Part shown: piece by piece, positions 1-64,000 of the stretch
Numbering within the stretch: the stretch's first letter is position 1
How the letters are laid out: each line of letters starts with the position of its first letter
Assembly: GCF_001636315.1 (NCBI RefSeq)
Contig: NZ_KV440949.1
Location: 4,296,084 to 4,360,083, forward strand
Origin: Neobacillus mesonae
Lineage (GTDB): Bacteria > Bacillota > Bacilli > Bacillales > Cytobacillaceae
Length of the DNA stretch: 64,000 nucleotides
Direction: 5' to 3'
The notes under the pieces: generated by a model
Databases searched by the model: none
What the model was told of the DNA's origin: nothing
Seen by the model: only the letters and a program-made list of their open reading frames with translations
Position numbers and translations under genes: made by a program

Positions 1-1320
1 CTTGGGAGCTTCCCGCTTGTGGGCTTTATTTTTTATCTCTTGTTTGGCCGAAATTATCGTAAAGAAAAAATGTACCGAGAAAAATATTTTCTTGATAAAC
101 AAGCATTTTTAACGGTTGAGGGTGATGATGACCCGAGAAGCGAGGAGAAGCGAGCTTTAATGGGAGAACATCACGGACAGTTATTTACCTTAGCACAAAA
201 GCTTGGAAATAGTCCGATTTCCTTCGATACTGCGACAAATGTATTAACAAATGGGGAAGAAACCTTTCGTCATATTATTCAAGAATTAAAAAAAGCCAGG
301 CACCATATCCATATGGAATACTATATTGTCCGGCATGACGAGATTGGTCAGGAAATTAAAAATATATTAATGGAAAAAGCAAATCAAGGAGTCAAGGTAC
401 GTTTTATGTTTGATGCGGTTGGTTCCTGGAAGCTTTCTAAGACATTTATCAATCAATTAAAAAATGCCGGAGTTGAAACTGTCCCATTTGGGCCGGTTAG
501 ATTACCTTTTTTAAACAATAAATTTAATTTCCGCAATCACCGTAAAATTGTTGTGATTGATGGCAACATTGGATTTGTCGGTGGATTAAATATTGGAGAT
601 GAATATCTTGGCCGGGATAAAAATATTGGTTTTTGGCGGGATACGCATTTAATGTTAAGAGGAGAGGCTGTCCGGAGTTTACAGCTAATTTTTCTGCAAG
701 ATTGGTACTACATGACAAATCACAGTTTTTTAACAGCGGAATATTTATCGCCACAAATTGATCATAAAAGCCATGGCGGTGTCCAGCTGATTGCGGGAGG
801 ACCCGATAATGAATGGAGTGTCATCAAAAATATCTTTTTCTCGATGATTACCGCGGCAAAAAAGTCAGTTTGGATTGCATCCCCATATTTTATTCCCGAT
901 GAGGATATTTTTTCTGCCTTGAAGGTCGCTGCCTTAAGCGGTATTGATGTTAGATTGCTTGTTCCTAACCGGCCTGATAAGCGAATTGTTTTTCATGCGT
1001 CAAGGTCATACTTTCCGGAACTGCTTGAAGCCGGGGTGAAAATTTACGAATATGAACGAGGTTTTATGCACAGTAAAATTGTTATTGTTGATGATGAATT
1101 GGCCTCAATAGGAACCTCTAATATGGACATGCGCAGCTTTCATTTGAATTTTGAAGTCAATGCCTTCTTGTTCAGAACGAAAAGCACGGAAAAACTTGTT
1201 GAAGAATATGTGAATGACCTGCAATACTCCAAACAAATGGACTTAAAAGCATTTGAAGAGCGGCATATAGGCTTTCGCCTGCTGGAATCGACCGCACGTC
1301 TTCTGTCACCGCTATTGTAA
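1..1320 (+). CDS. cls: Cardiolipin synthase, 5' end cut by the window edge
   Basis: This enzyme condenses two phosphatidylglycerols into cardiolipin and glycerol at the cytoplasmic membrane. The visible 439 residues contain both phospholipase-D HKD motifs: HRKIVVID near residue 179 and HSKIVIVDD near residue 357, each followed by the usual Gly/Asn-rich segment. The reading frame is open right up to base 1 and already encodes the end of an N-terminal membrane segment (GFIFYLLFG), so the true start lies outside the window and the GTG at 19 is not the start. Bacilli carry several cls paralogues and I cannot tell which one this is. A strong terminator follows the stop codon directly. Confidence 0.93.
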   Translation, partial: LGSFPLVGFIFYLLFGRNYRKEKMYREKYFLDKQAFLTVEGDDDPRSEEKRALMGEHHGQLFTLAQKLGNSPISFDTATNVLTNGEETFRHIIQELKKARHHIHMEYYIVRHDEIGQEIKNILMEKANQGVKVRFMFDAVGSWKLSKTFINQLKNAGVETVPFGPVRLPFLNNKFNFRNHRKIVVIDGNIGFVGGLNIGDEYLGRDKNIGFWRDTHLMLRGEAVRSLQLIFLQDWYYMTNHSFLTAEYLSPQIDHKSHGGVQLIAGGPDNEWSVIKNIFFSMITAAKKSVWIASPYFIPDEDIFSALKVAALSGIDVRLLVPNRPDKRIVFHASRSYFPELLEAGVKIYEYERGFMHSKIVIVDDELASIGTSNMDMRSFHLNFEVNAFLFRTKSTEKLVEEYVNDLQYSKQMDLKAFEERHIGFRLLESTARLLSPLL

Positions 1321-1349
1321 AAAACTCGTCACTTTTGACGAGTTTTTTT
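1321..1349 (+). terminator. Rho-independent terminator of cls
   Basis: An 11-bp perfect stem (AAAACTCGTCA / TGACGAGTTTT) with a CTTT loop runs into a T-tract immediately after the cls stop codon. Confidence 0.9.
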
Positions 1350-1404
1350 AAAAGGATTCCTGCTAAATTTGTCGAATAGTGTTTACATGAAAGGAGGGAT
1401 TCAC

Positions 1405-2607
1405 TTGTTAACAGCATCGACAAAAGCAGGGAAAACGATCTGTCTCGGAAATGAATATAGGAAAGAAACTCTTATTTCGCTTAGAGAAAAAGAAGAGTTT
1501 ATCTGCCCGATTTGTGGTGAGGGTGTGATTCTTAAATTGGGAAACCAGCGAATTTTCCATTTTGCGCACAAAAGAGGGGGGACATGTGCTGATTTTTTTG
1601 ATGGAGAAACCGAAAATCATTTGGAAGGAAAGCTGCAGTTGTATCGCTGGCTGATTGGTCAAAAAATTCCTGCCATCTTAGAGTATTATGACCGTGAGAT
1701 TCAGCAGCGGCCCGATATAATGTTCAAGTATCAAGGACATAAATACGCATTAGAATATCAGTGTTCACCTTTACCAGAGCAGGTTTTTATTAAACGGACA
1801 AGGACATACTTACAAAATGGGTATATACCGATTTGGATAATCTCCAGTGAGCAGCTTCATTTTAAGAAGAATAATATCGTTTCTTTAGCAAACTTTCACT
1901 ATTTATTTCTACGTTCATCTGAGAAGGGGAGTTTATATATACCTGCCTATTGCCCCGAAAAAAGATTTTTTCACTTCCTGGATTCCATCATACCTTTTTC
2001 AGTTAAAAATGCGTTTGCACACCATTCTGTCCATCGGCTTGATAACACCAATTTACAACATTTATTAGCCCCGGCTCGTTCTTTTTATAAGATTTCTTTT
2101 ACAAAATGGGAAGCGGAAGTCAATCACTTTAAACTTCATTGGGGATTAAGTTCAGGGGCGCGCTCAAATCACTTTCTGTATGATTTGTATAATCATAATT
2201 TGAACCTGTTTTTATTGCCTTGCGAAATCGGTTTGCCGGTCCCGCATTCTTTATTTTTCCAAACTTCGCCTATTGTCTGGCAAACTTATCTATATTTTGA
2301 TGTTCTGATGGGAAGAACTCAAGGTGATCTTTGCACTCTAGGTGAGATCAAATACCTGATTAACAGAAGAATCAAGCGAAAAGAACTGATTGTTCGGCAT
2401 TTGCCGCAGCTTGACTCAGTGCCTTATATGGAGGCGGTAATGGACTATTTTTTCTTATTAGAGCGACTAGGGGTTTTAACTAAAATATCTGAAACGACCT
2501 TTCAGCTGAAGAAAAAATTTATTATACCAGGGTCGAATCGTGAGAAGGAAGAAATGAAAGATCTATTTCATCAAAAAATAAAAGCATTCTCCAGGAATAA
2601 TAAATGA
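1405..2607 (+). CDS. coiA: Competence protein CoiA
   Basis: CoiA is needed for DNA transformation in Bacillus and Streptococcus, acting on or with incoming single-stranded DNA. The N-terminus carries a zinc-ribbon (CPIC at about residues 34-37, followed by FHFAH), then a nuclease-like core with PDIMF and ALEYQCS, which fits the PD-(D/E)xK arrangement of the family, and a less conserved C-terminal half. I chose the TTG start at 1405 because AAAGGAGG lies 7-8 bases upstream; frames opening earlier (1369) have no ribosome site. The product is about 400 residues, normal for CoiA. The position just upstream of pepF matches Bacillus subtilis. A similar zinc-ribbon opens the helicase at 20557-22857. 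Confidence 0.9.
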   Translation: MLTASTKAGKTICLGNEYRKETLISLREKEEFICPICGEGVILKLGNQRIFHFAHKRGGTCADFFDGETENHLEGKLQLYRWLIGQKIPAILEYYDREIQQRPDIMFKYQGHKYALEYQCSPLPEQVFIKRTRTYLQNGYIPIWIISSEQLHFKKNNIVSLANFHYLFLRSSEKGSLYIPAYCPEKRFFHFLDSIIPFSVKNAFAHHSVHRLDNTNLQHLLAPARSFYKISFTKWEAEVNHFKLHWGLSSGARSNHFLYDLYNHNLNLFLLPCEIGLPVPHSLFFQTSPIVWQTYLYFDVLMGRTQGDLCTLGEIKYLINRRIKRKELIVRHLPQLDSVPYMEAVMDYFFLLERLGVLTKISETTFQLKKKFIIPGSNREKEEMKDLFHQKIKAFSRNNK

Positions 2608-2748
2608 AAATTAAGCAATGGGTATAATAAAGAGGAGGGCTTCGTCTTTTTCTCGATTATAAAAGAGGAAAAAAGACTTAGTGAAAAGAATATATGTAAT
2701 TGGAATACTATTCGTATTCCGAACTAAAAGTCGAATGGAGGATTAGTT

Positions 2749-4572
2749 ATGACAAATGAATCGGCTGTAAAGTCACTACCGGCACGAAGTGAACTTCCCG
2801 CCCAGGATACTTGGAAATTAGAGGATATTTTTGCTAACGATGAAGAATGGGAAAAAGAATTTCAAGCAGTAAAAGGTCTAATCCCGGGAATTAAGGAATA
2901 TGAAGGGAAACTCGGTGAAAGCGCAGATACATTTTATAAGGCGTTACAGTGTGAAGACCAGCTGCTTGAGCGTATTGGCAAGCTATATACATATTCACAT
3001 ATGAGATATGACCAGGATACCACCAATTCCTTTTACCAAGGCTTAGATGACCGGATGAAAAATCTTTATTCGCAGGCTGCCAGCGCGTTAGCCTTTATCG
3101 TTCCGGAAATACTCTCGATTGATGAAAGTAAGGTTTCCAGCTTTTTGAATGAAAAGCCGGAATTAAAGCTTTATGAGCATGCTCTTGAGGAAATTAATCT
3201 CCAGCGGCCGCATGTCTTAAGTGCTGAGCAGGAAGCACTTCTAGCGGAAGCAGTCGAAGTAATGGATGCCTCCAGCAACACGTTTGGGATGCTCAATAAT
3301 GCGGATTTGGAGTTTCCCTCCATAAAGGATGAAAACGGTGAAGAGGTGGAAATTACCCACGGACGTTATATCCGCTTCCTGGAAAGTAGTGATCAACGGG
3401 TCCGTCATGATGCCTTTAAAGCTGTTTATCAAACATATGGAAAGTTTAAAAACACGTTTTCAAGTACTTTAAGCGGCAATGTTAAAAAGAATAATTTCAA
3501 TGCAAGAGTACGGAAATACGACTCAGCCAGACATGCAGCACTATCGGCGAATAATATTCCAGAAAGCGTCTATGACAACCTTGTAAATGCGGTTAATGAA
3601 AACCTGCATTTACTGCACCGCTATGTGAAGCTGCGGAAAAAAGTTTTAGGGTTAAACGAATTGCATATGTACGATTTATACACACCGCTGGTAAAAGACG
3701 TAAAGATGGAAATTAAGTATGAAGAAGCAAAAGATTTGGTCCTTAAAGGCCTGGTTCCATTAGGAGAAGAATATGCAAAGGTTCTACAAGAAGGGTTTGA
3801 AAACCGCTGGGTAGATGTTCATGAAAATAAAGGAAAGCGCAGCGGGGCGTATTCTTCAGGGGCTTTCGGCACCAACCCATATATCTTAATGAACTGGCAG
3901 GATAATGTTAATAATTTATTTACACTTGCACATGAATTCGGCCACTCAGTTCATAGCTACTATACACGAAAATCACAGCCATATCCGTATGGAAATTATT
4001 CCATATTTGTTGCGGAAGTTGCTTCAACTTGCAATGAAGCTTTGCTAAATGATTACTTATTAAAAACAATAGATGACGAGCAGAAGCGGATTTATCTTTT
4101 AAACCATTATTTAGAAGGCTTCCGCGGCACGGTGTTCCGTCAAACTATGTTTGCTGAATTTGAACATTTAATTCATCAAAAAGCCCAAAACAACGAAGCG
4201 TTAACAGCTGACTCGTTAACAGAAATTTATTATGAGTTAAATAAAAAGTACTTCGGTGAAGAGGATATTGTAATTGATGAGGAAATCGGCTTGGAATGGG
4301 CACGAATTCCGCATTTCTATTACAATTATTATGTATACCAATATGCTACAGGCTTTAGTGCAGCCACTGCATTAAGCAAGCAAATCTTGGAAGAAGGCGA
4401 ACCGGCAGTCAAACGCTATATAGACTTTCTAAGTGCCGGAAGCTCAGATTATCCGATTGAAGTTCTGAAAAAAGCAGGCGTGGATATGACCAGCGCCGAC
4501 CCAGTTAAAAATGCATTGAAGGTGTTTGAAGAAAAACTTGGGGAATTGGAACAATTATTAGTACATCAATAA
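2749..4572 (+). CDS. pepF: Oligoendopeptidase F (M3B metallopeptidase)
   Basis: PepF is a cytoplasmic zinc metallopeptidase that cleaves short oligopeptides, including signalling peptides. The 607-residue product has the M3 zinc site HEFGHS at residues 399-404 and the downstream glutamate ligand region (FVAEVASTCNE) about 25 residues later, and its length is typical. The ATG at 2749 follows GGAGG at the right distance. The 140 bases between coiA and this gene hold no recognisable gene. In Bacillus subtilis pepF also follows coiA, and overexpression there affects sporulation by degrading Phr peptides; whether that applies here is inference. Confidence 0.95.
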   Translation: MTNESAVKSLPARSELPAQDTWKLEDIFANDEEWEKEFQAVKGLIPGIKEYEGKLGESADTFYKALQCEDQLLERIGKLYTYSHMRYDQDTTNSFYQGLDDRMKNLYSQAASALAFIVPEILSIDESKVSSFLNEKPELKLYEHALEEINLQRPHVLSAEQEALLAEAVEVMDASSNTFGMLNNADLEFPSIKDENGEEVEITHGRYIRFLESSDQRVRHDAFKAVYQTYGKFKNTFSSTLSGNVKKNNFNARVRKYDSARHAALSANNIPESVYDNLVNAVNENLHLLHRYVKLRKKVLGLNELHMYDLYTPLVKDVKMEIKYEEAKDLVLKGLVPLGEEYAKVLQEGFENRWVDVHENKGKRSGAYSSGAFGTNPYILMNWQDNVNNLFTLAHEFGHSVHSYYTRKSQPYPYGNYSIFVAEVASTCNEALLNDYLLKTIDDEQKRIYLLNHYLEGFRGTVFRQTMFAEFEHLIHQKAQNNEALTADSLTEIYYELNKKYFGEEDIVIDEEIGLEWARIPHFYYNYYVYQYATGFSAATALSKQILEEGEPAVKRYIDFLSAGSSDYPIEVLKKAGVDMTSADPVKNALKVFEEKLGELEQLLVHQ

Positions 4573-4576
4573 TGCA

Positions 4577-4608
4577 AAAGGCTGGTACCCGCGGCGGCAC
4601 CAGCCTTT
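4577..4608 (+). terminator. Terminator of pepF
   Basis: A 10-bp perfect stem (AAAGGCTGGT / ACCAGCCTTT) lies 5 bases after the pepF stop. The T-tract is short, so termination may be moderate. Confidence 0.7.
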
Positions 4609-4629
4609 CCTTGTAGGAAATGGTGTTGA

Positions 4630-5101
4630 TTAAGTTTATTGGCGATAAAAACTCAGGTGGAAAGGGGGGAAAGTGTTTCTAATGAGGGTTATTGGCGACA
4701 AAACACTGTTGGAAAAGGGGCTAAGTGTTTCTAATGAAGGCTATTAGCGACAAAACTCGAGGAAAAATAAGGCGAAGTGTATCCAATGAGGACTATTGGC
4801 GACAAAACTCTGTTGGAAAAGGAGCGAAGTGTATCCAATGAAGGCTGTTGGCGACAAAACTCTGTTGGAAAAGGTGCGAAGTGTATCCAATGAAGGCTAT
4901 TGGCGACAAAACTCTGTTGGAAAAGAGGCAAAGTGTTACCAATCGTGGCTATAGGCGACAAAACTCGAGGAGCAAGAGAGTAAAGTGTATCCAATGAGGG
5001 CTATAGGCGACAAAACTCGAGGAAAAATAAGGGGAAGTGTATCCAATGAAGGCTATTGGAAACAAATCTTAGGAAGAAAAGGGAAAAATGTTTCCAATGA
5101 A
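4630..5101. repeat. Array of nine 52-bp tandem repeats (subfamily A)
   Basis: The motif ATTGGCGACAAAAC or a close variant starts at 4638, 4691, 4743, 4795, 4847, 4899, 4951, 5003 and 5055, a spacing of 53 once and then exactly 52. Each unit contains an imperfect palindrome (TGTnnCCAAT, 7 bases, ATTGGnnACA), then AAACTC, a purine-rich GGAAAA stretch and AAGTGT. No unique spacers separate the copies. Frames that run through the array are repeat artefacts. The array sits between the ends of two convergent genes. Function unknown. Confidence 0.9.
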
Positions 5102-5102
5102 G

Positions 5103-5135
5103 CACAAAAAATAACCATTTGGAAAATGGTTATTT
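5103..5135 (-). terminator. Terminator of the NERD-domain gene
   Basis: A 12-bp perfect stem (5109-5120 with 5124-5135, loop GGA). Read on the minus strand it is followed by a T-tract (complement of the A-run at 5106-5110) and lies 22 bases after the NERD-gene stop. Confidence 0.85.
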
Positions 5136-5156
5136 CTTCATAGGTAAATTCAGTAT

Positions 5157-6059
5157 TTACACGTAATAAGTCCACTGACCATAACCAATAGCTTTGAAAT
5201 GTCTCTTTAAAATTCTTGTAATCCGAATTTGACTCGTAATTACTTGACACCATTCTTGAACAACATTAGTAGTAATTTTTTTATCAGGAAAAAGCAATAT
5301 AAGTTCTCTTACACTTCGAATGACAGCAGATTCGATATCTTCTTCAGAACCACAATCATAGCAAAATATTTTTCTACCATTAACCCCAATTGAAAATGAC
5401 AGGCATGCTTTACATGTAAATCCCTTTTTCGATTGCTCATAATTATATTTTGGTAAATCCGTATAAGGGTTATCGGTTTGATGCAATGAAGATAATAGTT
5501 TAGCTATATCAAAGGCTCTGCTATTTAAATTCCTGGATGAAGTGCTTAATTTTTTTAATAAATAATCAAGTTGGGTAGGATAAATGATCGGTTGGTTCTT
5601 AGGTGCTTGATATAAAGTAAATGCTGGATTAATAAAAACAACCCATGACTCTATCGGGTTATTGTAGCCGTTTTTATGAAGCAATTGACTTACTAGGGAT
5701 TCAGCTCGATTTAACTGGTGCAGTGGATTTTGAATTTTGCTTCCGTTCATTGTATAGAAATTGTCTGATTCGTAATAAAAGTCCCCTTCATAATTTTTTA
5801 TTTCAAAGAGATAAGTAATTTCTTTAATCATGAACGAAACTATTTGAAAAGTGGAATTATTACTTTTAAGTAATAAATCGTTCAATATTAGCGATTCGCA
5901 TTGAAGTTTTTCGATAAGCGTATCGAACATTACCTCTCCTTCAAAGCCTTTCTGAAGATTTAACAAATGCTGTTTGTCCGTTTCATTTAAAATCGTTCTT
6001 CTGTTTAAGGATCTTAAAATTTTTATCGTATCTGATTCAGTCCTATGCTTAAAGAACAT
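5157..6059 (-). CDS. NERD-domain protein with C-terminal zinc-ribbon
   Basis: This 300-residue protein has an N-terminal nuclease-related domain: GFEGE at about 38-42 and FEIKNYEG at 85-92, the latter carrying the E-x-K of the predicted nuclease core. A later segment (216-236) holds two CxxC pairs, as in a zinc-ribbon, followed by a basic C-terminal tail that could bind DNA. I placed the start at 6059 because GGGGAG lies six bases upstream; an ATG at 6077 has no ribosome site. The gene is not part of the conserved pepF-roxS-spxH neighbourhood and has 52-bp repeat arrays on both sides, suggesting a local insertion. Substrate and role are unknown. Confidence 0.75.
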   Translation of the reverse strand: MFFKHRTESDTIKILRSLNRRTILNETDKQHLLNLQKGFEGEVMFDTLIEKLQCESLILNDLLLKSNNSTFQIVSFMIKEITYLFEIKNYEGDFYYESDNFYTMNGSKIQNPLHQLNRAESLVSQLLHKNGYNNPIESWVVFINPAFTLYQAPKNQPIIYPTQLDYLLKKLSTSSRNLNSRAFDIAKLLSSLHQTDNPYTDLPKYNYEQSKKGFTCKACLSFSIGVNGRKIFCYDCGSEEDIESAVIRSVRELILLFPDKKITTNVVQEWCQVITSQIRITRILKRHFKAIGYGQWTYYV

Positions 6060-6295
6060 ACTAAGCTCCCCAATCATTTTTCGACTTCTGCGCCTATTAG
6101 TTCACCTGGATTTGCGTGCAATACCTTATTTAGAACAAGCGCCCCAATAAGCTATTAATTACATTTTAAATAAAAAATCGTTGTTTTTTGATTATAGTAA
6201 TGAACATTTTGTTAACATTCAAAATTTTTCGGGAACCCTTCTTTTACAAATCTACAAAGTATCTAGAATTAGTGGGTATTGCAAAAAAACTAGAG

Positions 6296-6495
6296 AGAAA
6301 ATGAGCAAAATGTTTCCAATCCGGGTTATTACCGACAAAACTCGAGGAGTAAGAGAGTAAAGTGTTTCCAATGAGGGCTATAGGCGACAAAACTCAAGGA
6401 GAAAAAAGGTGAAGTGTTTCCAATGAATGTTATTGGCGACAAAACTCAAGGAGAAAAAGGGAAAAGTGTATCCAATGAAAGCTATTGACGCCTAA
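6296..6495. repeat. Second array of the 52-bp repeat (subfamily A, four units)
   Basis: The ATTGGCGAC-equivalent positions are 6328, 6380, 6432 and 6484, exactly 52 apart. Units share the palindrome, AAACTC, GGAGAAAAA and AAGTGT blocks of the 4630-5101 array and have the same orientation. The rest of 6078-6295 is AT-rich and contains no gene I can support; part of it must be the promoter region of the NERD gene. Confidence 0.9.
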
Positions 6496-6557
6496 ACTTA
6501 AGTTCAATAAGGATGGGATGCTTCAAAATAATACAATGCAATCAGACAAAGAGAATA

Positions 6558-6593
6558 CAATCACTATTTGCACCGTTGGCAAATAGTGATTAC
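6558..6593. repeat. Inverted repeat, possible weak terminator
   Basis: An arm reading AATCACTATTTGC is repeated inverted (GCAAATAGTGATT) with an 8-base loop. There is no T-tract on either side. It lies just beyond the stop of the small minus-strand membrane frame, so it may end that transcript. Confidence 0.5.
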
Positions 6594-6603
6594 GAAGCAA
6601 CTT

Positions 6604-6831
6604 TTAAAAACCCCTAAACCTTTTTCGGTTATTAAAGTGGAGCAATATGAATACTATCGATAGAAATAATAATGGTATGCTAATAAATAAAGAAAAAATC
6701 TTCATAATAGCAAGTATATGAAGAAAAAAGGCAATGACAAAAAAGAGGAGCATCATGATATAAGGTAACTTCTTCAATGCTTGTATGCCACCTTTAAAAT
6801 CGGATTCACATACTATATGTGTATTGTCCAT
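6604..6831 (-). CDS. Small hypothetical membrane protein
   Basis: A 75-residue frame with two strongly hydrophobic segments (about residues 24-45 and 46-66) and a basic tail (NNRKRFRGF), the pattern of a small two-helix membrane protein. I do not recognise a family. The ATG has no clear ribosome binding site (TCACGAA precedes it), and the gene sits in the accessory island beside a repeat array. It could be a chance frame or a decayed gene, although the hydrophobic pattern argues for a real product. Confidence 0.4.
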   Translation of the reverse strand: MDNTHIVCESDFKGGIQALKKLPYIMMLLFFVIAFFLHILAIMKIFSLFISIPLLFLSIVFILLHFNNRKRFRGF

Positions 6832-6860
6832 TTCGTGAATTTATGACTTTTTGACAATTA

Positions 6861-6876
6861 TGTGAAATATAGCACA
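6861..6876. promoter_or_regulatory. Rex-like operator upstream of roxS
   Basis: TGTGAAATATAGCACA fits the TGTGA-N6-TCACA pattern of the NADH-sensing repressor Rex with one mismatch. It ends 6 bases before the -35 box of the roxS promoter. Rex and ResD control of RoxS is known in Bacillus subtilis; the site here is an inference from sequence. Confidence 0.55.
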
Positions 6877-6882
6877 AACTTA

Positions 6883-6911
6883 TTGTTCCAAATGTGCCTC
6901 CATGCTATATT
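6883..6911 (+). promoter_or_regulatory. Sigma-A promoter of roxS
   Basis: TTGTTC at 6883-6888, a 17-base spacer, and TATATT at 6906-6911. The predicted transcription start is close to 6918. Confidence 0.65.
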
Positions 6912-6917
6912 TAAGAC

Positions 6918-7037
6918 GTGAAGTTGATCACCAACAAACATATACCCCTTTGTTTGACCGTGAAAAATTTCTCCCATCCCCTTTGTTCGTATCTATAGAA
7001 AATACCTTGCAGACAATTTACTGCAAGGTATTTTTTT
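6918..7037 (+). ncRNA. roxS: Small regulatory RNA RoxS (RsaE)
   Basis: RoxS/RsaE is a Firmicute trans-acting small RNA that pairs through C-rich single-stranded stretches with ribosome binding sites of central-metabolism and redox mRNAs. The conserved core is visible as AACAAACAT, ACCCCTTTGTTTGA, GTGAAAAATTTCTCCCATCC and CCCTTTGTTC, ending in a terminator with an 11-bp stem (ATACCTTGCAG / CTGCAAGGTAT) and seven T residues. The length of about 120 nt and the place next to spxH (yjbH) match Bacillus subtilis. The exact 5' end is inferred from the promoter. The hairpin is not conserved in primary sequence in this family, but the core leaves little doubt. Confidence 0.9.
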
Positions 7038-7052
7038 GACTGATAAAAAAAT

Positions 7053-7073
7053 ATGCCGGACTGCAGCCGACAT
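7053..7073 (-). terminator. Terminator of the yjbI-spxH operon
   Basis: On the minus strand a 7-bp stem (ATGTCGG / CCGGCAT, one G-T pair) starts directly after the spxH stop and is followed by ATTTTTTTA. Confidence 0.75.
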
Positions 7074-7970
7074 TTATTTTCCTTCAATATACCTCCAAAA
7101 TGTACCGTATTTTGCAGGAACCTGTTCTACCATTTGCTTCAATAGGAGCTTTTTCATTTCTTTTTCAATTTGCGAAATCGGCATATTATAAACGACTGCA
7201 ATTTCTTTTGACGCCACAAACTTAAAGAACTTCAAAAACGCTTCAAGCGGCGGCGGCGGGGACTTGACTGGTTTGATGGTAAGCATCTCCTCCAAAATTT
7301 GCACGTATACCTCATAAGGATAAGTGCCGGTAATCTTGATTCCTTCATCCTCAACATTTTCATTAAAGAAAACAAGGGTCGGAATTTCGGTTACATCCAT
7401 TTCAGAAGTGATTTGTAAGTCACATTGAAAGGCCTTCGCAGCGCTTTCCGAATGCATATCATTAATGAATTCTCCAACGTCAAGCCCGGCACTTATCGCA
7501 CATTCCTGAAGCACCGCTAAATCAGAAATATTCTGCTTTTCTAAAAATACAACTTCCTGCATCCTTCGCAGGAAGCGGATCCCGGCACGCCTGCCTTGTA
7601 GTTCTGCCGCTTTCAGCGCTAGCGAAACGTTGTAGGGAGCGTCGACGGGATTTTCCAGCCAAAGACTGCCGTCACAGGACATTCCTGATCTGCTTGCAGT
7701 TTTTTCCCAAACCTTCGCGATATTTTCGTAATTTTTTTTGCTGCTAAGGTTTAAATTTGCGAGTCTTCCACTTAGAACATGTTTTATCGAAAAGTACCGT
7801 CCGTATTCAATCCGCAGCTTTTTAATGATTGGCTCCAGCGCCCAGCACTCAGGGCATAACGGGTCGATAAACATATATATTTCAATCGGCTTTTTATCAT
7901 GGCCATAACAGTTTTTCTTTGAGCCAGGATACCAAGAGCTATTCACGAAAGTCACCATCAATTTCTTCAC
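7074..7970 (-). CDS. spxH: SpxH (YjbH), adaptor for ClpXP degradation of Spx
   Basis: SpxH delivers the thiol-stress regulator Spx to ClpXP. The protein is of the DsbA-like thioredoxin fold: the redox-type motif CPEC lies at residues 39-42 after IYMFIDPL, and the cis-proline segment appears as TEIPTLVFF. At about 298 residues it has the length of the Bacillus family. The start is uncertain: GTG at 7970 overlaps the end of yjbI by 32 bases, and an in-frame ATG at 7958 is the alternative; neither has a strong ribosome site, so translation may be coupled to yjbI. The yjbI-spxH order is conserved in Bacillus. Confidence 0.93.
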
Positions 7971-8352
7971 CCGAATCCGGGGTATTAATCATATGTTGGG
8001 CTGTTAAATATAAACGGGAATAGAAATCATCCCTTATCGGTCCAGTCATTCCAACCTTGTCCATCGCCTGATTCATACATGAAAGCCATGCCCTTGCCCT
8101 AGTGGGTGTGACCGGATGGGGCATGTGTCTAGCACGCAGCATTGGATGACCATGTTCATCTGTATAAAGCGGTGGTCCGCCTAAATATTGTGTTAAAAAT
8201 TGCTTCTGCTTTCGAGCAGTTTCGGTTAAATCCTTCGGGAATATGGGAGCAAGATCAGGATGTTGTGCAACAAGGCCATAAAAAGTGTCGATAAGACGAT
8301 GAAGAGTTTCCTCACCGAGACGATCGAATGGTGTCATATTGTCCTCGATCAT
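7939..8352 (-). CDS. yjbI: Group II truncated haemoglobin YjbI
   Basis: This 137-residue haem protein matches the Bacillus truncated globin: [19 protein letters not shown], then [17 protein letters not shown] carrying the haem-region residues, then [10 protein letters not shown]. Group II globins bind O2 and have peroxidase-like activity. The start is the ATG at 8352, since AAAGGAG lies 7 bases before it; upstream in-frame codons have no such site. The gene overlaps spxH, so the two are co-transcribed. In Bacillus, YjbI has been linked to SpxH function and to oxidative damage protection. Confidence 0.93.
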
Positions 8353-8385
8353 GTTGACAACTCCTTTTAGTTTCATTGTATGTTT

Positions 8386-8414
8386 ATTGTAGCAATGCCT
8401 TTTTCATATCACAA
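8386..8414 (-). promoter_or_regulatory. Sigma-A promoter of yjbI-spxH
   Basis: Minus strand: TTGTGA (complement of 8409-8414), a 17-base spacer, and TACAAT (complement of 8386-8391), about 25 bases before the ribosome site of yjbI. Confidence 0.65.
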
Positions 8415-8527
8415 ATTAATTGCTTGAAATGCAAATTAAATCATTTCATCAGTTATTAATGTGTACAATGTGATGGGTTTTAGTAGAATCACAACCTAAA
8501 AAAAGTAAGCTATAATAATGAAACAGG

Positions 8528-9118
8528 TTATTTACTGCTGCTTTGTACATATTTTTCCTGATAAAAACGACGAATTTTATTCATTGTCTTACGCTCTGGA
8601 ATCCTATTGTCCTGGAGCAGTTTTATGAAAGCATCTTTCCCCGTTTGATAATCCTTAACCTCATACTCCAATTCATAATCCTCTTTATTCAAATAAAGGC
8701 TGTGGTCAAGGACTAGCAGCCCAATTTCATATTTCATCTCTACGCGTTTGGTAACAAGTGATCCGAAGTATTGAATAGCAGTAAAAGAGATTCCTTTCTC
8801 TTCAAGTATATTTTTAATTTTACCCGACGGCAGTCTGCCAAATTGAATTGCTTCGGCAGCTTCATCTTTATTTATTTGTTGATTGGTTTCCAACAGACCA
8901 ATCGAGGCAGGCTGTTTTAAAGTCATTTCAAACTGATCTTTTTTTCTTCGTATTCTTAGTGCAGACTCGATATTTTTTAAAGCAAACTCCGGCGTATCGA
9001 AGTAATGGTTTTCTTGTATAAAAATTTGCTTTTCATCAATGCGAAAGGTGTGCAGCAGCTTTTCATACTCTTGTTTTGTCAGCATATTTTTGAATTCAAT
9101 TTCTAGATTTTCCGTCAT
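8528..9118 (-). CDS. yjbK: CYTH-domain protein YjbK
   Basis: The protein starts with the ExExK signature (LEIEFKNML) that defines the CYTH fold, a triphosphate tunnel acting on organic or inorganic triphosphates with divalent metals. Further charged strands (ALRIRRKKDQFEMTLKQPA, YELEYEV) supply the usual Arg, Lys and Glu residues of the tunnel. At 196 residues it matches YjbK of Bacillus. It reads away from yjbL-relQ and shares the intergenic region with them. The physiological substrate is not established; thiamine triphosphate and inorganic triphosphate are the family precedents. Confidence 0.88.
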   Translation of the reverse strand: MTENLEIEFKNMLTKQEYEKLLHTFRIDEKQIFIQENHYFDTPEFALKNIESALRIRRKKDQFEMTLKQPASIGLLETNQQINKDEAAEAIQFGRLPSGKIKNILEEKGISFTAIQYFGSLVTKRVEMKYEIGLLVLDHSLYLNKEDYELEYEVKDYQTGKDAFIKLLQDNRIPERKTMNKIRRFYQEKYVQSSSK

Positions 9119-9224
9119 TAATCTTCAAACCTTTCGTTAAAGTTTCCTTTTGTGTCACCGCAACTCTTGGGTGAATGGTCCCCGTTATGCTAAAATAAGG
9201 GTGTTAAAGAATGGGGGGAAAAAG

Positions 9225-9584
9225 ATGAAGCAAAGAATAACAGTCTCAAAAGCAAGTATAACCGAAACAAAGCTTCAATTAGAAGTTTCTGAAACGCTCA
9301 CTGGTTTAATTCCTACAGGACAAATACTCGTGGATTCTGACCAATACTCCTTCATCTATTTAATGGAGGCCGAAGAGGATTATACATATATCGTTTTACC
9401 AGAACTAACATGGTCTGTTTTAAAAAGTGGTTTAGATCAGTCATTGCCTGTATCGCTAATAGGACCTGACCAAGAAGTAGAATTAGTCCAATTTTATGAT
9501 GAATTAGACTATATCATTAGCAATATTAAAGGCAATAGCAATTACGGGAAAGAAATGGTCGTAAAGGTAGAAGAAATTTTTTAG
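9225..9584 (+). CDS. yjbL: UPF0738 family protein YjbL
   Basis: A 119-residue soluble protein matching the uncharacterised YjbL family by its sequence style and its place between yjbK and the alarmone synthetase gene. It is acidic and rich in beta-strand residues, with no catalytic motif. The ATG at 9225 is preceded by GGGGGGAAAAAG; the frame is open upstream to 9150 but without a ribosome site. Only 21 bases separate it from relQ, so they probably share a transcript. Function unknown. Confidence 0.8.
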   Translation: MKQRITVSKASITETKLQLEVSETLTGLIPTGQILVDSDQYSFIYLMEAEEDYTYIVLPELTWSVLKSGLDQSLPVSLIGPDQEVELVQFYDELDYIISNIKGNSNYGKEMVVKVEEIF

Positions 9585-9605
9585 ATAGACATCGAGGTGG
9601 ATTCA

Positions 9606-10244
9606 ATGAAGCATTGGGACCAATTTTTAGCCCCATATAAACAAGCGATAGATGAACTGAAAGTTAAATTAAGGGGCATGAGAGGGCAATTTGATCTGGA
9701 CTCGGACCATTCACCAATTGAGTTTGTAACCGGCCGGGTCAAACCAATCGCCAGTATTCTTGATAAGGCAAATCAAAAAGGAATTCCACTTGATAAATTA
9801 GAAGAGGAAATACAGGATATCGCGGGCCTTCGAATTATGTGCCAGTTCGTGGAGGATATCCATCTGGTTGTTAGATTATTAAGAAATCGTAATGATTTTG
9901 AAATTCTCGAGGAAAGGGATTATATCTCTCATAAAAAAACTAGCGGCTACCGCTCATACCATGTCGTCATTCAGTATCCCGTCCAAACCATTCACGGGGA
10001 AAAGAAAATTCTTGCGGAAATTCAAATCAGAACGCTCGCAATGAATTTCTGGGCGACAATTGAACATTCTCTTAACTATAAGTATAAAGGTTTGTTTCCT
10101 TCCGATATTCAAATGCGGCTGCAGCGGGCAGCGGAGGCAGCCTTCCGACTTGACGAGGAAATGTCATTAATTCGTGGGGAAATCAAAGAGGCCCAGGCTT
10201 TTTTTACTCGAAAAAAAGAATTAAAGCAGCAAGAGAAAAGCTAG
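9606..10244 (+). CDS. relQ: Small alarmone synthetase (RelQ/SasB/YjbM)
   Basis: This enzyme transfers pyrophosphate from ATP to GDP or GTP to make (p)ppGpp. The 212-residue product contains only the synthetase domain: RVKPIASILDKA, DIAGLRIMCQF, SGYRSYHVVIQYP and AEIQIRTLAMNFWATIEHS hold the catalytic and G-loop residues, and there is no hydrolase, TGS or ACT domain. The ATG at 9606 was chosen for the GAGGTGG site 6 bases upstream. The position next to nadK is conserved. In the family, activity rises on cooperative binding of pppGpp to the tetramer and expression follows cell-wall stress. Confidence 0.95.
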   Translation: MKHWDQFLAPYKQAIDELKVKLRGMRGQFDLDSDHSPIEFVTGRVKPIASILDKANQKGIPLDKLEEEIQDIAGLRIMCQFVEDIHLVVRLLRNRNDFEILEERDYISHKKTSGYRSYHVVIQYPVQTIHGEKKILAEIQIRTLAMNFWATIEHSLNYKYKGLFPSDIQMRLQRAAEAAFRLDEEMSLIRGEIKEAQAFFTRKKELKQQEKS

Positions 10245-10284
10245 TCAATCGTTTTGGACTATTTTCAAATGAGGAGAATATGAA

Positions 10285-11079
10285 ATGAGATTTGCGATTA
10301 CGTCAAAAGGAGATCAGAAATCGAATATTTTGATGCATAAGATTAGGACGTATCTACTCGACTTTGATCTCATTTACGATGAGGACCAGCCGGACATTGT
10401 TATTTCCATTGGCGGTGATGGCACGCTGTTATATGCATTTCATCGCTATAGCAGCCGTTTAAGCAAAACGGCATTCGTTGGAATTCATACCGGGCATCTA
10501 GGGTTTTACGCTGACTGGATTCCCGACGAAATTGAAAAGCTTGTTATTGCCATTGCGAAAACCCCTTATCAAGTGGTGGAATATCCGCTGCTTGAGGTTA
10601 TTATCCGTTATTCGCATGCCGGTAAAGAAGCAAGGTATTTAGCTTTAAACGAGTCAACCGTTAAAAGTATTGATGGGACACTTGTCATGGACGTGGAAAT
10701 CCGCGGGCAGCATTTTGAACGTTTCCGCGGCGACGGTCTATGTGTCTCCACACCTTCAGGTAGTACTGCATATAATAAGGCTCTTGGCGGGGCAATTATT
10801 CATCCGTCAATTTCCGCAATTCAGATTGCCGAAATGGCCTCAATTAACAATCGAGTGTTTAGAACAGTGGGTTCCCCGCTGATACTTCCAGCGCATCATA
10901 CATGTTTGTTGAAACCAGTCAATCGCTCTGATTTTCAGATCACGATTGATCACTTAACGCTGCTCCATAAGGACGTGAAGTCGATTCAGTTTAGAGTTCC
11001 GGAGGAAAAAATCCGCTTTGCCCGTTTCCGACCGTTTCCATTCTGGAAGAGAGTACATGATTCCTTTATCTCTGATTAA
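10285..11079 (+). CDS. nadK: NAD kinase
   Basis: NAD kinase phosphorylates NAD+ to NADP+ with ATP or polyphosphate in the cytoplasm. The 264-residue sequence has the GGDGT motif ([13 protein letters not shown]), the GHLGFYADW segment and the conserved [15 protein letters not shown] loop that bind substrate. It corresponds to the first NAD kinase of Bacillus (NadF/PpnKA/YjbN). A GAGGAG ribosome site precedes the ATG. It lies between relQ and the pseudouridine synthase gene with short gaps, consistent with one operon. Confidence 0.97.
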
Positions 11080-11100
11080 GCAGCAGCAGGGGGGAATTCA

Positions 11101-12003
11101 ATGTCATCACAGTTTCAACTGAACTGGGTTATGGATGATAGTAATGCAGGGCTGTTAATTAAGGATTTCTTGAAAAATGAAGAAATTTCTCGGACGGCAT
11201 TAACGGATATTAAATTTAAGGGCGGCAGCATCCTTGTCAATGGGGAAGCGGTGAATGTAAGGTATAAACTGCAGACAGGTGACGAACTAACCGTCATTTT
11301 TCCGCCAGAAACACCAAGTGAAGGGGCAAAGGGTGAAGATGTGCCGCTTTCGATCTTGTTTGAAGATGAGTTTATTCTTGTGGTAAATAAGCCTGCCGAG
11401 ATGAATACGATTCCTTCCAGAGAGCATCCTTCTGGAAGTTTAGCGAATGCCCTTGTCGGTTATTATGACAAATTAGGCTTTTGTGCGGCACCGCATATTG
11501 TCACAAGACTGGACCGGAATACATCAGGAATAGTTCTTGTGGCAAAGCATCGCCATGTCCATCACTTATTTAGTTTAATGCAGCGAAAAGGCCTGGTTCA
11601 TAGAACATATGAGGCCTTCGCCAGCGGTGTGATTCTTGAAACAAGCGGGACGATAACGGCGCCGATTGGCAGGAAAGGGGACAGCATAATTGAGCGAGAG
11701 GTGAGGGATGATGGTCAATATGCTTGTACACATTATCGAGCATTACAAAGACATCATTCCTTTACCCGCGTTGAACTTAGGCTTGAGACCGGCCGAACGC
11801 ACCAGATTCGAGTCCATATGGCCTTTCTTGGACATCCTTTGGTCGGTGATGATTTATATGGTGGTCCCATTTCCACTGTAATTCAAAGACAGGCACTTCA
11901 TTGTAAAAAAATAAATTTCATACACCCATTTCTACGGGAGGAAATGACTTTCACTGCGTCATTGCCTTCCGATATGGAAAAGTTTTTAGAGGCTGACGTG
12001 TAA
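11101..12003 (+). CDS. yjbO: RluA/RluD-family RNA pseudouridine synthase YjbO
   Basis: This protein isomerises uridine in structured RNA, probably 23S rRNA. An N-terminal S4-like RNA-binding segment (about residues 15-75, with LVNGEAV) precedes the catalytic domain, which opens with LVVNKPAEM and holds the catalytic Asp in VTRLDRNTSGIVL. The later TGRTHQIRVHMAFLGHPLVGDDLYGG motif is typical of the RluA family. The length of 300 residues is normal. GGGGGG precedes the ATG. The exact target uridines cannot be read from sequence. Confidence 0.93.
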   Translation: MSSQFQLNWVMDDSNAGLLIKDFLKNEEISRTALTDIKFKGGSILVNGEAVNVRYKLQTGDELTVIFPPETPSEGAKGEDVPLSILFEDEFILVVNKPAEMNTIPSREHPSGSLANALVGYYDKLGFCAAPHIVTRLDRNTSGIVLVAKHRHVHHLFSLMQRKGLVHRTYEAFASGVILETSGTITAPIGRKGDSIIEREVRDDGQYACTHYRALQRHHSFTRVELRLETGRTHQIRVHMAFLGHPLVGDDLYGGPISTVIQRQALHCKKINFIHPFLREEMTFTASLPSDMEKFLEADV

Positions 12004-12030
12004 TGTGTTCAGCCTATTTTTTATATTTTC

Positions 12031-12771
12031 TTAATCAAATCGTTTAAATTTTTCTTCGATGTATGGCATAGTAGAAGGAACAGAAATTAGTTCCTTTTCT
12101 GGATACCTTAATGCCGTCAGTTTTCCGCCAAAAACTGAACCAGTGTCAATGTTATACGTATTGTTAATAATCCGCGGTTCCTTTACCGGGGTATGGCCGT
12201 AGACAATACAAGCTGGTCCATCATAGTTTTTAGCCCAATCCCTTCTAACAGGGGAACCATCAGGGTGTTTTTCTCCGGTAATGTCTCCGTATAGGACAAA
12301 CGTTTTTACCTTTGCATGCTGCTTTCCGATCAAGTCCTGTTTTATTCCTGCGTGCGCGATAATAAGCTTTCGATCATCCAAAACAGCATAAAGCGGAGCA
12401 TTTTCATATAGCTGGATAAATTTTTTACGAATGGACTGCTGATCTACTTTATATAATGATTCATATTCTGCGACTGTTGTTTCTAGTCCATGAGTAACTT
12501 GGACCTTGTTGCCGAGAAAATAACGATATAGCTTATTGCAATGATTTCCTGGTGTATAAACGGCCTTTTTCCATTCGATTACTAATTTCCAGACAACATC
12601 AACCACCTTAAGGGATTCTGGCCCCCGGTCTGTTAAGTCACCAACAAAACCTAAAATCCTATTTTCTGAATGGAGAGGAATGCCGCTTTCCCAATCGTAA
12701 CCAAGCTTAAGAGTAAGTTCGTGTAATTCCTGAAAACATCCGTGAATATCACCGATGATATCAATTTTCAT
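12031..12771 (-). CDS. prpE: Bis(5'-nucleosyl)-tetraphosphatase PrpE
   Basis: A PPP-family metallophosphatase of 246 residues. The metal-binding motifs are in order: [15 protein letters not shown] and GNHCN, followed by HAG and YGHTP. Bacillus PrpE cleaves Ap4A asymmetrically and also has tyrosine-phosphatase activity in vitro; it influences spore germination. The gene is convergent with yjbO and divergent from yjbQ, whose start lies 62 bases away. AAAAGGTGATC before the ATG serves as the ribosome site. Confidence 0.93.
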
Positions 12772-12833
12772 AAATGATCACCTTTTATCTAAATTTATTA
12801 CAATAATTCTCATTCAAAGGAGGAGGAAGAAAA

Positions 12834-14705
12834 ATGGAGCAGAATGTTTCCGTCATTTCATTGCTTATTGTGGTCACAATGGCATTTTTAACACCAATAA
12901 TTTTACATCGTTTGAAATTAAATTTTATTCCTGTTGTTGTTGCAGAAATTATTATGGGATTAATTATTGGGAAGAGCGGTTTTGATATCGTGCATGAAGA
13001 TATGTGGCTATCCACATTATCAACTCTTGGCTTTATTTTCTTAATGTTTTTAAGCGGATTAGAAATTGACTTTACCGCCTTTACGGGAAGTAAGAAACGC
13101 GAAATTCTGCCGAACGGGAAAAAGGAACCGAATTCATTTGCTGTTTCATCCATTATTTTCGCTGGAATCTTTGTGCTTTCATTAGGTTTATCCTACTTAT
13201 TTGTACTAGCAGGCTTTATTGAAAATGCCTTTTTAATGACACTGATTATATCCACCATTTCATTAGGTGTCGTTGTACCGACTTTGAAGGAAGCACACCT
13301 AATGAAGACGGTGATTGGACAGATTATTTTATTAATAGCTGTAATCGCTGATCTAGTGACAATGATATTATTAGCTGTTTTTGTATCCATTTATGAACCG
13401 CAGCATGAAAATACCTGGCTGTTATTGGTTTTATTTGCGGCCGGGATCGTTCTGTATTTTGTCGGCAAACGGTTTAAAAACCGTACCTTCGTTGAATCAC
13501 TGTCAACCGGAACCGTGCAAATTGGCACGAGAGCGGTTTTTACGTTAATCATCGTGTTAGTTGGTTTATCCGAAACAGTTGGTGCAGAAAATATTTTAGG
13601 TGCCTTCCTGGCTGGGGTTTTAGTCTCCTTATTATCACCGAATCAAGAGCTGGTGCATAAGCTTGACTCATTCGGCTATGGCTTTTTAATTCCGATTTTC
13701 TTTGTGATGGTAGGGGTAGAGCTTGATATTTGGTCATTATTAAGTGAAAAAAAACTGCTAATGTTAATTCCCCTCTTGCTCATCGGATTATTAGTTTCGA
13801 AGATTATACCAGTGTACCTTCTGAAGATTTGGTATGACATGAAGACAGTTATCTCATCGGCATTTTTGTTAACCTCGACATTATCATTGGTCATTGCCGC
13901 TGCTACAATTGGGGAGCGTATTGGGGTTATTACAGAACAAATGAAAGGGACATTAATCTTGGTGGCCGTGATCACCTCGATTTTGACCCCAATCGTTTTT
14001 AAAAAGCTGTTCCCGAAAGAGGTGCTGGCAAATAGAAAAATTCCGGTTGCTTTCCTAGGGGCTAATCAAATCACCCTGCCTATTTCAAGAGAATTAAAAT
14101 CTGGTTTATATGATCCAATTCTTTATCATCCGAAAATGGAAAAAGCAGAAAAGCAGGTTTCCAATTCGCTATTTGAAATCGAAGAGATCCCTGATTACTC
14201 GTTAGAATCAATTGAAAACACAAAGGTTTATCAGTCGGAGGTTGTTGTCATTTCTACCGGTGAAGAAGAGTTGAACGCGAAATTGGCAATTGCTGCGAAA
14301 GAAAAGGGTGTGCCGAGGGTCATTGTTAGAATTGAAAGCCCTGATTTAGAGCAGTCATTAAGGGAACATAATGTCGAAGTATTTTCTTCTTTCATGTCGA
14401 CGAAAGCCTTGCTTCGGGCACTGATTGAGTCGCCAAATGTCATTAATATTCTAACAAACCAAGAGACCGGCCTTTATGAGATTGTGATGAAGAATGAACA
14501 TTTTGAAGGGATGTCGCTGCGTAAATTCCCGTTTACAGGAGATGTCATCATCGTCCGGATATTCCGCGGCAAGGACTCGATCGTTCCGCATGGAGATACT
14601 GAACTCGAGATGTATGACCGTTTAATTGTAACAGGTACAAAAGAATACGTAGATGAACTGAAACGAGAATTGGAATTTGCCGAGGGTACGAAAAGTTTTT
14701 ATTAA
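12834..14705 (+). CDS. yjbQ: Monovalent cation:proton antiporter YjbQ (CPA2) with RCK domain
   Basis: The 623-residue membrane protein has a dozen or so hydrophobic helices over roughly residues 1-390 of the Na+/H+ exchanger type, then a cytoplasmic RCK-like part with a short nucleotide-binding-type region (about 395-520) and a TrkA-C domain near the end (GMSLRKFPF...GDTELEMYDRLIVTG). Such proteins exchange K+ or Na+ for protons, gated by ligands on the RCK domain. AAGGAGG precedes the ATG. The position after prpE and before fabI is conserved. No terminator is obvious before the fabI promoter. Confidence 0.9.
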   Translation: MEQNVSVISLLIVVTMAFLTPIILHRLKLNFIPVVVAEIIMGLIIGKSGFDIVHEDMWLSTLSTLGFIFLMFLSGLEIDFTAFTGSKKREILPNGKKEPNSFAVSSIIFAGIFVLSLGLSYLFVLAGFIENAFLMTLIISTISLGVVVPTLKEAHLMKTVIGQIILLIAVIADLVTMILLAVFVSIYEPQHENTWLLLVLFAAGIVLYFVGKRFKNRTFVESLSTGTVQIGTRAVFTLIIVLVGLSETVGAENILGAFLAGVLVSLLSPNQELVHKLDSFGYGFLIPIFFVMVGVELDIWSLLSEKKLLMLIPLLLIGLLVSKIIPVYLLKIWYDMKTVISSAFLLTSTLSLVIAAATIGERIGVITEQMKGTLILVAVITSILTPIVFKKLFPKEVLANRKIPVAFLGANQITLPISRELKSGLYDPILYHPKMEKAEKQVSNSLFEIEEIPDYSLESIENTKVYQSEVVVISTGEEELNAKLAIAAKEKGVPRVIVRIESPDLEQSLREHNVEVFSSFMSTKALLRALIESPNVINILTNQETGLYEIVMKNEHFEGMSLRKFPFTGDVIIVRIFRGKDSIVPHGDTELEMYDRLIVTGTKEYVDELKRELEFAEGTKSFY

Positions 14706-14717
14706 ATTATACAGTAC

Positions 14718-14746
14718 TTTTCATTTTTCAAGAATTGGTGTAAAAT
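14718..14746 (+). promoter_or_regulatory. Probable sigma-A promoter of fabI
   Basis: TTTTCA at 14718-14723, a 17-base spacer, and TAAAAT at 14741-14746. The -10 box runs into the FapR operator. Confidence 0.5.
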
Positions 14747-14763
14747 TAGTACCAAGTACTAAT
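14745..14763. promoter_or_regulatory. FapR operator in front of fabI
   Basis: ATTAGTACCAAGTACTAAT is a perfect palindrome with 8-base arms (ATTAGTAC / GTACTAAT) and matches the known FapR box. FapR represses fatty-acid synthesis genes and is released by malonyl-CoA. The site overlaps the likely -10 box and transcription start, as expected for repression. Confidence 0.9.
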
Positions 14764-14794
14764 ATCAGTTGATAACCTAGGAGGACTTTTTGAA

Positions 14795-15565
14795 ATGAAT
14801 TTTTCATTAGCTGGAAAAACATTTATCGTAATGGGAGTTGCAAATAAACGCAGTATTGCCTGGGGGATTGCCCGCTCGCTTCATAATGCCGGCGCCCGCC
14901 TTGTTTTCACATATGCAGGTGAAAGGCTTGAGAGCAGCGTTCGTGAACTGGCTGATTCTTTAGAAGCAGAAGGTACTCTTGTTCTTCCTTGTGATGTAAC
15001 AAGTGATGAAGACATCGCAAACTGTTTTGCACAAATTAAAGAAGCCGTTGGAACAATTCACGGTGTAGCGCATTGCATTGCGTTTGCTAAAACGGAAGAG
15101 CTAAAAGGCGAGTATTTAAATACTACAAGAGACGGCTTCCTGCTTGCGCATAATATCAGTTCATATTCGTTAACAGCTGTTGCCAAGGAAGCACGCGGCC
15201 TAATGACAGAAGGCGGCAGCATTGTTACCTTGACATATCTTGGCGGTGAGCGTGCGATTAAGAATTACAATGTAATGGGTGTGGCGAAGGCTTCACTTGA
15301 TGCAAGTGTCCGCTATTTAGCAGCTGACCTTGGAAAAGATGGAATTCGCGTAAACTCCATCTCTGCCGGTCCAATCAGAACATTGTCTGCAAAAGTTATT
15401 GGTGAATTCAATACAATCTTAAAAGACATTGAAGAAAATGCACCGCTTAGAAGAACAACTACGCCTGAAGAGGTTGGCGATGCTGCTGTATTCTTATTCA
15501 GCAACATGTCTCGCGGTATTACCGGTGAAAATATTCACGTTGATTCAGGATATCATATTTTGTAA
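14795..15565 (+). CDS. fabI: Enoyl-ACP reductase FabI
   Basis: FabI reduces trans-2-enoyl-ACP in the last step of each fatty-acid elongation cycle using NAD(P)H. The 256-residue SDR-fold protein has the family's atypical cofactor motif (VMGVANKRSIAWGIA) and the catalytic Tyr-x6-Lys in YNVMGVAKASL, followed by ISAGPIRTLSAKVI. AGGAGG precedes the ATG. A FapR operator in the promoter ties the gene to the fatty-acid regulon, and a terminator follows, so it is transcribed alone. Confidence 0.97.
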   Translation: MNFSLAGKTFIVMGVANKRSIAWGIARSLHNAGARLVFTYAGERLESSVRELADSLEAEGTLVLPCDVTSDEDIANCFAQIKEAVGTIHGVAHCIAFAKTEELKGEYLNTTRDGFLLAHNISSYSLTAVAKEARGLMTEGGSIVTLTYLGGERAIKNYNVMGVAKASLDASVRYLAADLGKDGIRVNSISAGPIRTLSAKVIGEFNTILKDIEENAPLRRTTTPEEVGDAAVFLFSNMSRGITGENIHVDSGYHIL

Positions 15566-15570
15566 GTTAA

Positions 15571-15595
15571 AAAGCCCGCACTTGCGGGCTTTTTT
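15571..15595 (+). terminator. Terminator of fabI
   Basis: GCCCGC / GCGGGC stem with a four-base loop and a T-tract. Confidence 0.9.
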
Positions 15596-15621
15596 GCATG
15601 GAGAAGGGGAATTAGTCGTTA

Positions 15622-15647
15622 ACCCGAATAGGCCTTTTGCATACATA
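15622..15647 (+). promoter_or_regulatory. Candidate sigma-K promoter of cotO
   Basis: AC at 15622-15623, 16 bases, then CATACATA at 15640. The mother-cell sigma-K pattern is AC-N16/17-CATAnnnT; the final T is missing by one position, so this is tentative. Confidence 0.35.
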
Positions 15648-15682
15648 TAAAGTGTAGGAAGACGCAACTGGAGGTGATGTCA

Positions 15683-16201
15683 ATGTCAAAAAGGAAAACG
15701 AAGGGGCCTCTGCTTTTTATTAATCAAACTTATAAACGCCCTTCATTCAATAATAATATGCAGGAAGTTTATACTATTAAGCCGGAAATAGAAGATGCAG
15801 TTGAAGAAATCAAAGCAGGTTCAGAAAAGAAGATCAATGCAGCGTCAAAAGCAGGAAGTTTCCGAGAACCTATACCGATTGAAATAAACAAGATGAATAT
15901 TCGTCCAGCGGTTGAGGATACGGAAACAGAAACAAAGCCTAAAGCTTCTATCAATTCCACATTAAAGAGGGTAAAACCATTTAATGAAATGGATATTAGA
16001 GAGCGAATTGACTATTTGCTCAATATTCCAAAAGTACTTCCGCCAGTCCCATGTGTTTTTTACACCACTAACCAGAATTATCAAGGTTATCTCCTAAATC
16101 ATGATGAAAACCAGATCACCATTCAATTTCATAATAAAACAACGAAAACGATATCGGTCGATGAAATAAAAAATATCATCATGATTGGGTTGAAAAGGTA
16201 A
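15683..16201 (+). CDS. cotO: Spore coat assembly protein CotO
   Basis: CotO is a spore coat morphogenetic protein (exosporium-related in the Bacillus cereus group). The 172-residue product is basic at the N-terminus (SKRKTKGPLLFINQTYKRP), has a long charged low-complexity middle and a conserved folded C-terminus (RIDYLLNIPKVLPPVPCVFYT). The start at 15683 is set by GGAGGTGA five bases upstream; two earlier in-frame start codons (15674, 15677) lie inside that ribosome site. Its place between fabI and cotZ is the conserved Bacillus arrangement. Expression should be mother-cell specific. Confidence 0.85.
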   Translation: MSKRKTKGPLLFINQTYKRPSFNNNMQEVYTIKPEIEDAVEEIKAGSEKKINAASKAGSFREPIPIEINKMNIRPAVEDTETETKPKASINSTLKRVKPFNEMDIRERIDYLLNIPKVLPPVPCVFYTTNQNYQGYLLNHDENQITIQFHNKTTKTISVDEIKNIIMIGLKR

Positions 16202-16206
16202 AAAAG

Positions 16207-16239
16207 AAATGGCCAGCCGTTTTTAACGACTGGCCATTT
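16207..16239. terminator. Bidirectional terminator between cotO and the cotZ-like gene
   Basis: Perfect 10-bp stem (AAATGGCCAG / CTGGCCATTT), extended inward by CGT/ACG, between two convergent genes. Confidence 0.8.
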
Positions 16240-16241
16240 GA

Positions 16242-16766
16242 TTAGTGACAAATTCCTAAATCTACATCAGCGATACATTGGATGGCACAGAAGCAGCTTA
16301 AGTCCACTGTTACGCAATCGTTTGTAGCTTGAAAGGCTGTTACTTCACAAACTGCCGAAAGATTAATGCAGCATCCAGAATCACCCTTGGTAGAATTAGA
16401 AACCAGATTTATTGGAACAAAGGCACCCGTAGAGTTTGTAGTTCCAGGTGCTAATACGCGAAGTGTGGCACAGCAGTTATCAAAAACTTCTTCTACGCGG
16501 AAATAGATGGATACGCAAGTAGGATTGTTGTTTTCGAAAAAGAATGCATTAAATGGAGTTCCATCTGCCGTTTTTAGAACAAACACCCTTGTATCTGCTT
16601 GTGTTGTTGTAGGTGATACTAGCGAACCAAGCGGCTCGTTGAAGCAGCTGGTACATGGCTGGCATTCTTCAGCAGCAACGGCTTGTTGGAGATCATTAAT
16701 CGCGCGGACTACTTGGCATACACAGTTTCCACTGCTAAATTCGTGGTGAGATTTTCCACAACCCAT
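16242..16766 (-). CDS. cotZ: CotY/CotZ-family spore coat (exosporium) protein
   Basis: A 174-residue cysteine-rich protein (about 16 Cys) of the family that forms the coat crust or exosporium basal layer by disulfide-linked lattice assembly. It opens with MGCGKSHHEF and CVCQVVRAI, and ends with the family's VTVDLSCFCAIQCI motif. AAGGAGG precedes the ATG. It follows cotO as in Bacillus, and a second, shorter paralogue lies at 42644-43069. CotY, CotZ and ExsY cannot be separated without alignment, so the symbol marks the family. Confidence 0.88.
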   Translation of the reverse strand: MGCGKSHHEFSSGNCVCQVVRAINDLQQAVAAEECQPCTSCFNEPLGSLVSPTTTQADTRVFVLKTADGTPFNAFFFENNNPTCVSIYFRVEEVFDNCCATLRVLAPGTTNSTGAFVPINLVSNSTKGDSGCCINLSAVCEVTAFQATNDCVTVDLSCFCAIQCIADVDLGICH

Positions 16767-16806
16767 TTATTTTTCCTCCTTAACCCGTAATATATCTTAC
16801 ATTACT

Positions 16807-16833
16807 AACATATTTCACGACAGCCATTTGGGT
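16807..16833 (-). promoter_or_regulatory. Candidate sigma-K promoter of the cotZ-like gene
   Basis: Minus strand: AC, 17 bases, then AATATGTT, one mismatch from the sigma-K -10 CATAnnnT, about 40 bases upstream of the ATG. Confidence 0.35.
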
Positions 16834-16910
16834 TACGGACAATTGCCTTATTTAGCAAAATTAGGCGGATTCAATACATTAGGCAAAGTTTAACAGGAAG
16901 GACGTTTCAA

Positions 16911-17264
16911 ATGGAGAATATCACATTTTTGCAGCTGTTGACCTTGGCATTAGCCAGCTTCAGGCTGACAAGATTATTGGTGTTTGACAAAATAACTGAA
17001 TTCATCAGAACCCCATTTTTTGATGAAATTGAAGAGGAAAATGAAGCAGGTGAACAGGAAATTTATTATATCCCCAAACAATCAGGGATAAAACGATTCT
17101 TCGGAGAACTTCTAAGCTGCTATTGGTGCACGGGGATTTGGGCGGCTATATTTATTGTGGGATTTTATCTATTTTTTCCAGTATATTCAGGCCCGATTAT
17201 TTTGATTTTAGCAGTAGCCGGAATGGCGTCATTAATTGAAACAATTATTCAACAAATTATCTAA
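16911..17264 (+). CDS. yjcA: DUF1360 sporulation membrane protein YjcA
   Basis: A 117-residue membrane protein with an N-terminal helix (FLQLLTLALASFRLTRLLVFD), a charged loop, and a C-terminal hydrophobic half starting with the family signature LLSCYWCTGIWAA. DUF1360 proteins are found next to coat genes in Bacillus and are induced in sporulation, but no biochemical role is known. AGGAAGG lies before the ATG. It is divergent from the cotZ-like gene. Confidence 0.82.
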   Translation: MENITFLQLLTLALASFRLTRLLVFDKITEFIRTPFFDEIEEENEAGEQEIYYIPKQSGIKRFFGELLSCYWCTGIWAAIFIVGFYLFFPVYSGPIILILAVAGMASLIETIIQQII

Positions 17265-17353
17265 AAATGATGATTTTTGCCTCAGACAAGACTCTCACTC
17301 CTTTCATATGCTAACAAGAGAAAATAATCGGTAAATTTGAAGGGGAGAAGAGC

Positions 17354-17455
17354 ATGAAGAAGAAAAAAACAGGTACAAAAACAGTAAAGGTTAATCAATC
17401 ATCTAATTTAGCCAAGAAAAAAGGCTGCGGCTGTGGGAAAAAGACAAGTAAATAA
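17354..17455 (+). CDS. 33-residue Lys/Cys-rich microprotein
   Basis: A short frame with a good ribosome site (AAGGGGAGAAGAG) followed by its own terminator. The product is strongly basic (13 Lys) and ends with GCGCGKKTSK, giving two cysteines spaced as CGC. I do not recognise a family. Placement among sporulation genes suggests a spore role, perhaps metal binding or disulfide cross-linking, but this is a guess. The tight RBS-frame-terminator unit is the main argument that it is real. Confidence 0.6.
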   Translation: MKKKKTGTKTVKVNQSSNLAKKKGCGCGKKTSK

Positions 17456-17461
17456 AAATGT

Positions 17462-17496
17462 AACTGCTGGAGATTCTCTGGCAGTTTTTTATTTTT
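17462..17496 (+). terminator. Terminator of the 33-residue microprotein gene
   Basis: AACTGC / GCAGTT outer stem with inner GAGA/TCTC pairing and a following TTTTTTATTTTT. Confidence 0.75.
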
Positions 17497-17584
17497 GATA
17501 CCAGTTTAGTCATAATTTTAACCAATGTCGAAAAAACTATATGGTACTGATAGTCGATTTTATCGAAAAGGGGAAGGAATATCT

Positions 17585-18049
17585 ATGCTCACGATTCGTC
17601 ATTTATTGTTATTTGCATGCTTGCTGCTGCTTACCTCCTGCAATCAAAATCAAGATGCGAAGGATAGCCAATTAGCCCTTATGAAAACAACTAACCCTGG
17701 ACCGGTGGTGACAGATCATCACAACCTAAACTTAGGGGAAAATGTAAAAAATGATGTAAGTTCATTGTCGGAGCTATATGACGTGGCTGTTGTAAAAGGC
17801 GAAAAAAATATCCTTGTTGTTTACAAGGTGAAACATATGCAGCGCTTTCGGATGAAAAAAATTGAGAAAAACGTAACTAAAATGCTGGAAAAAAAGTATC
17901 CGGATGAGAAATTTACAGTATCGAGCGATTATAAAATTTTTCTTGAAGCAGTCAGACTGGAGGAAAAAATAAAGTCCGGTAAATTCTCAGAACAAAGAGC
18001 AGAAAAACGTTTAAAGGAAATAGTCAAAATGACGGAAGCTAGGACGTAG
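17585..18049 (+). CDS. YhcN/YlaJ-family sporulation lipoprotein
   Basis: The protein begins with a lipoprotein signal peptide (LLLFACLLLL) and lipobox LTSC, so it is predicted to be anchored on the outer face of a membrane, probably the forespore inner membrane. The remaining 130 residues are charged with a conserved-type sheet/helix pattern (DVAVVKGEKNILVVYKVKH), as in YhcN and YlaJ. The start at 17585 follows GGGGAAGGAAT; the frame is open to 17525 without a ribosome site. It lies 15 bases before spoVAC. YhcN-like genes accompany spoVA clusters in other bacilli, which supports a germination or dipicolinate role. Confidence 0.75.
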   Translation: MLTIRHLLLFACLLLLTSCNQNQDAKDSQLALMKTTNPGPVVTDHHNLNLGENVKNDVSSLSELYDVAVVKGEKNILVVYKVKHMQRFRMKKIEKNVTKMLEKKYPDEKFTVSSDYKIFLEAVRLEEKIKSGKFSEQRAEKRLKEIVKMTEART

Positions 18050-18064
18050 GAAAGGAAGAAGAAG

Positions 18065-18541
18065 ATGGCAAGCAAACAAAAGAAAATGACGCCGCAGCAG
18101 CAAAATTATCAACAGCTTCAGCAAAAGCATGAAATTAAAAGACCTATTCTTAAAAATTGTATCAAGGCTTTTTTTGTTGGCGGACTGTTTTGTGTTGTTG
18201 GTCAAGCTGTTAGTTATTTCTACATTTACTTTTTTAATTTTACCGAGCAGAGTGTTGGTAACCCGACGGTTGCTACAATGGTGTTTTTTTCCATGCTATT
18301 AACAGGTTTTGGTGTTTATGACCGAATTGGCCAATTTGCCGGAGCAGGAAGTGCGGTGCCTGTTACTGGATTTGGAAATGCGGTTATCTCTGCATGTATT
18401 GAACATAGAACAGAGGGTTTTGTCCTCGGAGTTGGCGGAAATATGTTCAAACTTGCCGGCTCGGTGATTCTATTTGGGGTATTTTCAGCATTTGTTGTTG
18501 CATTGATTAAGACGTTACTGAAAATCTGGGGGGTATTGTAA
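18065..18541 (+). CDS. spoVAC: Stage V sporulation protein AC
   Basis: SpoVAC is a forespore inner-membrane protein of the dipicolinic-acid (CaDPA) channel, able to act as a mechanosensitive channel. The 158-residue sequence has a short basic cytoplasmic N-terminus and about four hydrophobic helices, with FAGAGSAVPVTGFGNAV matching the signature shared by SpoVAC and SpoVAE. It is the second gene of a lipoprotein-AC-AD-AE operon; AC and AD abut without a gap. Confidence 0.93.
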   Translation: MASKQKKMTPQQQNYQQLQQKHEIKRPILKNCIKAFFVGGLFCVVGQAVSYFYIYFFNFTEQSVGNPTVATMVFFSMLLTGFGVYDRIGQFAGAGSAVPVTGFGNAVISACIEHRTEGFVLGVGGNMFKLAGSVILFGVFSAFVVALIKTLLKIWGVL

Positions 18542-19558
18542 TTGTTAAAGGGACATCAATCATGGGTCTTTGACAACCGGCCTATGATCACAGCAACGGG
18601 TGTAACGGGAGGTCCATTTGAAGCAAATGGAAAACTGGCCAATGAATTTGACCTCCTGTTTGAAGATCTATGGATTGGACAAGACTCCTATGAAAAGGCC
18701 CATAGGGTATTAATTGAAGAAGCGGCAAAAATTGCGTTAAAAAAGGGAAACATTCAAAAAGAACAGGTGCAGTTTATGTTTGCCGGGGATTTAATTAATC
18801 AAATTACACCAACTAATTTTGCCGCACGGACATTGCAGATTCCGTATTTCGGTCTATTTGGTGCTTGTTCAACATCAATGGAAGGTTTGGCGCTGGCATC
18901 CTTTGTTATCAATTGCAAAGGCGCAAACTATGTTTTAACCGGTGCAGCCAGTCATAATGCTGCAGCTGAACGGCAGTTCCGATATCCGACAGAATATGGG
19001 GGTCAAAAGCCGCCGACTGCTCAATGGACAGTAACAGGATCTGGCATGGCTCTCCTTCAGCCAAATGATCCGGAACAACATTTGCCAGTCACAACTTCGG
19101 CGACAATTGGAAAAGTAATTGATATGGGCTTAACGGATCCGTTTAATATGGGAGGGGCAATGGCACCGGCAGCAGCAGATACAATTATGGCTCATTTTCG
19201 CGACTTACAATTAGATCCATCTTATTATGATTTGATTATTACCGGAGATCTTGGTCGAATTGGTCATGATACAGCATTTGAACTGATTAACAAAAGCGGT
19301 CTGGCATTACAGCGGAAACAATTCCAAGATTGCGGCTTACTTATTTATAAAGAAGACCAGCCGGTGAGTGCCGGCGCAAGCGGTGCTGCTTGTTCAGCTA
19401 CTGTTCTTTATGGTCATTTACTAAATGAAATGAAAAAGGGGACTTATAAGCGAATATTAGTTGTAGCAACAGGGGCATTATTATCCCCACTCAGCTTTCA
19501 GCAAAATGAGTCCATACCATGTACTGCACATGCTGTTGCTATCGAAATGAATCATTAA
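18542..19558 (+). CDS. spoVAD: Stage V sporulation protein AD
   Basis: SpoVAD binds CaDPA and takes part in its uptake into the forespore and release in germination. The protein has a thiolase-like fold ([15 protein letters not shown] resembles a ketosynthase active-site region) and 338 residues, the family length. Translation starts at TTG 18542, the codon directly after the spoVAC stop; GGGGGG about 12 bases upstream can serve, with probable translational coupling. No membrane helix is seen, in line with a peripheral protein held by SpoVAC/SpoVAE. Confidence 0.93.
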
Positions 19559-19572
19559 TAGGGGGGATCTCT

Positions 19573-19929
19573 TTGTTTGCAATGTTTTTTTGGGCATTTG
19601 TTATTGGCGGTCTAATTTGCGTTATTGGTCAGCTCTTATTTGATGTGGCAAAATTAACACCGGGGCATACATTAAGTTTACTCGTTGTAGTTGGTTCAGT
19701 TTTGGATGGTTTTGGGTTATATGAGCCGCTAATTGATTTTGCCGGAGCGGGAGCGACTATTCCAATCACAAGCTTTGGAAATTCATTAGTACATGGTGCA
19801 CTTCAGGAAACTGATAAGCATGGATTGATTGGTGTATTAACGGGAATGTTTGAAGTAACTAGTTCAGGAATTTCCGCCGCCATTGTGTTTGGTTTCATTG
19901 GCGCTCTAATATTTAAGCCTAAAGGATAA
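19573..19929 (+). CDS. spoVAE: Stage V sporulation protein AE (AEb type)
   Basis: A 118-residue membrane protein with about four helices and the [21 protein letters not shown] signature shared with SpoVAC; part of the CaDPA channel. The TTG at 19573 was chosen because GGGGGG lies six bases upstream; the ATG at 19582 is the alternative. The operon contains none of spoVAA, spoVAB, spoVAEa or spoVAF, so this is the short spoVA type. No terminator is clear before the next gene. Confidence 0.9.
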
Positions 19930-19975
19930 ATGCTCATTTTTTATTCTATTGTTTGATATGCTTGCCCGTGCCTAT

Positions 19976-20002
19976 ACACATCGTTTAGTGATTTCATATG
20001 TT
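19976..20002 (+). promoter_or_regulatory. Candidate sigma-K promoter of the YjcZ-type gene
   Basis: AC at 19976-19977, 17 bases, then CATATGTT at 19995-20002, an exact match to the sigma-K -10 CATAnnnT, 35 bases before the ATG. Confidence 0.5.
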
Positions 20003-20036
20003 ATTAATGAGATTACTAAAGTGAGGTGACTCTATT

Positions 20037-20156
20037 ATGTGCTTCGGTGGATATGGCGGCTACGGATATGGTGGTGGCTTTGGTTACGGCGGTACTTTCG
20101 TGTTAATCGTTGTATTGTTTATCCTATTAATTATTGTCGGCGCAAGCTGGTATTAA
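20037..20156 (+). CDS. YjcZ-family sporulation microprotein (39 aa)
   Basis: The 39-residue product is a Gly/Tyr-rich N-terminus ([12 protein letters not shown]) followed by one hydrophobic helix ([19 protein letters not shown]). This is the tiny Gly-rich single-helix family annotated as YjcZ sporulation protein. GTGAGGTGA precedes the ATG. Two further members lie at 43204-43305 and 43326-43457. Role unknown; the family is made in the mother cell and found in spore proteomes of bacilli. Confidence 0.85.
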
Positions 20157-20179
20157 TTAATCTTCATGGGGTAGATTTA

Positions 20180-20217
20180 GAAAGGGTTGTCCAAAAGGGG
20201 CTGCCCTTTCTTTGTTC
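20180..20217 (+). terminator. Terminator of the YjcZ-type gene
   Basis: GAAAGGG / CCCTTTC stem with a long loop, then TTTGTT. Confidence 0.6.
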
Positions 20218-20277
20218 AAGATTCACCAAATTTCACTTTCTTCATAAAATAAAGTAGTTTATGAAGGAGTGTGAGTT

Positions 20278-20538
20278 TTGAACATGGATAATGGTTTCTT
20301 TAAGAATATAGAAAAGAAAACCGGCGTGAATATGAAGGATGTTTTTGAATTAGCCAATTCCTTACAACATGCAAATTTTAGGGACGAAAAAACGGTCCGC
20401 GGTGTTATTAAAAAAGTTTCACGACTTGCGAATAAACCAGTCAGTAAAGACCTGGAGGATCAAATCGTCAAAACAATCATCAATGATGGCAGTAAGCTGA
20501 ACTTTGATACAATTTCAAAAATGATCAATAAAAAATAA
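20278..20538 (+). CDS. spoVIF: Stage VI sporulation protein F
   Basis: SpoVIF (YjcC) is a mother-cell factor required for late coat assembly, acting with or on GerE. The 86-residue product (FFKNIEKKTGVNMKDVFELANSLQ) is the typical small helical protein. TTG at 20278 stands 8 bases after AAGGAG, a normal spacing, whereas the in-frame ATG at 20284 would be 14 bases away; TTG is therefore preferred. It stands directly upstream of, and convergent with, yjcD, as in Bacillus subtilis. Confidence 0.88.
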   Translation: MNMDNGFFKNIEKKTGVNMKDVFELANSLQHANFRDEKTVRGVIKKVSRLANKPVSKDLEDQIVKTIINDGSKLNFDTISKMINKK

Positions 20539-20540
20539 TC

Positions 20541-20577
20541 AAAAAGGCCGTTTTCCTTATTGGAAATTGGCCTTTTT
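20541..20577. terminator. Bidirectional terminator between spoVIF and yjcD
   Basis: AAAAAGGCC / GGCCTTTTT outer stem with inner TTTCC/GGAAA pairing, overlapping the yjcD stop region. Confidence 0.85.
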
Positions 20578-22857
20578 GCGTGGGGTGAGCAAGGGTCTCA
20601 AAAATCTCGTGCGAGCGGCATTTTTTCCACGGCGATTGTCCGGAACGGAAATGAAGAGCTCATTTTGTGCCCGCGTCATTGCAACGTAAAAAAGTCTTCT
20701 TTCTTCCTCAAGCGGGGAAAAATCCCCATTCCTTGAGCTTTCTAATGCATGGTCATGCGGAAGGCTGCCGTCAACCGCTCCTAGAAGATAAACGGTTTTA
20801 TATTCCAGGCCCTTTGCCCGGTGAATCGTACTAAGGGAAATGGCTTCAGTAAAATGTTTACTTAATTTTTTTATTTCTTTATTCATTGCTGACATATGCT
20901 CAGCATGTGCTATTAATGCATCGATAGTATTAAAGCTTTTTGCAGCAGTCTTTAAATCCTTTAGATCATCTGAGCCTTTTTCTAATTGATTTGATTCACT
21001 GCCGCGCTTTTTTAAATAATCGAGAAAGCCTATCTCTTTCTCAATTTTTTCAATGGCTTGAACAGGTGTTAATGTTTTAAGGCTTTGAATAATGGGAACC
21101 GTCTTTTTTAATTTCTTTTCCTGAAACGCATGAGTGGTATTCAAGAGTGATAACGTCTCAAGGAAACTGCAATCTTTGAGGATACTTAGCGCTTTGATTT
21201 CTTTTAACATCGTCTGTTTTATAAATAATATCGGCAATATATCTGACAGGCTTTCGGAATCATCCTCATTTAAGCTGAGCTTAAGAAAGGACAAGGCAGA
21301 TCTTACTATATAGCGGTCATAAAATGAATCTGCGTCCTGGTCAATGATAAACGGCAGGTTTGAACTGGCTAATCGCTCGAATACTGCTCTAGAGGCTGCA
21401 TTTGTCCGATAAAGAATCGCAAAATCAGATGGACTTGCCCCGTTTAAGATCCTCTCCTGTAGATCAGTCACAATCATCGTAGCTTCTTCCTCTTCATCAT
21501 ATGGAAAAAATAGAAGCGGCGGGCTGCTGTTTGAAAATTGTGCCTTCATTTGTTTCGGCCTTCTTGTTTTATTGGAAGCAATCATTTGATTGGCAGCTGC
21601 CACAATCTCATGCGCAGATCGATAATTTTGCTCAAGTGTAATCACCTTCGCTGACGGAAAATCTTTTTCAAAATCTAGTAAATAACTCGGGTCACTGCCC
21701 CTAAACGAATAAATGGCTTGATCATCATCACCGACAGCGCAAACATTTTGATTTTTACCGGATAATAGTTTCATTAGTTCATATTGTACTTTATTAATAT
21801 CCTGAAACTCGTCAATTAAAAAATAATGAAAACGTTGTTGATAATAATCAAGAATCTCAGGAGAATTGCGCAACAGCTGATAACAGCCAAGCAGCATGTC
21901 ATCGAAATCAAACAAGGTGTTTTGGCGCTTGTATTCCTCATATTTTTTATATAAAAATAAGGCATTTTTGTCCCAATCAGTTAAAGGTTTAACATCCTGT
22001 GGCATGATTAATGAGTTTTTCCAATATCCTATTTGCTGGAGTGCCGCATCATAGGCAAATTCCTTTTCTGATAAACCTAGCTCTTTACCTGCTTCCTTTA
22101 AGATCTTGTCGCGCTGCCATTCTTTCTTCAGCAGCTTGTCATTTGCCCAATTTCCGGAATCATGAAACATCAGAATCCGGTAAAAGATGCTGTGAAATGT
22201 GCCGGTAACAAGCCGCTGAATCTGGTCTCGTTTCATTTCAGGATAGGATAGCAGGCGATTCTTCATTTCAGAAGCAGCTTTCGAGGTAAAGGTAACGAGC
22301 ATGATGGAACGCGGGTCAATTTGTTTAACCTTTAGCAAATAGGCTGTTCGTGCCGTTAATACCCTCGTTTTGCCGCTTCCGGCCCCAGCAAGTACAAGTA
22401 ATGAACCTTCTGTCTGCGTAACAGACGCTGCTTGGTTTTCATCAAGTGTTACCCCGTTTTCAGCCAAAAGCTGAAGATAGGGAGAGTTAAATGGAAGTGT
22501 AACAGTACTGGTGCCCCTATTAAAGGTAACGGATGATTCAATTTTATTGGCATGTTTGAAAAGGTTGACCACAGTTGCTGCTCCAGAAATCGTTCTTCCT
22601 TTTGGAATTTGAAAACCGTCTCTCTCTATGTAGTGATCGCTAACTTGAGCCGGTGCAGGTCCAGGACATTTTTTTTCGAGAGCGTTGATATGATAGAAAT
22701 GGGGCTCATGTTGAATACCTAGGTATAGCTGGACTGTTTCTTTACAGCTGGGACAATGCAATTGGCCGCTTTTTCCGAGTGTATATATTTTTTGGAATTC
22801 TTCTCGATTTAATTGTTCAAGTGAAATGGTCTGATTTCCGTAAATGGCTGTTTTCAT
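20557..22857 (-). CDS. yjcD: UvrD/PcrA-type helicase YjcD with N-terminal CoiA-like zinc-ribbon
   Basis: A superfamily 1A DNA helicase of 766 residues. The Walker A motif is AGAGSGKT (about residue 156), followed by LVTFTSKAA, the DEFQD Walker B box, DDDQAIYSFRGS, LEQNYRS and the C-terminal STIHRAKGLE and FYVAMTRA motifs, so the motor looks intact. The first 100 residues are not helicase: they hold CPSC followed by FYHI and a further Cys, resembling the zinc-ribbon that opens CoiA. This architecture occurs in Bacillus YjcD. It may process DNA ends or single strands; the pathway is not established. Confidence 0.9.
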   Translation of the reverse strand: MKTAIYGNQTISLEQLNREEFQKIYTLGKSGQLHCPSCKETVQLYLGIQHEPHFYHINALEKKCPGPAPAQVSDHYIERDGFQIPKGRTISGAATVVNLFKHANKIESSVTFNRGTSTVTLPFNSPYLQLLAENGVTLDENQAASVTQTEGSLLVLAGAGSGKTRVLTARTAYLLKVKQIDPRSIMLVTFTSKAASEMKNRLLSYPEMKRDQIQRLVTGTFHSIFYRILMFHDSGNWANDKLLKKEWQRDKILKEAGKELGLSEKEFAYDAALQQIGYWKNSLIMPQDVKPLTDWDKNALFLYKKYEEYKRQNTLFDFDDMLLGCYQLLRNSPEILDYYQQRFHYFLIDEFQDINKVQYELMKLLSGKNQNVCAVGDDDQAIYSFRGSDPSYLLDFEKDFPSAKVITLEQNYRSAHEIVAAANQMIASNKTRRPKQMKAQFSNSSPPLLFFPYDEEEEATMIVTDLQERILNGASPSDFAILYRTNAASRAVFERLASSNLPFIIDQDADSFYDRYIVRSALSFLKLSLNEDDSESLSDILPILFIKQTMLKEIKALSILKDCSFLETLSLLNTTHAFQEKKLKKTVPIIQSLKTLTPVQAIEKIEKEIGFLDYLKKRGSESNQLEKGSDDLKDLKTAAKSFNTIDALIAHAEHMSAMNKEIKKLSKHFTEAISLSTIHRAKGLEYKTVYLLGAVDGSLPHDHALESSRNGDFSPLEEERRLFYVAMTRAQNELFISVPDNRRGKNAARTRFLRPLLTPRKKANFQ

Positions 22858-22940
22858 ATTAAATACCTCTTTTTAAAATGACACATATTCTATCATATCA
22901 AATCGCTAAGCAGGGGGAAAGACTATTTCGATATGAAAAA

Positions 22941-22967
22941 ACACTTGCCGCTTAACACAGCAAGTGT
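22941..22967 (-). terminator. Terminator of yjcG-yjcF
   Basis: ACACTTGC / GCAAGTGT stem; the minus strand continues into a T-tract (complement of AAAAA at 22936-22940). Confidence 0.85.
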
Positions 22968-22973
22968 CTGAAC

Positions 22974-23396
22974 TTAAACATTTTTCATCATCGTTTTATG
23001 AGGGATGCCAGCATCCATAAATTCATCAGAGACCACTTGAAAACCAATTTTCTCATAGAATGGAATGGCGTGGGTTTGAGCATTTAGCTTCAGCTTTTGA
23101 ATGCCGTTTTTTAAGGCATACGTTTCAATTGAATCCATTATGGCTTTTCCGGCGCCAAGTTTGCGTGCTTCCTCTAACACACAAATGCGCTCCACTTTCC
23201 CAATGCCGTCGATAATGCGGAATCTTCCGGCGCCGATTGGCATATCTTCGTGGTACATGACAAAATGAACCGCATCTTGTTCAAATTGGTCAATTTCTTC
23301 TTCAATCGGAACATGCTGCTCCTCAACAAAGACAATCTTTCTTACTTTATAAGCATCTTCTAATTCTTGCTTACTTTCAACTACTTTAACTGTCAC
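22974..23396 (-). CDS. yjcF: GNAT-family N-acetyltransferase YjcF
   Basis: A 140-residue acetyl-CoA-dependent acyltransferase of the ElaA/YjcF type: VRKIVFVEEQHVP at the N-terminus, GAGRFR, VERICVLEEARKLGAGKAIM as the acetyl-CoA loop, and LNAQTHAIPFYEKIGF. The GTG at 23396 was chosen because the similarity to YjcF begins there and it sits 7 bases after the yjcG stop; the open frame to 23495 lies within yjcG. Substrate unknown. Confidence 0.88.
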   Translation of the reverse strand: MTVKVVESKQELEDAYKVRKIVFVEEQHVPIEEEIDQFEQDAVHFVMYHEDMPIGAGRFRIIDGIGKVERICVLEEARKLGAGKAIMDSIETYALKNGIQKLKLNAQTHAIPFYEKIGFQVVSDEFMDAGIPHKTMMKNV

Positions 23397-23403
23397 TTTT
23401 AAC

Positions 23404-23916
23404 CTATTCCTTTCCAAGACGAAATGTTTCAAAAACGGTCCAAGAACCGTTATCAAGCTGATAGAGCAGATGGAAGCGGTCAATCGTTTCTTCATGATCG
23501 ATTTTTGTCATCCTTAGTGCACCAAATACATCCGAATGCTCATCATTGGATAGCTTCTGGCCGATTGTTATGTGAGGGACAAAAGCATATTCGGATTTAA
23601 ACTCACTAAATTCAGTATGAATCTCAGCGTGTAACGAAATTAGTTCTTTAACCGGTTCTATTTTTAAATAAATTACATTGTTTACCGGATGAAAAGAACT
23701 GATTTTAGAAGTTTTTAAAGTGAAAGGGTTGGTACGATCGGCGATTTGCTGTAATCTTTCAGCAAATTCTCTTGCATCCTCTTCAGTTGCATCAAAAGCA
23801 TTTAATAAAGTTAGGTGTGGAGTAATTAGGTCATAGTGCGGGTCATAACGCTTACGGTAGGAATTAGCAAAGTCTTGAAGATTTTTGGATGGAAAAACAA
23901 CAACTCCGAATTTCAT
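23404..23916 (-). CDS. yjcG: 2H phosphoesterase superfamily protein YjcG
   Basis: The 170-residue protein has the two HxT motifs of the 2'-5' RNA ligase/phosphoesterase fold: HLTLL near residue 34 and HITIG near residue 115. These histidines act on 2',3'-cyclic or 2'-5' phosphodiesters in relatives. The yjcG-yjcF order is conserved in Bacillus. The ATG follows TTGGAGGTAAA. The native RNA or nucleotide substrate is not known. Confidence 0.9.
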
Positions 23917-23948
23917 AGATTTACCTCCAATAAAAAATTTTCTATTAA

Positions 23949-23967
23949 AAGCCGGAAATTCCGGCTT
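23949..23967 (-). terminator. Terminator of yjcH
   Basis: Nine-base perfect arms AAGCCGGAA / TTCCGGCTT around a single A; on the minus strand TTTTAAT follows. Confidence 0.7.
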
Positions 23968-24039
23968 GGTTAAACTTAAAAAAGCCTTCTTAATATTATA
24001 GCAAATTTTCGAAATATAAGGAATAAATATCTGTCAACC

Positions 24040-24762
24040 TTAAAACATCATTTTCAGTGCTCGTCTTAAATCAGGCTGCCAGTAAGTCCAGGTATGATTG
24101 CCTTGGAATTCTTCATAAAAGTAGGAAAAAGACCGGTCTGAAATTAGCTTTGTAAGTTCCCGGTTTGGAGTAAGGAAGTCACTAATTTTACCGTCCGTTG
24201 TTTTTACTTCTGTTTCTTGCTCCCCAATCACATGATAAATTTCCAGCAGCTCCGGCTCCTTAAAGCTCTTGACTAAATCGATGATCTTCTTGTCTACATA
24301 AGGTGATTGGAGCAATACTTTCCCAAAGGTATGGGGGTATTGAAGAGCTGTCATCAAGGAGACGGCAGCACCAAGCGAATCTCCAATAAGTGCTCTAGCC
24401 CGTCCCATTTGATAGGTAGGGAACTCCTTGTCAAGATATGGTGCTAATTCATATGCCAGGAAGCGAATATATTGCTTGTTTTGTGATCCCTCCGGATGAT
24501 ATTTCCGGCGGCGGTCTGCAACATTTTTATAAGGTATTCCAACAATAATTAGGTTTTCTATTTCTTTTTGATAAAGAAATTCATCGGCCAACCGTCCAAT
24601 TCTTCCTAGTTGAAAATAATCGCGGCCATCCTGAGCGATTAATAATGAATATTTATAGAGCGGTGAGAAATTCGCCGGAAGATAAATGAGCAGCTGCAAA
24701 TCTTCGTTTAGTTCTTGACTGTGAAAGGTTAATTCTTTGATGGTGCCTCTTGGATAGTCCAT
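24040..24762 (-). CDS. yjcH: Esterase-family alpha/beta hydrolase YjcH
   Basis: A 240-residue putative esterase of the enterochelin-esterase/esterase D superfamily. The nucleophile elbow is GDSLG (in ALIGDSLGAAVSLM), and the C-terminus has GNHTWTYW with the likely catalytic His. The N-terminal LIYLPANFSPLYKYSLLIAQDG matches the family. GGGGGAT before the ATG is the ribosome site. It is the last gene of the conserved yjc block. Natural substrate unknown. Confidence 0.88.
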   Translation of the reverse strand: MDYPRGTIKELTFHSQELNEDLQLLIYLPANFSPLYKYSLLIAQDGRDYFQLGRIGRLADEFLYQKEIENLIIVGIPYKNVADRRRKYHPEGSQNKQYIRFLAYELAPYLDKEFPTYQMGRARALIGDSLGAAVSLMTALQYPHTFGKVLLQSPYVDKKIIDLVKSFKEPELLEIYHVIGEQETEVKTTDGKISDFLTPNRELTKLISDRSFSYFYEEFQGNHTWTYWQPDLRRALKMMF

Positions 24763-24862
24763 ATGAAAATCCCCCTGTGTGCAATAGTTACAAAATGAAT
24801 TTTAACATATTAAATGGGAAAATGCAGATGGGTGTCTTTCGGATTATAGGGGGAAAGAAGGA

Positions 24863-25081
24863 TTAGTGCAGATATTTTGAATGATTTTCAGGCATAATGG
24901 AAAGGATGTTTTCACGTCTAAAGGTGCGGACTTGTTTTCTCAGCAGGCAGTATGCGCGAATGAACTCATTATTTACTTCTTTAATAATCAATTTTCGCTG
25001 CGTGATTTCCTGGTTTTTATTTAGGTAAATCATCTCTAACGGAATATGCTCTTCAATTGATCGGATAAATAGTCCATCCAT
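24863..25081 (-). CDS. Small WYL-domain-like protein
   Basis: A 72-residue protein that resembles one WYL module: IPLEMIYLNKNQEI, a beta-strand pair, then FIRAYCLLRKQVRTFRRENI, which matches the AYC..R.. RTFR.D/E.I core of WYL domains. WYL modules sense ligands or nucleic acid in bacterial regulators; here there is no DNA-binding domain attached. The ATG at 25081 is set by AAAGGAGT 7 bases upstream, so an upstream in-frame start at 25114 is unlikely. Stand-alone short WYL-like proteins are common in Bacillus and uncharacterised. Confidence 0.7.
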   Translation of the reverse strand: MDGLFIRSIEEHIPLEMIYLNKNQEITQRKLIIKEVNNEFIRAYCLLRKQVRTFRRENILSIMPENHSKYLH

Positions 25082-25221
25082 TTGAATCACTCCTTTCTTA
25101 AAATATAATATCATTATAACCGAACGTTAGTTCTTTATTCAATAAAATTAAGAACGGACGTTCCTGTTGATTTATGTAAGAAATCCGTATTTTATTATTT
25201 TTGTTTTTTGTGATTTTTTTA

Positions 25222-25249
25222 TTGACTTTTTTAGTTTTTTTACTATAAT
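25222..25249 (+). promoter_or_regulatory. Promoter of the tRNA-Val gene
   Basis: TTGACT at 25222-25227, 16 bases, TATAAT at 25244-25249; 21 bases before the tRNA 5' end. Confidence 0.8.
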
Positions 25250-25270
25250 TAAATTTGTAGCTTAATAAGA

Positions 25271-25343
25271 GATCTGTTAGCTCAGCTGGGAGAGCGCAAC
25301 CTTGACAGGGTTGAGGTCGGGGGTTCGAACCCCTCACAGGTCA
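25271..25343 (+). tRNA. tRNA-Val (anticodon GAC)
   Basis: The 73-nt sequence folds as a cloverleaf: acceptor arms GATCTGT / ACAGGTC with discriminator A at 25343, D-arm with AGCTCAGCTGGGAG, anticodon stem CAACC/GGTTG with loop TTGACAG (anticodon GAC at 25304-25306), and T-arm GGGGGTTCGAACCCC. CCA is not encoded. It is a solitary tRNA with its own promoter and terminator. Confidence 0.97.
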
Positions 25344-25349
25344 TAAATT

Positions 25350-25378
25350 AATCCTAACATTTGTTGTTAGGATTTTTT
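25350..25378 (+). terminator. Terminator of the tRNA-Val gene
   Basis: AATCCTAACA / TGTTAGGATT stem, five-base loop, then a T-tract. Confidence 0.9.
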
Positions 25379-25546
25379 GTCGTTTTAATTCTAAGTCATG
25401 AAAATTTTCTTCTTTTATGCCAATTGTCCGATTAATTAATTTTTGTTTGTAGTAATAAGGACAGAAAACTATACTGAACTCCGAATATACTTTATGGGAG
25501 ATAAGTTTGATAGTATACATATAGATTCGAGGAGAAATAGGTTACG

Positions 25547-26842
25547 ATGACTAAAGAATTGTTTGTAAATGGTGAATTAGTACTAATGAGGAAGGATGTT
25601 TATGCTAAAAGCAGGCAGGTAAGAGAGGTACCCGTTTTCACCTCAAGAATGCAAAAACGGGAATATTATCAAAGCGTAAATCCCTTTGATATCAGAAATG
25701 CATTAGATATTAAAGGATTGCTAAAAGAAATTAGTGCAAATTGGAATACATATGTTTCACAGGTTCACCAGTGGATTCAAAAAATTCCAGTAAAAAGGCT
25801 TATTGTTACTGGTGTATTTACTGTTGTTCTAGGGTGTTTTGCGAGCACTTCAAATGCAGCGTTTATTCAAGAATACGTTTACCAGGTAAAAAGTGGCGAA
25901 AATATTGAAGTAATTGCGAAAGAACATGGTGTAACAGCACAAGAAATATTAGATGCCAATGGATTAACCTCAATTGATGGTAAAAAAATTCTATTACCAA
26001 AAGTACATAACAGAATTGTAACTGCAACAATACTAAATATTCGGTCTCTCCCAACCACTTCGAGCAGTATTATTGGAAAATATAAAAAAGGGGATGTTGT
26101 TAAGGTTGCATTCGTGGAGAACGGATGGGCGGGCATTCTGATTAAAGGGAGAGTTTGTTATATAAACATGGATTATCTTACTCAAAAACAAGAAAATGCT
26201 GTTACTACTGACAAAAATACTAAAACAATCAAATCTCAAGCAAAAACGATGTATGTAACGGCGGCATCATTACGAGTAAGGGAAGGAGCTTCAATAAATA
26301 GTACGGTAGCAGGTTCGTTAAATTTAAATGATCGTGTGTCTGTAATAAAAAGTTTATATGGCTGGGCTCAGATTAATTTCAATGGAAAAACAGCATTTGT
26401 AAATGAAGCATATTTAACTAGTGTCGAACCGAAAAAAATAATAAATGATTCAAATACAAACAGCAGTAAAACAATAAGTTCATCTGAATATGTAATTAAA
26501 AGCGGAGATACATATACAAAAATCGCTAAAGAATTAAGAACCTCTGTCTTATCAATTCAAGAACTAAATCCAACAGTAGATCCTTATAAATTGAAAATTG
26601 GACAAAAAATTAAAATCCCGACTTCAACTACATCTACTGATATTCATGTAAAAGTAACAGCACATATAGCAGGAATAGACTCTAAGGGAACTTTTCGTTT
26701 TATTGCGCTTGATGGGAAGAATTATGCTGCAAAAGCGTCAGGAGATTTGATAAATGAATTATTTAAACGCCAAGGGGAAATAGCAACACTAACACTTAAA
26801 GGAAAAAGAGGTCAATTGATGACTTTAATATCTCTTCAATAA
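25547..26842 (+). CDS. Membrane-anchored LysM/SH3 cell-wall protein
   Basis: A 431-residue protein with a cytoplasmic N-terminus of about 85 residues, one transmembrane helix (RLIVTGVFTVVLGCFAS) and an exported part. The exported part reads: LysM (YQVKSGENIEVIAKEHGVT), a bacterial SH3 domain (TATILNIRSLPTTSSSIIG), a second SH3 (VTAASLRVREGASINSTV), a second LysM (YVIKSGDTYTKIAKELRTS) and a small C-terminal beta domain. LysM binds N-acetylglucosamine polymers, so it should sit in the wall. No hydrolase domain is present. A terminator overlaps the stop. I do not recognise an exact homologue. Confidence 0.8.
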   Translation: MTKELFVNGELVLMRKDVYAKSRQVREVPVFTSRMQKREYYQSVNPFDIRNALDIKGLLKEISANWNTYVSQVHQWIQKIPVKRLIVTGVFTVVLGCFASTSNAAFIQEYVYQVKSGENIEVIAKEHGVTAQEILDANGLTSIDGKKILLPKVHNRIVTATILNIRSLPTTSSSIIGKYKKGDVVKVAFVENGWAGILIKGRVCYINMDYLTQKQENAVTTDKNTKTIKSQAKTMYVTAASLRVREGASINSTVAGSLNLNDRVSVIKSLYGWAQINFNGKTAFVNEAYLTSVEPKKIINDSNTNSSKTISSSEYVIKSGDTYTKIAKELRTSVLSIQELNPTVDPYKLKIGQKIKIPTSTTSTDIHVKVTAHIAGIDSKGTFRFIALDGKNYAAKASGDLINELFKRQGEIATLTLKGKRGQLMTLISLQ

Positions 26843-26884
26843 ATAGAGAAGGCACATGAAAAAAATCATGCGCCTTCTCTATTT
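26841..26884 (+). terminator. Terminator of the LysM/SH3 gene
   Basis: A 13-bp stem (AAATAGAGAAGGC / GCCTTCTCTATTT) with inner CATG pairing, overlapping the stop codon; TATTTTG follows. Confidence 0.85.
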
Positions 26885-26971
26885 ATTTTGTTTTTCTTGC
26901 CATTGATTTTATAAACTAAAAGATTTATCATTGGAAAAATAAGAAATTTTTGAAAATATAAGGGAGTGATA

Positions 26972-27535
26972 ATGTTGAACCCAATTTTAAAAGAATTTCC
27001 TGAAGAATTTTCTACAGAACGATTGCTAATTAGAATGCCAAGACCGGGTGATGGTAAAGTTGTATATGACGCTATTAAGGAATCCATTGATGAACTGAAA
27101 CCCTGGCTGCCGTTTGCACAGCAGGAGCAGTCTGAACAGGACGTAGAATTAAATATTCGAGAAGCGCATATTGCTTTTTTAAAAAGAGAGGATTTGAGAT
27201 TACTAGTATTTTTAAAAGAAACAGGCGAATTTATTGCATCTACAGGTCTACACAGGATCGATTGGACTGTTCCAAAGTTTGAAATAGGATATTGGATTGA
27301 CAGCCGCCAAGGTGGAAAAGGCTATATGACTGAAGCAGTTAAGGGGATTTCCGACTTTGCGTTTCAGGAATTACATGCGCGAAGAGTAGAAATTCGTTGT
27401 GACGTGAAGAATTATAAGAGCAGGGCAATCCCGGAAAGGTTAGGATTCACGCTAGAAGGAACTTTAAAAAATGACGATTTAGCTCCGGATACAAAGGATA
27501 TAAGAGACACTTGTATCTATGCAAAGACTGTTTAG
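26972..27535 (+). CDS. RimJ/RimL-type GNAT acetyltransferase
   Basis: A 187-residue acetyltransferase of the ribosomal-protein-serine/alanine type: FSTERLLIRMPRPGDGKVV at the N-terminus, EIGYWIDSRQGGKGYMTEAV as the acetyl-CoA binding loop, and YKSRAIPERLGFTLEGTLKND at the end. Such enzymes acetylate protein N-termini, or small amines and antibiotics; the target is not predictable. The ATG at 26972 follows AGGGAG by 5 bases; a GTG at 26966 overlaps that site. A repeat array follows. Confidence 0.85.
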   Translation: MLNPILKEFPEEFSTERLLIRMPRPGDGKVVYDAIKESIDELKPWLPFAQQEQSEQDVELNIREAHIAFLKREDLRLLVFLKETGEFIASTGLHRIDWTVPKFEIGYWIDSRQGGKGYMTEAVKGISDFAFQELHARRVEIRCDVKNYKSRAIPERLGFTLEGTLKNDDLAPDTKDIRDTCIYAKTV

Positions 27536-27755
27536 GAAGTTCAATAAACACTAAAGGAAGAAAAACGTGCCGTGAAGTGTACTACATAGAGGGGTTCAAT
27601 GAACACCTGAGAGAGGAAAAACGGCTGAGAAGTGCACATAGAGAGGTTCAATGAACACCTGAGAGAGGAAAAACGGCTGAGAAGTGCACATTAGAGAGGT
27701 TCAATGAACACCTAAGAGAGAAAAAACGGCTAGGAGGTGCACATAGAGTAATTAA
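27536..27755. repeat. Tandem repeats of 52-55 bp (subfamily B, four units)
   Basis: TTCAATGAACAC or a close variant starts at 27540, 27595, 27647 and 27700, spacing 55, 52 and 53. Each unit has the palindrome GTTCAATGAAC, then GAGAGGAAAAACGGCTGAG and AAGTGCACAT. Period, the order palindrome/purine block/AAGTG, and the distance from AAGTG to GAGGAAAAA (about 35 bases) match the arrays at 4630 and 6296, so these look like one family with a different palindrome. The array lies between two convergent genes. Confidence 0.85.
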
Positions 27756-27770
27756 ACAACCAAGTATGTA

Positions 27771-28406
27771 TTACAACCTCCGTTCACAAACCTCTAAAAG
27801 CGGGCATCCACCACAAATCGGTGTTTTTTTGCAATGCACCTTTGAATGCTCGACAAGCAGGGCATGGTATTCATTAAAAAGCACCAGATCCCCGGGCAGC
27901 TCAACTTCAATCTGCATTCTAAAGTCATCGTAAGTATCTGGCATATCATATCCAAGGCGGTAAAAAATCCGCCTTGCGTATGCATCGACGATGAAAATCG
28001 GGATGTCAAAGGCGTAGAGCTGGATTACGTCAGCGGTTTCCGGACCAATCCCCTTTATGCTAAGCAGTTCACCACGTAATTTAACCCGATCTATTTTTTT
28101 GACCTGTTGAATGTCATATTCATAGGTTTTAAACCATTCGATATAAGACTTAATCCGCTTCGCCTTTATATTGAAAAATCCACTTGGCCTTATTAATTCG
28201 GCCAGTTCCTCGACCGAAATCTTTTCAATCACATAAGGCTTTAAAAAAGGCATCAAATTAATCAGCGCCTTTTCCACATTACGCCAGCTTGTATTTTGCA
28301 CAAGGATGGCACCAATCATCATTTCAAATGTCGTTTCCGCCGGCCACCACCCCTGCGGACCATAGTATGTAAATAATTTATTATATATCTTTAGAAAATC
28401 CTGCAT
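27771..28406 (-). CDS. Endonuclease III-like (MagIII-type) HhH-GPD DNA glycosylase
   Basis: The 211-residue protein has the helix-hairpin-helix IKGIGPETADVI, the catalytic Asp in IFIVDAYARR, and a C-terminal iron-sulfur loop with four Cys (CKKTPICGGCPLLEVC). The lysine that gives endonuclease III its lyase activity (G-V-G-x-K) is replaced by Glu (GIGPE), as in monofunctional glycosylases such as MagIII. With alkA 18 bases upstream on the same strand, removal of alkylated bases such as 3-methyladenine is the best guess. The substrate needs testing. Confidence 0.8.
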   Translation of the reverse strand: MQDFLKIYNKLFTYYGPQGWWPAETTFEMMIGAILVQNTSWRNVEKALINLMPFLKPYVIEKISVEELAELIRPSGFFNIKAKRIKSYIEWFKTYEYDIQQVKKIDRVKLRGELLSIKGIGPETADVIQLYAFDIPIFIVDAYARRIFYRLGYDMPDTYDDFRMQIEVELPGDLVLFNEYHALLVEHSKVHCKKTPICGGCPLLEVCERRL

Positions 28407-28424
28407 TTTATAACTCCAATTTTT

Positions 28425-29360
28425 TTAGTAATTAACCCGCCATAAATAAAAGGTTGCATATGCCTGCCAGGGATCCCACTTTGCCGAAAACGCCATAAGC
28501 TCCTCTTTGGAAGGCTTTCTTTCTGCAGCAGTAACCTGTTTGATCGAGTTATGCAATCCGACGTCATCAATTGGAAAAGCAGAAGTAAATCGCAGGCAGC
28601 GCATTAGCACATAATTCGCCGTCCAAGGACCAATCCCGCGAATCTTAATTAAACTTTTTTCCGCTTCCTTAAGCGACCCCAATCCCAACAATTTCTCCTT
28701 AGATAATTCCCCGCTTGTCATTAATTGAGCAATGCCAATAATAAACTCGCTTTTTCTTCTGGTCATTTTAATTTCAGCCAAATCATCAGGCGTCAATTGC
28801 GCGATTTGTTCATAAGAGGGAAAAATCCAATACTTCCTTCCGCTCCATTCGATAGAATCACCATATTTTTCAACAAATTGCTTTTTTAATGTATAAGCAA
28901 ACGCTAGATTAATTTGTTGTCCGAGAATCCCCCAGCAAAGCGCTTCAAATAAATCGGGAACACCGATAACCCGTAACCCATAAAAGTTTTGAACAGGCCC
29001 CTTTAGAAGCGGGTCTGCACTTGCCATTTCATAAAATGGTGTTAGATCTCTATTGAGATCGAACCATTCGCGGATGTAGGCGGCAACCTTAGCACTATCT
29101 AGTTTGCTAGTTTTAATACCATTAACAAACTGGACGAACATTTGATTTTGTTCGTTGACGTTTAACCGAACTAAGTGCCTAGTTTCCCCGACAACAATCA
29201 CCCTTGTAACGGTCTCATTTTCAACCTCAAACATGCATTCATTCCTATTTCGCTCAAGATAGCCAAGGTTTGCCTTCATGTTAAAATCTGCCGGGAGGTC
29301 AATAATAATGCAGTCATTGTCAATATGCCAGCCATCAATAACGTTTGCTTCTATTTCCAC
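28425..29360 (-). CDS. alkA: DNA-3-methyladenine glycosylase II (AlkA)
   Basis: AlkA excises alkylated purines and pyrimidines from DNA. The 311-residue sequence has the N-terminal AlkA-type beta domain, then the HhH-GPD domain with ALCWGILGQQIN, IRGIGPWTANYVLMRC (the hairpin) and FPIDDVGL with the catalytic Asp. The length is typical of the Bacillus enzyme. It shares a transcript with the glycosylase downstream and is divergent from ogt, making a compact alkylation-repair locus. Confidence 0.92.
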   Translation of the reverse strand: MEIEANVIDGWHIDNDCIIIDLPADFNMKANLGYLERNRNECMFEVENETVTRVIVVGETRHLVRLNVNEQNQMFVQFVNGIKTSKLDSAKVAAYIREWFDLNRDLTPFYEMASADPLLKGPVQNFYGLRVIGVPDLFEALCWGILGQQINLAFAYTLKKQFVEKYGDSIEWSGRKYWIFPSYEQIAQLTPDDLAEIKMTRRKSEFIIGIAQLMTSGELSKEKLLGLGSLKEAEKSLIKIRGIGPWTANYVLMRCLRFTSAFPIDDVGLHNSIKQVTAAERKPSKEELMAFSAKWDPWQAYATFYLWRVNY

Positions 29361-29457
29361 AGGCGTTCCTCCATATGTTTGATAAAAATTATACTGTTAA
29401 AAGACATCATGTTATTTTAAATTTTACGTTATAATAAAAGAATGGGGGTGAATTATT

Positions 29458-29973
29458 ATGTTAGAACAAAATCCGGTTCAAATCTATTGGTCTCTATTAA
29501 ATCATAAAAATTGGAAAATGTATATCGCCGCCACTTCAAAAGGGCTTTGTTATGTAGGTTCTCAGAATCAACCTTTTGAGGAATTGGCAGAGTGGTCAGC
29601 AAAGCACCTTCCTGGAACTCCTCTTGTTGAAGAACATCAAAAATTAAAGCCATTTGCAACAGAAATAATTGATTATCTTGATGGAAAGCGAAAGAGCTTT
29701 ACGATTCCATTTGATTGCCATGGGACAGAATTTCAAACAGCTGTCTGGAATGCTCTTTGTGAAATACCGTATGGTGAAACTAAATCCTATTCTGACATTG
29801 CAAACTCTATAAATAGACCATCCGCTGTCCGGGCAGTAGGGACAGCCATTGGGGCCAACCCGGTCTTAATCACGATTCCATGTCACCGTGTTGTCGGAAA
29901 AAATGGTAAACTGACGGGCTACCGCGGCGGCCTGGAAATGAAGCAGCAGTTGTTGGAAATAGAGAAGTCTTGA
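29458..29973 (+). CDS. ogt: Methylated-DNA-protein-cysteine methyltransferase (Ogt)
   Basis: This suicide enzyme transfers the methyl group of O6-methylguanine to its own cysteine. The acceptor motif is ITIPCHRVVG, the arginine-finger helix is SAVRAVGTAIGANP, and the 171-residue length is usual. GGGGGTG stands 5 bases before the ATG. There is no AraC-type Ada domain. It is divergent from alkA with about 97 bases between them, so a shared control region is possible. Confidence 0.95.
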   Translation: MLEQNPVQIYWSLLNHKNWKMYIAATSKGLCYVGSQNQPFEELAEWSAKHLPGTPLVEEHQKLKPFATEIIDYLDGKRKSFTIPFDCHGTEFQTAVWNALCEIPYGETKSYSDIANSINRPSAVRAVGTAIGANPVLITIPCHRVVGKNGKLTGYRGGLEMKQQLLEIEKS

Positions 29974-30048
29974 CATAAGAAGTTTATTACCCCATTTAAG
30001 GTTTATCCTATTTAATGTGAAATTTTTTACACTTTGGAGGTAATTACA

Positions 30049-30495
30049 TTGGAACAACGCCTAAATTACTATGATATTGCACCCGAAGCACTAAAAATCA
30101 TGCTTGAAATGGAGAAATATCTTCAATCGACTTCATTAGATAAAAAACTTCGCGAACTCGTTAAAATCCGAGCATCGCAAATTAATGGCTGCGCATTCTG
30201 TTTAAATATGCATACAGTGGATGCTAGAAAGATAGGTGAGACCGAACAACGCTTATATTGTGTCAGCGTCTGGGAAGATTGCGATTTTTACACAGATGAG
30301 GAAAAGGCCGCATTAGAATTAACGGAATATGTGACGCGATTATCAACAAAACGTGTACCAGATGCATTATATAATCATGTTCGTCAATATTTTGGTGAAA
30401 AAGAATATGTAGATTTAATTTTTATGATTAATCAAATTAACAGCTGGAACCGTCTGTCTATTTCCATGGGAAACTTTGCGACATCCGAGAAATGA
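30049..30495 (+). CDS. Carboxymuconolactone decarboxylase/AhpD-like protein
   Basis: A 148-residue AhpD-fold protein with the redox motif CAFCLNMH (CxxC followed by His) in a typical context (LVKIRASQINGCAFCLNMHTVDARKIGE). Relatives act as peroxidase-linked thiol reductants or are uncharacterised. The TTG start at 30049 lies 8 bases after GGAGG; the frame is open from 30034 but that codon overlaps the ribosome site. An aldo/keto reductase gene follows at 32 bases, so the two are probably co-transcribed. Confidence 0.85.
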   Translation: MEQRLNYYDIAPEALKIMLEMEKYLQSTSLDKKLRELVKIRASQINGCAFCLNMHTVDARKIGETEQRLYCVSVWEDCDFYTDEEKAALELTEYVTRLSTKRVPDALYNHVRQYFGEKEYVDLIFMINQINSWNRLSISMGNFATSEK

Positions 30496-30527
30496 TTCCC
30501 TAAATACTACTGAAAGAAGGAGTCCAT

Positions 30528-31454
30528 ATGAAATACATAAGCATTGCAAACACTGATATCGAAGCTTCTAACTTAATTATGGGCAATATGCGTTTAACTG
30601 AGCTCACAGTCCCGGAAGCGGAAAAATTAATTCGTACAGCAATGGAAGAGGGAATTAATTTCTTTGACCATGCCGATATATATGGAAAAGGGCGCTGTGA
30701 AGAAATTTTTTCTGAAGCTATTCAAATGAATCCAGCGATTCGCGAGAAGATGATTTTGCAAAGTAAATGCGGCATTGTCTCTTCTAAAGGTTATTTTGAT
30801 TTTTCAAAAAAACATATCATTAGCTCTGTTGATGGAATATTAAAAAGACTAAGGACCGACTATCTTGATATTCTGCTATTGCACCGGCCTGATCCATTAA
30901 TGGAGCCGGAAGAAGTAGCGGAAGCGTTTGAAGAGCTGAGAACAAGCGGCAAGGTTAAATACTTTGGGGTATCAAACCATAATCCGATGCAGATTGAACT
31001 GTTGCAAAAATATATAAAGAGTAAACTGGTGATTAACCAGCTCCAATTCAGCATTGCCCACACTCCAATGATTGACTCGGGGATTACGTTGAATATGAAG
31101 AATGACCAAGCGATTAACCGAGATAGCAGCATTCTCGAATATTGCCGGCTGAAAGACATCACCATCCAAGCATGGTCGCCGTTCCAGCACGGTTTCTTTG
31201 AAGGGACATTTCTTGGTGATTGGGAGAAATACCCGGAGCTTAACAAAACAATTGATAAGATTGCAGAAAAATATGGTGTCACGAATACAGCCATTGCTGT
31301 TGCGTGGATTACCCGCCATCCAGCTAATATTCAAGTAGTACTTGGAACAACTAATCCTAACCGCATGAAAGATGCCTGCAAAGGTGCAGAGATGTCCTTA
31401 ACAAGGGAAGAATGGTATCAAATCTATAAAGCTGCGGGAAATATTGTTCCATAA
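30528..31454 (+). CDS. Aldo/keto reductase
   Basis: An NADPH-dependent oxidoreductase with a (beta/alpha)8 barrel of 308 residues. It shows FDHADIYGKGRCEE (catalytic Asp and Tyr), LQSKCGI with the catalytic Lys, LLLHRPDP with the catalytic His, and a late NADPH loop (VLGTTNPNRMKDA). It most resembles the YcsN/YdhF group. AAGGAG precedes the ATG. The physiological carbonyl substrate is unknown. Confidence 0.9.
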   Translation: MKYISIANTDIEASNLIMGNMRLTELTVPEAEKLIRTAMEEGINFFDHADIYGKGRCEEIFSEAIQMNPAIREKMILQSKCGIVSSKGYFDFSKKHIISSVDGILKRLRTDYLDILLLHRPDPLMEPEEVAEAFEELRTSGKVKYFGVSNHNPMQIELLQKYIKSKLVINQLQFSIAHTPMIDSGITLNMKNDQAINRDSSILEYCRLKDITIQAWSPFQHGFFEGTFLGDWEKYPELNKTIDKIAEKYGVTNTAIAVAWITRHPANIQVVLGTTNPNRMKDACKGAEMSLTREEWYQIYKAAGNIVP

Positions 31455-31532
31455 AAAGTAAAATTATTCCTTATAACTTTTCTCATTTTGTAAATACTAT
31501 AAATAATGAAATAACAGCAAAATTAAATGCTT

Positions 31533-31556
31533 AGGCACTCGGGAGAGAGTGCCTTA
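31533..31556 (+). terminator. Terminator after the aldo/keto reductase gene
   Basis: AGGCACTC / GAGTGCCT stem, six-base loop, followed by TATTTGATTT; moderate T content. Confidence 0.65.
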
Positions 31557-31620
31557 TTTGATTTAAATATGTTATCGTGTTTGTTAAAATAGAAACAACC
31601 TATAAAAGGGGTGATTCCAA

Positions 31621-33609
31621 ATGAGAAAGGTTTTGAAAGCGGATTCGTTATTTTTTTATTTCTTTATTTCTTTATTGTGGATGGAGGTCATCTTTCGAGT
31701 ATCAGTGATGAAACAATCCTTTTCCTTTGGTATCCTCATCTCATGCGTTTTCTTACTCTCCTTAGCGTTCCTGTTTTTCTTCCTATGCAGTTTTTTTAAA
31801 AGGAAGGCCGGTTTTTTTCTATCTATATGTCTTCTTGGACTGTCATCATTTATTTACGCTTCACAATTTATATATTTCAAGTTTTTTAGGACTTACTATA
31901 GTTTATATTCCGTAAGCAATGGGGGTCAGATTGTTGAATTTTGGCGGGATATTGCGGCTTTTGCCGGTAAGCATTCAATTTTATTATTCCTTTTTTTCGC
32001 TCCGGTATTGTTTCTTGTAGTTTTCGGTAAAAAAATGCTAGTGTTTAAATCTTGCAGTACCGTTAATAAACTTTCCCTTGCCTGCTGTGCGCTCCTTGCG
32101 CATGGAACAGGTATTGCTGCTGTATATGCCGGGGGGAAAGCGCCAAATTCAGCTTATGATTTATATTTCAAAAATAGTTACCCACAATTGTCTGTCGAGC
32201 GTTTAGGCCTGCTAACGACGATGAGACTCGACCTGCAGCGGCTTATTACCGGCTGGTCTCCTGACATTGAATTAGCGGCACCTCGTGACTCTAAATATAT
32301 TCCCGCACCCGCACCTTCCGACAAAGCCAAAGAAGATCCAAATGAGCGGGAAACATCCGGGAAAATCGTTGAATATAATACGATGGATATTGATTTTACC
32401 CAACTTGCCGCCAATGAAAAGAATCACCAGCTTAAAGAAATGCATCAATATTTTGAGCAAGTCCAGCCTACGGCCAAAAATGAATATACAGGGAAATATA
32501 AGGGCTATAATTTAATCCTCATTACCGCGGAAGGTTTTTCACCTTATGCAATCCATAAAGGTGTTACCCCGACATTATATAAATTGGTTAATAGTGGTTT
32601 TCAATTTACGAACTTTTATAATCCAATATGGGGGGTCAGTACCTCTGATGGTGAATATGTTGCCTGCACCGGGTTGATTCCTAAGAACGGAGTATGGAGT
32701 TTTAAACAGTCAGGTAAGAATTATCTTCCTTTTGTAATGGGGAATCAGCTGCAAAAGCTGGATTACAAAACGATGGCTTTTCATGATCACTCTTATACGT
32801 ATTACGGAAGGAATATTTCCCATCCTAACATGGGTTATATATATAAGGCGTTAGGAAATGGACTGGATGTGAAGAAAACCTGGCCGGAATCAGACCTGGA
32901 AATGATGGAAAAAACAATCCCGGAATTCATTCATAATCAGCCCTTCCATACCTATTACATGACCGTAAGCGGGCATATGCAATATTCTTTTACGGGGAAT
33001 TACATTGCCCATAAAAATAAAAATCTTGTGCAGGATTTGCCTTATTCGGAACAAGCAAAAGCGTATATTGCCACACAGGTTGAGCTGGACCGGGCATTAA
33101 AATATTTATTAGATCAGCTTGAGGAGGCAGGGGTTGCTGATAAAACCTTGATTGCCCTTAGTCCTGACCACTATCCATATGGATTGGATATGAAAACGAT
33201 TAATGAACTGGCAGGGCATACTGTAGAAAAAAACTTTGAATTATTTAAAAGTACATTTATTCTCTATACAAAAGGGATGAAACCGATAACGGTGACAAAA
33301 CCAATTTCGAGTTTGGACATAATCCCAACTATTTCTAATTTGCTCGGTCTCGAATATGATTCCCGGCTGTTAATGGGACAAGATGTTTTCTCAAATGCAA
33401 GCCCGCTTGTTATTTTTTCGAATAAAAGCTTTATAACCGACAAAGGGAAATATAATGCGGTAACAAATACATTTATAACGAATAATGGTGAAACAGCAGC
33501 CGACGAATATATAAAAAGAATGTCAGCAATCGTGGAAGGTAAATTTCATTATTCAGCAAAAATACTTGAAACTGATTATTATCGAAAAATATTTTCAGGG
33601 AATCAATAA
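31621..33609 (+). CDS. LtaS-like sulfatase-superfamily membrane protein
   Basis: A 662-residue protein with about five N-terminal helices (residues 1-175) and an extracytoplasmic alkaline-phosphatase-fold domain. The catalytic domain shows LILITAEGFSPY (metal-binding Glu), GVSTSDGEY with the likely threonine nucleophile, and LSPDHYPYG (metal-binding Asp-His), the three landmarks of lipoteichoic-acid synthase. It probably transfers a phosphoglycerol or related group to a wall or membrane acceptor. It is divergent from canonical LtaS, so it may make a primer or decorate another polymer. A bidirectional terminator follows. Confidence 0.82.
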   Translation: MRKVLKADSLFFYFFISLLWMEVIFRVSVMKQSFSFGILISCVFLLSLAFLFFFLCSFFKRKAGFFLSICLLGLSSFIYASQFIYFKFFRTYYSLYSVSNGGQIVEFWRDIAAFAGKHSILLFLFFAPVLFLVVFGKKMLVFKSCSTVNKLSLACCALLAHGTGIAAVYAGGKAPNSAYDLYFKNSYPQLSVERLGLLTTMRLDLQRLITGWSPDIELAAPRDSKYIPAPAPSDKAKEDPNERETSGKIVEYNTMDIDFTQLAANEKNHQLKEMHQYFEQVQPTAKNEYTGKYKGYNLILITAEGFSPYAIHKGVTPTLYKLVNSGFQFTNFYNPIWGVSTSDGEYVACTGLIPKNGVWSFKQSGKNYLPFVMGNQLQKLDYKTMAFHDHSYTYYGRNISHPNMGYIYKALGNGLDVKKTWPESDLEMMEKTIPEFIHNQPFHTYYMTVSGHMQYSFTGNYIAHKNKNLVQDLPYSEQAKAYIATQVELDRALKYLLDQLEEAGVADKTLIALSPDHYPYGLDMKTINELAGHTVEKNFELFKSTFILYTKGMKPITVTKPISSLDIIPTISNLLGLEYDSRLLMGQDVFSNASPLVIFSNKSFITDKGKYNAVTNTFITNNGETAADEYIKRMSAIVEGKFHYSAKILETDYYRKIFSGNQ

Positions 33610-33616
33610 TGGATAT

Positions 33617-33658
33617 AAAGAAGGCAGCTGATATCTTTTCCAGCTGCCTTCTTTATTT
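33617..33658. terminator. Bidirectional terminator
   Basis: A 14-bp perfect stem (AAAGAAGGCAGCTG / CAGCTGCCTTCTTT) between the LtaS-like gene and the convergent aminotransferase gene. Confidence 0.9.
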
Positions 33659-33668
33659 ATGAAAAAAT

Positions 33669-34838
33669 TTATTTGGTGCAAAGGGAAATGGCTTCGTTAA
33701 ACCGCGCCGTTGCCTTGCTGGAATCAACATGAACCCCAAGCTCGTTCATTGTTTCACCAATCAAAACGATGGCTTTTTCGAGCATTTGTGCAGTTGTATT
33801 CCCCATATGGCCAATCCGGAATGCTTTGCCGGCTAAATGGGCAAGGGCTCCGGAAACGATCATCCCTTTTTCCGCTAGCGCAGCACGGAAAGCGGCATCA
33901 TTTAGTCCATCCGGGTAAAGAATACAGCTTAAGGTAGCAGCCGCTACGTCTTCTTCCGCCAAGGCCATCATTCCGTATTCTTTCAGAGCTGCCCTGACGC
34001 CTTTGCCGTATGCTTCATGGCGTTTGTACCGTTCGTCCATTCCCTCGGCAAGCACGAGCCTCATGCCTTCATCATAGGCATAAATGAGGTTCACAGGCGG
34101 TGTGGCAAAATATTTTGAAGGGTCGTTCATAATTGGAATCCAATTATAAATATCACAATAGTAGGCCGGTACACCCTTGATTTTCTGCCTTGCTGCCAAG
34201 GCCGATTGGTTAAAAGCAACAATGGCAAGCCCCGGTGGGACACCAATTGCTTTTTGTGAACCGGTAAGAATTACATCAATCTTATAGTCAGGAGCTCCAT
34301 ATGTTTTACTCATATCCTCTTCCATCGCGGCAGTTGCGCAGACACCATCTAGAATAACGAGGGCACCGTGTTCTTTAATGACAGGCACCAGGGCATCAAG
34401 ATCAGCAGCCACACCTGTTGAAGTATCGGCGTGTGTGATTGTAACCGCTTTAAATTCTCCTTCTGCCAGTCTCTTTTCAACTTCTTCAGGTGAAACTCGT
34501 TTACCCCACTCCGCTTGAAGGACTTCGACTTGAATGCCGAAGGCTTTGCCTAATTGGATAAAACGGTCGCCAAAATAGCCGTGGCTGATGACGAGCAGTT
34601 TTTCCCCGCTGCTGACAGTATTCACAAGCGCCATTTCCATTGCCAGTGTACCTGACCCGGAAATAACAAATACTTCGCCATCTGTCTTTAACATTTCTCT
34701 TGTTTTTTCAATTGCGCTTCGGTAAATAGCAACAAACCTTGAATCAGTATGACTTCTTGTTTCCTCAGCAAGGGCATCGTAGATAGAATCAACCACTGGT
34801 GTAGGCCCTGGAATAAGGAGCATTTCTGTATTCCTCAT
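33669..34838 (-). CDS. Class V aminotransferase (alanine/serine-glyoxylate type)
   Basis: A 389-residue PLP enzyme: LLIPGPTPV at the N-terminus, ISGSGTLAMEMAL for cofactor binding, LDGVCATAAMEED with the conserved Asp, and the PLP lysine in TGSQKAIGVPPGLA. These features fit alanine-glyoxylate or serine-pyruvate aminotransferases and the related ureidoglycine-glyoxylate transaminase PucG. No purine-degradation genes are nearby, so the exact amino donor is open. GGAGG precedes the ATG; the gene seems to be transcribed alone. Confidence 0.85.
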   Translation of the reverse strand: MRNTEMLLIPGPTPVVDSIYDALAEETRSHTDSRFVAIYRSAIEKTREMLKTDGEVFVISGSGTLAMEMALVNTVSSGEKLLVISHGYFGDRFIQLGKAFGIQVEVLQAEWGKRVSPEEVEKRLAEGEFKAVTITHADTSTGVAADLDALVPVIKEHGALVILDGVCATAAMEEDMSKTYGAPDYKIDVILTGSQKAIGVPPGLAIVAFNQSALAARQKIKGVPAYYCDIYNWIPIMNDPSKYFATPPVNLIYAYDEGMRLVLAEGMDERYKRHEAYGKGVRAALKEYGMMALAEEDVAAATLSCILYPDGLNDAAFRAALAEKGMIVSGALAHLAGKAFRIGHMGNTTAQMLEKAIVLIGETMNELGVHVDSSKATARFNEAISLCTK

Positions 34839-34997
34839 GATTAAATCCTCCTATCATATCGTTACACTATACGACTTCGATAATAAGCTTAAAAATCCTC
34901 TTTTATTTTTTTTGTTTTAGGAAATAAAACTATGGGTACCTTTATGAATATTGCAGGTTAAAATAACAAAATCTAAATTTTAACGGAGGTGAAATAA

Positions 34998-35360
34998 ATG
35001 AAGAAAATTTTATATGGAGCGATTTGCTGCATGTTTCTTGTTTCTCTGACAGCTTGTGGGGGCGGGACTGATAAAGATACGACGAAAGATAAAGACACCA
35101 CCACTAATAAAACAGAGCAGCAAGCCCCCGCACCTACGTCAGCTGATGGCGAAAAAGTGTATCAAGGAACATGTGCTGCATGTCACGGCGGTGATTTAAA
35201 AGGTGGCGTAGGTCCTAATCTAACCAAGATTGGCTCTGAGCTTTCAAAGGATGATATTTTAAATATTATTCACAAAGGTAAAGGACAAATGCCGGCACAA
35301 ACTCAGCTTTCAGACGCTGATGCCGATGCCGTCGCAACATGGCTGGCAGCAAAAAAATAA
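34998..35360 (+). CDS. cccB: Lipoprotein cytochrome c (c-551 type)
   Basis: A 120-residue c-type cytochrome: signal peptide with lipobox LTAC, a Lys/Thr/Asp-rich linker, the haem motif CAACH, and the distal Met in [13 protein letters not shown]. Anchored by lipid on the outer face of the membrane, it would carry electrons to a terminal oxidase. Size and layout match Bacillus CccB. GGAGGTG precedes the ATG and a terminator follows, so it forms its own unit. Confidence 0.88.
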
Positions 35361-35365
35361 TAAAA

Positions 35366-35407
35366 CAAAAAACCAGAATGGATTTCAATATCCATCTGGT
35401 TTTTTGT
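35366..35407 (+). terminator. Terminator of the cytochrome c gene
   Basis: ACCAGA-A-TGGAT pairs with ATCCA-TCTGGT and runs into TTTTTTG. Confidence 0.9.
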
Positions 35408-35480
35408 TGAACGGGGACGGTTCTTCTGTTTCATCAAATTCCGCAAGAATAATCGTGACAAGGGAAACGTATTTCGGCAC

Positions 35481-35500
35481 TATATGACATTTGTCATATA
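35481..35500. promoter_or_regulatory. DesR operator of the des operon
   Basis: TATATGACATTTGTCATATA is a 20-bp perfect palindrome apart from the central TT, and a second imperfect copy with TATGACA and TATGAC half-sites follows at 35504-35520. Tandem sites of this TGACA type bind phosphorylated DesR in Bacillus subtilis. They lie directly upstream of a TATAAT (35544-35549) with no good -35 box, as expected for an activated promoter. Confidence 0.75.
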
Positions 35501-35543
35501 TATGCTATGACATGTATGACTAAAAATCATGTTTTTATTTCTA

Positions 35544-35549
35544 TATAAT
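35544..35549 (+). promoter_or_regulatory. -10 box of the des promoter
   Basis: TATAAT, 38 bases before the des ATG; no convincing -35 hexamer at 17-18 bases, in keeping with dependence on DesR. Confidence 0.6.
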
Positions 35550-35586
35550 TTGAGATATCAATAAAAGAAAGGGATTTCAAAACAAG

Positions 35587-36597
35587 ATGGAAAAACAAAA
35601 AATTTTGCGAAAACAGATGACCCCTTACGAGAAGTCGGATCGTTTAGCCAGTGTATGGCAGATATTAAATACAATTGTGCCTTTTTTTCTCCTATGGATT
35701 TTAAGTTATAAAAGTCTTTCGATATCTTACACGCTTTCATTAGCTCTGGGTGTTATTGCGGCAGGATTTTTAGTTCGAACCTTTATCATTTTTCATGATT
35801 GCTGTCACTATTCTTTCTTTAAAAATCGAAATGCCAACAAAATTCTTGGAACGCTGACCGGTATATTAACAATGTTCCCTTTTAGTCAATGGCAGCATGA
35901 TCATTCTGTTCACCATGCAACAAGCAGTAATCTTGATAAACGAGGGACTGGAGATATTTGGTTTCTGACGGTCGATGAGTATATGGCAGCATCCACATGG
36001 AAGAAGCTGCAATATCGATTGTACCGTAATCCTCTTGTTATGTTTGTTCTTGGTCCGATTTATGTCTTTCTTATCAAAAACCGGTTTAACCGAAAAGGAG
36101 CAAGGCTGAAGGAACGTCTAAACACGTACCTAATCAACATAGCCATTGCGGTTATTATTGGTGTACTATGCTGGACGATTGGCTGGAAAGCGTTACTATT
36201 AGTACAGGGTCCGATATTCTGGATTGCCGGAGCGGCTGGGATTTGGTTATTTTATATTCAACATACGTTTGAAGATTCTTATTTTGAAGAAGATAAAGAA
36301 TGGGAATATGTCAGAGCTGCTGTGGAAGGAAGCTCGTTTTATAAACTTCCAAAGCTGCTACAATGGCTGACAGGTAATATCGGTTACCACCATGTGCACC
36401 ATTTAAGTCCAAGAGTGCCGAATTATAAGCTTGAAGAAGCGCATAATAATACACCGCCATTGCAAAATGTACCGACAATTACCTTAAAAACGAGCTTAAG
36501 CTCATTGAAGTTCCACCTATGGGATGAACAGCAAAAAAAGTTTATCAGGTTTAAAGATGTTGGATTTTCCGTTAAAATAAATAGTGTGAAGGGATAA
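35587..36597 (+). CDS. des: Membrane fatty-acid desaturase (Des)
   Basis: Des inserts a cis double bond into membrane phospholipid acyl chains at low temperature. The 336-residue protein has four main hydrophobic helices and the three histidine boxes that bind the di-iron centre: HDCCH, HSVHH and HHVHH. Directly downstream are desK and desR, as in Bacillus subtilis, and the operator upstream fits DesR control. The likely product is a delta-5 unsaturated fatty acid, based on the Bacillus homologue. Confidence 0.95.
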   Translation: MEKQKILRKQMTPYEKSDRLASVWQILNTIVPFFLLWILSYKSLSISYTLSLALGVIAAGFLVRTFIIFHDCCHYSFFKNRNANKILGTLTGILTMFPFSQWQHDHSVHHATSSNLDKRGTGDIWFLTVDEYMAASTWKKLQYRLYRNPLVMFVLGPIYVFLIKNRFNRKGARLKERLNTYLINIAIAVIIGVLCWTIGWKALLLVQGPIFWIAGAAGIWLFYIQHTFEDSYFEEDKEWEYVRAAVEGSSFYKLPKLLQWLTGNIGYHHVHHLSPRVPNYKLEEAHNNTPPLQNVPTITLKTSLSSLKFHLWDEQQKKFIRFKDVGFSVKINSVKG

Positions 36598-36635
36598 TTC
36601 AACCTGTAACGGTTAGCGGGATGAAGGGGATTCAT

Positions 36636-37787
36636 GTGAAAAGAGATGCGACGACAAAATTAAAAAAGTATATTACATTTCAAAAAAGCAACGGAATCGC
36701 TCCATATATATGGACGGTTCTTTGTATTTTACCTTTTTACTTTATCTTTCAAGCGCCGTCTACACTCCAAATTGTACTCGGAATTTTGCTTACATTAGCC
36801 TTCTTTATCCTTTATCGTATCGCTTTTATTTCAAAAGGCTGGCCTGTCTATCTTTGGACTTTGATATTAATCGCAATATCCATCACAGCGACGAGCCTTT
36901 TTAGTTATGTTTACTTTGCATTTTTTCTAGCCTATTTCTTAGGCAATATAAAAGATCGAATTGCCTTTTTTACGCTTTATTTTATTCATTTACTCAGCAC
37001 ATCAGCATCCATCAATTATGGAATTGTGATGCATGAAAAAATTTTTTTACAGCAATTGCCGTTTATTATCATTATTTGGGTTAGTGTTATACTTCTTCCT
37101 TTTAGCATTTATAACCGTAAGGAGAGGGGACAGCTTGAGGAAAAGCTGGAGGATGCGAATAAACGGATTTCGGAGCTTGTAAAATTGGAAGAACGTCAGC
37201 GAATTGCCCGCGACCTTCATGACACTCTTGGACAGAAGCTCTCACTAATTGGCTTAAAATCGGATTTGGCCAGGAAACTGATTACAAAAGACCCTGACCA
37301 GGCAAGAAGTGAATTAAAGGATGTTCAGCAAACTGCCCGGACAGCACTAAGTGAGGTAAGAAAAATGGTTTCGTCGATGCGCGGCATACGCTTAAAGGAT
37401 GAGCTTGCACGCATCAAACAAATATTAAAAGCGGCGGAAATCAATTTGACGGTTGAAGGAGAATATTCCCCTAAAAATATTTCATTATTAACTGAAAATA
37501 TATTAAGTATGTGTTTAAAGGAAGCGGTAAACAACGTCGTTAAACACAGCGGGGCGGAAAATTGTAAGATTATCTTTGAACAATCTTGGAAGGAAGTCGT
37601 AATGAAGGTAATGGATGATGGGGAATTTATCGTTCAAAATGGAGAACCGGTAGAAGGGAATGGACTTACTGGAATGAGAGAGCGGCTGGAATTCATCAAT
37701 GGCAGTCTAGAACTTTATACCAATAAAGGAACCGCATTAATCATAAAAGTACCACATGATGTCAAACCGGGTGAGAAGGAGGGCTGA
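36636..37787 (+). CDS. desK: Thermosensor histidine kinase DesK
   Basis: DesK senses membrane thickness and order on cooling. The N-terminal 150 residues form about four or five hydrophobic helices. A cytoplasmic coiled-coil helix (EEKLEDANKRISELVKLEE) leads to the HisKA_3 domain with the phosphorylated His in ARDLHDTLGQKLS, then a short ATPase domain with CLKEAVNNVVKHS and GNGLTGMRERLEF. The GTG at 36636 was chosen since AAGGGGA lies five bases upstream; an ATG at 36621 overlaps it. It overlaps no neighbour but is 3 bases from desR. Confidence 0.93.
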   Translation: MKRDATTKLKKYITFQKSNGIAPYIWTVLCILPFYFIFQAPSTLQIVLGILLTLAFFILYRIAFISKGWPVYLWTLILIAISITATSLFSYVYFAFFLAYFLGNIKDRIAFFTLYFIHLLSTSASINYGIVMHEKIFLQQLPFIIIIWVSVILLPFSIYNRKERGQLEEKLEDANKRISELVKLEERQRIARDLHDTLGQKLSLIGLKSDLARKLITKDPDQARSELKDVQQTARTALSEVRKMVSSMRGIRLKDELARIKQILKAAEINLTVEGEYSPKNISLLTENILSMCLKEAVNNVVKHSGAENCKIIFEQSWKEVVMKVMDDGEFIVQNGEPVEGNGLTGMRERLEFINGSLELYTNKGTALIIKVPHDVKPGEKEG

Positions 37788-37790
37788 AAC

Positions 37791-38390
37791 TTGATTAGAA
37801 TAGTGATTGCTGAGGATCAGCAAATGCTCCTTGGGGCGTTTGGTTCGCTGCTCAATTTGGAGGAGGATATGGAGGTCGTCGGTCAGGCGACAAATGGTGA
37901 AGAGGCTGTATCTCTTGTAAAAAAGCTTCAGCCCGATATCTGTATCATGGATATTGAAATGCCGGGAAAGACCGGACTTGAAGCTGCCGAAGAACTAAAA
38001 GGGTTAGGGTGTAAACTAATTATCCTTACTACCTTCGCTCGTTCAGGATATTTTCAGCGTGCCTTAAAAGCAGGGGTAAGCGGTTATTTATTAAAGGACA
38101 GCCCCAGCGATGAACTGGCAAAAGCCATTCGAAGTGTGATGGGAGGAAGACGCATCTATGCACCTGAATTAATGGACGATGTTTACGGAGAAGGAAATCC
38201 ATTAACAGACAGGGAAAAAGAGGTGCTCGAACTAATTGCAGACGGAAAAAACACTAAAGAAATTGCCGAGGAGCTTAGTATTAAAACTGGTACCGTCCGC
38301 AACTATATCTCTGTCATCCTTGATAAACTTGAAGTGAAAAATCGCATAGAAGCGATCACTCAATTTAAAGAAAAAGGCTGGTTTAAATGA
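37791..38390 (+). CDS. desR: Response regulator DesR
   Basis: A 199-residue NarL/FixJ-type regulator: acidic pocket IAEDQQM, phosphorylated Asp in CIMDIEMPG, Lys in YLLKDSPSD, and a C-terminal LuxR-type helix-turn-helix (LTDREKEVLELIADGKNTKEI is the recognition region). Phosphorylated by DesK, it activates des through the palindrome at 35481-35500. Translation starts at TTG 37791, 9 bases after AAGGAGG. A terminator follows the stop. Confidence 0.94.
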   Translation: MIRIVIAEDQQMLLGAFGSLLNLEEDMEVVGQATNGEEAVSLVKKLQPDICIMDIEMPGKTGLEAAEELKGLGCKLIILTTFARSGYFQRALKAGVSGYLLKDSPSDELAKAIRSVMGGRRIYAPELMDDVYGEGNPLTDREKEVLELIADGKNTKEIAEELSIKTGTVRNYISVILDKLEVKNRIEAITQFKEKGWFK

Positions 38391-38435
38391 GAAGTGTTTT
38401 ATACGGTCACAGGCACCGCCAAAAACACTTCTTTT
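38390..38435. terminator. Bidirectional terminator after desR
   Basis: AGAAGTGTTTT / AAAACACTTCT stem with T-tracts on both sides, between convergent genes. Confidence 0.85.
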
Positions 38436-38436
38436 A

Positions 38437-39282
38437 CTATTCAGCTGCCATTTGACTTTTTTCCATAAATCCTTTTATATATTCAAAAATCTCCATAGGC
38501 CGTTCCTCAGGGAGTGCATGACCGGTTTCTCTTATAACAATTAGTTCGGAATTTCTTAAATCCTGTTTTAGTTTTTCACCAAACTTCAGCGGTATTGATT
38601 TATCGTGATCACCCCAAATCAATAAACATGGAGTTTGGATTTGGTTAAGAATTTTTCGGGGAAGATCACCTTCACGGTCACGAATCATTCTTGTTAACGC
38701 CATAAATATTTCATCCTTCAGAAAAGGCTCCATGTAGCCATTAATCATCTCCTCATTAATAATCGAATGATTATATAGCGCATCTTGCAAATTCCTTTTT
38801 ACCCCAGTTCTAGCAAACCAATATTTTACAAACCGGTGGAAATATGGAAGGTAGCTTGTGAGAACCAGCGGCATTTTTGCCCGTTTCAAATAGGCTGAAC
38901 TGCAGAGCAAAATGGCTTTATCGGCGATTTCCTGTCTCATATGCAAAATATTTAAGACGATTTGCCCCCCCATGGAATGTCCGATAAACACCATTTTCTT
39001 AAGTCCAAATAATTCGGTTAATTTAATCACCGTTTCCGCTAAATTTTTATATGAGTAAACATAACGATTCGACTTAGCGCTTTTTCCGAATGGCGGAAGA
39101 TCAACCGACAGAACCTGATAATCTTTTTTTAGTAAAGAAATCAAATGACGGTAGGTAAATGTTGATGAAAGAAAACCATGCAATAGGACAAAGGTTTTGT
39201 CGGATGATTGATTAGGGTAAAATTCATAATAAACATTTGTGTCATTTACCGGTTTATAGCCAGTCAATACATCTTGTTCCAT
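38437..39282 (-). CDS. Alpha/beta hydrolase
   Basis: A 281-residue hydrolase with the fold landmarks LLHGFLSSTFTYRHL (oxyanion region), GHSMGGQIVLN (nucleophile Ser), WGDHDKSIP (Asp) and ETGHALPEERP (His). No membrane segment or signal is seen, so it is cytoplasmic. It resembles general esterases and haloperoxidase-like hydrolases; the substrate cannot be predicted. It is transcribed alone, convergent with desR. Confidence 0.88.
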   Translation of the reverse strand: MEQDVLTGYKPVNDTNVYYEFYPNQSSDKTFVLLHGFLSSTFTYRHLISLLKKDYQVLSVDLPPFGKSAKSNRYVYSYKNLAETVIKLTELFGLKKMVFIGHSMGGQIVLNILHMRQEIADKAILLCSSAYLKRAKMPLVLTSYLPYFHRFVKYWFARTGVKRNLQDALYNHSIINEEMINGYMEPFLKDEIFMALTRMIRDREGDLPRKILNQIQTPCLLIWGDHDKSIPLKFGEKLKQDLRNSELIVIRETGHALPEERPMEIFEYIKGFMEKSQMAAE

Positions 39283-39488
39283 TATTCCTTCACTCCTAGT
39301 CCTTCAATAAATAGATGAATTTAATGTTCCCAAATTGTTTTTTCTTACACCATCCTAATGATGGAAAGCAGTTGCAGGAAAAAGTAAACGGAATTTCCAA
39401 AAAAATTTTTTCAAAAAATCAAACAAAATGTTTGAATTGTTTGAAAACTACTAGTATAATTAAAAAAAGCTCAAGGAGTTGATTCCGA

Positions 39489-39683
39489 ATGGAAAAGAAG
39501 TTACTTCGTTCACCACAACAGCCAAATGAGTACACAGATTCCGAGTTTGCCGAGATGATTTTAAATCATGCCCTTGTGCAGTTTAAAAGGGAGAAACTCC
39601 TAAAAGAAATCGACCTGACATTAGAAGAGGGCGATAAAGAATTGTTCCTTCAATTAACTGAGGAACTAAAGAAAATTTCTTAA
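39489..39683 (+). CDS. IDEAL-domain protein
   Basis: A 64-residue soluble protein whose second half (LLKEIDLTLEEGDKELFLQL) matches the IDEAL domain, a short helical motif found in Bacillus proteins such as YpiB and ComK-adaptor-like proteins. The motif mediates protein-protein contacts, including with Clp-type partners in other proteins; for this one the role is unknown. AAGGAG precedes the ATG, and a strong terminator follows. Confidence 0.8.
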   Translation: MEKKLLRSPQQPNEYTDSEFAEMILNHALVQFKREKLLKEIDLTLEEGDKELFLQLTEELKKIS

Positions 39684-39713
39684 GACAGCAGTCACTTTGA
39701 CCTTACTCAATTA

Positions 39714-39743
39714 AGCAGCCCCGTCTCATTGGACGGGGCTGCT
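39714..39743. terminator. Bidirectional terminator
   Basis: A 12-bp stem (AGCAGCCCCGTC / GACGGGGCTGCT) between the IDEAL gene and the convergent membrane-protein gene. Confidence 0.85.
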
Positions 39744-39778
39744 CTGCCTTTTCATCTTTTTTCAGAATAATATTCTGA

Positions 39779-40417
39779 CTATATCACAATGCCTTCCTGA
39801 GTTTTGTTTTTCTTTTTTTGTAAAAATTCCACCAACGCCCTGAAGACTTTCAATGATCGTTGGAAGACAGGACTTTGAATAAATGTATAAACGAAAGTCG
39901 CAATGAACACAGGTCCTCCCAATAAAAATCCGATGATTAACACAAGGCTTTCAACAATGATTCGGGCATTGCTGACCGAAAGTTTTGTTTTATCGGATAT
40001 AGACAGCATAAAACCATCCCGGGGTCCAGCACCGATTCCGGCTGCAACATACATTCCCCCGCCAATGCCTGTAATCACAATGGCCGAGAGCAGGATTAAA
40101 TAGTCAATCCACGAATTCGTCGCCTTTGGTAATAAATCGAGCCAAAGAAAAAAGTCCATAATAGGTCCAATCAGCAGCGCATTTAAGAACGTTCCAATAT
40201 TAATATACCGCCGGTCAATTAATAAGGATATGATAATGAGAACCAAACCGCATACAACACCCCAGGTGCCGATGGTTAATCCAAAATGTTGGTAAAGAGC
40301 CACATTAAGAACTTCCCATGGGTGCAGGCCCACATATTTCACTTTTATGGCAATAGCGTTTCCTAAGCCAAAAAAGGTTAACCCCATAAAAAATAATACA
40401 TATCTATACAGTTTCAA
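39779..40417 (-). CDS. YczE/YyaS/YitT-type membrane protein
   Basis: A 212-residue integral membrane protein with about five helices: FMGLTFFGLGNAIAIK at the N-terminus and IGAGPRDGFMLSISDKT in the middle are typical of the YczE/YyaS group. YczE in Bacillus subtilis affects surfactin and antibiotic production in an undefined way. There is no catalytic motif. GGAGG precedes the ATG. It is transcribed alone. Confidence 0.8.
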   Translation of the reverse strand: MKLYRYVLFFMGLTFFGLGNAIAIKVKYVGLHPWEVLNVALYQHFGLTIGTWGVVCGLVLIIISLLIDRRYINIGTFLNALLIGPIMDFFLWLDLLPKATNSWIDYLILLSAIVITGIGGGMYVAAGIGAGPRDGFMLSISDKTKLSVSNARIIVESLVLIIGFLLGGPVFIATFVYTFIQSPVFQRSLKVFRALVEFLQKKKNKTQEGIVI

Positions 40418-40583
40418 CTATGCAACCTCCAGTAAACGTATATACTTATCTGAATTTTCAAATCCATTTTATAATCTTAAAATATGCTTTCAAAATAATC
40501 AATGGTAAATTTACGATGCGGGATTTATTCTAATGGATAAAAGAGATTTCCTTCTATAATTCTCTTGCCTTTCATATCCTGTT

Positions 40584-40615
40584 AAAAAGACTTCCTTATT
40601 AGAGAAGGTCTTTTT
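40584..40615 (+). terminator. Terminator-like hairpin in the leader of the SRPBCC gene
   Basis: AAAAAGAC / GTCTTTTT with inner TTC/GAA pairing, followed by T's. It ends 26 bases before the ATG at 40641, and no gene on this strand lies upstream within 200 bases. A TATAAT at 40554-40559 lies 25 bases before it, so a very short RNA or an attenuated leader is possible. Confidence 0.5.
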
Positions 40616-40640
40616 ATCCTGATATGGAAAGAGGGAAACT

Positions 40641-41093
40641 ATGCCAAGCGGAATGCATCAAGTTGAATTTGATCTGCCTATTGAAGATATTTGGAATTTC
40701 GTGAAGGATATGGACAATTGGGCTCCTCTTGTCCCTAATTATATCTACCATGAAAAATTAACCGATCGAATGTCCACCTGGGAATTTAAAAGCGACATTG
40801 GTATTATGAAAAAGAAAATTAGTCTAATCATTGATATAAAGGAGTGGCTCGAGCCAACCAGAGTGAGTTTTGAGTTGAAGGGGAAGAGTGAAAAATATGG
40901 TGGGGAAGGCTATTTTGAAGCAAAGCCGATAAATTTGAATCGAACTAAGCTTACTGGGTTTTTAGAGGTAATTGCGATTGGAAAAATGTCGAATGCCGTT
41001 AATTCAAAGCTAGAAACAGCCCTTCCAAAAGCAATAGAGGAAATGTCACTGGCAATCTGTTCAAAGCTTGGAGAATTAAAGCGTGTAAAATAA
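40641..41093 (+). CDS. SRPBCC-family protein (CoxG-like)
   Basis: A 150-residue protein of the START/Bet v1 ligand-binding fold: it begins HQVEFDLPIEDIWNFVKDMDN, the characteristic first strand and helix, and ends with a long C-terminal helix. It resembles CO dehydrogenase subunit G, but no CO dehydrogenase genes are near, so it probably binds a hydrophobic ligand or membrane in another role. GAGGGAAA precedes the ATG. A terminator follows. Confidence 0.75.
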   Translation: MPSGMHQVEFDLPIEDIWNFVKDMDNWAPLVPNYIYHEKLTDRMSTWEFKSDIGIMKKKISLIIDIKEWLEPTRVSFELKGKSEKYGGEGYFEAKPINLNRTKLTGFLEVIAIGKMSNAVNSKLETALPKAIEEMSLAICSKLGELKRVK

Positions 41094-41102
41094 TATGAAA
41101 AG

Positions 41103-41131
41103 AAGCCCAACAATAATAATTGCTGGGTTTT
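41103..41131 (+). terminator. Terminator of the SRPBCC gene
   Basis: AAGCCCA-CAAT pairs with ATTG-TGGGTTT and runs into T's. Confidence 0.8.
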
Positions 41132-41203
41132 TGTTTTTGTTATTGGATAAAATCTACTTTGTATTGGCAAAATAAGGTGACAAATTTATTGGGGATGTTT
41201 TTC

Positions 41204-41446
41204 ATGGTTACATTGGCTTATTTTATACTGACTGTTCTTTTAACGTTGTTAATCGCCTTTTTTGATACAAGAATATTTGAATATTCATATGTGGAAGCGC
41301 TAAGAAATCTTTTCTTCACTGAAATTGCTGCCGGTAAATATATCGTGTTCGCGGGATTACTAGTTGGACTAATGATCAGTATGATTATTGATGTAAGAAT
41401 CTTTTTATCGAAGAAAAATATTAAGACAAACGGGAACCAAGCATAG
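41204..41446 (+). CDS. Small two-helix protein, probable germinant-receptor D-type subunit
   Basis: An 80-residue protein with two hydrophobic helices (TLAYFILTVLLTLLIAFF and YIVFAGLLVGLMISMII) joined by a polar loop. The ATG at 41204 follows GGGG by 9 bases; the frame is open upstream to 41120 but without a site. It ends 2 bases before a GerAB-type permease gene. Germinant-receptor operons of bacilli often include such a two-helix D gene, so that role is inferred from context; similarity alone would not show it. Confidence 0.65.
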   Translation: MVTLAYFILTVLLTLLIAFFDTRIFEYSYVEALRNLFFTEIAAGKYIVFAGLLVGLMISMIIDVRIFLSKKNIKTNGNQA

Positions 41447-41448
41447 TT

Positions 41449-42489
41449 ATGGAAAAGGAAAATATTTCTCTTAGCCAGCTGTTAACATTGTTAGTCAACT
41501 TTCTTTTAGGCAGTGCTATAGTTGTCGGGATTGGCGGAAATGCAAAAAATGATGCCTGGATTGCCATTTGTATTGCCGCCTTGCTGGGAATTGGCATCAT
41601 GATGTTTTATCACTATATGATGGCTCGTTTGCCAGAAAGTAATTGGTTTCAATTACTTGAATTTTGTTTTGGAAGAAAGATTTCTATCGTTTTCGGTTTC
41701 TTATATGTTGTTTACTTCTTATATATTACCAGCAGGGTAGTGCGGGATTTTGGGGAATTAATTACCTCAGCTATTATGCCGCATACACCCATTGAGGTTA
41801 TTTCCGTTACCTTTTCTCTTTTGATGGGTTATGTTGTTTATTTAGGTCTTGAAGTGCTGGCAAGGACATCGGAAATTTTCACGCCCTATCTGATGATTTT
41901 TTTTATTCTGCTGACCATTTTTTTATTTGTTAGCGGTAATACCGAATTTCAACAAATCCAGCCGATTCTTCGCGAAGGCTGGAACCCGATTTTAGCAACG
42001 GCCTTTAAGGATTTGGCATTTTTTCCATACGGGGAATTGATTGCCTTTACGGTAATTCTTACATATGTGACCAATAAGAAATACAGCATGAAGGTTTCAC
42101 TGCTTGGAGTAGCAGCCGCTTCTTTCCTGCTTATCGCTTCTGCCCTTTTAATGTTAATGACGCTGGGGGTAGATTCGATTGTGCGTTCCAATTTTCCTCT
42201 GTTAAGCGCCGCCCGGAATGTTTCAATTGGTAACTTTATCGAACGAATCGATGCGCTTGCGGTTTTTATTATGATGCTGGGAATTTTTGTGAAGGGATCT
42301 GTTTTTTTATTTGGCGGGTTGAAGGGGCTGGAGTACATCTTTCGTCTTCCATTCCGCTATTTTGCTGTCCCGCAATCACTATTAGTGTCATTCTTTTCTG
42401 TTTTATATGCCATTGTTGATGTTCAGGTTAGAGTCAAGATCAGAAGATCAGGTATTCGTACAAAAAGCTTAATTAGTAATGAAAAATGA
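41449..42489 (+). CDS. GerAB-type spore germination permease
   Basis: A 346-residue membrane protein of the amino-acid/polyamine transporter superfamily (spore permease branch), with about ten helices. It starts ISLSQLLTLLVNFLLGSAIVVGIGG, a typical first helix, and the middle has the usual short loops. B subunits bind germinants in the GerA receptor. Here neither an A-type nor a C-type subunit gene is adjacent, so it is an orphan B subunit, coupled by 2 bases to the small gene before it. A terminator follows. Confidence 0.85.
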   Translation: MEKENISLSQLLTLLVNFLLGSAIVVGIGGNAKNDAWIAICIAALLGIGIMMFYHYMMARLPESNWFQLLEFCFGRKISIVFGFLYVVYFLYITSRVVRDFGELITSAIMPHTPIEVISVTFSLLMGYVVYLGLEVLARTSEIFTPYLMIFFILLTIFLFVSGNTEFQQIQPILREGWNPILATAFKDLAFFPYGELIAFTVILTYVTNKKYSMKVSLLGVAAASFLLIASALLMLMTLGVDSIVRSNFPLLSAARNVSIGNFIERIDALAVFIMMLGIFVKGSVFLFGGLKGLEYIFRLPFRYFAVPQSLLVSFFSVLYAIVDVQVRVKIRRSGIRTKSLISNEK

Positions 42490-42496
42490 GGAATAG

Positions 42497-42520
42497 CCGA
42501 AAAAGCAACTTTCGGTTTTT
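42497..42520 (+). terminator. Terminator of the germination permease gene
   Basis: CCGAAA / TTTCGG stem, seven-base loop, TTTTT tail. Confidence 0.8.
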
Positions 42521-42643
42521 AATCCTGCAGGGTACTTTGGCTAATTAGTAATTCGTTTTGACATGAAAGATGCCTATACCATCTATTCCGAATAGAATAT
42601 TCTAAAATAGGGTGATTTTTGGTTTATAGAAAGGGGGATAGAT

Positions 42644-43069
42644 ATGGATAGACACAGAGAGAGTTGCTTTTGCATTGAATTGAAACAGCTTTTCGAGGAG
42701 CAAGAAAAACTATCATTTAAAGATTTTCGGTTTGTCTGTGATATGCTGGGATATGATACCATCCCCTTGATCATTTCCAATCAAAAATGTCCCTTAGAGG
42801 CATTTGGAAGGACCGTGAATGGAAAGTTTTTTGTGACGTCAGTATTTAGGCTGGAGAAGCTTGATACAAAGCATTGCTGTGCAACCCTTTCACTTCTTGA
42901 ACCTGTTGATATGGATGGCTGCCCGATTGAATTTTTTTGTGACGAAATATATTCACTTAACAAAACCGATCAGTGCATTATTGTTGATTTAAGTTGTTTC
43001 TGTAAAATTGAACCGCTTTCCCCTAAATTAGTTAACCGGCCATTGCCCATTATTGAACCAAAATGTTGA
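42644..43069 (+). CDS. CotY/CotZ-family spore coat protein, short paralogue
   Basis: A 141-residue Cys-rich protein (about 12 Cys) related to the CotZ-like protein at 16242-16766. Shared features are CCATLSLLEP (compare CCATLRVLAP) and IIVDLSCFCKIE (compare VTVDLSCFCAIQ). The N-terminus is shorter and more charged (ESCFCIELKQLFEEQEKL). It probably joins the disulfide-linked outer coat or exosporium lattice. AAAGGGGGAT precedes the ATG. It lies in a small spore cluster with two YjcZ-type genes. Confidence 0.82.
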   Translation: MDRHRESCFCIELKQLFEEQEKLSFKDFRFVCDMLGYDTIPLIISNQKCPLEAFGRTVNGKFFVTSVFRLEKLDTKHCCATLSLLEPVDMDGCPIEFFCDEIYSLNKTDQCIIVDLSCFCKIEPLSPKLVNRPLPIIEPKC

Positions 43070-43080
43070 ATTTGCATGAT

Positions 43081-43112
43081 AAAGCCCTGCCCGAGAATGG
43101 GCTTTTCTTTTT
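43081..43112 (+). terminator. Terminator of the CotZ-like paralogue
   Basis: AAAGCCC / GGGCTTT stem followed by TCTTTTTT. Confidence 0.8.
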
Positions 43113-43203
43113 TATTATAAACAAGTAATGAGGATATGAGTCTATTGCACATTTTTATTTTACTGAATAGGATATATAGACTTTAAAAAAGGAGGTAGAG
43201 TAA

Positions 43204-43305
43204 ATGACTGCAGCAGGTGGATATGGAGCTGGATTCGCGTTAATCGTTGTTCTGTTCATTTTATTAATTATTGTAGGTGCTGCTTGGGTCGGAGGATTTT
43301 ATTAA
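43204..43305 (+). CDS. YjcZ-family sporulation microprotein (33 aa)
   Basis: The product is a short Gly-rich start (TAAGGYGAG) and a hydrophobic helix ([18 protein letters not shown]) with the [14 protein letters not shown] core that the other two family members in this window share. AAGGAGG precedes the ATG. It is 20 bases upstream of a second copy, suggesting tandem duplication and one transcript. Role in the spore unknown. Confidence 0.85.
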
Positions 43306-43325
43306 AATATAAAGGAGGTAATTAT

Positions 43326-43457
43326 ATGTTTGGATATGGAGGCTACGGCTGCGGAGGCTATGGATATGGAGGATTCGGTTACGGTGCCGGCGGTTTTGTA
43401 TTAATCGTCGTATTATTTATCCTCTTAATTATTGTAGGCGCTGCTTGCTACTATTAA
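43326..43457 (+). CDS. YjcZ-family sporulation microprotein (43 aa)
   Basis: A 43-residue protein with a Gly/Tyr-rich N-terminus ([15 protein letters not shown]) and the same hydrophobic [14 protein letters not shown] core helix, ending in CYY. The C-terminal half is almost identical in sequence to the 39-residue protein at 20037-20156. AAGGAGGT precedes the ATG. A strong terminator follows. Confidence 0.87.
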
Positions 43458-43462
43458 AAATA

Positions 43463-43499
43463 AAAAAACCGCTTGGTACGGTGGCCAAGCGGTTTTTTT
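43463..43499. terminator. Bidirectional terminator
   Basis: AACCGCTTGG / CCAAGCGGTT with A-run before and T-run after; serves the YjcZ pair and the convergent FtsH-like gene. Confidence 0.9.
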
Positions 43500-43517
43500 G
43501 CGTCATACGTCATTATT

Positions 43518-45221
43518 TTATTGCTGCCATACAATATTTTCTACTTCTGTGCCTTCCAGTGTTTCCTTTTTTAATAACGCATCGACTAAATGCTGGTATT
43601 GTTCATGATGACTGTTGATTAAGTTTTCGGCTTTTTCCAACCCTTTTGCAAATAATTCCTGCATTTTTGTTTCTTTATCTTTACTGCTGAATGTTAAAGT
43701 AAAACCGTCTTGCAGCATACCTGTATCAACCATTTGCTCAATAATCTGTTTCGCCTGCTGGACATCGCCGCCGACGCCAATACTATGCTCTCCTAAATGC
43801 ATTCTTTCAGCAACGCCGCCCGCCAAAATCATCGCAATCCGGTCGAGCAGGTCACTTGTGGTTGATAAATGCATCTCTTTGGGAATCGGTGCAACATATC
43901 CCAGAGCTTCACCACGGGGAATGATTGTTGCTTTTCTAACTGAACCTGGCTTTGTTACCGAAGCTACAAGAGCATGTCCTGCTTCATGGATAGCTACACG
44001 ATGTTTTGTTTCATGATCCTGCAGTGTGCGCGATGTACTGCCTAAGATGGTACGGTCCAATGCATAATCAAGATCTTCTTTTCGAACTGTTTCATGCCCA
44101 TTGCGAACAGCTCTTCTGCTTGCCGTTTCGAATAAGGAATGAAGCTCAGCACCCGAGAAACCCGAAGTGCTTTCAGCTAAATCGTCTAATGAAGCAGCCA
44201 CTTCAGGGGCAAGCGCTATTCCTTTAGTATGGATGTTAATAATCTCTTTTCTTCCTTTAGTATCTGGGAGCGGAACATGGAAACTAAAGTCAATTCGACC
44301 CGGGCGTAAAAACGCTTCGTCAAGCATGTCTTTGCGGTTTGTTGCGGCAATGAATAATATTCCGTCATTTGAATGACCGCCATCAAGCTGGACCAAAAGC
44401 TCAGTTAATGTCTTTTCAGCTTCTTCACCGCCGTGTGCCTTTCTTCTTCCCGCAAGTGCATCAACCTCATCAATGAAGATTACAGCGGGAGTCTGTTTTC
44501 TGGCCGACTGAAACAATGTTCGAACACGACTGGCACCGACTCCGACAAAGAGCTCGTTAAATGCTGAACCGCTCGCCGAAAAGAAAGAAGCGTTTAATTC
44601 ATGGGCAATTGCTTGTGCCAATAAGGTTTTCCCAGTTCCGGGGGGACCATATAATAGGATGCCTTTCGGCGGTTTGATTCCTAATTGAATGGCCCGTTCC
44701 GGCTCTTTTAGAGTAGTCAATGTCTGCTGGATTTCCTCCTTCATTTCTTCACCAAGACCGCCGACATCTTTTAAGCTGATGTTTGGAAGCGGCCGGGATT
44801 TGGCCACGCTGTTCTTCATGGAATTTAGTCCGAAACTTCCTTTTGTTTTTTGAAGTGCAAATGCTGCACCCGCCAAAAGAAGGATTAGACCGCCTAAAAT
44901 CCATTTGCCGTAACGGCTGCTTGTAGAGAAGGAGTAATCAATATTATATTTTTCTACTAATTTATTAATCATTTGACTATTTGGCGGAACATGTGAAATG
45001 TATTTTGCATTACCTGTTTCAATATAAATACTGCCGTCGGCTTGTTCAGTAAGGGCAATCTTTTTTCCATGCTGATTTTGAATCATCTTTTCAACTGAAG
45101 AAAAGGGAATGGAAATCTCATCTTTCGCAGACTGTATATACCAAATGCTGCCGGAAATGATTATAATTAACGCAATGATAAGCGGAATAAACTTCGATAC
45201 AATGATTTTGCTTCGATTCAA
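43518..45221 (-). CDS. FtsH-type membrane AAA+ zinc metalloprotease (paralogue)
   Basis: A 567-residue membrane-bound ATP-dependent protease. Two hydrophobic helices (about 10-30 and 108-125) flank a small external domain. The AAA domain has [20 protein letters not shown] and an RPGRID second-region-of-homology arginine pair. The M41 protease domain has HEAGHAL, and VGGDVQQA with the third ligand Asp. It is shorter than the main FtsH (about 640 residues) at the C-terminus, and the locus is not the hpt-ftsH one, so it is probably a second FtsH. Its substrates are unknown. Confidence 0.88.
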
Positions 45222-45347
45222 TGAAATCCTCCTCCTTGACCAGAGTACTATTCCATTATAAAACGACTTCCAGAAAAATGGATGTGGGAATTGGTGGAAG
45301 ACTATATTGTGGCAAAAAGAAAAATATTAAGTCCGCTCATTGACATA

Positions 45348-45376
45348 TTGCAAAGTGAAGGTTTCAGCGCTAAGAT
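45348..45376 (+). promoter_or_regulatory. Probable promoter of prfC
   Basis: TTGCAA at 45348-45353, 17 bases, TAAGAT at 45371-45376. A small palindrome (GACAAAAACTTTTGTC) lies between it and the ribosome site. Confidence 0.5.
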
Positions 45377-45417
45377 AAAAGTTATGGACAAAAACTTTTG
45401 TCAAAAGAGAGGAAGAC

Positions 45418-47004
45418 ATGATGGGTAACAATTTTAAAAATGAAGTATTATCGCGCCGGACATTTGCGATCATTTCCCACCCGGACGCCGGTAAAACGAC
45501 ACTAACGGAAAAATTACTGCTATTTGGCGGGGCCATTCGCGATGCTGGTACTGTAAAGGCAAAAAAGACAGGTAAATTTGCCACAAGTGATTGGATGGAA
45601 ATAGAAAAACAAAGAGGGATCTCTGTTACTTCTAGTGTAATGCAATTTCAATATAACGATTTCCAGGTAAATATTCTTGATACTCCTGGTCACCAGGATT
45701 TTAGTGAAGATACGTATAGAACGTTAATGGCTGTCGATAGTGCGGTGATGATTATCGATTCAGCGAAAGGGATCGAGGAACAAACGATAAAGCTTTTTAA
45801 AGTTTGCCGCATGCGCGGAATCCCGATTTTTACATTTATTAATAAACTTGACCGTCAAGGTAAAGCGCCGCTTGAACTGCTTGCTGAATTAGAGGAAGTT
45901 CTTGGTATTGAATCATATCCAATGAATTGGCCAATCGGCATGGGAAAAGAGTTTCTTGGAATTTATGACCGTTATTATAATCGGGTAGAGCAGTTCCGCG
46001 GAAATGAAGAAGATCGATTTATCCCATTAAACGAGGATGGGGAAATTGAAGGAGAGCATAAGCTGAAAACTTCAGGCTTATATGATCAAACACTTGAAGA
46101 AATGATGCTCCTTAATGAAGCGGGGAATGAATTTTCCGAGGAGAGAGTGGCAAATGGGACATTAACCCCTGTCTTTTTTGGAAGTGCGCTAACCACCTTT
46201 GGTGTTCAAACATTTTTGGAAACTTATTTACAATTCGCTCCTGCTCCAAAGGCGCGTAATTCATCCATTGGTGAGATTGACCCGCTGTCGGATCAATTTT
46301 CCGGCTTTGTATTTAAAATTCAAGCTAATATGAACCCTGCGCACCGGGACCGAATTGCTTTTGTCCGCATCTGTTCCGGCAAGTTTGAACGGGGAATGAC
46401 TGTCAATATACCACGGTTAGGGAAACAGCTTAAGCTTTCACAATCCACTTCCTTTATGGCTGAGGAACGAAGCACCGTAGAAGAAGCAGTCAGCGGTGAT
46501 ATAATTGGGTTATATGATACAGGAACGTATCAAATTGGCGATACGTTAACAACTGGAAAGAATGATTTCCAATTTGAGAAATTACCGCAATTTACACCGG
46601 AATTATTCGTTCGGGTATCGGCTAAAAATGTAATGAAACAAAAATCGTTTTATAAGGGAATACAGCAGCTTGTTCAAGAAGGAGCGATTCAGCTTTATAA
46701 AACGGTGAAAACGGATGAATATTTGTTAGGTGCTGTAGGTCAGCTTCAATTTGAGGTTTTCGAACACCGAATGAAAAATGAGTATAATGCAGAGGTTTTA
46801 ATGGAACGTTTAGGGTCGAAGATTACACGCTGGATCGAAAATGATACTGTTGATGAAAATCTTTCAAGTTCTAGAAGCTTATTGGTAAAAGACCGTTATG
46901 ACCACTATGTATTTTTGTTTGAAAATGATTTTGCCTTAAGATGGTTTCAAGATAAAAATCCTAATGTTAAACTATATAATCCAATGGATCAGCATGAACA
47001 ATAA
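45418..47004 (+). CDS. prfC: Peptide chain release factor 3 (RF3)
   Basis: RF3 is a GTPase that removes RF1/RF2 from the ribosome after termination. The 528-residue sequence has G1 HPDAGKTTL, the switch-region [14 protein letters not shown]3 DTPGH, G4 NKLD, followed by domain II ([25 protein letters not shown]) and domain III. These insert patterns separate it from EF-G. GAGGAAG precedes two adjacent ATGs (45418, 45421). A terminator overlaps the stop codon, so it is a single-gene unit. Confidence 0.95.
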
Positions 47005-47034
47005 TGGCGGGGCCCTTACCCGCCATTTTTTTTA
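47003..47034 (+). terminator. Terminator of prfC
   Basis: AATGGCGGG / CCCGCCATT stem with an eight-base T-tract. Confidence 0.9.
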
Positions 47035-47061
47035 TTAAAAAAACATAAAATTTTAATTTCA

Positions 47062-47090
47062 ACCCCCCTGAAATTGAAAAAGTAAACGTA
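47062..47090 (+). promoter_or_regulatory. Candidate SigI-dependent promoter of sigI-rsgI
   Basis: ACCCCC at 47062-47067 and CGTA at 47087-47090 fit the ACCCCC / CG(A/T)A pattern reported for SigI promoters, with a 19-base spacer. The C-run is flanked by an inverted repeat AATTTCA / TGAAATT. Autoregulation of sigI is known in Bacillus; this site is inferred. Confidence 0.5.
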
Positions 47091-47170
47091 ACCTGTAGAT
47101 GAACAGGAAAATGCTTACCTCCCAAAAAGAACCGAACATATGATATAATTGGTCGAATAGAGGTGAGCAT

Positions 47171-47917
47171 ATGCTGAGTTTATTGTTTATGGCTAAAAAA
47201 AAGAAACCAACAATAGAAGAAACAGTTGCCTTAATTCAAGCGGGTGACAATTCGCTGCTGAATGAGCTGATTGAGGCATATAAACCATTTATTGCAAAGA
47301 CGGTTTCTTCTGTGTGTAAAAGATATATTTATGAGACCGATGATGAATTTAGCATAGGATTAATTGCCTTTAATGAGGCTATTGAAAAATACTCACCAGA
47401 GCGCGGAAGTTCTCTCTTAAACTTTTCAGAAATTATCATTAAACGTAGAGTAATAGATTATATTCGGAAACAGACCAAGAACCAACATATCAGCATTGAC
47501 CTGACAAATAACACAATTGAGGAAGAAGCGTCTGGGAATGCAATTGTAAATGAGCTTTCCCTTGAAGAGTACCAAAAAAAGAATGATGAAGAACTTCGAA
47601 AAGAAGAAGTGCTGCAGTTTCAAAATCTTCTGGCTGCTTTTGACTTAAGTTTAAGTGATTTGGTGGAAAACTCCCCTAAACATAGTGACGCGAGAATAAA
47701 TGCAATAATGGTCGCAAAAAAATTAGTGGACGACCAAGAGTTAAAAGAATTATTACTAGCAAAGAAACGGCTGCCAATTAAGCAGCTGGAAAAAAAGGTC
47801 GATGTCAGTCGTAAAACAATAGAACGGAATCGCAAATACATTATTGCCATTGCACTTATTTTATCCGGCGATTATCTATACTTACAGGATTATATAAAGG
47901 GGGTACTTGAAACATGA
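47171..47917 (+). CDS. sigI: RNA polymerase sigma factor SigI
   Basis: SigI is an alternative sigma-70-class factor linked to heat and cell-wall stress. The 248-residue protein begins LSLLFMAKKKKPTIEE, has a region-2-like core (FIAKTVSSVCKRYIYETDDEFSIGLIAFNEAI and the following helix) and the SigI-specific C-terminal domain with KKVDVSRKTIERNRKYIIA as the DNA-binding helix. GAGGTGA precedes the ATG. It overlaps rsgI by four bases (ATGA), typical of a sigma/anti-sigma pair. Confidence 0.94.
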   Translation: MLSLLFMAKKKKPTIEETVALIQAGDNSLLNELIEAYKPFIAKTVSSVCKRYIYETDDEFSIGLIAFNEAIEKYSPERGSSLLNFSEIIIKRRVIDYIRKQTKNQHISIDLTNNTIEEEASGNAIVNELSLEEYQKKNDEELRKEEVLQFQNLLAAFDLSLSDLVENSPKHSDARINAIMVAKKLVDDQELKELLLAKKRLPIKQLEKKVDVSRKTIERNRKYIIAIALILSGDYLYLQDYIKGVLET

Positions 47918-49134
47918 AAAAAGGAATTGTAATGGAAATAGAAGGTGCTTTTCTTACACTTCTGACCCCTGAAGGAGAATTTTTAAGGGCAAAAAGGCAG
48001 GATCAGCCATATATAATTGGCGAAGAAATTTATTTTTATCCAGTTCCGATTATCAAAAAAACTAACAATATTCAAAGAATCGGCGATTTATTTCGGTTTA
48101 AGCCGGTTTGGATTGTTACCCTAGCACTTATTATTATACTAGGGAGTTTATTTCCAATCATTCAAAATGATAAAGCGTATGCCTATATGTCCATAGATGT
48201 CAATCCAAGCATAGAGCTTGGGGTTAATAATAAAATGCAGGTTATTGAATTGACCGGTTTTAATGAAGCAGGGAAAAAGATTGTTTCCGATATGTCTGAA
48301 TGGAAGAAACAGGATGTGTCTCAGCTTACAAAAACATTGTTATTAAAAATAAAACAGGCTGGTTTTCTGGATCAAAATCAGCAAGTCATTTTTTCAACTG
48401 TTCGAACTAAAGAAGAGGATAAGGATGCTGAAGAAAAGCTACAGGAACATATAAAGGAAATTAAAGCCGCTATTAATTCCCAAGCATTAGAAGTTACAGT
48501 TGTAAATTGTACAGAAAAAGAGTTAAAAAAGGCCCATCAACTTGGGGTCACTGCTGGAAAGTACGAAGCTAATAATCGTAATAAAGCAAAAATCAATGTG
48601 AAAACCAGTGAAAAGAAAAAAGCTGAAAATAGCTACCGGGCCGAGCTAAAGAAAAACCAGACTTCCCAAATACCTGGGCAATATAAGAAGCAATCAATCT
48701 TTTCTAGCGAGAACAAAGACGGGGAAAACGAGAATAAATCTTCAGGAAAAAAGATTCCGCCCGGGCAGCTCAAAAAAATGAATGGGGAAAAAGCCAAAAA
48801 TTTCGGTCAATTAAAGAAGGAGAAAAATCAACAATTTCAAGCGGGACAAAAGGAAAAGCAGCAAACCAAACTAAAAGAAAAACAGCAGACCAAGCAACAA
48901 ATCAAGAACCAGCAGACAAAGCAGCAAACCGAGCAGCAGACAAAGCAGCAAACCGAGCAGCAGACAAAGCAGCAAACCAAGCAACAAAAAAAGGATGCCG
49001 TAAAGCACCGAGGCAATAACAAAAAACATCCCCAGCAGAGAAACAAAAATAGAGAAGAACATCACAACCACAATCACAATCACAATCACAAACTAAAGCA
49101 AAAGCCATATGGAAAATATAAGGGTAAGAAATAA
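47914..49134 (+). CDS. rsgI: Anti-sigma-I factor RsgI with repetitive extracellular tail
   Basis: RsgI is a membrane anti-sigma factor that holds SigI. The N-terminal domain (about 1-55) binds SigI, one helix (WIVTLALIIILGSLFPII) crosses the membrane, and the exterior starts with the conserved YMSIDVNPSIELGVNN domain. From about residue 215 the protein is low-complexity: Lys/Gln-rich, then tandem KQQTEQQT blocks, and an HNHNHNHN tract near the end. The tail length differs between species. It may contact wall polymers or metal ions; that is inference. Confidence 0.92.
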   Translation: MKKGIVMEIEGAFLTLLTPEGEFLRAKRQDQPYIIGEEIYFYPVPIIKKTNNIQRIGDLFRFKPVWIVTLALIIILGSLFPIIQNDKAYAYMSIDVNPSIELGVNNKMQVIELTGFNEAGKKIVSDMSEWKKQDVSQLTKTLLLKIKQAGFLDQNQQVIFSTVRTKEEDKDAEEKLQEHIKEIKAAINSQALEVTVVNCTEKELKKAHQLGVTAGKYEANNRNKAKINVKTSEKKKAENSYRAELKKNQTSQIPGQYKKQSIFSSENKDGENENKSSGKKIPPGQLKKMNGEKAKNFGQLKKEKNQQFQAGQKEKQQTKLKEKQQTKQQIKNQQTKQQTEQQTKQQTEQQTKQQTKQQKKDAVKHRGNNKKHPQQRNKNREEHHNHNHNHNHKLKQKPYGKYKGKK

Positions 49135-49139
49135 AAAGG

Positions 49140-49167
49140 AGTCCGGCAATATTCGCCGGACTTTTTC
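49140..49167 (+). terminator. Terminator of sigI-rsgI
   Basis: AGTCCGGC / GCCGGACT stem with TTTTT; also usable on the other strand by the SASP gene. Confidence 0.9.
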
Positions 49168-49180
49168 CATTTGTATTTAA

Positions 49181-49381
49181 TTACTGGTTATTTCTGCCCG
49201 AGAGCTGGGCCTGAGCTTGCTGTACTAATCTTTTCGTAATTTCCCCGCCGACCGAGCCATTAGCTCTTGAAACGGTATCAGAACCCAATTGAACCCCAAA
49301 TTCCTGGGCGATTTCATATTTTACCTGATCCAAGTATTGTTCAATCCCTGGAACCAATAGTTTATTTCTGCTGTTTGCCAT
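49181..49381 (-). CDS. Alpha/beta-type small acid-soluble spore protein
   Basis: A 66-residue DNA-binding SASP that coats spore DNA and shields it from damage. It contains the germination-protease region ([19 protein letters not shown], cleavage near EIAQEFG) and the conserved second helix ([16 protein letters not shown]). Forespore sigma-G expression is expected, although I could not identify a clean promoter. GGAGTG precedes the ATG. It is one of several such genes a Bacillus genome carries; which one cannot be told. Confidence 0.95.
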
Positions 49382-49486
49382 TTTGCTTCACTCCTTTTTT
49401 ACCAGAGAATTTATAAACCTCTGTACAAATATTATTGATTTGAAGCATTGTTTTCATAAGTGGTAATGTTTTTCGATATTGGATAA

Positions 49487-49846
49487 TTAATCTGTTCCTT
49501 TACTGACATCCTTAGTTGGATGCATAAAAGGAGCTCCCTGCGGTTTTCTTTTACTTTCAAGCAGTTCCCGATTTTCTGTAGTATTCCAGCCAATATCGTT
49601 AGTTGGATGGACCCAATCATCTCCTGACATAATGGCCGGGTCGGTTTCATCTGACCAGTTTTCAAGCGGCGAATTTTCTGAAGCATAAAGGCTGTCACCA
49701 ATCACGACTCCGTAATTGTTGACATATGGGGCTTCCATTTTTATGCCTGTGCCTTTAAAGCTTGGAGCGCTGATCTGATGTGGAAGCGTTTCGTTAATAC
49801 TTACTTTTTTCTCTAATTGTGTTTGCTTATTCTTTTCCTTTTTCAT
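49487..49846 (-). CDS. DUF3905-like hypothetical protein
   Basis: A 119-residue hydrophilic protein without signal peptide or membrane helix. The C-terminal half contains a dense conserved-looking block (SPLENWSDETDPAIMSGDDW, then VHPTNDIGWNTTENREL and FMHPTKDVS), rich in Trp, Asp and Pro, which fits what I recall of the DUF3905 family in Bacillus. GAGGTG precedes the ATG. It sits in a group of small spore-type genes, so a sporulation role is plausible but unproven. Confidence 0.65.
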   Translation of the reverse strand: MKKEKNKQTQLEKKVSINETLPHQISAPSFKGTGIKMEAPYVNNYGVVIGDSLYASENSPLENWSDETDPAIMSGDDWVHPTNDIGWNTTENRELLESKRKPQGAPFMHPTKDVSKGTD

Positions 49847-49980
49847 ATGATTTCACCTCTTTTAATGAGTATTTTTTGTAAGGGACTAAAATTTATTTAT
49901 GAAAATATAGCCAGCGCATATTAAATGAAATTTGATTAACACTATAAACTGTAGTTCATCAAAAGGGGGGGAATATCTTT

Positions 49981-50184
49981 ATGGCAAAGCGAAAGGCAGA
50001 ATTTGACGCAGTTGAAAAGTATACAAAAACACCGCGGAAAAATATCCAGGAAAGTGAATTCTCTGCTGAATTCACCGATAATAATAACGCGATAAGGTTT
50101 GCTAATCGAAATTCTAAACAAGGTCAAAAAGGAAGAAGTAATAATGAAAAGACGTCGCAAAACACCTCCAAGTATACCGACTGA
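49981..50184 (+). CDS. Small hydrophilic protein, possible gamma-type SASP relative
   Basis: A 67-residue protein of Lys, Asn, Gln and Thr with no hydrophobic core. The segment ESEFSAEFTDNNNAIRFANR recalls the EFASETNAQ..RQN repeats of gamma-type SASP (SspE), but there is one copy and identity is low, so I do not claim the family. AGGGGGGG precedes the ATG. Placement near an alpha/beta SASP gene supports a spore product. It may equally be an unrelated intrinsically disordered protein. Confidence 0.55.
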   Translation: MAKRKAEFDAVEKYTKTPRKNIQESEFSAEFTDNNNAIRFANRNSKQGQKGRSNNEKTSQNTSKYTD

Positions 50185-50275
50185 GGAATTTTCTTTTCGA
50201 ATTTTGCGATGTAATCTACATTCCGCTTATAGAAACAAAAAATCGGAAGAAAAAGGATAAGGTAAAATAAAAAAA

Positions 50276-50301
50276 ATAAGCCGGGGATTACTCCGGCTTA
50301 T
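50276..50301 (-). terminator. Terminator overlapping the radical SAM stop codon
   Basis: ATAAGCCGG / CCGGCTTAT stem; on the minus strand it continues into TTTTTTTATTTT. The stop codon at 50298-50300 is inside the stem. Confidence 0.9.
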
Positions 50302-52046
50302 AAAGCTTCTACGTATGAAAAAATTAAGGTTTGTTCTTTTGCTGGTTCAAAGTATGCCAATAAACATGAAGGCTGCTTTTCAATTATTCCAGCTGACAAA
50401 TATTTCTCCAAATTAAAGGCAAGTTCTTCTACCATCGTATGTTTGTATAAATCTTTTTCATTTAATTGTAGATCAAGAAACGTTTGTCCTAATAGCTTTG
50501 GATTGTTAATAACTTGATGATAGACGGCAGACCGTTCTGATTTATCAAATGTTGGGTTCCACCATGGCTTTCTCGGTTTATATTTATGACTTTTTAAATA
50601 ATCATACTTCATTAAACCGCTAATGATATCAAGCTGTTCAATCGATTTTTCCTCTAAGAAAGAAATCAAACGGCGGAATAAATCCTCAAGCTGATGCCCA
50701 ATTCTTGACCACCCCTGTTCATCCCAGTAAGTCCCAAATTCTTGGAAGAAATCAAACGGTGTTGAGAACACATTAGTAACCAAGTATTCCACTGTGGTGT
50801 CCATTCGATGGTCATTCCAATATTTCTCCAAGACATCCTCCACCTGTTTAATCCTAACAATGTCATCAAAGGATAATACATTATTGCTTAAAATTTCATA
50901 AGGAGAATGGTCCATATAAACATACTGATGTTCTTCGGCACGAATACGTACACCAGTGCCCCTTAGCATTTTCAGGAAGCCTAATTGTAATTCCTCCGGC
51001 CTCATGGCAAACACATCGTTGAACGTTTTACGAAATGATGAATAATCCTCCTCCGGCAGCCCAGCAATTAAGTCAAGATGCTGATCAATTTTCTTTCCTT
51101 CCTTCACCATTGTGACCGTTCTTTTCAGCTTCTCAAAGTTTTGTTTGCGCCGAACCAATTCATTTGTAAAATCATTTGTTGATTGAACACCGATTTCAAA
51201 CCGGAATAACCCCCTTGGCGCATTTTGATTTAAGAATTCGATGACCTCCGGGCGCATAATGTCAGCTGTTATTTCAAATTGAAAAACAGTGTCTGGCAGG
51301 TGTTCATCGATTAGAAATTGAAACATCTCCATGGCATAGCTTCGGCTGATATTAAAGGTCCGGTCGACGAATTTTATTGTCTTTGCACCATTTGCCATTA
51401 AATAACGGATATCGTCTTTAATTTTCTCGCGCTCAAAATAACGGACCCCCACCTCGATGGATGAAAGGCAAAATTGACAGCTGAACGGGCAGCCGCGGCT
51501 TGTTTCGATATAGGTAACACGTTTTGCGAGCTGGGGTATATCCTCAGAAAAACGATATGGAGATGGAAGTTCTTTCAAATCCAGTTTATTTCTTTGTAAT
51601 GTAGAATGGATCTGCCCATTTTTGCGATAAGCAATACCGGGAACATTTTCAAATGCCTGCGATGACTCCATTTCTGTTAGCAGCTGTTTAAAGGTTTGTT
51701 CCCCTTCACCGATAACAATAAAGTCAATTTCTGGATAGTTCTCCATCCACCAAGCGGTATCATAGGTTACCTCGGGTCCGCCAAGGACTATGGAGATGGA
51801 AGGATCAATTTTTTTCAGCATATTTACTACTTTAAGAGTTTCTTCGATGTTCCAAATATAGCAGCTAAAGCCAATGACGTCAGGTTTTTGTAGATAAAGG
51901 TCAGAAACAATATTCATAACCGGATCCTTAATCGTATATTCCTTAATCCGGATCTCAAATTCCGGGGCAGCAAATGCCTTAAGATATCGGATAGCAAGAT
52001 TGGTATGGATATACTTTGCGTTCAATGTAGAACAAATAACATTCAT
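50298..52046 (-). CDS. B12-binding-domain radical SAM protein (DUF4080 type)
   Basis: A 582-residue enzyme with an N-terminal cobalamin-binding Rossmann domain (NVICSTLNAKYIHTNLAIRYLK, then IVLGGPEVTYDT) and a radical SAM core whose iron-sulfur motif is RGCPFSCQFC (Cx3Cx2C). A long C-terminal region (about 380-582) matches the uncharacterised domain usually attached in this group. Substrate unknown; relatives methylate or rearrange carbon skeletons. It is transcribed alone. Confidence 0.88.
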   Translation of the reverse strand: MNVICSTLNAKYIHTNLAIRYLKAFAAPEFEIRIKEYTIKDPVMNIVSDLYLQKPDVIGFSCYIWNIEETLKVVNMLKKIDPSISIVLGGPEVTYDTAWWMENYPEIDFIVIGEGEQTFKQLLTEMESSQAFENVPGIAYRKNGQIHSTLQRNKLDLKELPSPYRFSEDIPQLAKRVTYIETSRGCPFSCQFCLSSIEVGVRYFEREKIKDDIRYLMANGAKTIKFVDRTFNISRSYAMEMFQFLIDEHLPDTVFQFEITADIMRPEVIEFLNQNAPRGLFRFEIGVQSTNDFTNELVRRKQNFEKLKRTVTMVKEGKKIDQHLDLIAGLPEEDYSSFRKTFNDVFAMRPEELQLGFLKMLRGTGVRIRAEEHQYVYMDHSPYEILSNNVLSFDDIVRIKQVEDVLEKYWNDHRMDTTVEYLVTNVFSTPFDFFQEFGTYWDEQGWSRIGHQLEDLFRRLISFLEEKSIEQLDIISGLMKYDYLKSHKYKPRKPWWNPTFDKSERSAVYHQVINNPKLLGQTFLDLQLNEKDLYKHTMVEELAFNLEKYLSAGIIEKQPSCLLAYFEPAKEQTLIFSYVEAL

Positions 52047-52365
52047 AAAAAAAGCTCCTTTTTAAAGATAAACCATTTAAAATTATAGCCTATTTTAATT
52101 AAAAAAGACAAAAGAGAATAAAAAGTATGCTTTTTAACCCTGTTATAATACATTGGGGGTGCTGTTATATAAAAATAATATAAATATAAATTCAATAAAG
52201 ACAAAGACTTTTTGGGATTGAGGAGAAGTGTGTTAAGGATTTTTTTATCGTGTTTGACTTTTGTCACAGCCAAATGATTAAAAATGACCTAAAATACGGA
52301 TGAACAGGTATATTGTATTTCTTTTTCAATAACCGTTTTTGAACGAAAGTGGGGGAAAGGATCGT

Positions 52366-53379
52366 ATGTCTATATTACCGAAAAAAAATGAACTGGGATT
52401 TTTTGAAATCCGCCTGGAGTCCATTGGCGGGCTTGGGGCAAATTTGGCTGGAAAAATGCTGGCAGAGGCAGGGGTGTTAAGTCTTGGTTTAAAAGGATCT
52501 AACTTCTCATCTTATGGATCGGAGAAAAAAGGATCACCCGTAAAAAGCTTTATCCGTTTCTGCGACCCTGAAGTTGAAATCAGAGACCATAGTCCGATAG
52601 AACAGCCGCACATTGTCGGCGTATTTCATGAAGCATTGTATAAAACAGTAAATGTTGTAAGCGGTCTTGATGCGGAAGGAATTGTCTTAGTCAACACATC
52701 AAGAGATTTTGATGATGTTAGAAGAGATTTGCAGCTCGAATATGGAACTCTTGCAATTATTGATGCATTATCCATTGCCGTAGAGGAAAAAACAAAAGTC
52801 AATACTGCGATGCTGGGGGCATTGTATCGAATTTGCGATTTTCTAGATCCTGAGTCCATGCGTGATGTGATTAGAAAAACCTTCACAAAAAAATATCCGC
52901 ATTTAGTTGAGCCCAATATTCGTACATTTGACAGAGGATATAATGAGGTGCAATTTAAAACCTATGAAGTGCCTGAAGGAGCAAAAGGAAAAAACTTTAC
53001 CCGGTCCAAGCCTCAGTTAGGGTTTCTAACCCAGGAAATAGGCGGGGTCATTACTGCTCAAGCCAATAGCATATTAAAAGATTTAAGCGGCTCAAGACAG
53101 GGATTTCTTCCGGAATTTAAGCAGGAAAAATGTATTCATTGTGCTGCATGTGATAATGTTTGCCCTGATTTTTGTTTTGTTTGGGAAGAAGGGGAAGATA
53201 AGCGCGGCAGAAAGCAAATGTTCCTTAAAGGGATTGATTATCAATATTGCAAAGGCTGCCTAAAATGCGTCGAAGCATGTCCGACCGACGCACTTGGCGA
53301 CTTGCGAGAACTGCTCGGTTATGCAGATGAAAACCGGGTGAAGCAAAACTTTCCATTTGTAGCAGGAGGTAGGTTCTAA
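52366..53379 (+). CDS. 2-oxoacid:ferredoxin oxidoreductase, gamma domain plus 2[4Fe-4S] ferredoxin
   Basis: One of two subunits of an enzyme that decarboxylates a 2-oxoacid to an acyl-CoA and reduces ferredoxin. Residues 10-200 form the gamma domain (EIRLESIGGLGANLAGKML), and the C-terminal part holds two ferredoxin motifs, CIHCAACDNVCPD and CKGCLKCVEACPTD, for electron transfer. The ATG at 52366 follows GGGGGAAAGG. It overlaps the next gene by one base (TAATG), so the subunits are made together. Pyruvate, 2-oxoglutarate and branched-chain oxoacids are all possible substrates. The 320 bases before it are AT-rich with no gene I can support. Confidence 0.88.
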   Translation: MSILPKKNELGFFEIRLESIGGLGANLAGKMLAEAGVLSLGLKGSNFSSYGSEKKGSPVKSFIRFCDPEVEIRDHSPIEQPHIVGVFHEALYKTVNVVSGLDAEGIVLVNTSRDFDDVRRDLQLEYGTLAIIDALSIAVEEKTKVNTAMLGALYRICDFLDPESMRDVIRKTFTKKYPHLVEPNIRTFDRGYNEVQFKTYEVPEGAKGKNFTRSKPQLGFLTQEIGGVITAQANSILKDLSGSRQGFLPEFKQEKCIHCAACDNVCPDFCFVWEEGEDKRGRKQMFLKGIDYQYCKGCLKCVEACPTDALGDLRELLGYADENRVKQNFPFVAGGRF

Positions 53380-55673
53380 TGGCAATTTTAGAAGATCAAT
53401 TAACAGCCCAAAACGCCGCGGAGCAGGTTTTCACCTTTGAATCTGGAAATGAAATGGCTGCAATGGCTGCTGCGCAAATTAATTATCATATAATGGGATA
53501 CTTCCCAATTACCCCTTCAACTGAAGTTGCCCAGTTTTTAGATCAAATGAAAACGCGCGGCGAGCATGATATTAAGCTTATTCCGGCTGACGGGGAACAT
53601 GGTTCGGCAGGGATTTGTTACGGTGCGGCTGTAACTGGTGCACGTGTCTTTAATGCAACTAGTGCAAACGGATTCTTATACATGATTGAACAGATGCCTG
53701 TCCAATCAGGCACGCGTTTTCCAATGGTGCTTAACCTGGTTACTCGTTCGGTAAGCGGACCACTGGATATCCGCGGAGATCATTCCGATCTATATTATGC
53801 TTTAAATACAGGCTGGGTTATTTTAACAGCTAAAACACCTCAGGCTGTTTACGATATGAATATCATGGCATTGAAAATTGCCGAACATTCAAAAGTTCGT
53901 CTGCCGGTCATTGTTGCCTATGACGGTTTCTTTACTTCGCACCAAAAACGGAGAGTCGAGTACTTTAAAGACCGCCGTGTTGTACAACAATTTGTCGGCG
54001 AGTGCCCGACTGATTATAATTTTGCCAGGGATCCAAAAAAACCGGTAACCATTGGTGCTCATATGAGTGGTGATGATTTCATCAATAATCATTATCAGCA
54101 GTCGGAAGCAATGTACAATGCCTCAGATGTATTTAAAGAAGTTGCGGCCGAGTATCGGAAACTTTCAGGCAGGGAATATCCTGTTCTTGACCTATATAAA
54201 ATGGAAGAGGCGGAAGTGGCATTATTCCTTTTAAATTCAGCAGCTGAATCCGCCAAGGATGTGGCTGACCAGCTTCGTGCTAAGGGAATAAAGGCCGGGG
54301 TAATCAGCCCTAATATCATTCGTCCATTTCCGGCACAAGAAATTCGTGAAGCACTTAAGGGTGTGAAAGCATTGTTGATTGGCGAGCGTGCAGATTCCTA
54401 TGGTGCAAATGGTCCTAACTTAACACACGAAGTGAAATCTGCGCTTCAAGATGATAAAGATAATAAAACGATTTGCTTAAGCCGGGTATTTGGATTAGGA
54501 GGTAAAGATTTCTACGCAAGTGATGCCGAAAATCTGTTTGCAATGGCGATTGACGCAATGGAGAAAGGCTATGCTGAAAAACCTTTTGATTACTATGGCC
54601 ATGTTCCAGGTGATCCGGAAAAAAACCTTAAGCCTGTGATTCTCCCTCAGCATGGAGATGTCTATAATTCAGGGATGATTGAGGTAAAAATGGATGAGGA
54701 AACAAATAAATTAAAAGTGAAAATCCCGCCGCTGCGCGCATTAACAAGCAAGCCAAAACGAATTGCTTCAGGACATGGGGCTTGTCCCGGATGCGGAATT
54801 TTTGCCGGATTAGAGCTTTTCTTTAAAGGGATCGAGGGAGATATTGTGACCCTGTTCCAAACTGGCTGTGCGTATGTAACAACAACCGGTTATCCACATA
54901 CATCACATAAACAGACAATGATGCACAATTTGTTCCAAAACGGTGCCGCAACTCTATCCGGTACTGTTGAGGCATTTATGGAATTGAAGCGCCGCGGGGA
55001 AATTAAAGTTTCAGACGATGCTACATTTGTCATGGTAACGGGTGACGGAGGTATGGACATCGGTATGGGATCAGCTATTGGCACGGCACTAAGAGGACAT
55101 AAATTGATTATGCTTGAATATGATAATGAAGGCTATATGAATACTGGTTCTCAAATGTCCTATTCCACACCAATCGGTCATATGACGAGCACTTCTGGTG
55201 TTGGGAAAGCCCAGCGCGGCAAGGCTTTCCATCACAAGGATACGGCGCAAATTATGGCAGCGACCAATATGCCATACGTTTTCACAGGGTCAGAAGCCTT
55301 TCCGCAGGATTTGGTCAAAAAAGGTGCAAAAGCACAATGGTATGCTCAAAATGTCGGAACAGTATACGGCAAGATCTTGATTACCTGCCCATTAAACTGG
55401 AAGTCTGATGACCGGTACGGAACAAAGATTGTCGAAGCAGCTGTAAATTCTTGTTTCTTCCCTCTCTATGAGGTAGAACAAGGAATCACAACCATAACTT
55501 ATAATCCAGAGGAAAAAAATAAACGGATTTCGTTGTCAGAGTGGCTTAGATACATGGGAAAAACGAAACATCTGTTAAATGAAGAAAACAAGCCATTATT
55601 AGAAGAATTTGAAGAAGAAGTTGAAAAAAGATGGCAGCGCTTGAAAGCAAAGCATGAAAACCCAATGCTATAA
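53379..55673 (+). CDS. 2-oxoacid:ferredoxin oxidoreductase, fused alpha-beta TPP subunit
   Basis: A 764-residue fusion: alpha domain (about 20-240, GYFPITPSTEVAQFLDQMK and ADGEHGSAGICYGAA), a middle domain (about 270-380), and the thiamine-diphosphate beta domain (about 470-690) with HGACPGCGIFAGLELF, the TPP-binding GDGGMDIGMG and the downstream EYDNEGYMNTGSQ. With the partner subunit it should generate reduced ferredoxin from an oxoacid and CoA. A terminator with a 15-bp stem follows. The enzyme is oxygen-sensitive in many relatives but aerobic versions exist. Confidence 0.88.
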   Translation: MAILEDQLTAQNAAEQVFTFESGNEMAAMAAAQINYHIMGYFPITPSTEVAQFLDQMKTRGEHDIKLIPADGEHGSAGICYGAAVTGARVFNATSANGFLYMIEQMPVQSGTRFPMVLNLVTRSVSGPLDIRGDHSDLYYALNTGWVILTAKTPQAVYDMNIMALKIAEHSKVRLPVIVAYDGFFTSHQKRRVEYFKDRRVVQQFVGECPTDYNFARDPKKPVTIGAHMSGDDFINNHYQQSEAMYNASDVFKEVAAEYRKLSGREYPVLDLYKMEEAEVALFLLNSAAESAKDVADQLRAKGIKAGVISPNIIRPFPAQEIREALKGVKALLIGERADSYGANGPNLTHEVKSALQDDKDNKTICLSRVFGLGGKDFYASDAENLFAMAIDAMEKGYAEKPFDYYGHVPGDPEKNLKPVILPQHGDVYNSGMIEVKMDEETNKLKVKIPPLRALTSKPKRIASGHGACPGCGIFAGLELFFKGIEGDIVTLFQTGCAYVTTTGYPHTSHKQTMMHNLFQNGAATLSGTVEAFMELKRRGEIKVSDDATFVMVTGDGGMDIGMGSAIGTALRGHKLIMLEYDNEGYMNTGSQMSYSTPIGHMTSTSGVGKAQRGKAFHHKDTAQIMAATNMPYVFTGSEAFPQDLVKKGAKAQWYAQNVGTVYGKILITCPLNWKSDDRYGTKIVEAAVNSCFFPLYEVEQGITTITYNPEEKNKRISLSEWLRYMGKTKHLLNEENKPLLEEFEEEVEKRWQRLKAKHENPML

Positions 55674-55678
55674 AAAAC

Positions 55679-55712
55679 AACAAACGCAAAGCGACAACGC
55701 TTTGCGTTTGTT
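55679..55712 (+). terminator. Terminator of the oxidoreductase operon
   Basis: AACAAACGCAAAGCG / CGCTTTGCGTTTGTT, a 15-bp stem with an ACAA loop. A T-tract is nearly absent (TTATATTT), but the stem is strong. Confidence 0.75.
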
Positions 55713-55893
55713 ATATTTGATGGAATTGCTTTAGATAATTTTGAATCTATGGTGCTTGGAATGGAATTCAACCAAGTTTAAAGTAGCTTTTTAATAAATA
55801 AAAATTTGATGAAAAGGAATTTTCCCGCTATATGTCGAATAGAGTTTATATTATTGCTTGATATGGATGTAAGCGAGGGGGCATTAAGAAAAA

Positions 55894-57021
55894 ATGCAGT
55901 TCGATCAGGAGAATGCTATTCCTCTAAAACAAAAAGAGGAAAGTATTTTACAAGAAAACCAAGAAAGATATAAACGGGTTTTTGAGGACTCAATTGATGG
56001 ACTGATCCTTTGGGATCACCATTCTCGGATTGTGGACATCAATCTCGCCGGCGAAAAGCTATTTGGCCAATCCAAAAAGGAGCTGCTCGGTCAATTTGTA
56101 TATGATCCTTTTCATTCTAAAAAACAACTAATGCAAGAAATTATTCAACATCTCGAAATGACGTTAAAAAATCACCGTCATACCTCTACTATTATTTTTG
56201 ATGATACAAATGGCAATAGCAGAAGTATAGAGTGTAATTCCAAAATTAATATTACTGAAGGATTAAATCTGACTGTTTTTAAGGATAATACCGAAAAAGC
56301 GGCTATGGAGGAACAGCTGCGCAAATCAGAAACTTTAAATGTCATCGGCGAGCTTGCCGCCGGAATTGCTCATGAAATTAGAAACCCGATGACGGCATTA
56401 AAAGGCTTTATCCAATTACTTGAAAGCAGTATTAAAAAAGAGCATGCAATGTACTATCAGGTAATAACCGCTGAACTAAAGAGAATTGACTCTATTATTA
56501 ATGAGTTTTTGCTGCTGGCAAAGCCTCAGGCGATCAAGTTTCAGAAGAAAGATATCAGACAAATCATGCGGGAGACAATTGACTTATTACATGCACATGC
56601 CGTCCTACATAATGTACAATTCTTAACTAAATACGATGAAGACCTTCCACCTCTTTTTTGTGAGCCAAATCAACTAAAAAAAGTTTTTATCAATTTAATC
56701 AAAAATGCTATTGAAGTAATGCCAAAAGGTGGAAACATTTCTGTTGAAGTAAAGAAACTTGAAAATAATCGAGCCTACATTTCCATTCAAGATGAGGGGA
56801 CTGGAATCTCAAAAGAAAAAATCAAAAAACTTGGAGAGCCCTTTTATACAACAAAGGAAAGAGGAACAGGGCTGGGACTAATGGTAAGCTATAAAATTAT
56901 CGAAGAGCATCAAGGAACGATTAAAATTGAAAGTGAAGAAGGTAGAGGGAGTATTTTTCATATTATATTGCCGCTCAATTTCAAACTTGAAGCCAATCAA
57001 GCAGAAAATGATCTTATTTAA
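55894..57021 (+). CDS. PAS-domain histidine kinase, sporulation-kinase type
   Basis: A 375-residue cytoplasmic kinase without membrane segments. A PAS domain covers about residues 25-140 (YKRVFEDSIDGLILWDHHSR), then the dimerisation domain with the phosphorylated His in AAGIAHEIRNPMTALKGF, the ATPase N-box LINLIKNAIEVMPKGG, and G-boxes DEGTGIS and GTGLGLMVSYKII. The H-box matches the KinA-E family that feeds the Spo0F phosphorelay. It is next to mtnE, and a Spo0E-type gene follows, an arrangement recalling kinE-mtn-spo0E of Bacillus subtilis. No response regulator is adjacent. A terminator follows. Confidence 0.85.
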   Translation: MQFDQENAIPLKQKEESILQENQERYKRVFEDSIDGLILWDHHSRIVDINLAGEKLFGQSKKELLGQFVYDPFHSKKQLMQEIIQHLEMTLKNHRHTSTIIFDDTNGNSRSIECNSKINITEGLNLTVFKDNTEKAAMEEQLRKSETLNVIGELAAGIAHEIRNPMTALKGFIQLLESSIKKEHAMYYQVITAELKRIDSIINEFLLLAKPQAIKFQKKDIRQIMRETIDLLHAHAVLHNVQFLTKYDEDLPPLFCEPNQLKKVFINLIKNAIEVMPKGGNISVEVKKLENNRAYISIQDEGTGISKEKIKKLGEPFYTTKERGTGLGLMVSYKIIEEHQGTIKIESEEGRGSIFHIILPLNFKLEANQAENDLI

Positions 57022-57052
57022 AAAAGTAATTCGAAAATCGAATTGCTTTTTT
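57021..57052 (+). terminator. Terminator of the PAS kinase gene
   Basis: AAAAAGTAATTCG / CGAATTGCTTTTT stem (one G-T pair) overlapping the stop codon, with a T-tract. Confidence 0.85.
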
Positions 57053-57231
57053 AGTAAGGCTATCTGTTAATTGCGCTAAAAAGTAACAGATGGATAAATA
57101 TCAGTAATAAATTTTTAGAATTTTTGCTTTACAAGACTGGATAAAAGTAATATCATTTGTGACTAGAATTTCAAATTTTAAAAAAAGCCAATCATTAAAG
57201 ATTCATGAGAAAAGATAAAGCAGGTGAAGAC

Positions 57232-58404
57232 ATGACGAAATTTCCGTCATCTGAATTATTAAATAGTCTGCCAAAGCAATTTTTTGCAGCGTTGACGAAG
57301 AAGGCTAGCCAGTTCATTGAGCAGGGATATGATGTCATTAATTTAGGACAGGGCAATCCGGATCAGCCAACCCCAAAGCATATTGTTGCAAAGCTCCAGG
57401 AAGCAGCAGCCAATCCACTAAACCATAAATATTCTCCATTTCAAGGGTTTAGTTATTTTAAGCAGGCTGCAGTCGATTTTTATATGAGAGAATATGGGGT
57501 TTCGCTTGACCCTGATAAGGAAGTGGCAATTTTGTTTGGCGGTAAGGCGGGCCTGGTAGAAATTCCCCAGTGTCTGTTAAATCCGGGCGATACAATTCTT
57601 GTCCCAGACCCGGGTTATCCTGATTATTGGTCAGGGATTGCCTTAGCAAAAGCGGAAATGGTAACGATGCCGTTACGTGAAGAAAATCACTTTCTGCCGA
57701 ATTACCAAGAACTTTCCTCAGATAATTTGGCGGATGCAAAATTAATGTTTTTAAATTATCCTAATAACCCAACCGGCGCCGTGGCAACAAAGGAATTTTT
57801 CGAAGAAACCGTCAAACTTGCAAATGATCATAATATTTGTATAGTTCATGATTTTGCTTATGGGGCAATTGGTTTTGACGGAATTAAGCCGCTAAGCTTT
57901 TTGCAGGCAAAAGGGGCAAAAAATATCGGAGTTGAGATCTACACATTATCTAAAACCTACAATATGGCCGGCTGGCGGGTTGCTTTTGCTGTGGGGAATG
58001 AGAGTATTATCTCAAGCATTGAGCTCCTGCAGGATCACTTATATGTCAGTTTGTTTGGAGCGGTCCAGGAAGCGGCAGCAGAAGCGCTGACAGGGCCGCA
58101 GGAGTGTGTAAGGGAATTAACTAGATTATATGAACAAAGAAGGAACGTACTGATTGACGGACTTAAGGCAATCGGCTGGGAAGTAACTGCTCCAAAGGGC
58201 TCATTTTTTGCTTGGTTGAAGGTACCAAAAGGGTATACATCAGAGGAATTTTCCACGATTTTACTCGAACAGGCTCATATTATGGTTGCACCTGGGATAG
58301 GATTTGGTTCATTTGGAGAAGGATTTGTCCGCGTGGGTCTCTTGTCATCAGAAGAACGTCTTATAGAGGCTGTCAGCAGAATCAGAAGTCTACAAATTGT
58401 TTAA
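57232..58404 (+). CDS. mtnE: Aminotransferase MtnE (methionine salvage)
   Basis: A 390-residue PLP fold-type I aminotransferase. In the methionine salvage pathway MtnE converts 4-methylthio-2-oxobutyrate to methionine. It begins SSELLNSLPKQFFAALTKKA, which closely matches Bacillus MtnE, then VINLGQGNPDQPTP, FLNYPNNPTGAV with the conserved Asn-Pro, and the PLP lysine in YTLSKTYNMAGWR. The ATG at 57232 follows AGGTGAAG. The other mtn genes are not in this window and no SAM-riboswitch precedes it, so the pathway assignment rests on similarity. Confidence 0.75.
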   Translation: MTKFPSSELLNSLPKQFFAALTKKASQFIEQGYDVINLGQGNPDQPTPKHIVAKLQEAAANPLNHKYSPFQGFSYFKQAAVDFYMREYGVSLDPDKEVAILFGGKAGLVEIPQCLLNPGDTILVPDPGYPDYWSGIALAKAEMVTMPLREENHFLPNYQELSSDNLADAKLMFLNYPNNPTGAVATKEFFEETVKLANDHNICIVHDFAYGAIGFDGIKPLSFLQAKGAKNIGVEIYTLSKTYNMAGWRVAFAVGNESIISSIELLQDHLYVSLFGAVQEAAAEALTGPQECVRELTRLYEQRRNVLIDGLKAIGWEVTAPKGSFFAWLKVPKGYTSEEFSTILLEQAHIMVAPGIGFGSFGEGFVRVGLLSSEERLIEAVSRIRSLQIV

Positions 58405-58413
58405 AAACGACTT

Positions 58414-58452
58414 TGTCGAAAAAACAAGAAATTTATTAATGTATTTGTCGAA
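58414..58452. promoter_or_regulatory. Pair of Spo0A boxes upstream of the Spo0E-like gene
   Basis: TGTCGAA occurs at 58414-58420 and again at 58446-58452, both embedded in TTTGTCGAAA and on the same strand, 32 bases (about three helical turns) apart. TGTCGAA is the 0A box bound by phosphorylated Spo0A. Being 130-170 bases upstream of the Spo0E-like start, they suggest feedback from the phosphorelay. Confidence 0.6.
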
Positions 58453-58581
58453 ACACAAGAGAAATAGAATGTTTTGTCTACTTTTGCGAAGCTATTTACT
58501 TTTATAAAAAATCTGTCATAATTCTTCAAGTAGTCTAATTTTTTCACTAAAAAAGTAGAAGCTTAAGAGGTAGGGATAAAA

Positions 58582-58824
58582 GTGTACGGATCCAGTAATA
58601 GTCAAACTGAAATGATTGAAGAGATAAAGGTCAAAAGAGAATTAATGATAAAAAGTGCGAATACATTTGGATTTACCAGTGATGAAACCATCAGGTATAG
58701 TCAGGAACTGGACGAACTGATTAACGAATACCATAGAATGATGGGACAAGCTTCTTCACCATGTGAAGAGGTAAGGCTGGCTTTTAAACAAACCATAATG
58801 ATCTGGCCAAAAGTTCTTGTATAA
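58582..58824 (+). CDS. Spo0E-family aspartyl-phosphate phosphatase
   Basis: An 80-residue helical protein with the Spo0E signature SQELDELINEY (consensus SQELD..I) in its second half-helix, the residues that insert into the active site of Spo0A~P and remove the phosphate. It starts at GTG 58582 after GAGGTAGGG. Such proteins lower sporulation drive. The nearby PAS kinase and paired 0A boxes place it in the phosphorelay network. Confidence 0.88.
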   Translation: MYGSSNSQTEMIEEIKVKRELMIKSANTFGFTSDETIRYSQELDELINEYHRMMGQASSPCEEVRLAFKQTIMIWPKVLV

Positions 58825-59342
58825 CGTATTTAAGCTTTCTTTACAGATTAATAACACTCATTTCTTAGGCTTTGGGAGCAGCAAAGAGGCCTTCTGATCC
58901 ATTTTATATTAAATTGTTTGAGGGTCTCTTGCTGTTATTACAATTCTGCAGTGATCAATATGTAAATCATAAACCTCCATTCACAAAAATGTCATTTTCT
59001 CCACTTATAAACACTACTGTGATTTTTATCATTGTTTATATCCCAATATTTCATATAGTTATATTAATAGTATCTCAATTTTCACATCACAATTTAAGCA
59101 TGCTCCAAAATAATAATTCTTGCTCCTTTGTCATACATACTGTATCAAAAGTCCAAAATCTTTTTTTAAGGTCATTATACTGTCTCATTTTTGCGTAATT
59201 TTTATTTTTATGTAAAGAAATCTTTTCCTGTTGGTCTATGCTTATATGGCGATTCATATATCGTTAATAAAAGCATTTTCTATAACCAAGCAAGGCAAAC
59301 GCTTACAACATTCTAAGATCCTTTGGGGGAGGGAAGTCCTAC
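58825..59342. other. Intergenic region of about 520 bases without a supported gene
   Basis: The stretch is AT-rich. A frame at 58872-59198 has no ribosome site and no recognisable protein character. Near the downstream end, GGCAAACGCTTACA (59294-59307) differs from the CcpA cre consensus at two positions and may be a catabolite-response element for fixABCX. No terminator-like hairpin, riboswitch or RNA gene was recognised. Confidence 0.5.
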
Positions 59343-60164
59343 ATGCACATTGTCGTATGTGTTAAACAAGTACCAGACACAAAAATTATTAAAATTAATC
59401 CCAAAACCAACACGCTCGACCGCCGAAGTGCTCCTGCTATTTTAAATCCTTATGATGCACATGCTGTTCAGGAGGCTGTTAAAATTAAGGAAGAAACCGG
59501 CGGTACAATCTCCGTATTATCAATGGGACCGCCGCAGGCAACGGCAGTAATCAAAAAAAGCATTGAAATTGGTGCCGATAGAGGATATTTAATTTCAGAC
59601 CGCGCATTTGCGGGTGCTGATACACTTGCCACAAGCTACGCTCTATCAAAAGCGCTTGAAAGGATAGGTAAAGACCTTCCTGTTGATATGATTATTTGCG
59701 GAAAGCACGCCATTGATGGGGATACAGGACAAGTTGGACCAGGAATTGCCCGCCGGCTGGATATTCCGCCGATTACAAGTGTTATAGAAGTAACGGAAGT
59801 GAATCAGCAGGAGAAAACGGTTCTAATCAAACGAAAACTCACCAGCGGGTATGAATTAATTCAGTCCGAACTGCCTTGCTTATTAACGGTTGAAAAAGAA
59901 ATAAATGAAATTGAATATTCACCGATGCCAAATATGGTTAAAGCCGCAAGATACGATCCTATTATCTGGACGGTAAATGATTTAGAAAATGTTGATCTGT
60001 CTCAGCTAGGGTTAAAGGGCTCACCAACCATTGTTGGTAAAATGTTTACACCTCCACGGCCAGAAGGCGGTAAAAAGGTCGAAGGCTCTTCCGCCGAGCA
60101 GGTTAGCCAGCTAATGGAAATCTTGAAAGAGAAAAAAGACCTATTTACCTTACAGTCAAAATAA
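59343..60164 (+). CDS. fixA: FixA, electron-transfer flavoprotein beta subunit (bifurcating type)
   Basis: A 273-residue EtfB-family subunit. The loop SMGPPQA, followed by DRAFAGADTLATSYALSKAL and GKHAIDGDTGQVGPG, is the signature seen in EtfB proteins of electron-bifurcating complexes and differs from the beta-oxidation EtfB. FixA and FixB bind NADH and flavins and split electrons to quinone (through FixC) and to ferredoxin. GGGGGAGGG precedes the ATG. It starts the fixABCX operon. Confidence 0.9.
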   Translation: MHIVVCVKQVPDTKIIKINPKTNTLDRRSAPAILNPYDAHAVQEAVKIKEETGGTISVLSMGPPQATAVIKKSIEIGADRGYLISDRAFAGADTLATSYALSKALERIGKDLPVDMIICGKHAIDGDTGQVGPGIARRLDIPPITSVIEVTEVNQQEKTVLIKRKLTSGYELIQSELPCLLTVEKEINEIEYSPMPNMVKAARYDPIIWTVNDLENVDLSQLGLKGSPTIVGKMFTPPRPEGGKKVEGSSAEQVSQLMEILKEKKDLFTLQSK

Positions 60165-60208
60165 AACTGTGAAAATTAATGAGCTTGTCTTTTTAGGGAG
60201 GGGTACAC

Positions 60209-61240
60209 ATGAACTTAGACGATTACCGTGGAGTTTGGGTATTTATTGAACAAAACGATGGAAAAATCGAAGGGGTCTCATTAGAATTGCTGGGTGCCGG
60301 AAGAAAGCTTGCTGATAAATTAGAGGTTCCTTTGGCTGGCTTTTTACTTGGCGATGGGATAAAAGCTTTAGCAAATCAATTAATAGCTTACGGGGCTGAT
60401 CAAGTATATGTGATAGATCATCCGGTATTAAAACATTATCGGACAGAGTCTTATATGAAGGGTGTCATCAGCTTAGCGCAAAACTACAAGCCGGAAATTA
60501 TCCTATACGGTGCGACGCCTAATGGGAAAGACCTCGCCAGCGCGGTTGCAACCGATTTAAATACCGGTCTTACCGCTGATACGACAATGCTGGACGCGGA
60601 TGAAAGCAATCGCTTGCTGGAGGCAAGCCGGCCTGCATTCGGGGGCAATATCATGGCCACGATTCTTTGTAAAAAGCATCGTCCGCAAATGGCCACTGTT
60701 AGACCAAAAGTGATGAAAGCGTTAGTGCCTGATTCAAGCCGAACAGGTCAAATTATTGAAGAGAAAATATCCTTAAAAGAAGAAGATATGCGTACAAAAG
60801 TACTACAAATTGTGAATGATGTAACAAAAAAGACGAATTTAGCAGATGCACATGTCATAATATGTGGTGGAAAAGGCATGGGCGATTTGCAAAATTTCCA
60901 ATTAATCCATGAATTGGCTGAAACGATAGGCGCGGCCGTTGGCGGTACACGTGATGTGGTGGAGGCAGGGTGGCTGCCGCATGAACAGCAAATCGGTCAG
61001 ACAGGTGAAACGGTTACACCTAAGATTTATTTTGCCATCGGGGTATCGGGAGCTATTCAGCATGTTGTGGGGATGAAGAATTCCGAGCTGATCATTGCCA
61101 TTAATAAAGATCCCAATGCACCGATATTTGATGTCGCAACATTCGGGATTGTAGGCGACGCAATGGAAATAGTACCTAAACTTATCGAACAATTTAAAAG
61201 CTTGAGGACAGAAAAAGGCGGTGAAGTAAGCTATGCCTGA
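60209..61240 (+). CDS. fixB: FixB, electron-transfer flavoprotein alpha subunit
   Basis: A 343-residue EtfA-family protein. The N-terminal half is the EtfA alpha/beta domain; the C-terminal half is the FAD-binding domain with VIICGGKGMGD, VGGTRDVVEAGW, IGQTGETVTPKIY, and the FAD-contacting IGVSGAIQHVVGM and INKDPNAPIFDVA segments. No extra ferredoxin domain is fused. GGGAGGGG precedes the ATG. It overlaps fixC by eight bases, supporting one operon and translational coupling. Confidence 0.92.
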   Translation: MNLDDYRGVWVFIEQNDGKIEGVSLELLGAGRKLADKLEVPLAGFLLGDGIKALANQLIAYGADQVYVIDHPVLKHYRTESYMKGVISLAQNYKPEIILYGATPNGKDLASAVATDLNTGLTADTTMLDADESNRLLEASRPAFGGNIMATILCKKHRPQMATVRPKVMKALVPDSSRTGQIIEEKISLKEEDMRTKVLQIVNDVTKKTNLADAHVIICGGKGMGDLQNFQLIHELAETIGAAVGGTRDVVEAGWLPHEQQIGQTGETVTPKIYFAIGVSGAIQHVVGMKNSELIIAINKDPNAPIFDVATFGIVGDAMEIVPKLIEQFKSLRTEKGGEVSYA

Positions 61241-62528
61241 AAAGTTTGATGTAATTATCGTTGGAGCCGGCCCCGCAGGTACATCGTGTGCCTTAACTTG
61301 TGCAAGGAACGGATTAACTGTTTTACTTATTGAAAGAGGAGAATATCCTGGGGCTAAGAACGTAATGGGCGGTGTATTATACCGCCAGCAAATGGAGGAA
61401 CTTATTCCTGAATTTTGGAAGGAAGCACCCCTGGAAAGGCCGGTAATAGAGCAGCGTTTCTGGATGATGGATAAAGAATCTGTTTTGTCATTCGGTTATA
61501 AAGGACTTGAATGGGCTGTAGAGCCGTATAACAATTTCACTGTGCTGCGGGCGAAATTTGATCAATGGTTTGCTCAGAAAGCAGTTGAGGCTGGCGCGCT
61601 GTTGATTAATGAAACTGTTGTTACCGAGTGTATCGTCGAAAACGGGAAGGTTGTCGGAGTTCGTACGGACCGCCCTGACGGCGAAGTTTATGCAGATGTT
61701 GTTGTTCTTGCCGATGGGGTTAACTCGCTTTTATCAAAGCAATTAGGCTTCCATAAGGAATTTCGCCCTGATGAAGTTGCGTTGACAGTAATGGAAGTAA
61801 TTAATTTACCAAAAGATAAAATTAATGACCGTTTTAATCTTCAAGATAATCAAGGCTGTACAATTGAAATTTTTGGCGACTCTACAAAAGGGAACCTAGG
61901 CACAGCATTTCTTTATACGAATAAAGAAAGTCTAAACATTGGTGTTGGCACGACCCTATCAAGTATGATTAAGGCCAAATTGAAGCCGTATGAGCTGTTG
62001 GATTATCTGAAAAATCATCCGATGGTAAAGCCGTTAATTGACGGGGGGGAATCAGCCGAGTATCTCGCCCACCTTATCCCAGAAGGAGGCTTTCGCTCGG
62101 TTCCGAAAGTGGCTGGAAATGGCGTTCTCGTAGTAGGAGATGCGGCTCAGCTGGTTAATGCGATTCACCGTGAGGGATCGAACATGGCGATGCATTCAGG
62201 TCTTTTAGCTGCTGAGGCCGTCATTGAAGCGAAGAAGCGAGGCAACTATAGCGAGACTAGTTTAAATAGTTATCGCGAAGCCTTATATAATAGCTTTATA
62301 ATAAAAGATTTAGAGAAATATAAGGATGCGGCCCATACCTTTGAAAAATATCCTCAATACTTTAAAGAGTATGTGCCGATGATGAATCAAGCGGCAAGTA
62401 AATTCTTTACAGTCGACGGAACACCAAAACGCGATAAACAAAAGGAAATCATTAAGAGTATGACTGCTGAAAGAGGAACACTCAGGGTATTACAAGATAT
62501 TTATCGTGCTTGGAAGGCGGTGAAATAA
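61233..62528 (+). CDS. fixC: FixC, ETF-quinone oxidoreductase-like flavoprotein
   Basis: A 431-residue FAD protein: DVIIVGAGPAGTSCALTCAR is the N-terminal dinucleotide motif, VLADGVNS the middle motif and VVGDAAQL with the FAD ribityl contact the third. FixC resembles ETF-ubiquinone oxidoreductase and passes electrons from the FixAB flavin to membrane quinone. The FixC-type C-terminus is short and its ferredoxin is provided separately as FixX. The stop overlaps the fixX start (TAATG). Confidence 0.93.
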   Translation: MPEKFDVIIVGAGPAGTSCALTCARNGLTVLLIERGEYPGAKNVMGGVLYRQQMEELIPEFWKEAPLERPVIEQRFWMMDKESVLSFGYKGLEWAVEPYNNFTVLRAKFDQWFAQKAVEAGALLINETVVTECIVENGKVVGVRTDRPDGEVYADVVVLADGVNSLLSKQLGFHKEFRPDEVALTVMEVINLPKDKINDRFNLQDNQGCTIEIFGDSTKGNLGTAFLYTNKESLNIGVGTTLSSMIKAKLKPYELLDYLKNHPMVKPLIDGGESAEYLAHLIPEGGFRSVPKVAGNGVLVVGDAAQLVNAIHREGSNMAMHSGLLAAEAVIEAKKRGNYSETSLNSYREALYNSFIIKDLEKYKDAAHTFEKYPQYFKEYVPMMNQAASKFFTVDGTPKRDKQKEIIKSMTAERGTLRVLQDIYRAWKAVK

Positions 62529-62812
62529 TGTCAACGAAGAATATTGAAGAAAAACAGTATCTTCTAAGATTCAAGTGTGATACAAAGTCCCATTTGACCG
62601 TACTTGACCATGACATTTGCATGACCCAATGCCCGGATAAAATCTGCACCGTCTTTTGCCCTGCCGAGGTGTACAAATGGGAAGGAACGAGGATGCAGGT
62701 TGGTTATGAGGGCTGCCACGAATGCGGCAGCTGCCGAATCGGCTGTCCGTACCAGAATATTAAATGGGAATATCCAAAAGGCGGACACGGAATTGTATTT
62801 AGGTTAGCATAG
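62528..62812 (+). CDS. fixX: FixX, ferredoxin-like protein
   Basis: A 94-residue iron-sulfur protein that partners FixC. The cysteines form an incomplete first cluster site (CMTQCPDKICTVFCPAE) and a full second one (CHECGSCRIGCPYQ), as in the FixX and ETF-QO ferredoxin domain family. The start at 62528 shares bases with the fixC stop; GGCGGTG stands 6 bases before it. It ends the operon, and a strong hairpin follows. Confidence 0.92.
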   Translation: MSTKNIEEKQYLLRFKCDTKSHLTVLDHDICMTQCPDKICTVFCPAEVYKWEGTRMQVGYEGCHECGSCRIGCPYQNIKWEYPKGGHGIVFRLA

Positions 62813-62820
62813 AAAATAAA

Positions 62821-62864
62821 AAAAGTGTTGTTTGCGTATTATGATAGCAAACAACACTTTTTTA
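62821..62864 (+). terminator. Terminator of fixABCX
   Basis: A 15-bp perfect stem (AAAAGTGTTGTTTGC / GCAAACAACACTTTT), 11-base loop, T-tract. Confidence 0.9.
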
Positions 62865-62964
62865 TTAATAATTTTAATAAATCATTATTAGAAAACAATA
62901 TATGTATGTTTTTTCACAAGGGATTGTAAAAAGAAGGTGAAGCAGAAGGAATTGATGTTGAGGA

Positions 62965-63312
62965 TTAACTTATTTTTTCTAACAATGTGGCTTCAGTAAG
63001 AGCATCTTTTTTAGCGAAGGAAACAAACGATGAACCAAGCGAAATGGCATGATCGATAACTTCCATATTTACAGAACAATAATAAGGTACTTTCCAGTTA
63101 AAATTACCATCACTTGTGGCCGGGTATATACTTACTTTCCAATGAAAATAGATTTTAGCTTGAGGGAGCTGCACACCTTCCACAGCAATCAGCCAATGTG
63201 TAAATGGGTATTCCAGGATAAATGTTTGAGATTCTTGGAGGGCTGTAAGGTCTCTATTGCCAATTGGTATTAATGCCATTTGATAAAAATCGTGATAATT
63301 CGGGGTTCTCAT
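62965..63312 (-). CDS. Hypothetical protein, 115 residues
   Basis: I do not recognise this protein. It is soluble, with aromatic-rich beta-strand stretches (TFILEYPFTHWLIAVEGVQ, IYFHWKVSIYP, WKVPYYCSVNMEVI), which suggest a small beta-barrel or sandwich, and a helical C-terminus. The ATG at 63312 was chosen because AAGGGAGG lies 6 bases upstream; the frame is open to 63471 but that part is unlikely to be coding. It is transcribed apart from fix and from the MFS gene. Confidence 0.65.
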   Translation of the reverse strand: MRTPNYHDFYQMALIPIGNRDLTALQESQTFILEYPFTHWLIAVEGVQLPQAKIYFHWKVSIYPATSDGNFNWKVPYYCSVNMEVIDHAISLGSSFVSFAKKDALTEATLLEKIS

Positions 63313-63442
63313 TTTATTTCCTCCCTTATTTATGTTGATACATTTATTATATGAAACTTTTAAAGTTTTTTGAGTGATAAATGTTAAAATTTTTTGAAAA
63401 ATAGAGTAATTTTCATAAAATTGACAAAAATTATGCATTAAG

Positions 63443-63473
63443 TAAAAAAGATGAAGGCGTTGTGCCTCCATCT
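63443..63473 (-). terminator. Terminator of the MFS gene
   Basis: AGATG-AGGC pairs with GCCT-CATCT (one mismatch); the minus strand continues into TTTTTTAC. Confidence 0.75.
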
Positions 63474-63477
63474 ATCG

Positions 63478-64000
63478 TCATGATTTTTTATTATTCCATT
63501 CCCAAACTTTTTGGTCGGAAGGAAGCAGAAAAGCTGTTAAACCTAGGATTGGTAAAACTCCAAGCCAGGTAATCATCGTCTGAAGACCGATTAAATCCGC
63601 AATAACCCCAAGTCCTACTGAACCAATAGCGCCCATTCCGAACGCAAGCCCGACGGTCAGTCCTGACATAGTGCCGATTTTTCCTGGCACTAATTCTTGC
63701 GCATACACGACAGTCACCGAAAAGCTAGTCATTAGGATAAACCCTGTGAGAACGAGAAGGATAAATGCTGTAACAGGTGAAACATTAGGAAGCAGCATTG
63801 ATAAAGGAAGAGTCCCAAGCATCGAAAATGAAATTACCTTTTTCTTTCCGAATTTGTCTGCCAGCGGACCGCCAAAGAATGTTCCAAATGCTCCCGAAAC
63901 TAAAAAGGCAAATAAAAAAAGCTGGGATTGCTTGATCGTTAGGGCATATTCCTTAATTCCATAAAAAGCATAGAAATTGGTCATTCCGGAAATATACCAA
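63478..64000 (-). CDS. MFS transporter, C-terminal part (Fsr-like), cut by the window edge
   Basis: The last 174 codons of a major-facilitator transporter. About five to six helices are visible, with the inter-helix motif GGPLADKFGKKKVI between two of them and SFSVTVVYAQELVPGKIGTMSGLTVG, which resembles the fosmidomycin-resistance (Fsr) group of drug efflux pumps. The frame runs open to base 64000, so the start and the first half are outside the window; the ATG at 63984 is internal. Confidence 0.75.
   Translation of the reverse strand, partial: WYISGMTNFYAFYGIKEYALTIKQSQLFLFAFLVSGAFGTFFGGPLADKFGKKKVISFSMLGTLPLSMLLPNVSPVTAFILLVLTGFILMTSFSVTVVYAQELVPGKIGTMSGLTVGLAFGMGAIGSVGLGVIADLIGLQTMITWLGVLPILGLTAFLLPSDQKVWEWNNKKS

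Follow-up and report, generated by a model that had tools for sequence, protein, structure and literature searches.

Why does a gene for a NERD-domain protein lie between two arrays of one and the same 52-bp tandem repeat? The question is raised by a locus between pepF and the RoxS sRNA (6918-7033) in the window, by which we mean the whole stretch of 64,000 nucleotides of Neobacillus mesonae DNA that was analyzed (C1:4296084-4360083 of the 5.8-Mb genome). The gene itself (5157..6077, minus strand), here termed NERD-306, encodes 306 amino acids and matches the Pfam NERD family with an E value of 3.9e-13. Array 1 (4637..5102, plus strand) comprises nine 52-bp units on the 3' side of the gene, past a terminator-like hairpin of pepF. 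TRF delimits it at 4637-5102 with a period of 52, 9.0 copies, and 79% matches, and an iterated HMM finds nine plus-strand units at 4638-5101, spaced once by 53 and then seven times by 52. The purine-rich strand of this array is antisense to the NERD gene. Array 2 (6278..6502, plus strand) follows on the 5' side of the gene in the same orientation: TRF places it at 6295-6502 (period 52, about 3.5 copies), the iterated HMM gives four plus-strand matches from 6294 to 6478, the first of them partial, and by eye a degenerate 50-bp unit comes first (at about 6278), followed by units at 6328, 6380, and 6432 and a partial unit. TRF, HMM, and Pfam thus confirm the bracketing by two arrays of like orientation that a sequence-only reading had described; its nine units on the 3' side stand, and its second array is slightly longer than claimed, beginning at about 6278. 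An imperfect palindrome, TGTNNCCAAT-N7-ATTGGNNACA, recurs every 52 bp.

The pepF hairpin (4576..4612, plus strand, recognized by eye) carries a weak T run, and Array 1 starts 25 bp beyond it; in array-free relatives, a similar hairpin is visible by eye ahead of the next gene after pepF. A 75-aa membrane-like ORF (window 6604-6831) is also found between pepF and RoxS and is matched in 15 of 29 pepF intervals of relatives. Beyond RoxS lies a DsbA-like gene (7074-7970, by Pfam), presumably yjbH.

The repeat family of the window recurs with at least three units at 12 further places in the genome, which makes 13 loci and 117 units with the window included, in both orientations. None of these 12 places coincides with one of the 14 NERD-domain places of the genome—the nearest is about 17 kb away. 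Because the family adjoins many unrelated genes (neighbors of repeat and NERD loci being mechanical ORFs, not annotations), our own first reading was one of accident: arrays would be common past gene ends, and a NERD gene would by chance have come to lie between two of them. Within the family, 93 of 100 neighboring spacings are exactly 52 (spacings from 45 to 60 were counted) and neighboring units differ at a mean of 6.5 of 45 positions, which bears out the earlier claim of a fixed period with drifting units.

Seen from the gene, NERD-306 is near-constantly paired with a phased array of its own. All eight NERD-306-type genes of this genome (defined by tblastn with the window protein at E <= 1e-10) are followed, at a distance of 58-124 bp from the gene match, by an array of 52-bp period, and the unit differs from array to array. 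Of the 19 best-matching loci in relatives of the genus, 15 show an array inside the fetched 1.5-kb flanks; contig ends cut short three of the remaining four (L065, L072, L073) but not L074. When loci of relatives were chosen regardless of repeats—taken from the match list, avoiding entries at the very start of a contig—36 of 40 carry an array; as to the other four, L155 ends 50 bp after the gene, L164 has a period of 114 bp, and L162 and L168 show no repeat of at least 20 bp. The loci L102-L106 are all array-positive as well, but they were picked after the arrays were known, and hence 36/40 is the unbiased figure. Other genera, mostly from other families of the order, contribute 25 array-bearing loci out of 28 (misses: L185, L200, and L207, the latter at a contig edge). 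Where present, the array sets in no more than about 400 bp beyond the 3' end of the NERD-306 gene and has a period of 51-53 bp, and its unit sequence varies by locus. It is confined to the 3' side at the 41 array-positive among 45 loci of relatives; an array on the 5' side in addition to the 3' one was met in the window, L191, and L210.

As a control, gene-sized windows with 700-bp flanks were scanned over 400 kb of this genome, and an array of this kind appears at 2 of 160. Set against this background, the rates of 36/40 and 25/28 refute the accidental reading unless the loci are a sampling artefact, and the reading is scarcely credible even though the family of the window occurs at 12 other sites without NERD. 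The sequence-only reading would have called the association accidental if arrays were as frequent beside unrelated genes and the gene occurred without them: arrays beside unrelated genes were indeed found, NERD-306 genes without arrays are rare, and its suggestion of a link between protein and repeats is supported by the comparative counts and, as laid out below, by an array that appears to track the C-terminus of the protein. The density of arrays goes in the same direction, with none of 50-54 bp in 590 kb sampled from three genomes without NERD-306 (G034, G041, G044) versus nine in 600 kb from three genomes with it (G000, G156, G160), these genomes being few, phylogenetically clustered, and not independent. 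The absence of NERD-306 is judged in G041 and G044 from seven candidates scored in each, and G034 has one other NERD-domain gene. On a larger scale, 4 of 398 genomes from across the phylum contain NERD-306 (E <= 1e-60), all of them in this order; within the order, 234 of 299 genomes match at E <= 1e-3, a looser count that takes in other NERD proteins.

Arrays also occur alone. A second 52-bp array of the window, of another unit family and without NERD (27539..27748, by TRF and ORFs), lies between convergent genes. It begins 4 bp after an acetyltransferase-like ORF stops and gives out ahead of an endonuclease III-like ORF that runs toward it. Its unit matches, with a similarity of 0.69, that of the array next to another NERD gene, at C1:4173k (L113), shuffles reaching at most 0.56. 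Among three unselected solo arrays of this genome, two have their match in the array of a single resident NERD gene (0.67-0.69, as against <=0.56 for shuffles) and the third weakly matches another resident NERD array (0.58 versus 0.56 for shuffles). A near-identical transposase ORF, which we take to be of the IS256 type, apparently splits two different 52-bp arrays (L036:2754-3938 and L113:3132-4205).

The pairing extends to a second subfamily with a different period. In this genome, five of the six other NERD-domain genes adjoin tandem arrays with a period near 21 bp (in one case TRF reports 82 bp with a 21-bp sub-period), and no array accompanies the remaining gene, a NERD-helicase-like ORF. 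The ORFs at three of these five (L107, L110, L116) display by eye a NERD domain, a CxxC-CxxC motif, and a C-terminal layout as in NERD-306. Across the genus, 29 of 30 loci of this subfamily, NERD-330 (one per genome, our own included), bear arrays of about 21 bp or a multiple of it within 700 bp—on both sides in 20 of the 29—and the background for arrays of about 21 bp is 3/160 windows. No 52-bp array was found at the 30 NERD-330 loci. The 52-bp period corresponds closely to five full helical turns and the 21-bp period to two. One locus (L305) has a long compound array 5' of its NERD-330 gene with a period of 102, 7.5 copies, and a 21-bp sub-period. At another, a helicase ORF (L110:3721-5211), presumably ComFA-like, directly adjoins a NERD-330-type gene, whose opposite side carries 21-bp arrays.

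What is conserved between NERD-306 arrays is an architecture rather than a sequence. With consensus periods pre-filtered to 50-54 bp, 74 array units measure 52 bp in 61 cases, 51 in 10, and 53 in 3. The idea of one repeat family accordingly holds for the two arrays around 5157..6077 and fails across NERD loci, where the units differ and the period and the palindromic layout persist. The purine-rich strand is antisense to the gene in 67/74 arrays and not so in 7/74. At least nine of ten arm positions are complementary in 28 of the 74 units as compared with 8 of 3700 shuffles, and in 25 of the 74 the best palindrome reaches just 6-7 of 10; the 7 arrays of deviating strand and these 25 units count against the two-part element proposed below. 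Arms pair at 8.59/10 within a locus versus 4.71/10 across loci, in a set of 49 loci that were selected for pairing of at least 8/10, which favors the within-locus value. The 10-7-10 arrangement of the arms was also considered as a possible tyrosine-recombinase core site, a suggestion made by shape alone.

The position of the arrays next to a nuclease-like gene and the co-variation between the arms of their imperfect inverted repeats might point to a system at the RNA level, in which transcription of the array would yield hairpin RNAs that direct the nuclease or hold it in check, in the manner of type III toxin-antitoxin or OMEGA-type systems. However, the 69 unpaired arm positions of the 49 loci show no wobble signature (9 G-T on the purine strand, 10 A-C, 50 other). 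The purine strand mostly runs antisense to the gene, solo arrays are many, and a search of Rfam over window positions 4500-7100 returned RoxS/RsaE (6918-7033) alone above the cut-off and no family over the arrays. Given the missing wobble signature and Rfam family, we judge an RNA hairpin system to be very improbable.

Array and protein covary, most strongly in the C-terminal region of the latter. Mantel tests were run on 46 of 53 NERD-306 loci (50 genes are free of stops and longer than 250 aa, and 46 of them have an array). Over these 46 loci, unit similarity correlates with protein identity in every segment—r is 0.58 for the C-terminal region, 0.47 for the NERD domain, 0.41 for the zinc ribbon, 0.37 for the middle segment, and 0.31 for the N-terminus—and, given the C-terminus, a partial signal persists for NERD (0.23) and the zinc ribbon (0.21). 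Such a correlation in all segments would also be expected from plain co-inheritance; the case for the C-terminus rests on thinned sets. In the 26 loci that are at most 65% identical, the C-terminal region still correlates with the unit (r 0.37, p 0.0005; given NERD 0.32, p 0.0005). The NERD domain does so with r 0.20 (p 0.004), which falls to 0.06 (p 0.23) given the C-terminus; in this set, neither the N-terminal part (p 0.64) nor the middle (p 0.48) nor the zinc ribbon (p 0.06) reaches significance. The simplest reading is that a winged helix at the C-terminus might read the palindrome of its own array, which makes the array apparently the candidate binding target of the NERD protein.

The protein itself is built from three recognizable parts. 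Its NERD nuclease-like domain (residues 43-149, from Pfam and alignments) scores 50.3 bits against PF08378, with a gathering cut-off of 22.1; no other Pfam family is reported above its cut-off for the window protein, and 18 of 18 members of the A1 set match PF08378 at E <= 1. The alignments further delineate a C4 zinc ribbon at residues about 217-246, and predicted secondary structure suggests a winged-helix-like C-terminus (residues 247-306). AlphaFold2 with two sequences arrived at a mean pLDDT of 48, residues 211-300 lying at 67-87; the model is poor elsewhere, and it gives the C-terminus three helices and two strands. As this model returned nothing in Foldseek at E <= 0.001, the winged-helix call rests on the predicted secondary structure; a sequence search of the PDB gave merely weak zinc-ribbon matches.

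Nucleases of the PD-(D/E)XK type are marked by the residues E, D, and E-x-K. The corresponding positions are conserved across the family: E48 in 18/18 aligned proteins, D80 in 49/50, E or D at position 92 in 50/50, and K94 in 50/50. The window copy is the sole exception at position 80, where it carries Val (D80V), so that it is probably inactive as a nuclease. Other copies are visibly broken and keep their arrays, one through an in-frame stop (L113:4682-5596) and one through a frame change that leaves two ORFs (L117:4842-5743). This suggests that copies are born and decay and that arrays outlive genes.

Conserved catalytic-type residues, together with an array sequence that follows the protein, would also suit a conflict or defense module, whose nuclease would be harmful or antiviral and would be held back or directed by the cognate array, acting as a DNA decoy or self-mark. 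We consider this rather improbable: the three proteins submitted to PADLOC had no match at E <= 0.001 (the best E was 0.006, and the window protein had none), solo arrays lie at many sites, stop- or frame-broken NERD copies retain theirs, and relatives on phages or plasmids were not found.

Comparison of orthologous sites shows that these are filled or empty between species and that arrays exist without the gene. At the pepF site, 30 genomes were read out of 61 matched, and 28 of them lack both NERD and any 50-54-bp array within 1.5 kb. This genome has the succession array-NERD-array; in G064, its closest relative as judged by pepF identity, about five units of a diverged array are present without NERD. 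The comparison of the pepF-roxS interval that the sequence-only reading had proposed hence yields empty, array-only, and filled states, and the insertion of the gene into an existing array, one of its suggestions, fits the window, given the array without NERD at the orthologous site of G064. At a second site, between gyrA and a 16S rRNA gene (confirmed by Rfam, L115:5670-7219), 4 of 30 genomes read contain a NERD gene and a 52-bp array, and in 11 only 317-473 bp separate the end of the gyrA match from the rRNA, and no 50-54-bp array is present. The remaining 15 are not informative, as 14 end too early and L340 shows neither state. The four gyrA copies share their site and differ in their units, and hence units are replaced in concert within a lineage. 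The same site in four species also indicates vertical inheritance with infrequent movement. In plasmids, phages, and viral contigs, searched with two peptide patterns and by tblastn with the window protein only, no relative was found, so that no horizontal carrier is seen; neither was a target-site duplication identified.

Persistence at the gyrA site in four species is also what a resident chromosomal function would predict. In that case, the NERD protein would coat its phased array into a nucleoid, insulator, or transcription-end structure beyond the ends of genes, with the nuclease domain in charge of upkeep and nothing selfish involved. Periods near whole helical turns would suit such a coat, and at seven of the eight own NERD-306 loci a neighboring convergent ORF has its stop 52-101 bp from the far end of the array. 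Yet the gene is missing from some genomes, the majority of the orthologous sites read are empty, and a genome can hold several diverged copies with repeats that differ between them (as many as 12 matches at E <= 1e-3, a count that other NERD subfamilies may have entered). We regard a resident function as unlikely.

The pairing of NERD gene and array points instead to an undescribed kind of self-spreading genetic element. That NERD-306 genes and 52-bp arrays form a two-part chromosomal element—a DNA-reading nuclease and its cognate satellite repeats, the latter also occurring solo—is in our estimation the best explanation, although an evenly balanced proposition. In such an element, the winged helix might bind the palindrome as a dimer, and the fixed period of 51-53 bp, about five helical turns, would set neighboring dimers on one face of the DNA. 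The NERD domain, judging from its PD-(D/E)XK-type residues, might nick or cut at or near the units. Repair of these breaks within or between arrays would then homogenize and expand the arrays, might copy the gene into other arrays to give an array-gene-array succession as in the window, and might seed solo arrays past gene ends; solo arrays could also be left behind after gene loss. The sister subfamily NERD-330 would undergo the same process with its two-turn arrays of 21 bp.

A more far-reaching generalization, which we put forward tentatively and deem somewhat more apt to fail than to hold, would make the NERD-zinc-ribbon-winged-helix proteins a new class of selfish DNA. Their nucleases would create, homogenize, and spread satellites of their own, with a copy-specific palindrome tracking the winged helix and a period of whole turns, namely five in NERD-306 arrays and two in those of NERD-330; arrays on their own would be comparable to solo LTRs or MITEs, and NERD genes would home into them. 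Several consequences make the element worth pursuing. It would supply a candidate DNA target for NERD, a domain of hitherto open function, and explain the origin of many tandem arrays in the genomes of this order. The dozens of natural protein-target pairs, in which DNA-reading region and palindrome covary, might be used to derive a recognition code. If the nuclease does drive the arrays, bacteria would possess protein-driven satellite DNA.

Among known systems, the RAYT/REP pair is the nearest analogue, although two of its defining features, the transposase family and the inverted flanking repeats, are absent here. According to PMC2817692, a RAYT gene is linked to its own palindromic repeats, which are extragenic and also dispersed without the gene, and protein and repeat coevolve. 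NERD-306 shares the link of a gene to palindromic repeats of its own, the solo and extragenic repeats, and, by the Mantel tests, the covariation of protein and array. On repeat abundance the signs are mixed: none in 590 kb of the three genomes lacking the gene as opposed to nine in 600 kb, a clear match to a resident NERD array for two of three solo arrays and a weak one for the third, and a pepF array in G064 that persists without the gene there. The differences are that RAYT is an IS200/IS605-type transposase, where the present protein combines NERD, a zinc ribbon, and a predicted winged helix, and that the repeats here form direct tandem arrays of a fixed 52-bp (or 21-bp) period, for NERD-306 mainly on the 3' side. 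There is no inverted pair of flanking repeats, the two arrays of the window being direct.

As to the domain, SmdA is a NERD-domain membrane protein in cell morphology, and its authors, writing in 2022, knew of no bacterial protein in which the functional importance of NERD had been examined or confirmed (PMC9040797). NERD-306 shares with it the domain (PF08378, above the curated cut-off); the difference is that SmdA is a membrane protein, and the relevant passages of that article do not mention repeats. Searches of open-access articles in PMC turned up none that, judged by title and abstract beginning, treats NERD genes together with tandem repeats or this 52-bp family. They brought up one article with a single mention of a NERD domain (PMC4057527), and the word is absent from the main text of the SPADE article (PMC6344855).

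Tandem arrays beside a nuclease gene are also seen with CRISPR and with type III toxin-antitoxin repeats, the latter placing an RNA repeat array upstream of the toxin gene and co-directional with it. Unlike CRISPR arrays, those described here have no unique spacers, since the 52-bp units are homologous over their full length and even the 7-bp stretches between the arms recur. They differ from both systems in lying 3' of the gene and usually antisense to it and in having dispersed solo arrays; by position they also depart from type III toxin-antitoxin loci, as the units have no defined transcript direction. A zinc-binding motif next to a restriction-like nuclease recalls the endonuclease of R2-type retrotransposons, elements that live in tandem rDNA arrays. 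The corresponding Foldseek match, from a low-confidence model, is not significant (E 0.045), and the 306-aa NERD protein, in contrast to R2, has no reverse transcriptase. The 52-bp array with most copies among the NERD-306 loci scanned, at L163:4355-5977, holds 31.5 copies beside its NERD-306 gene.
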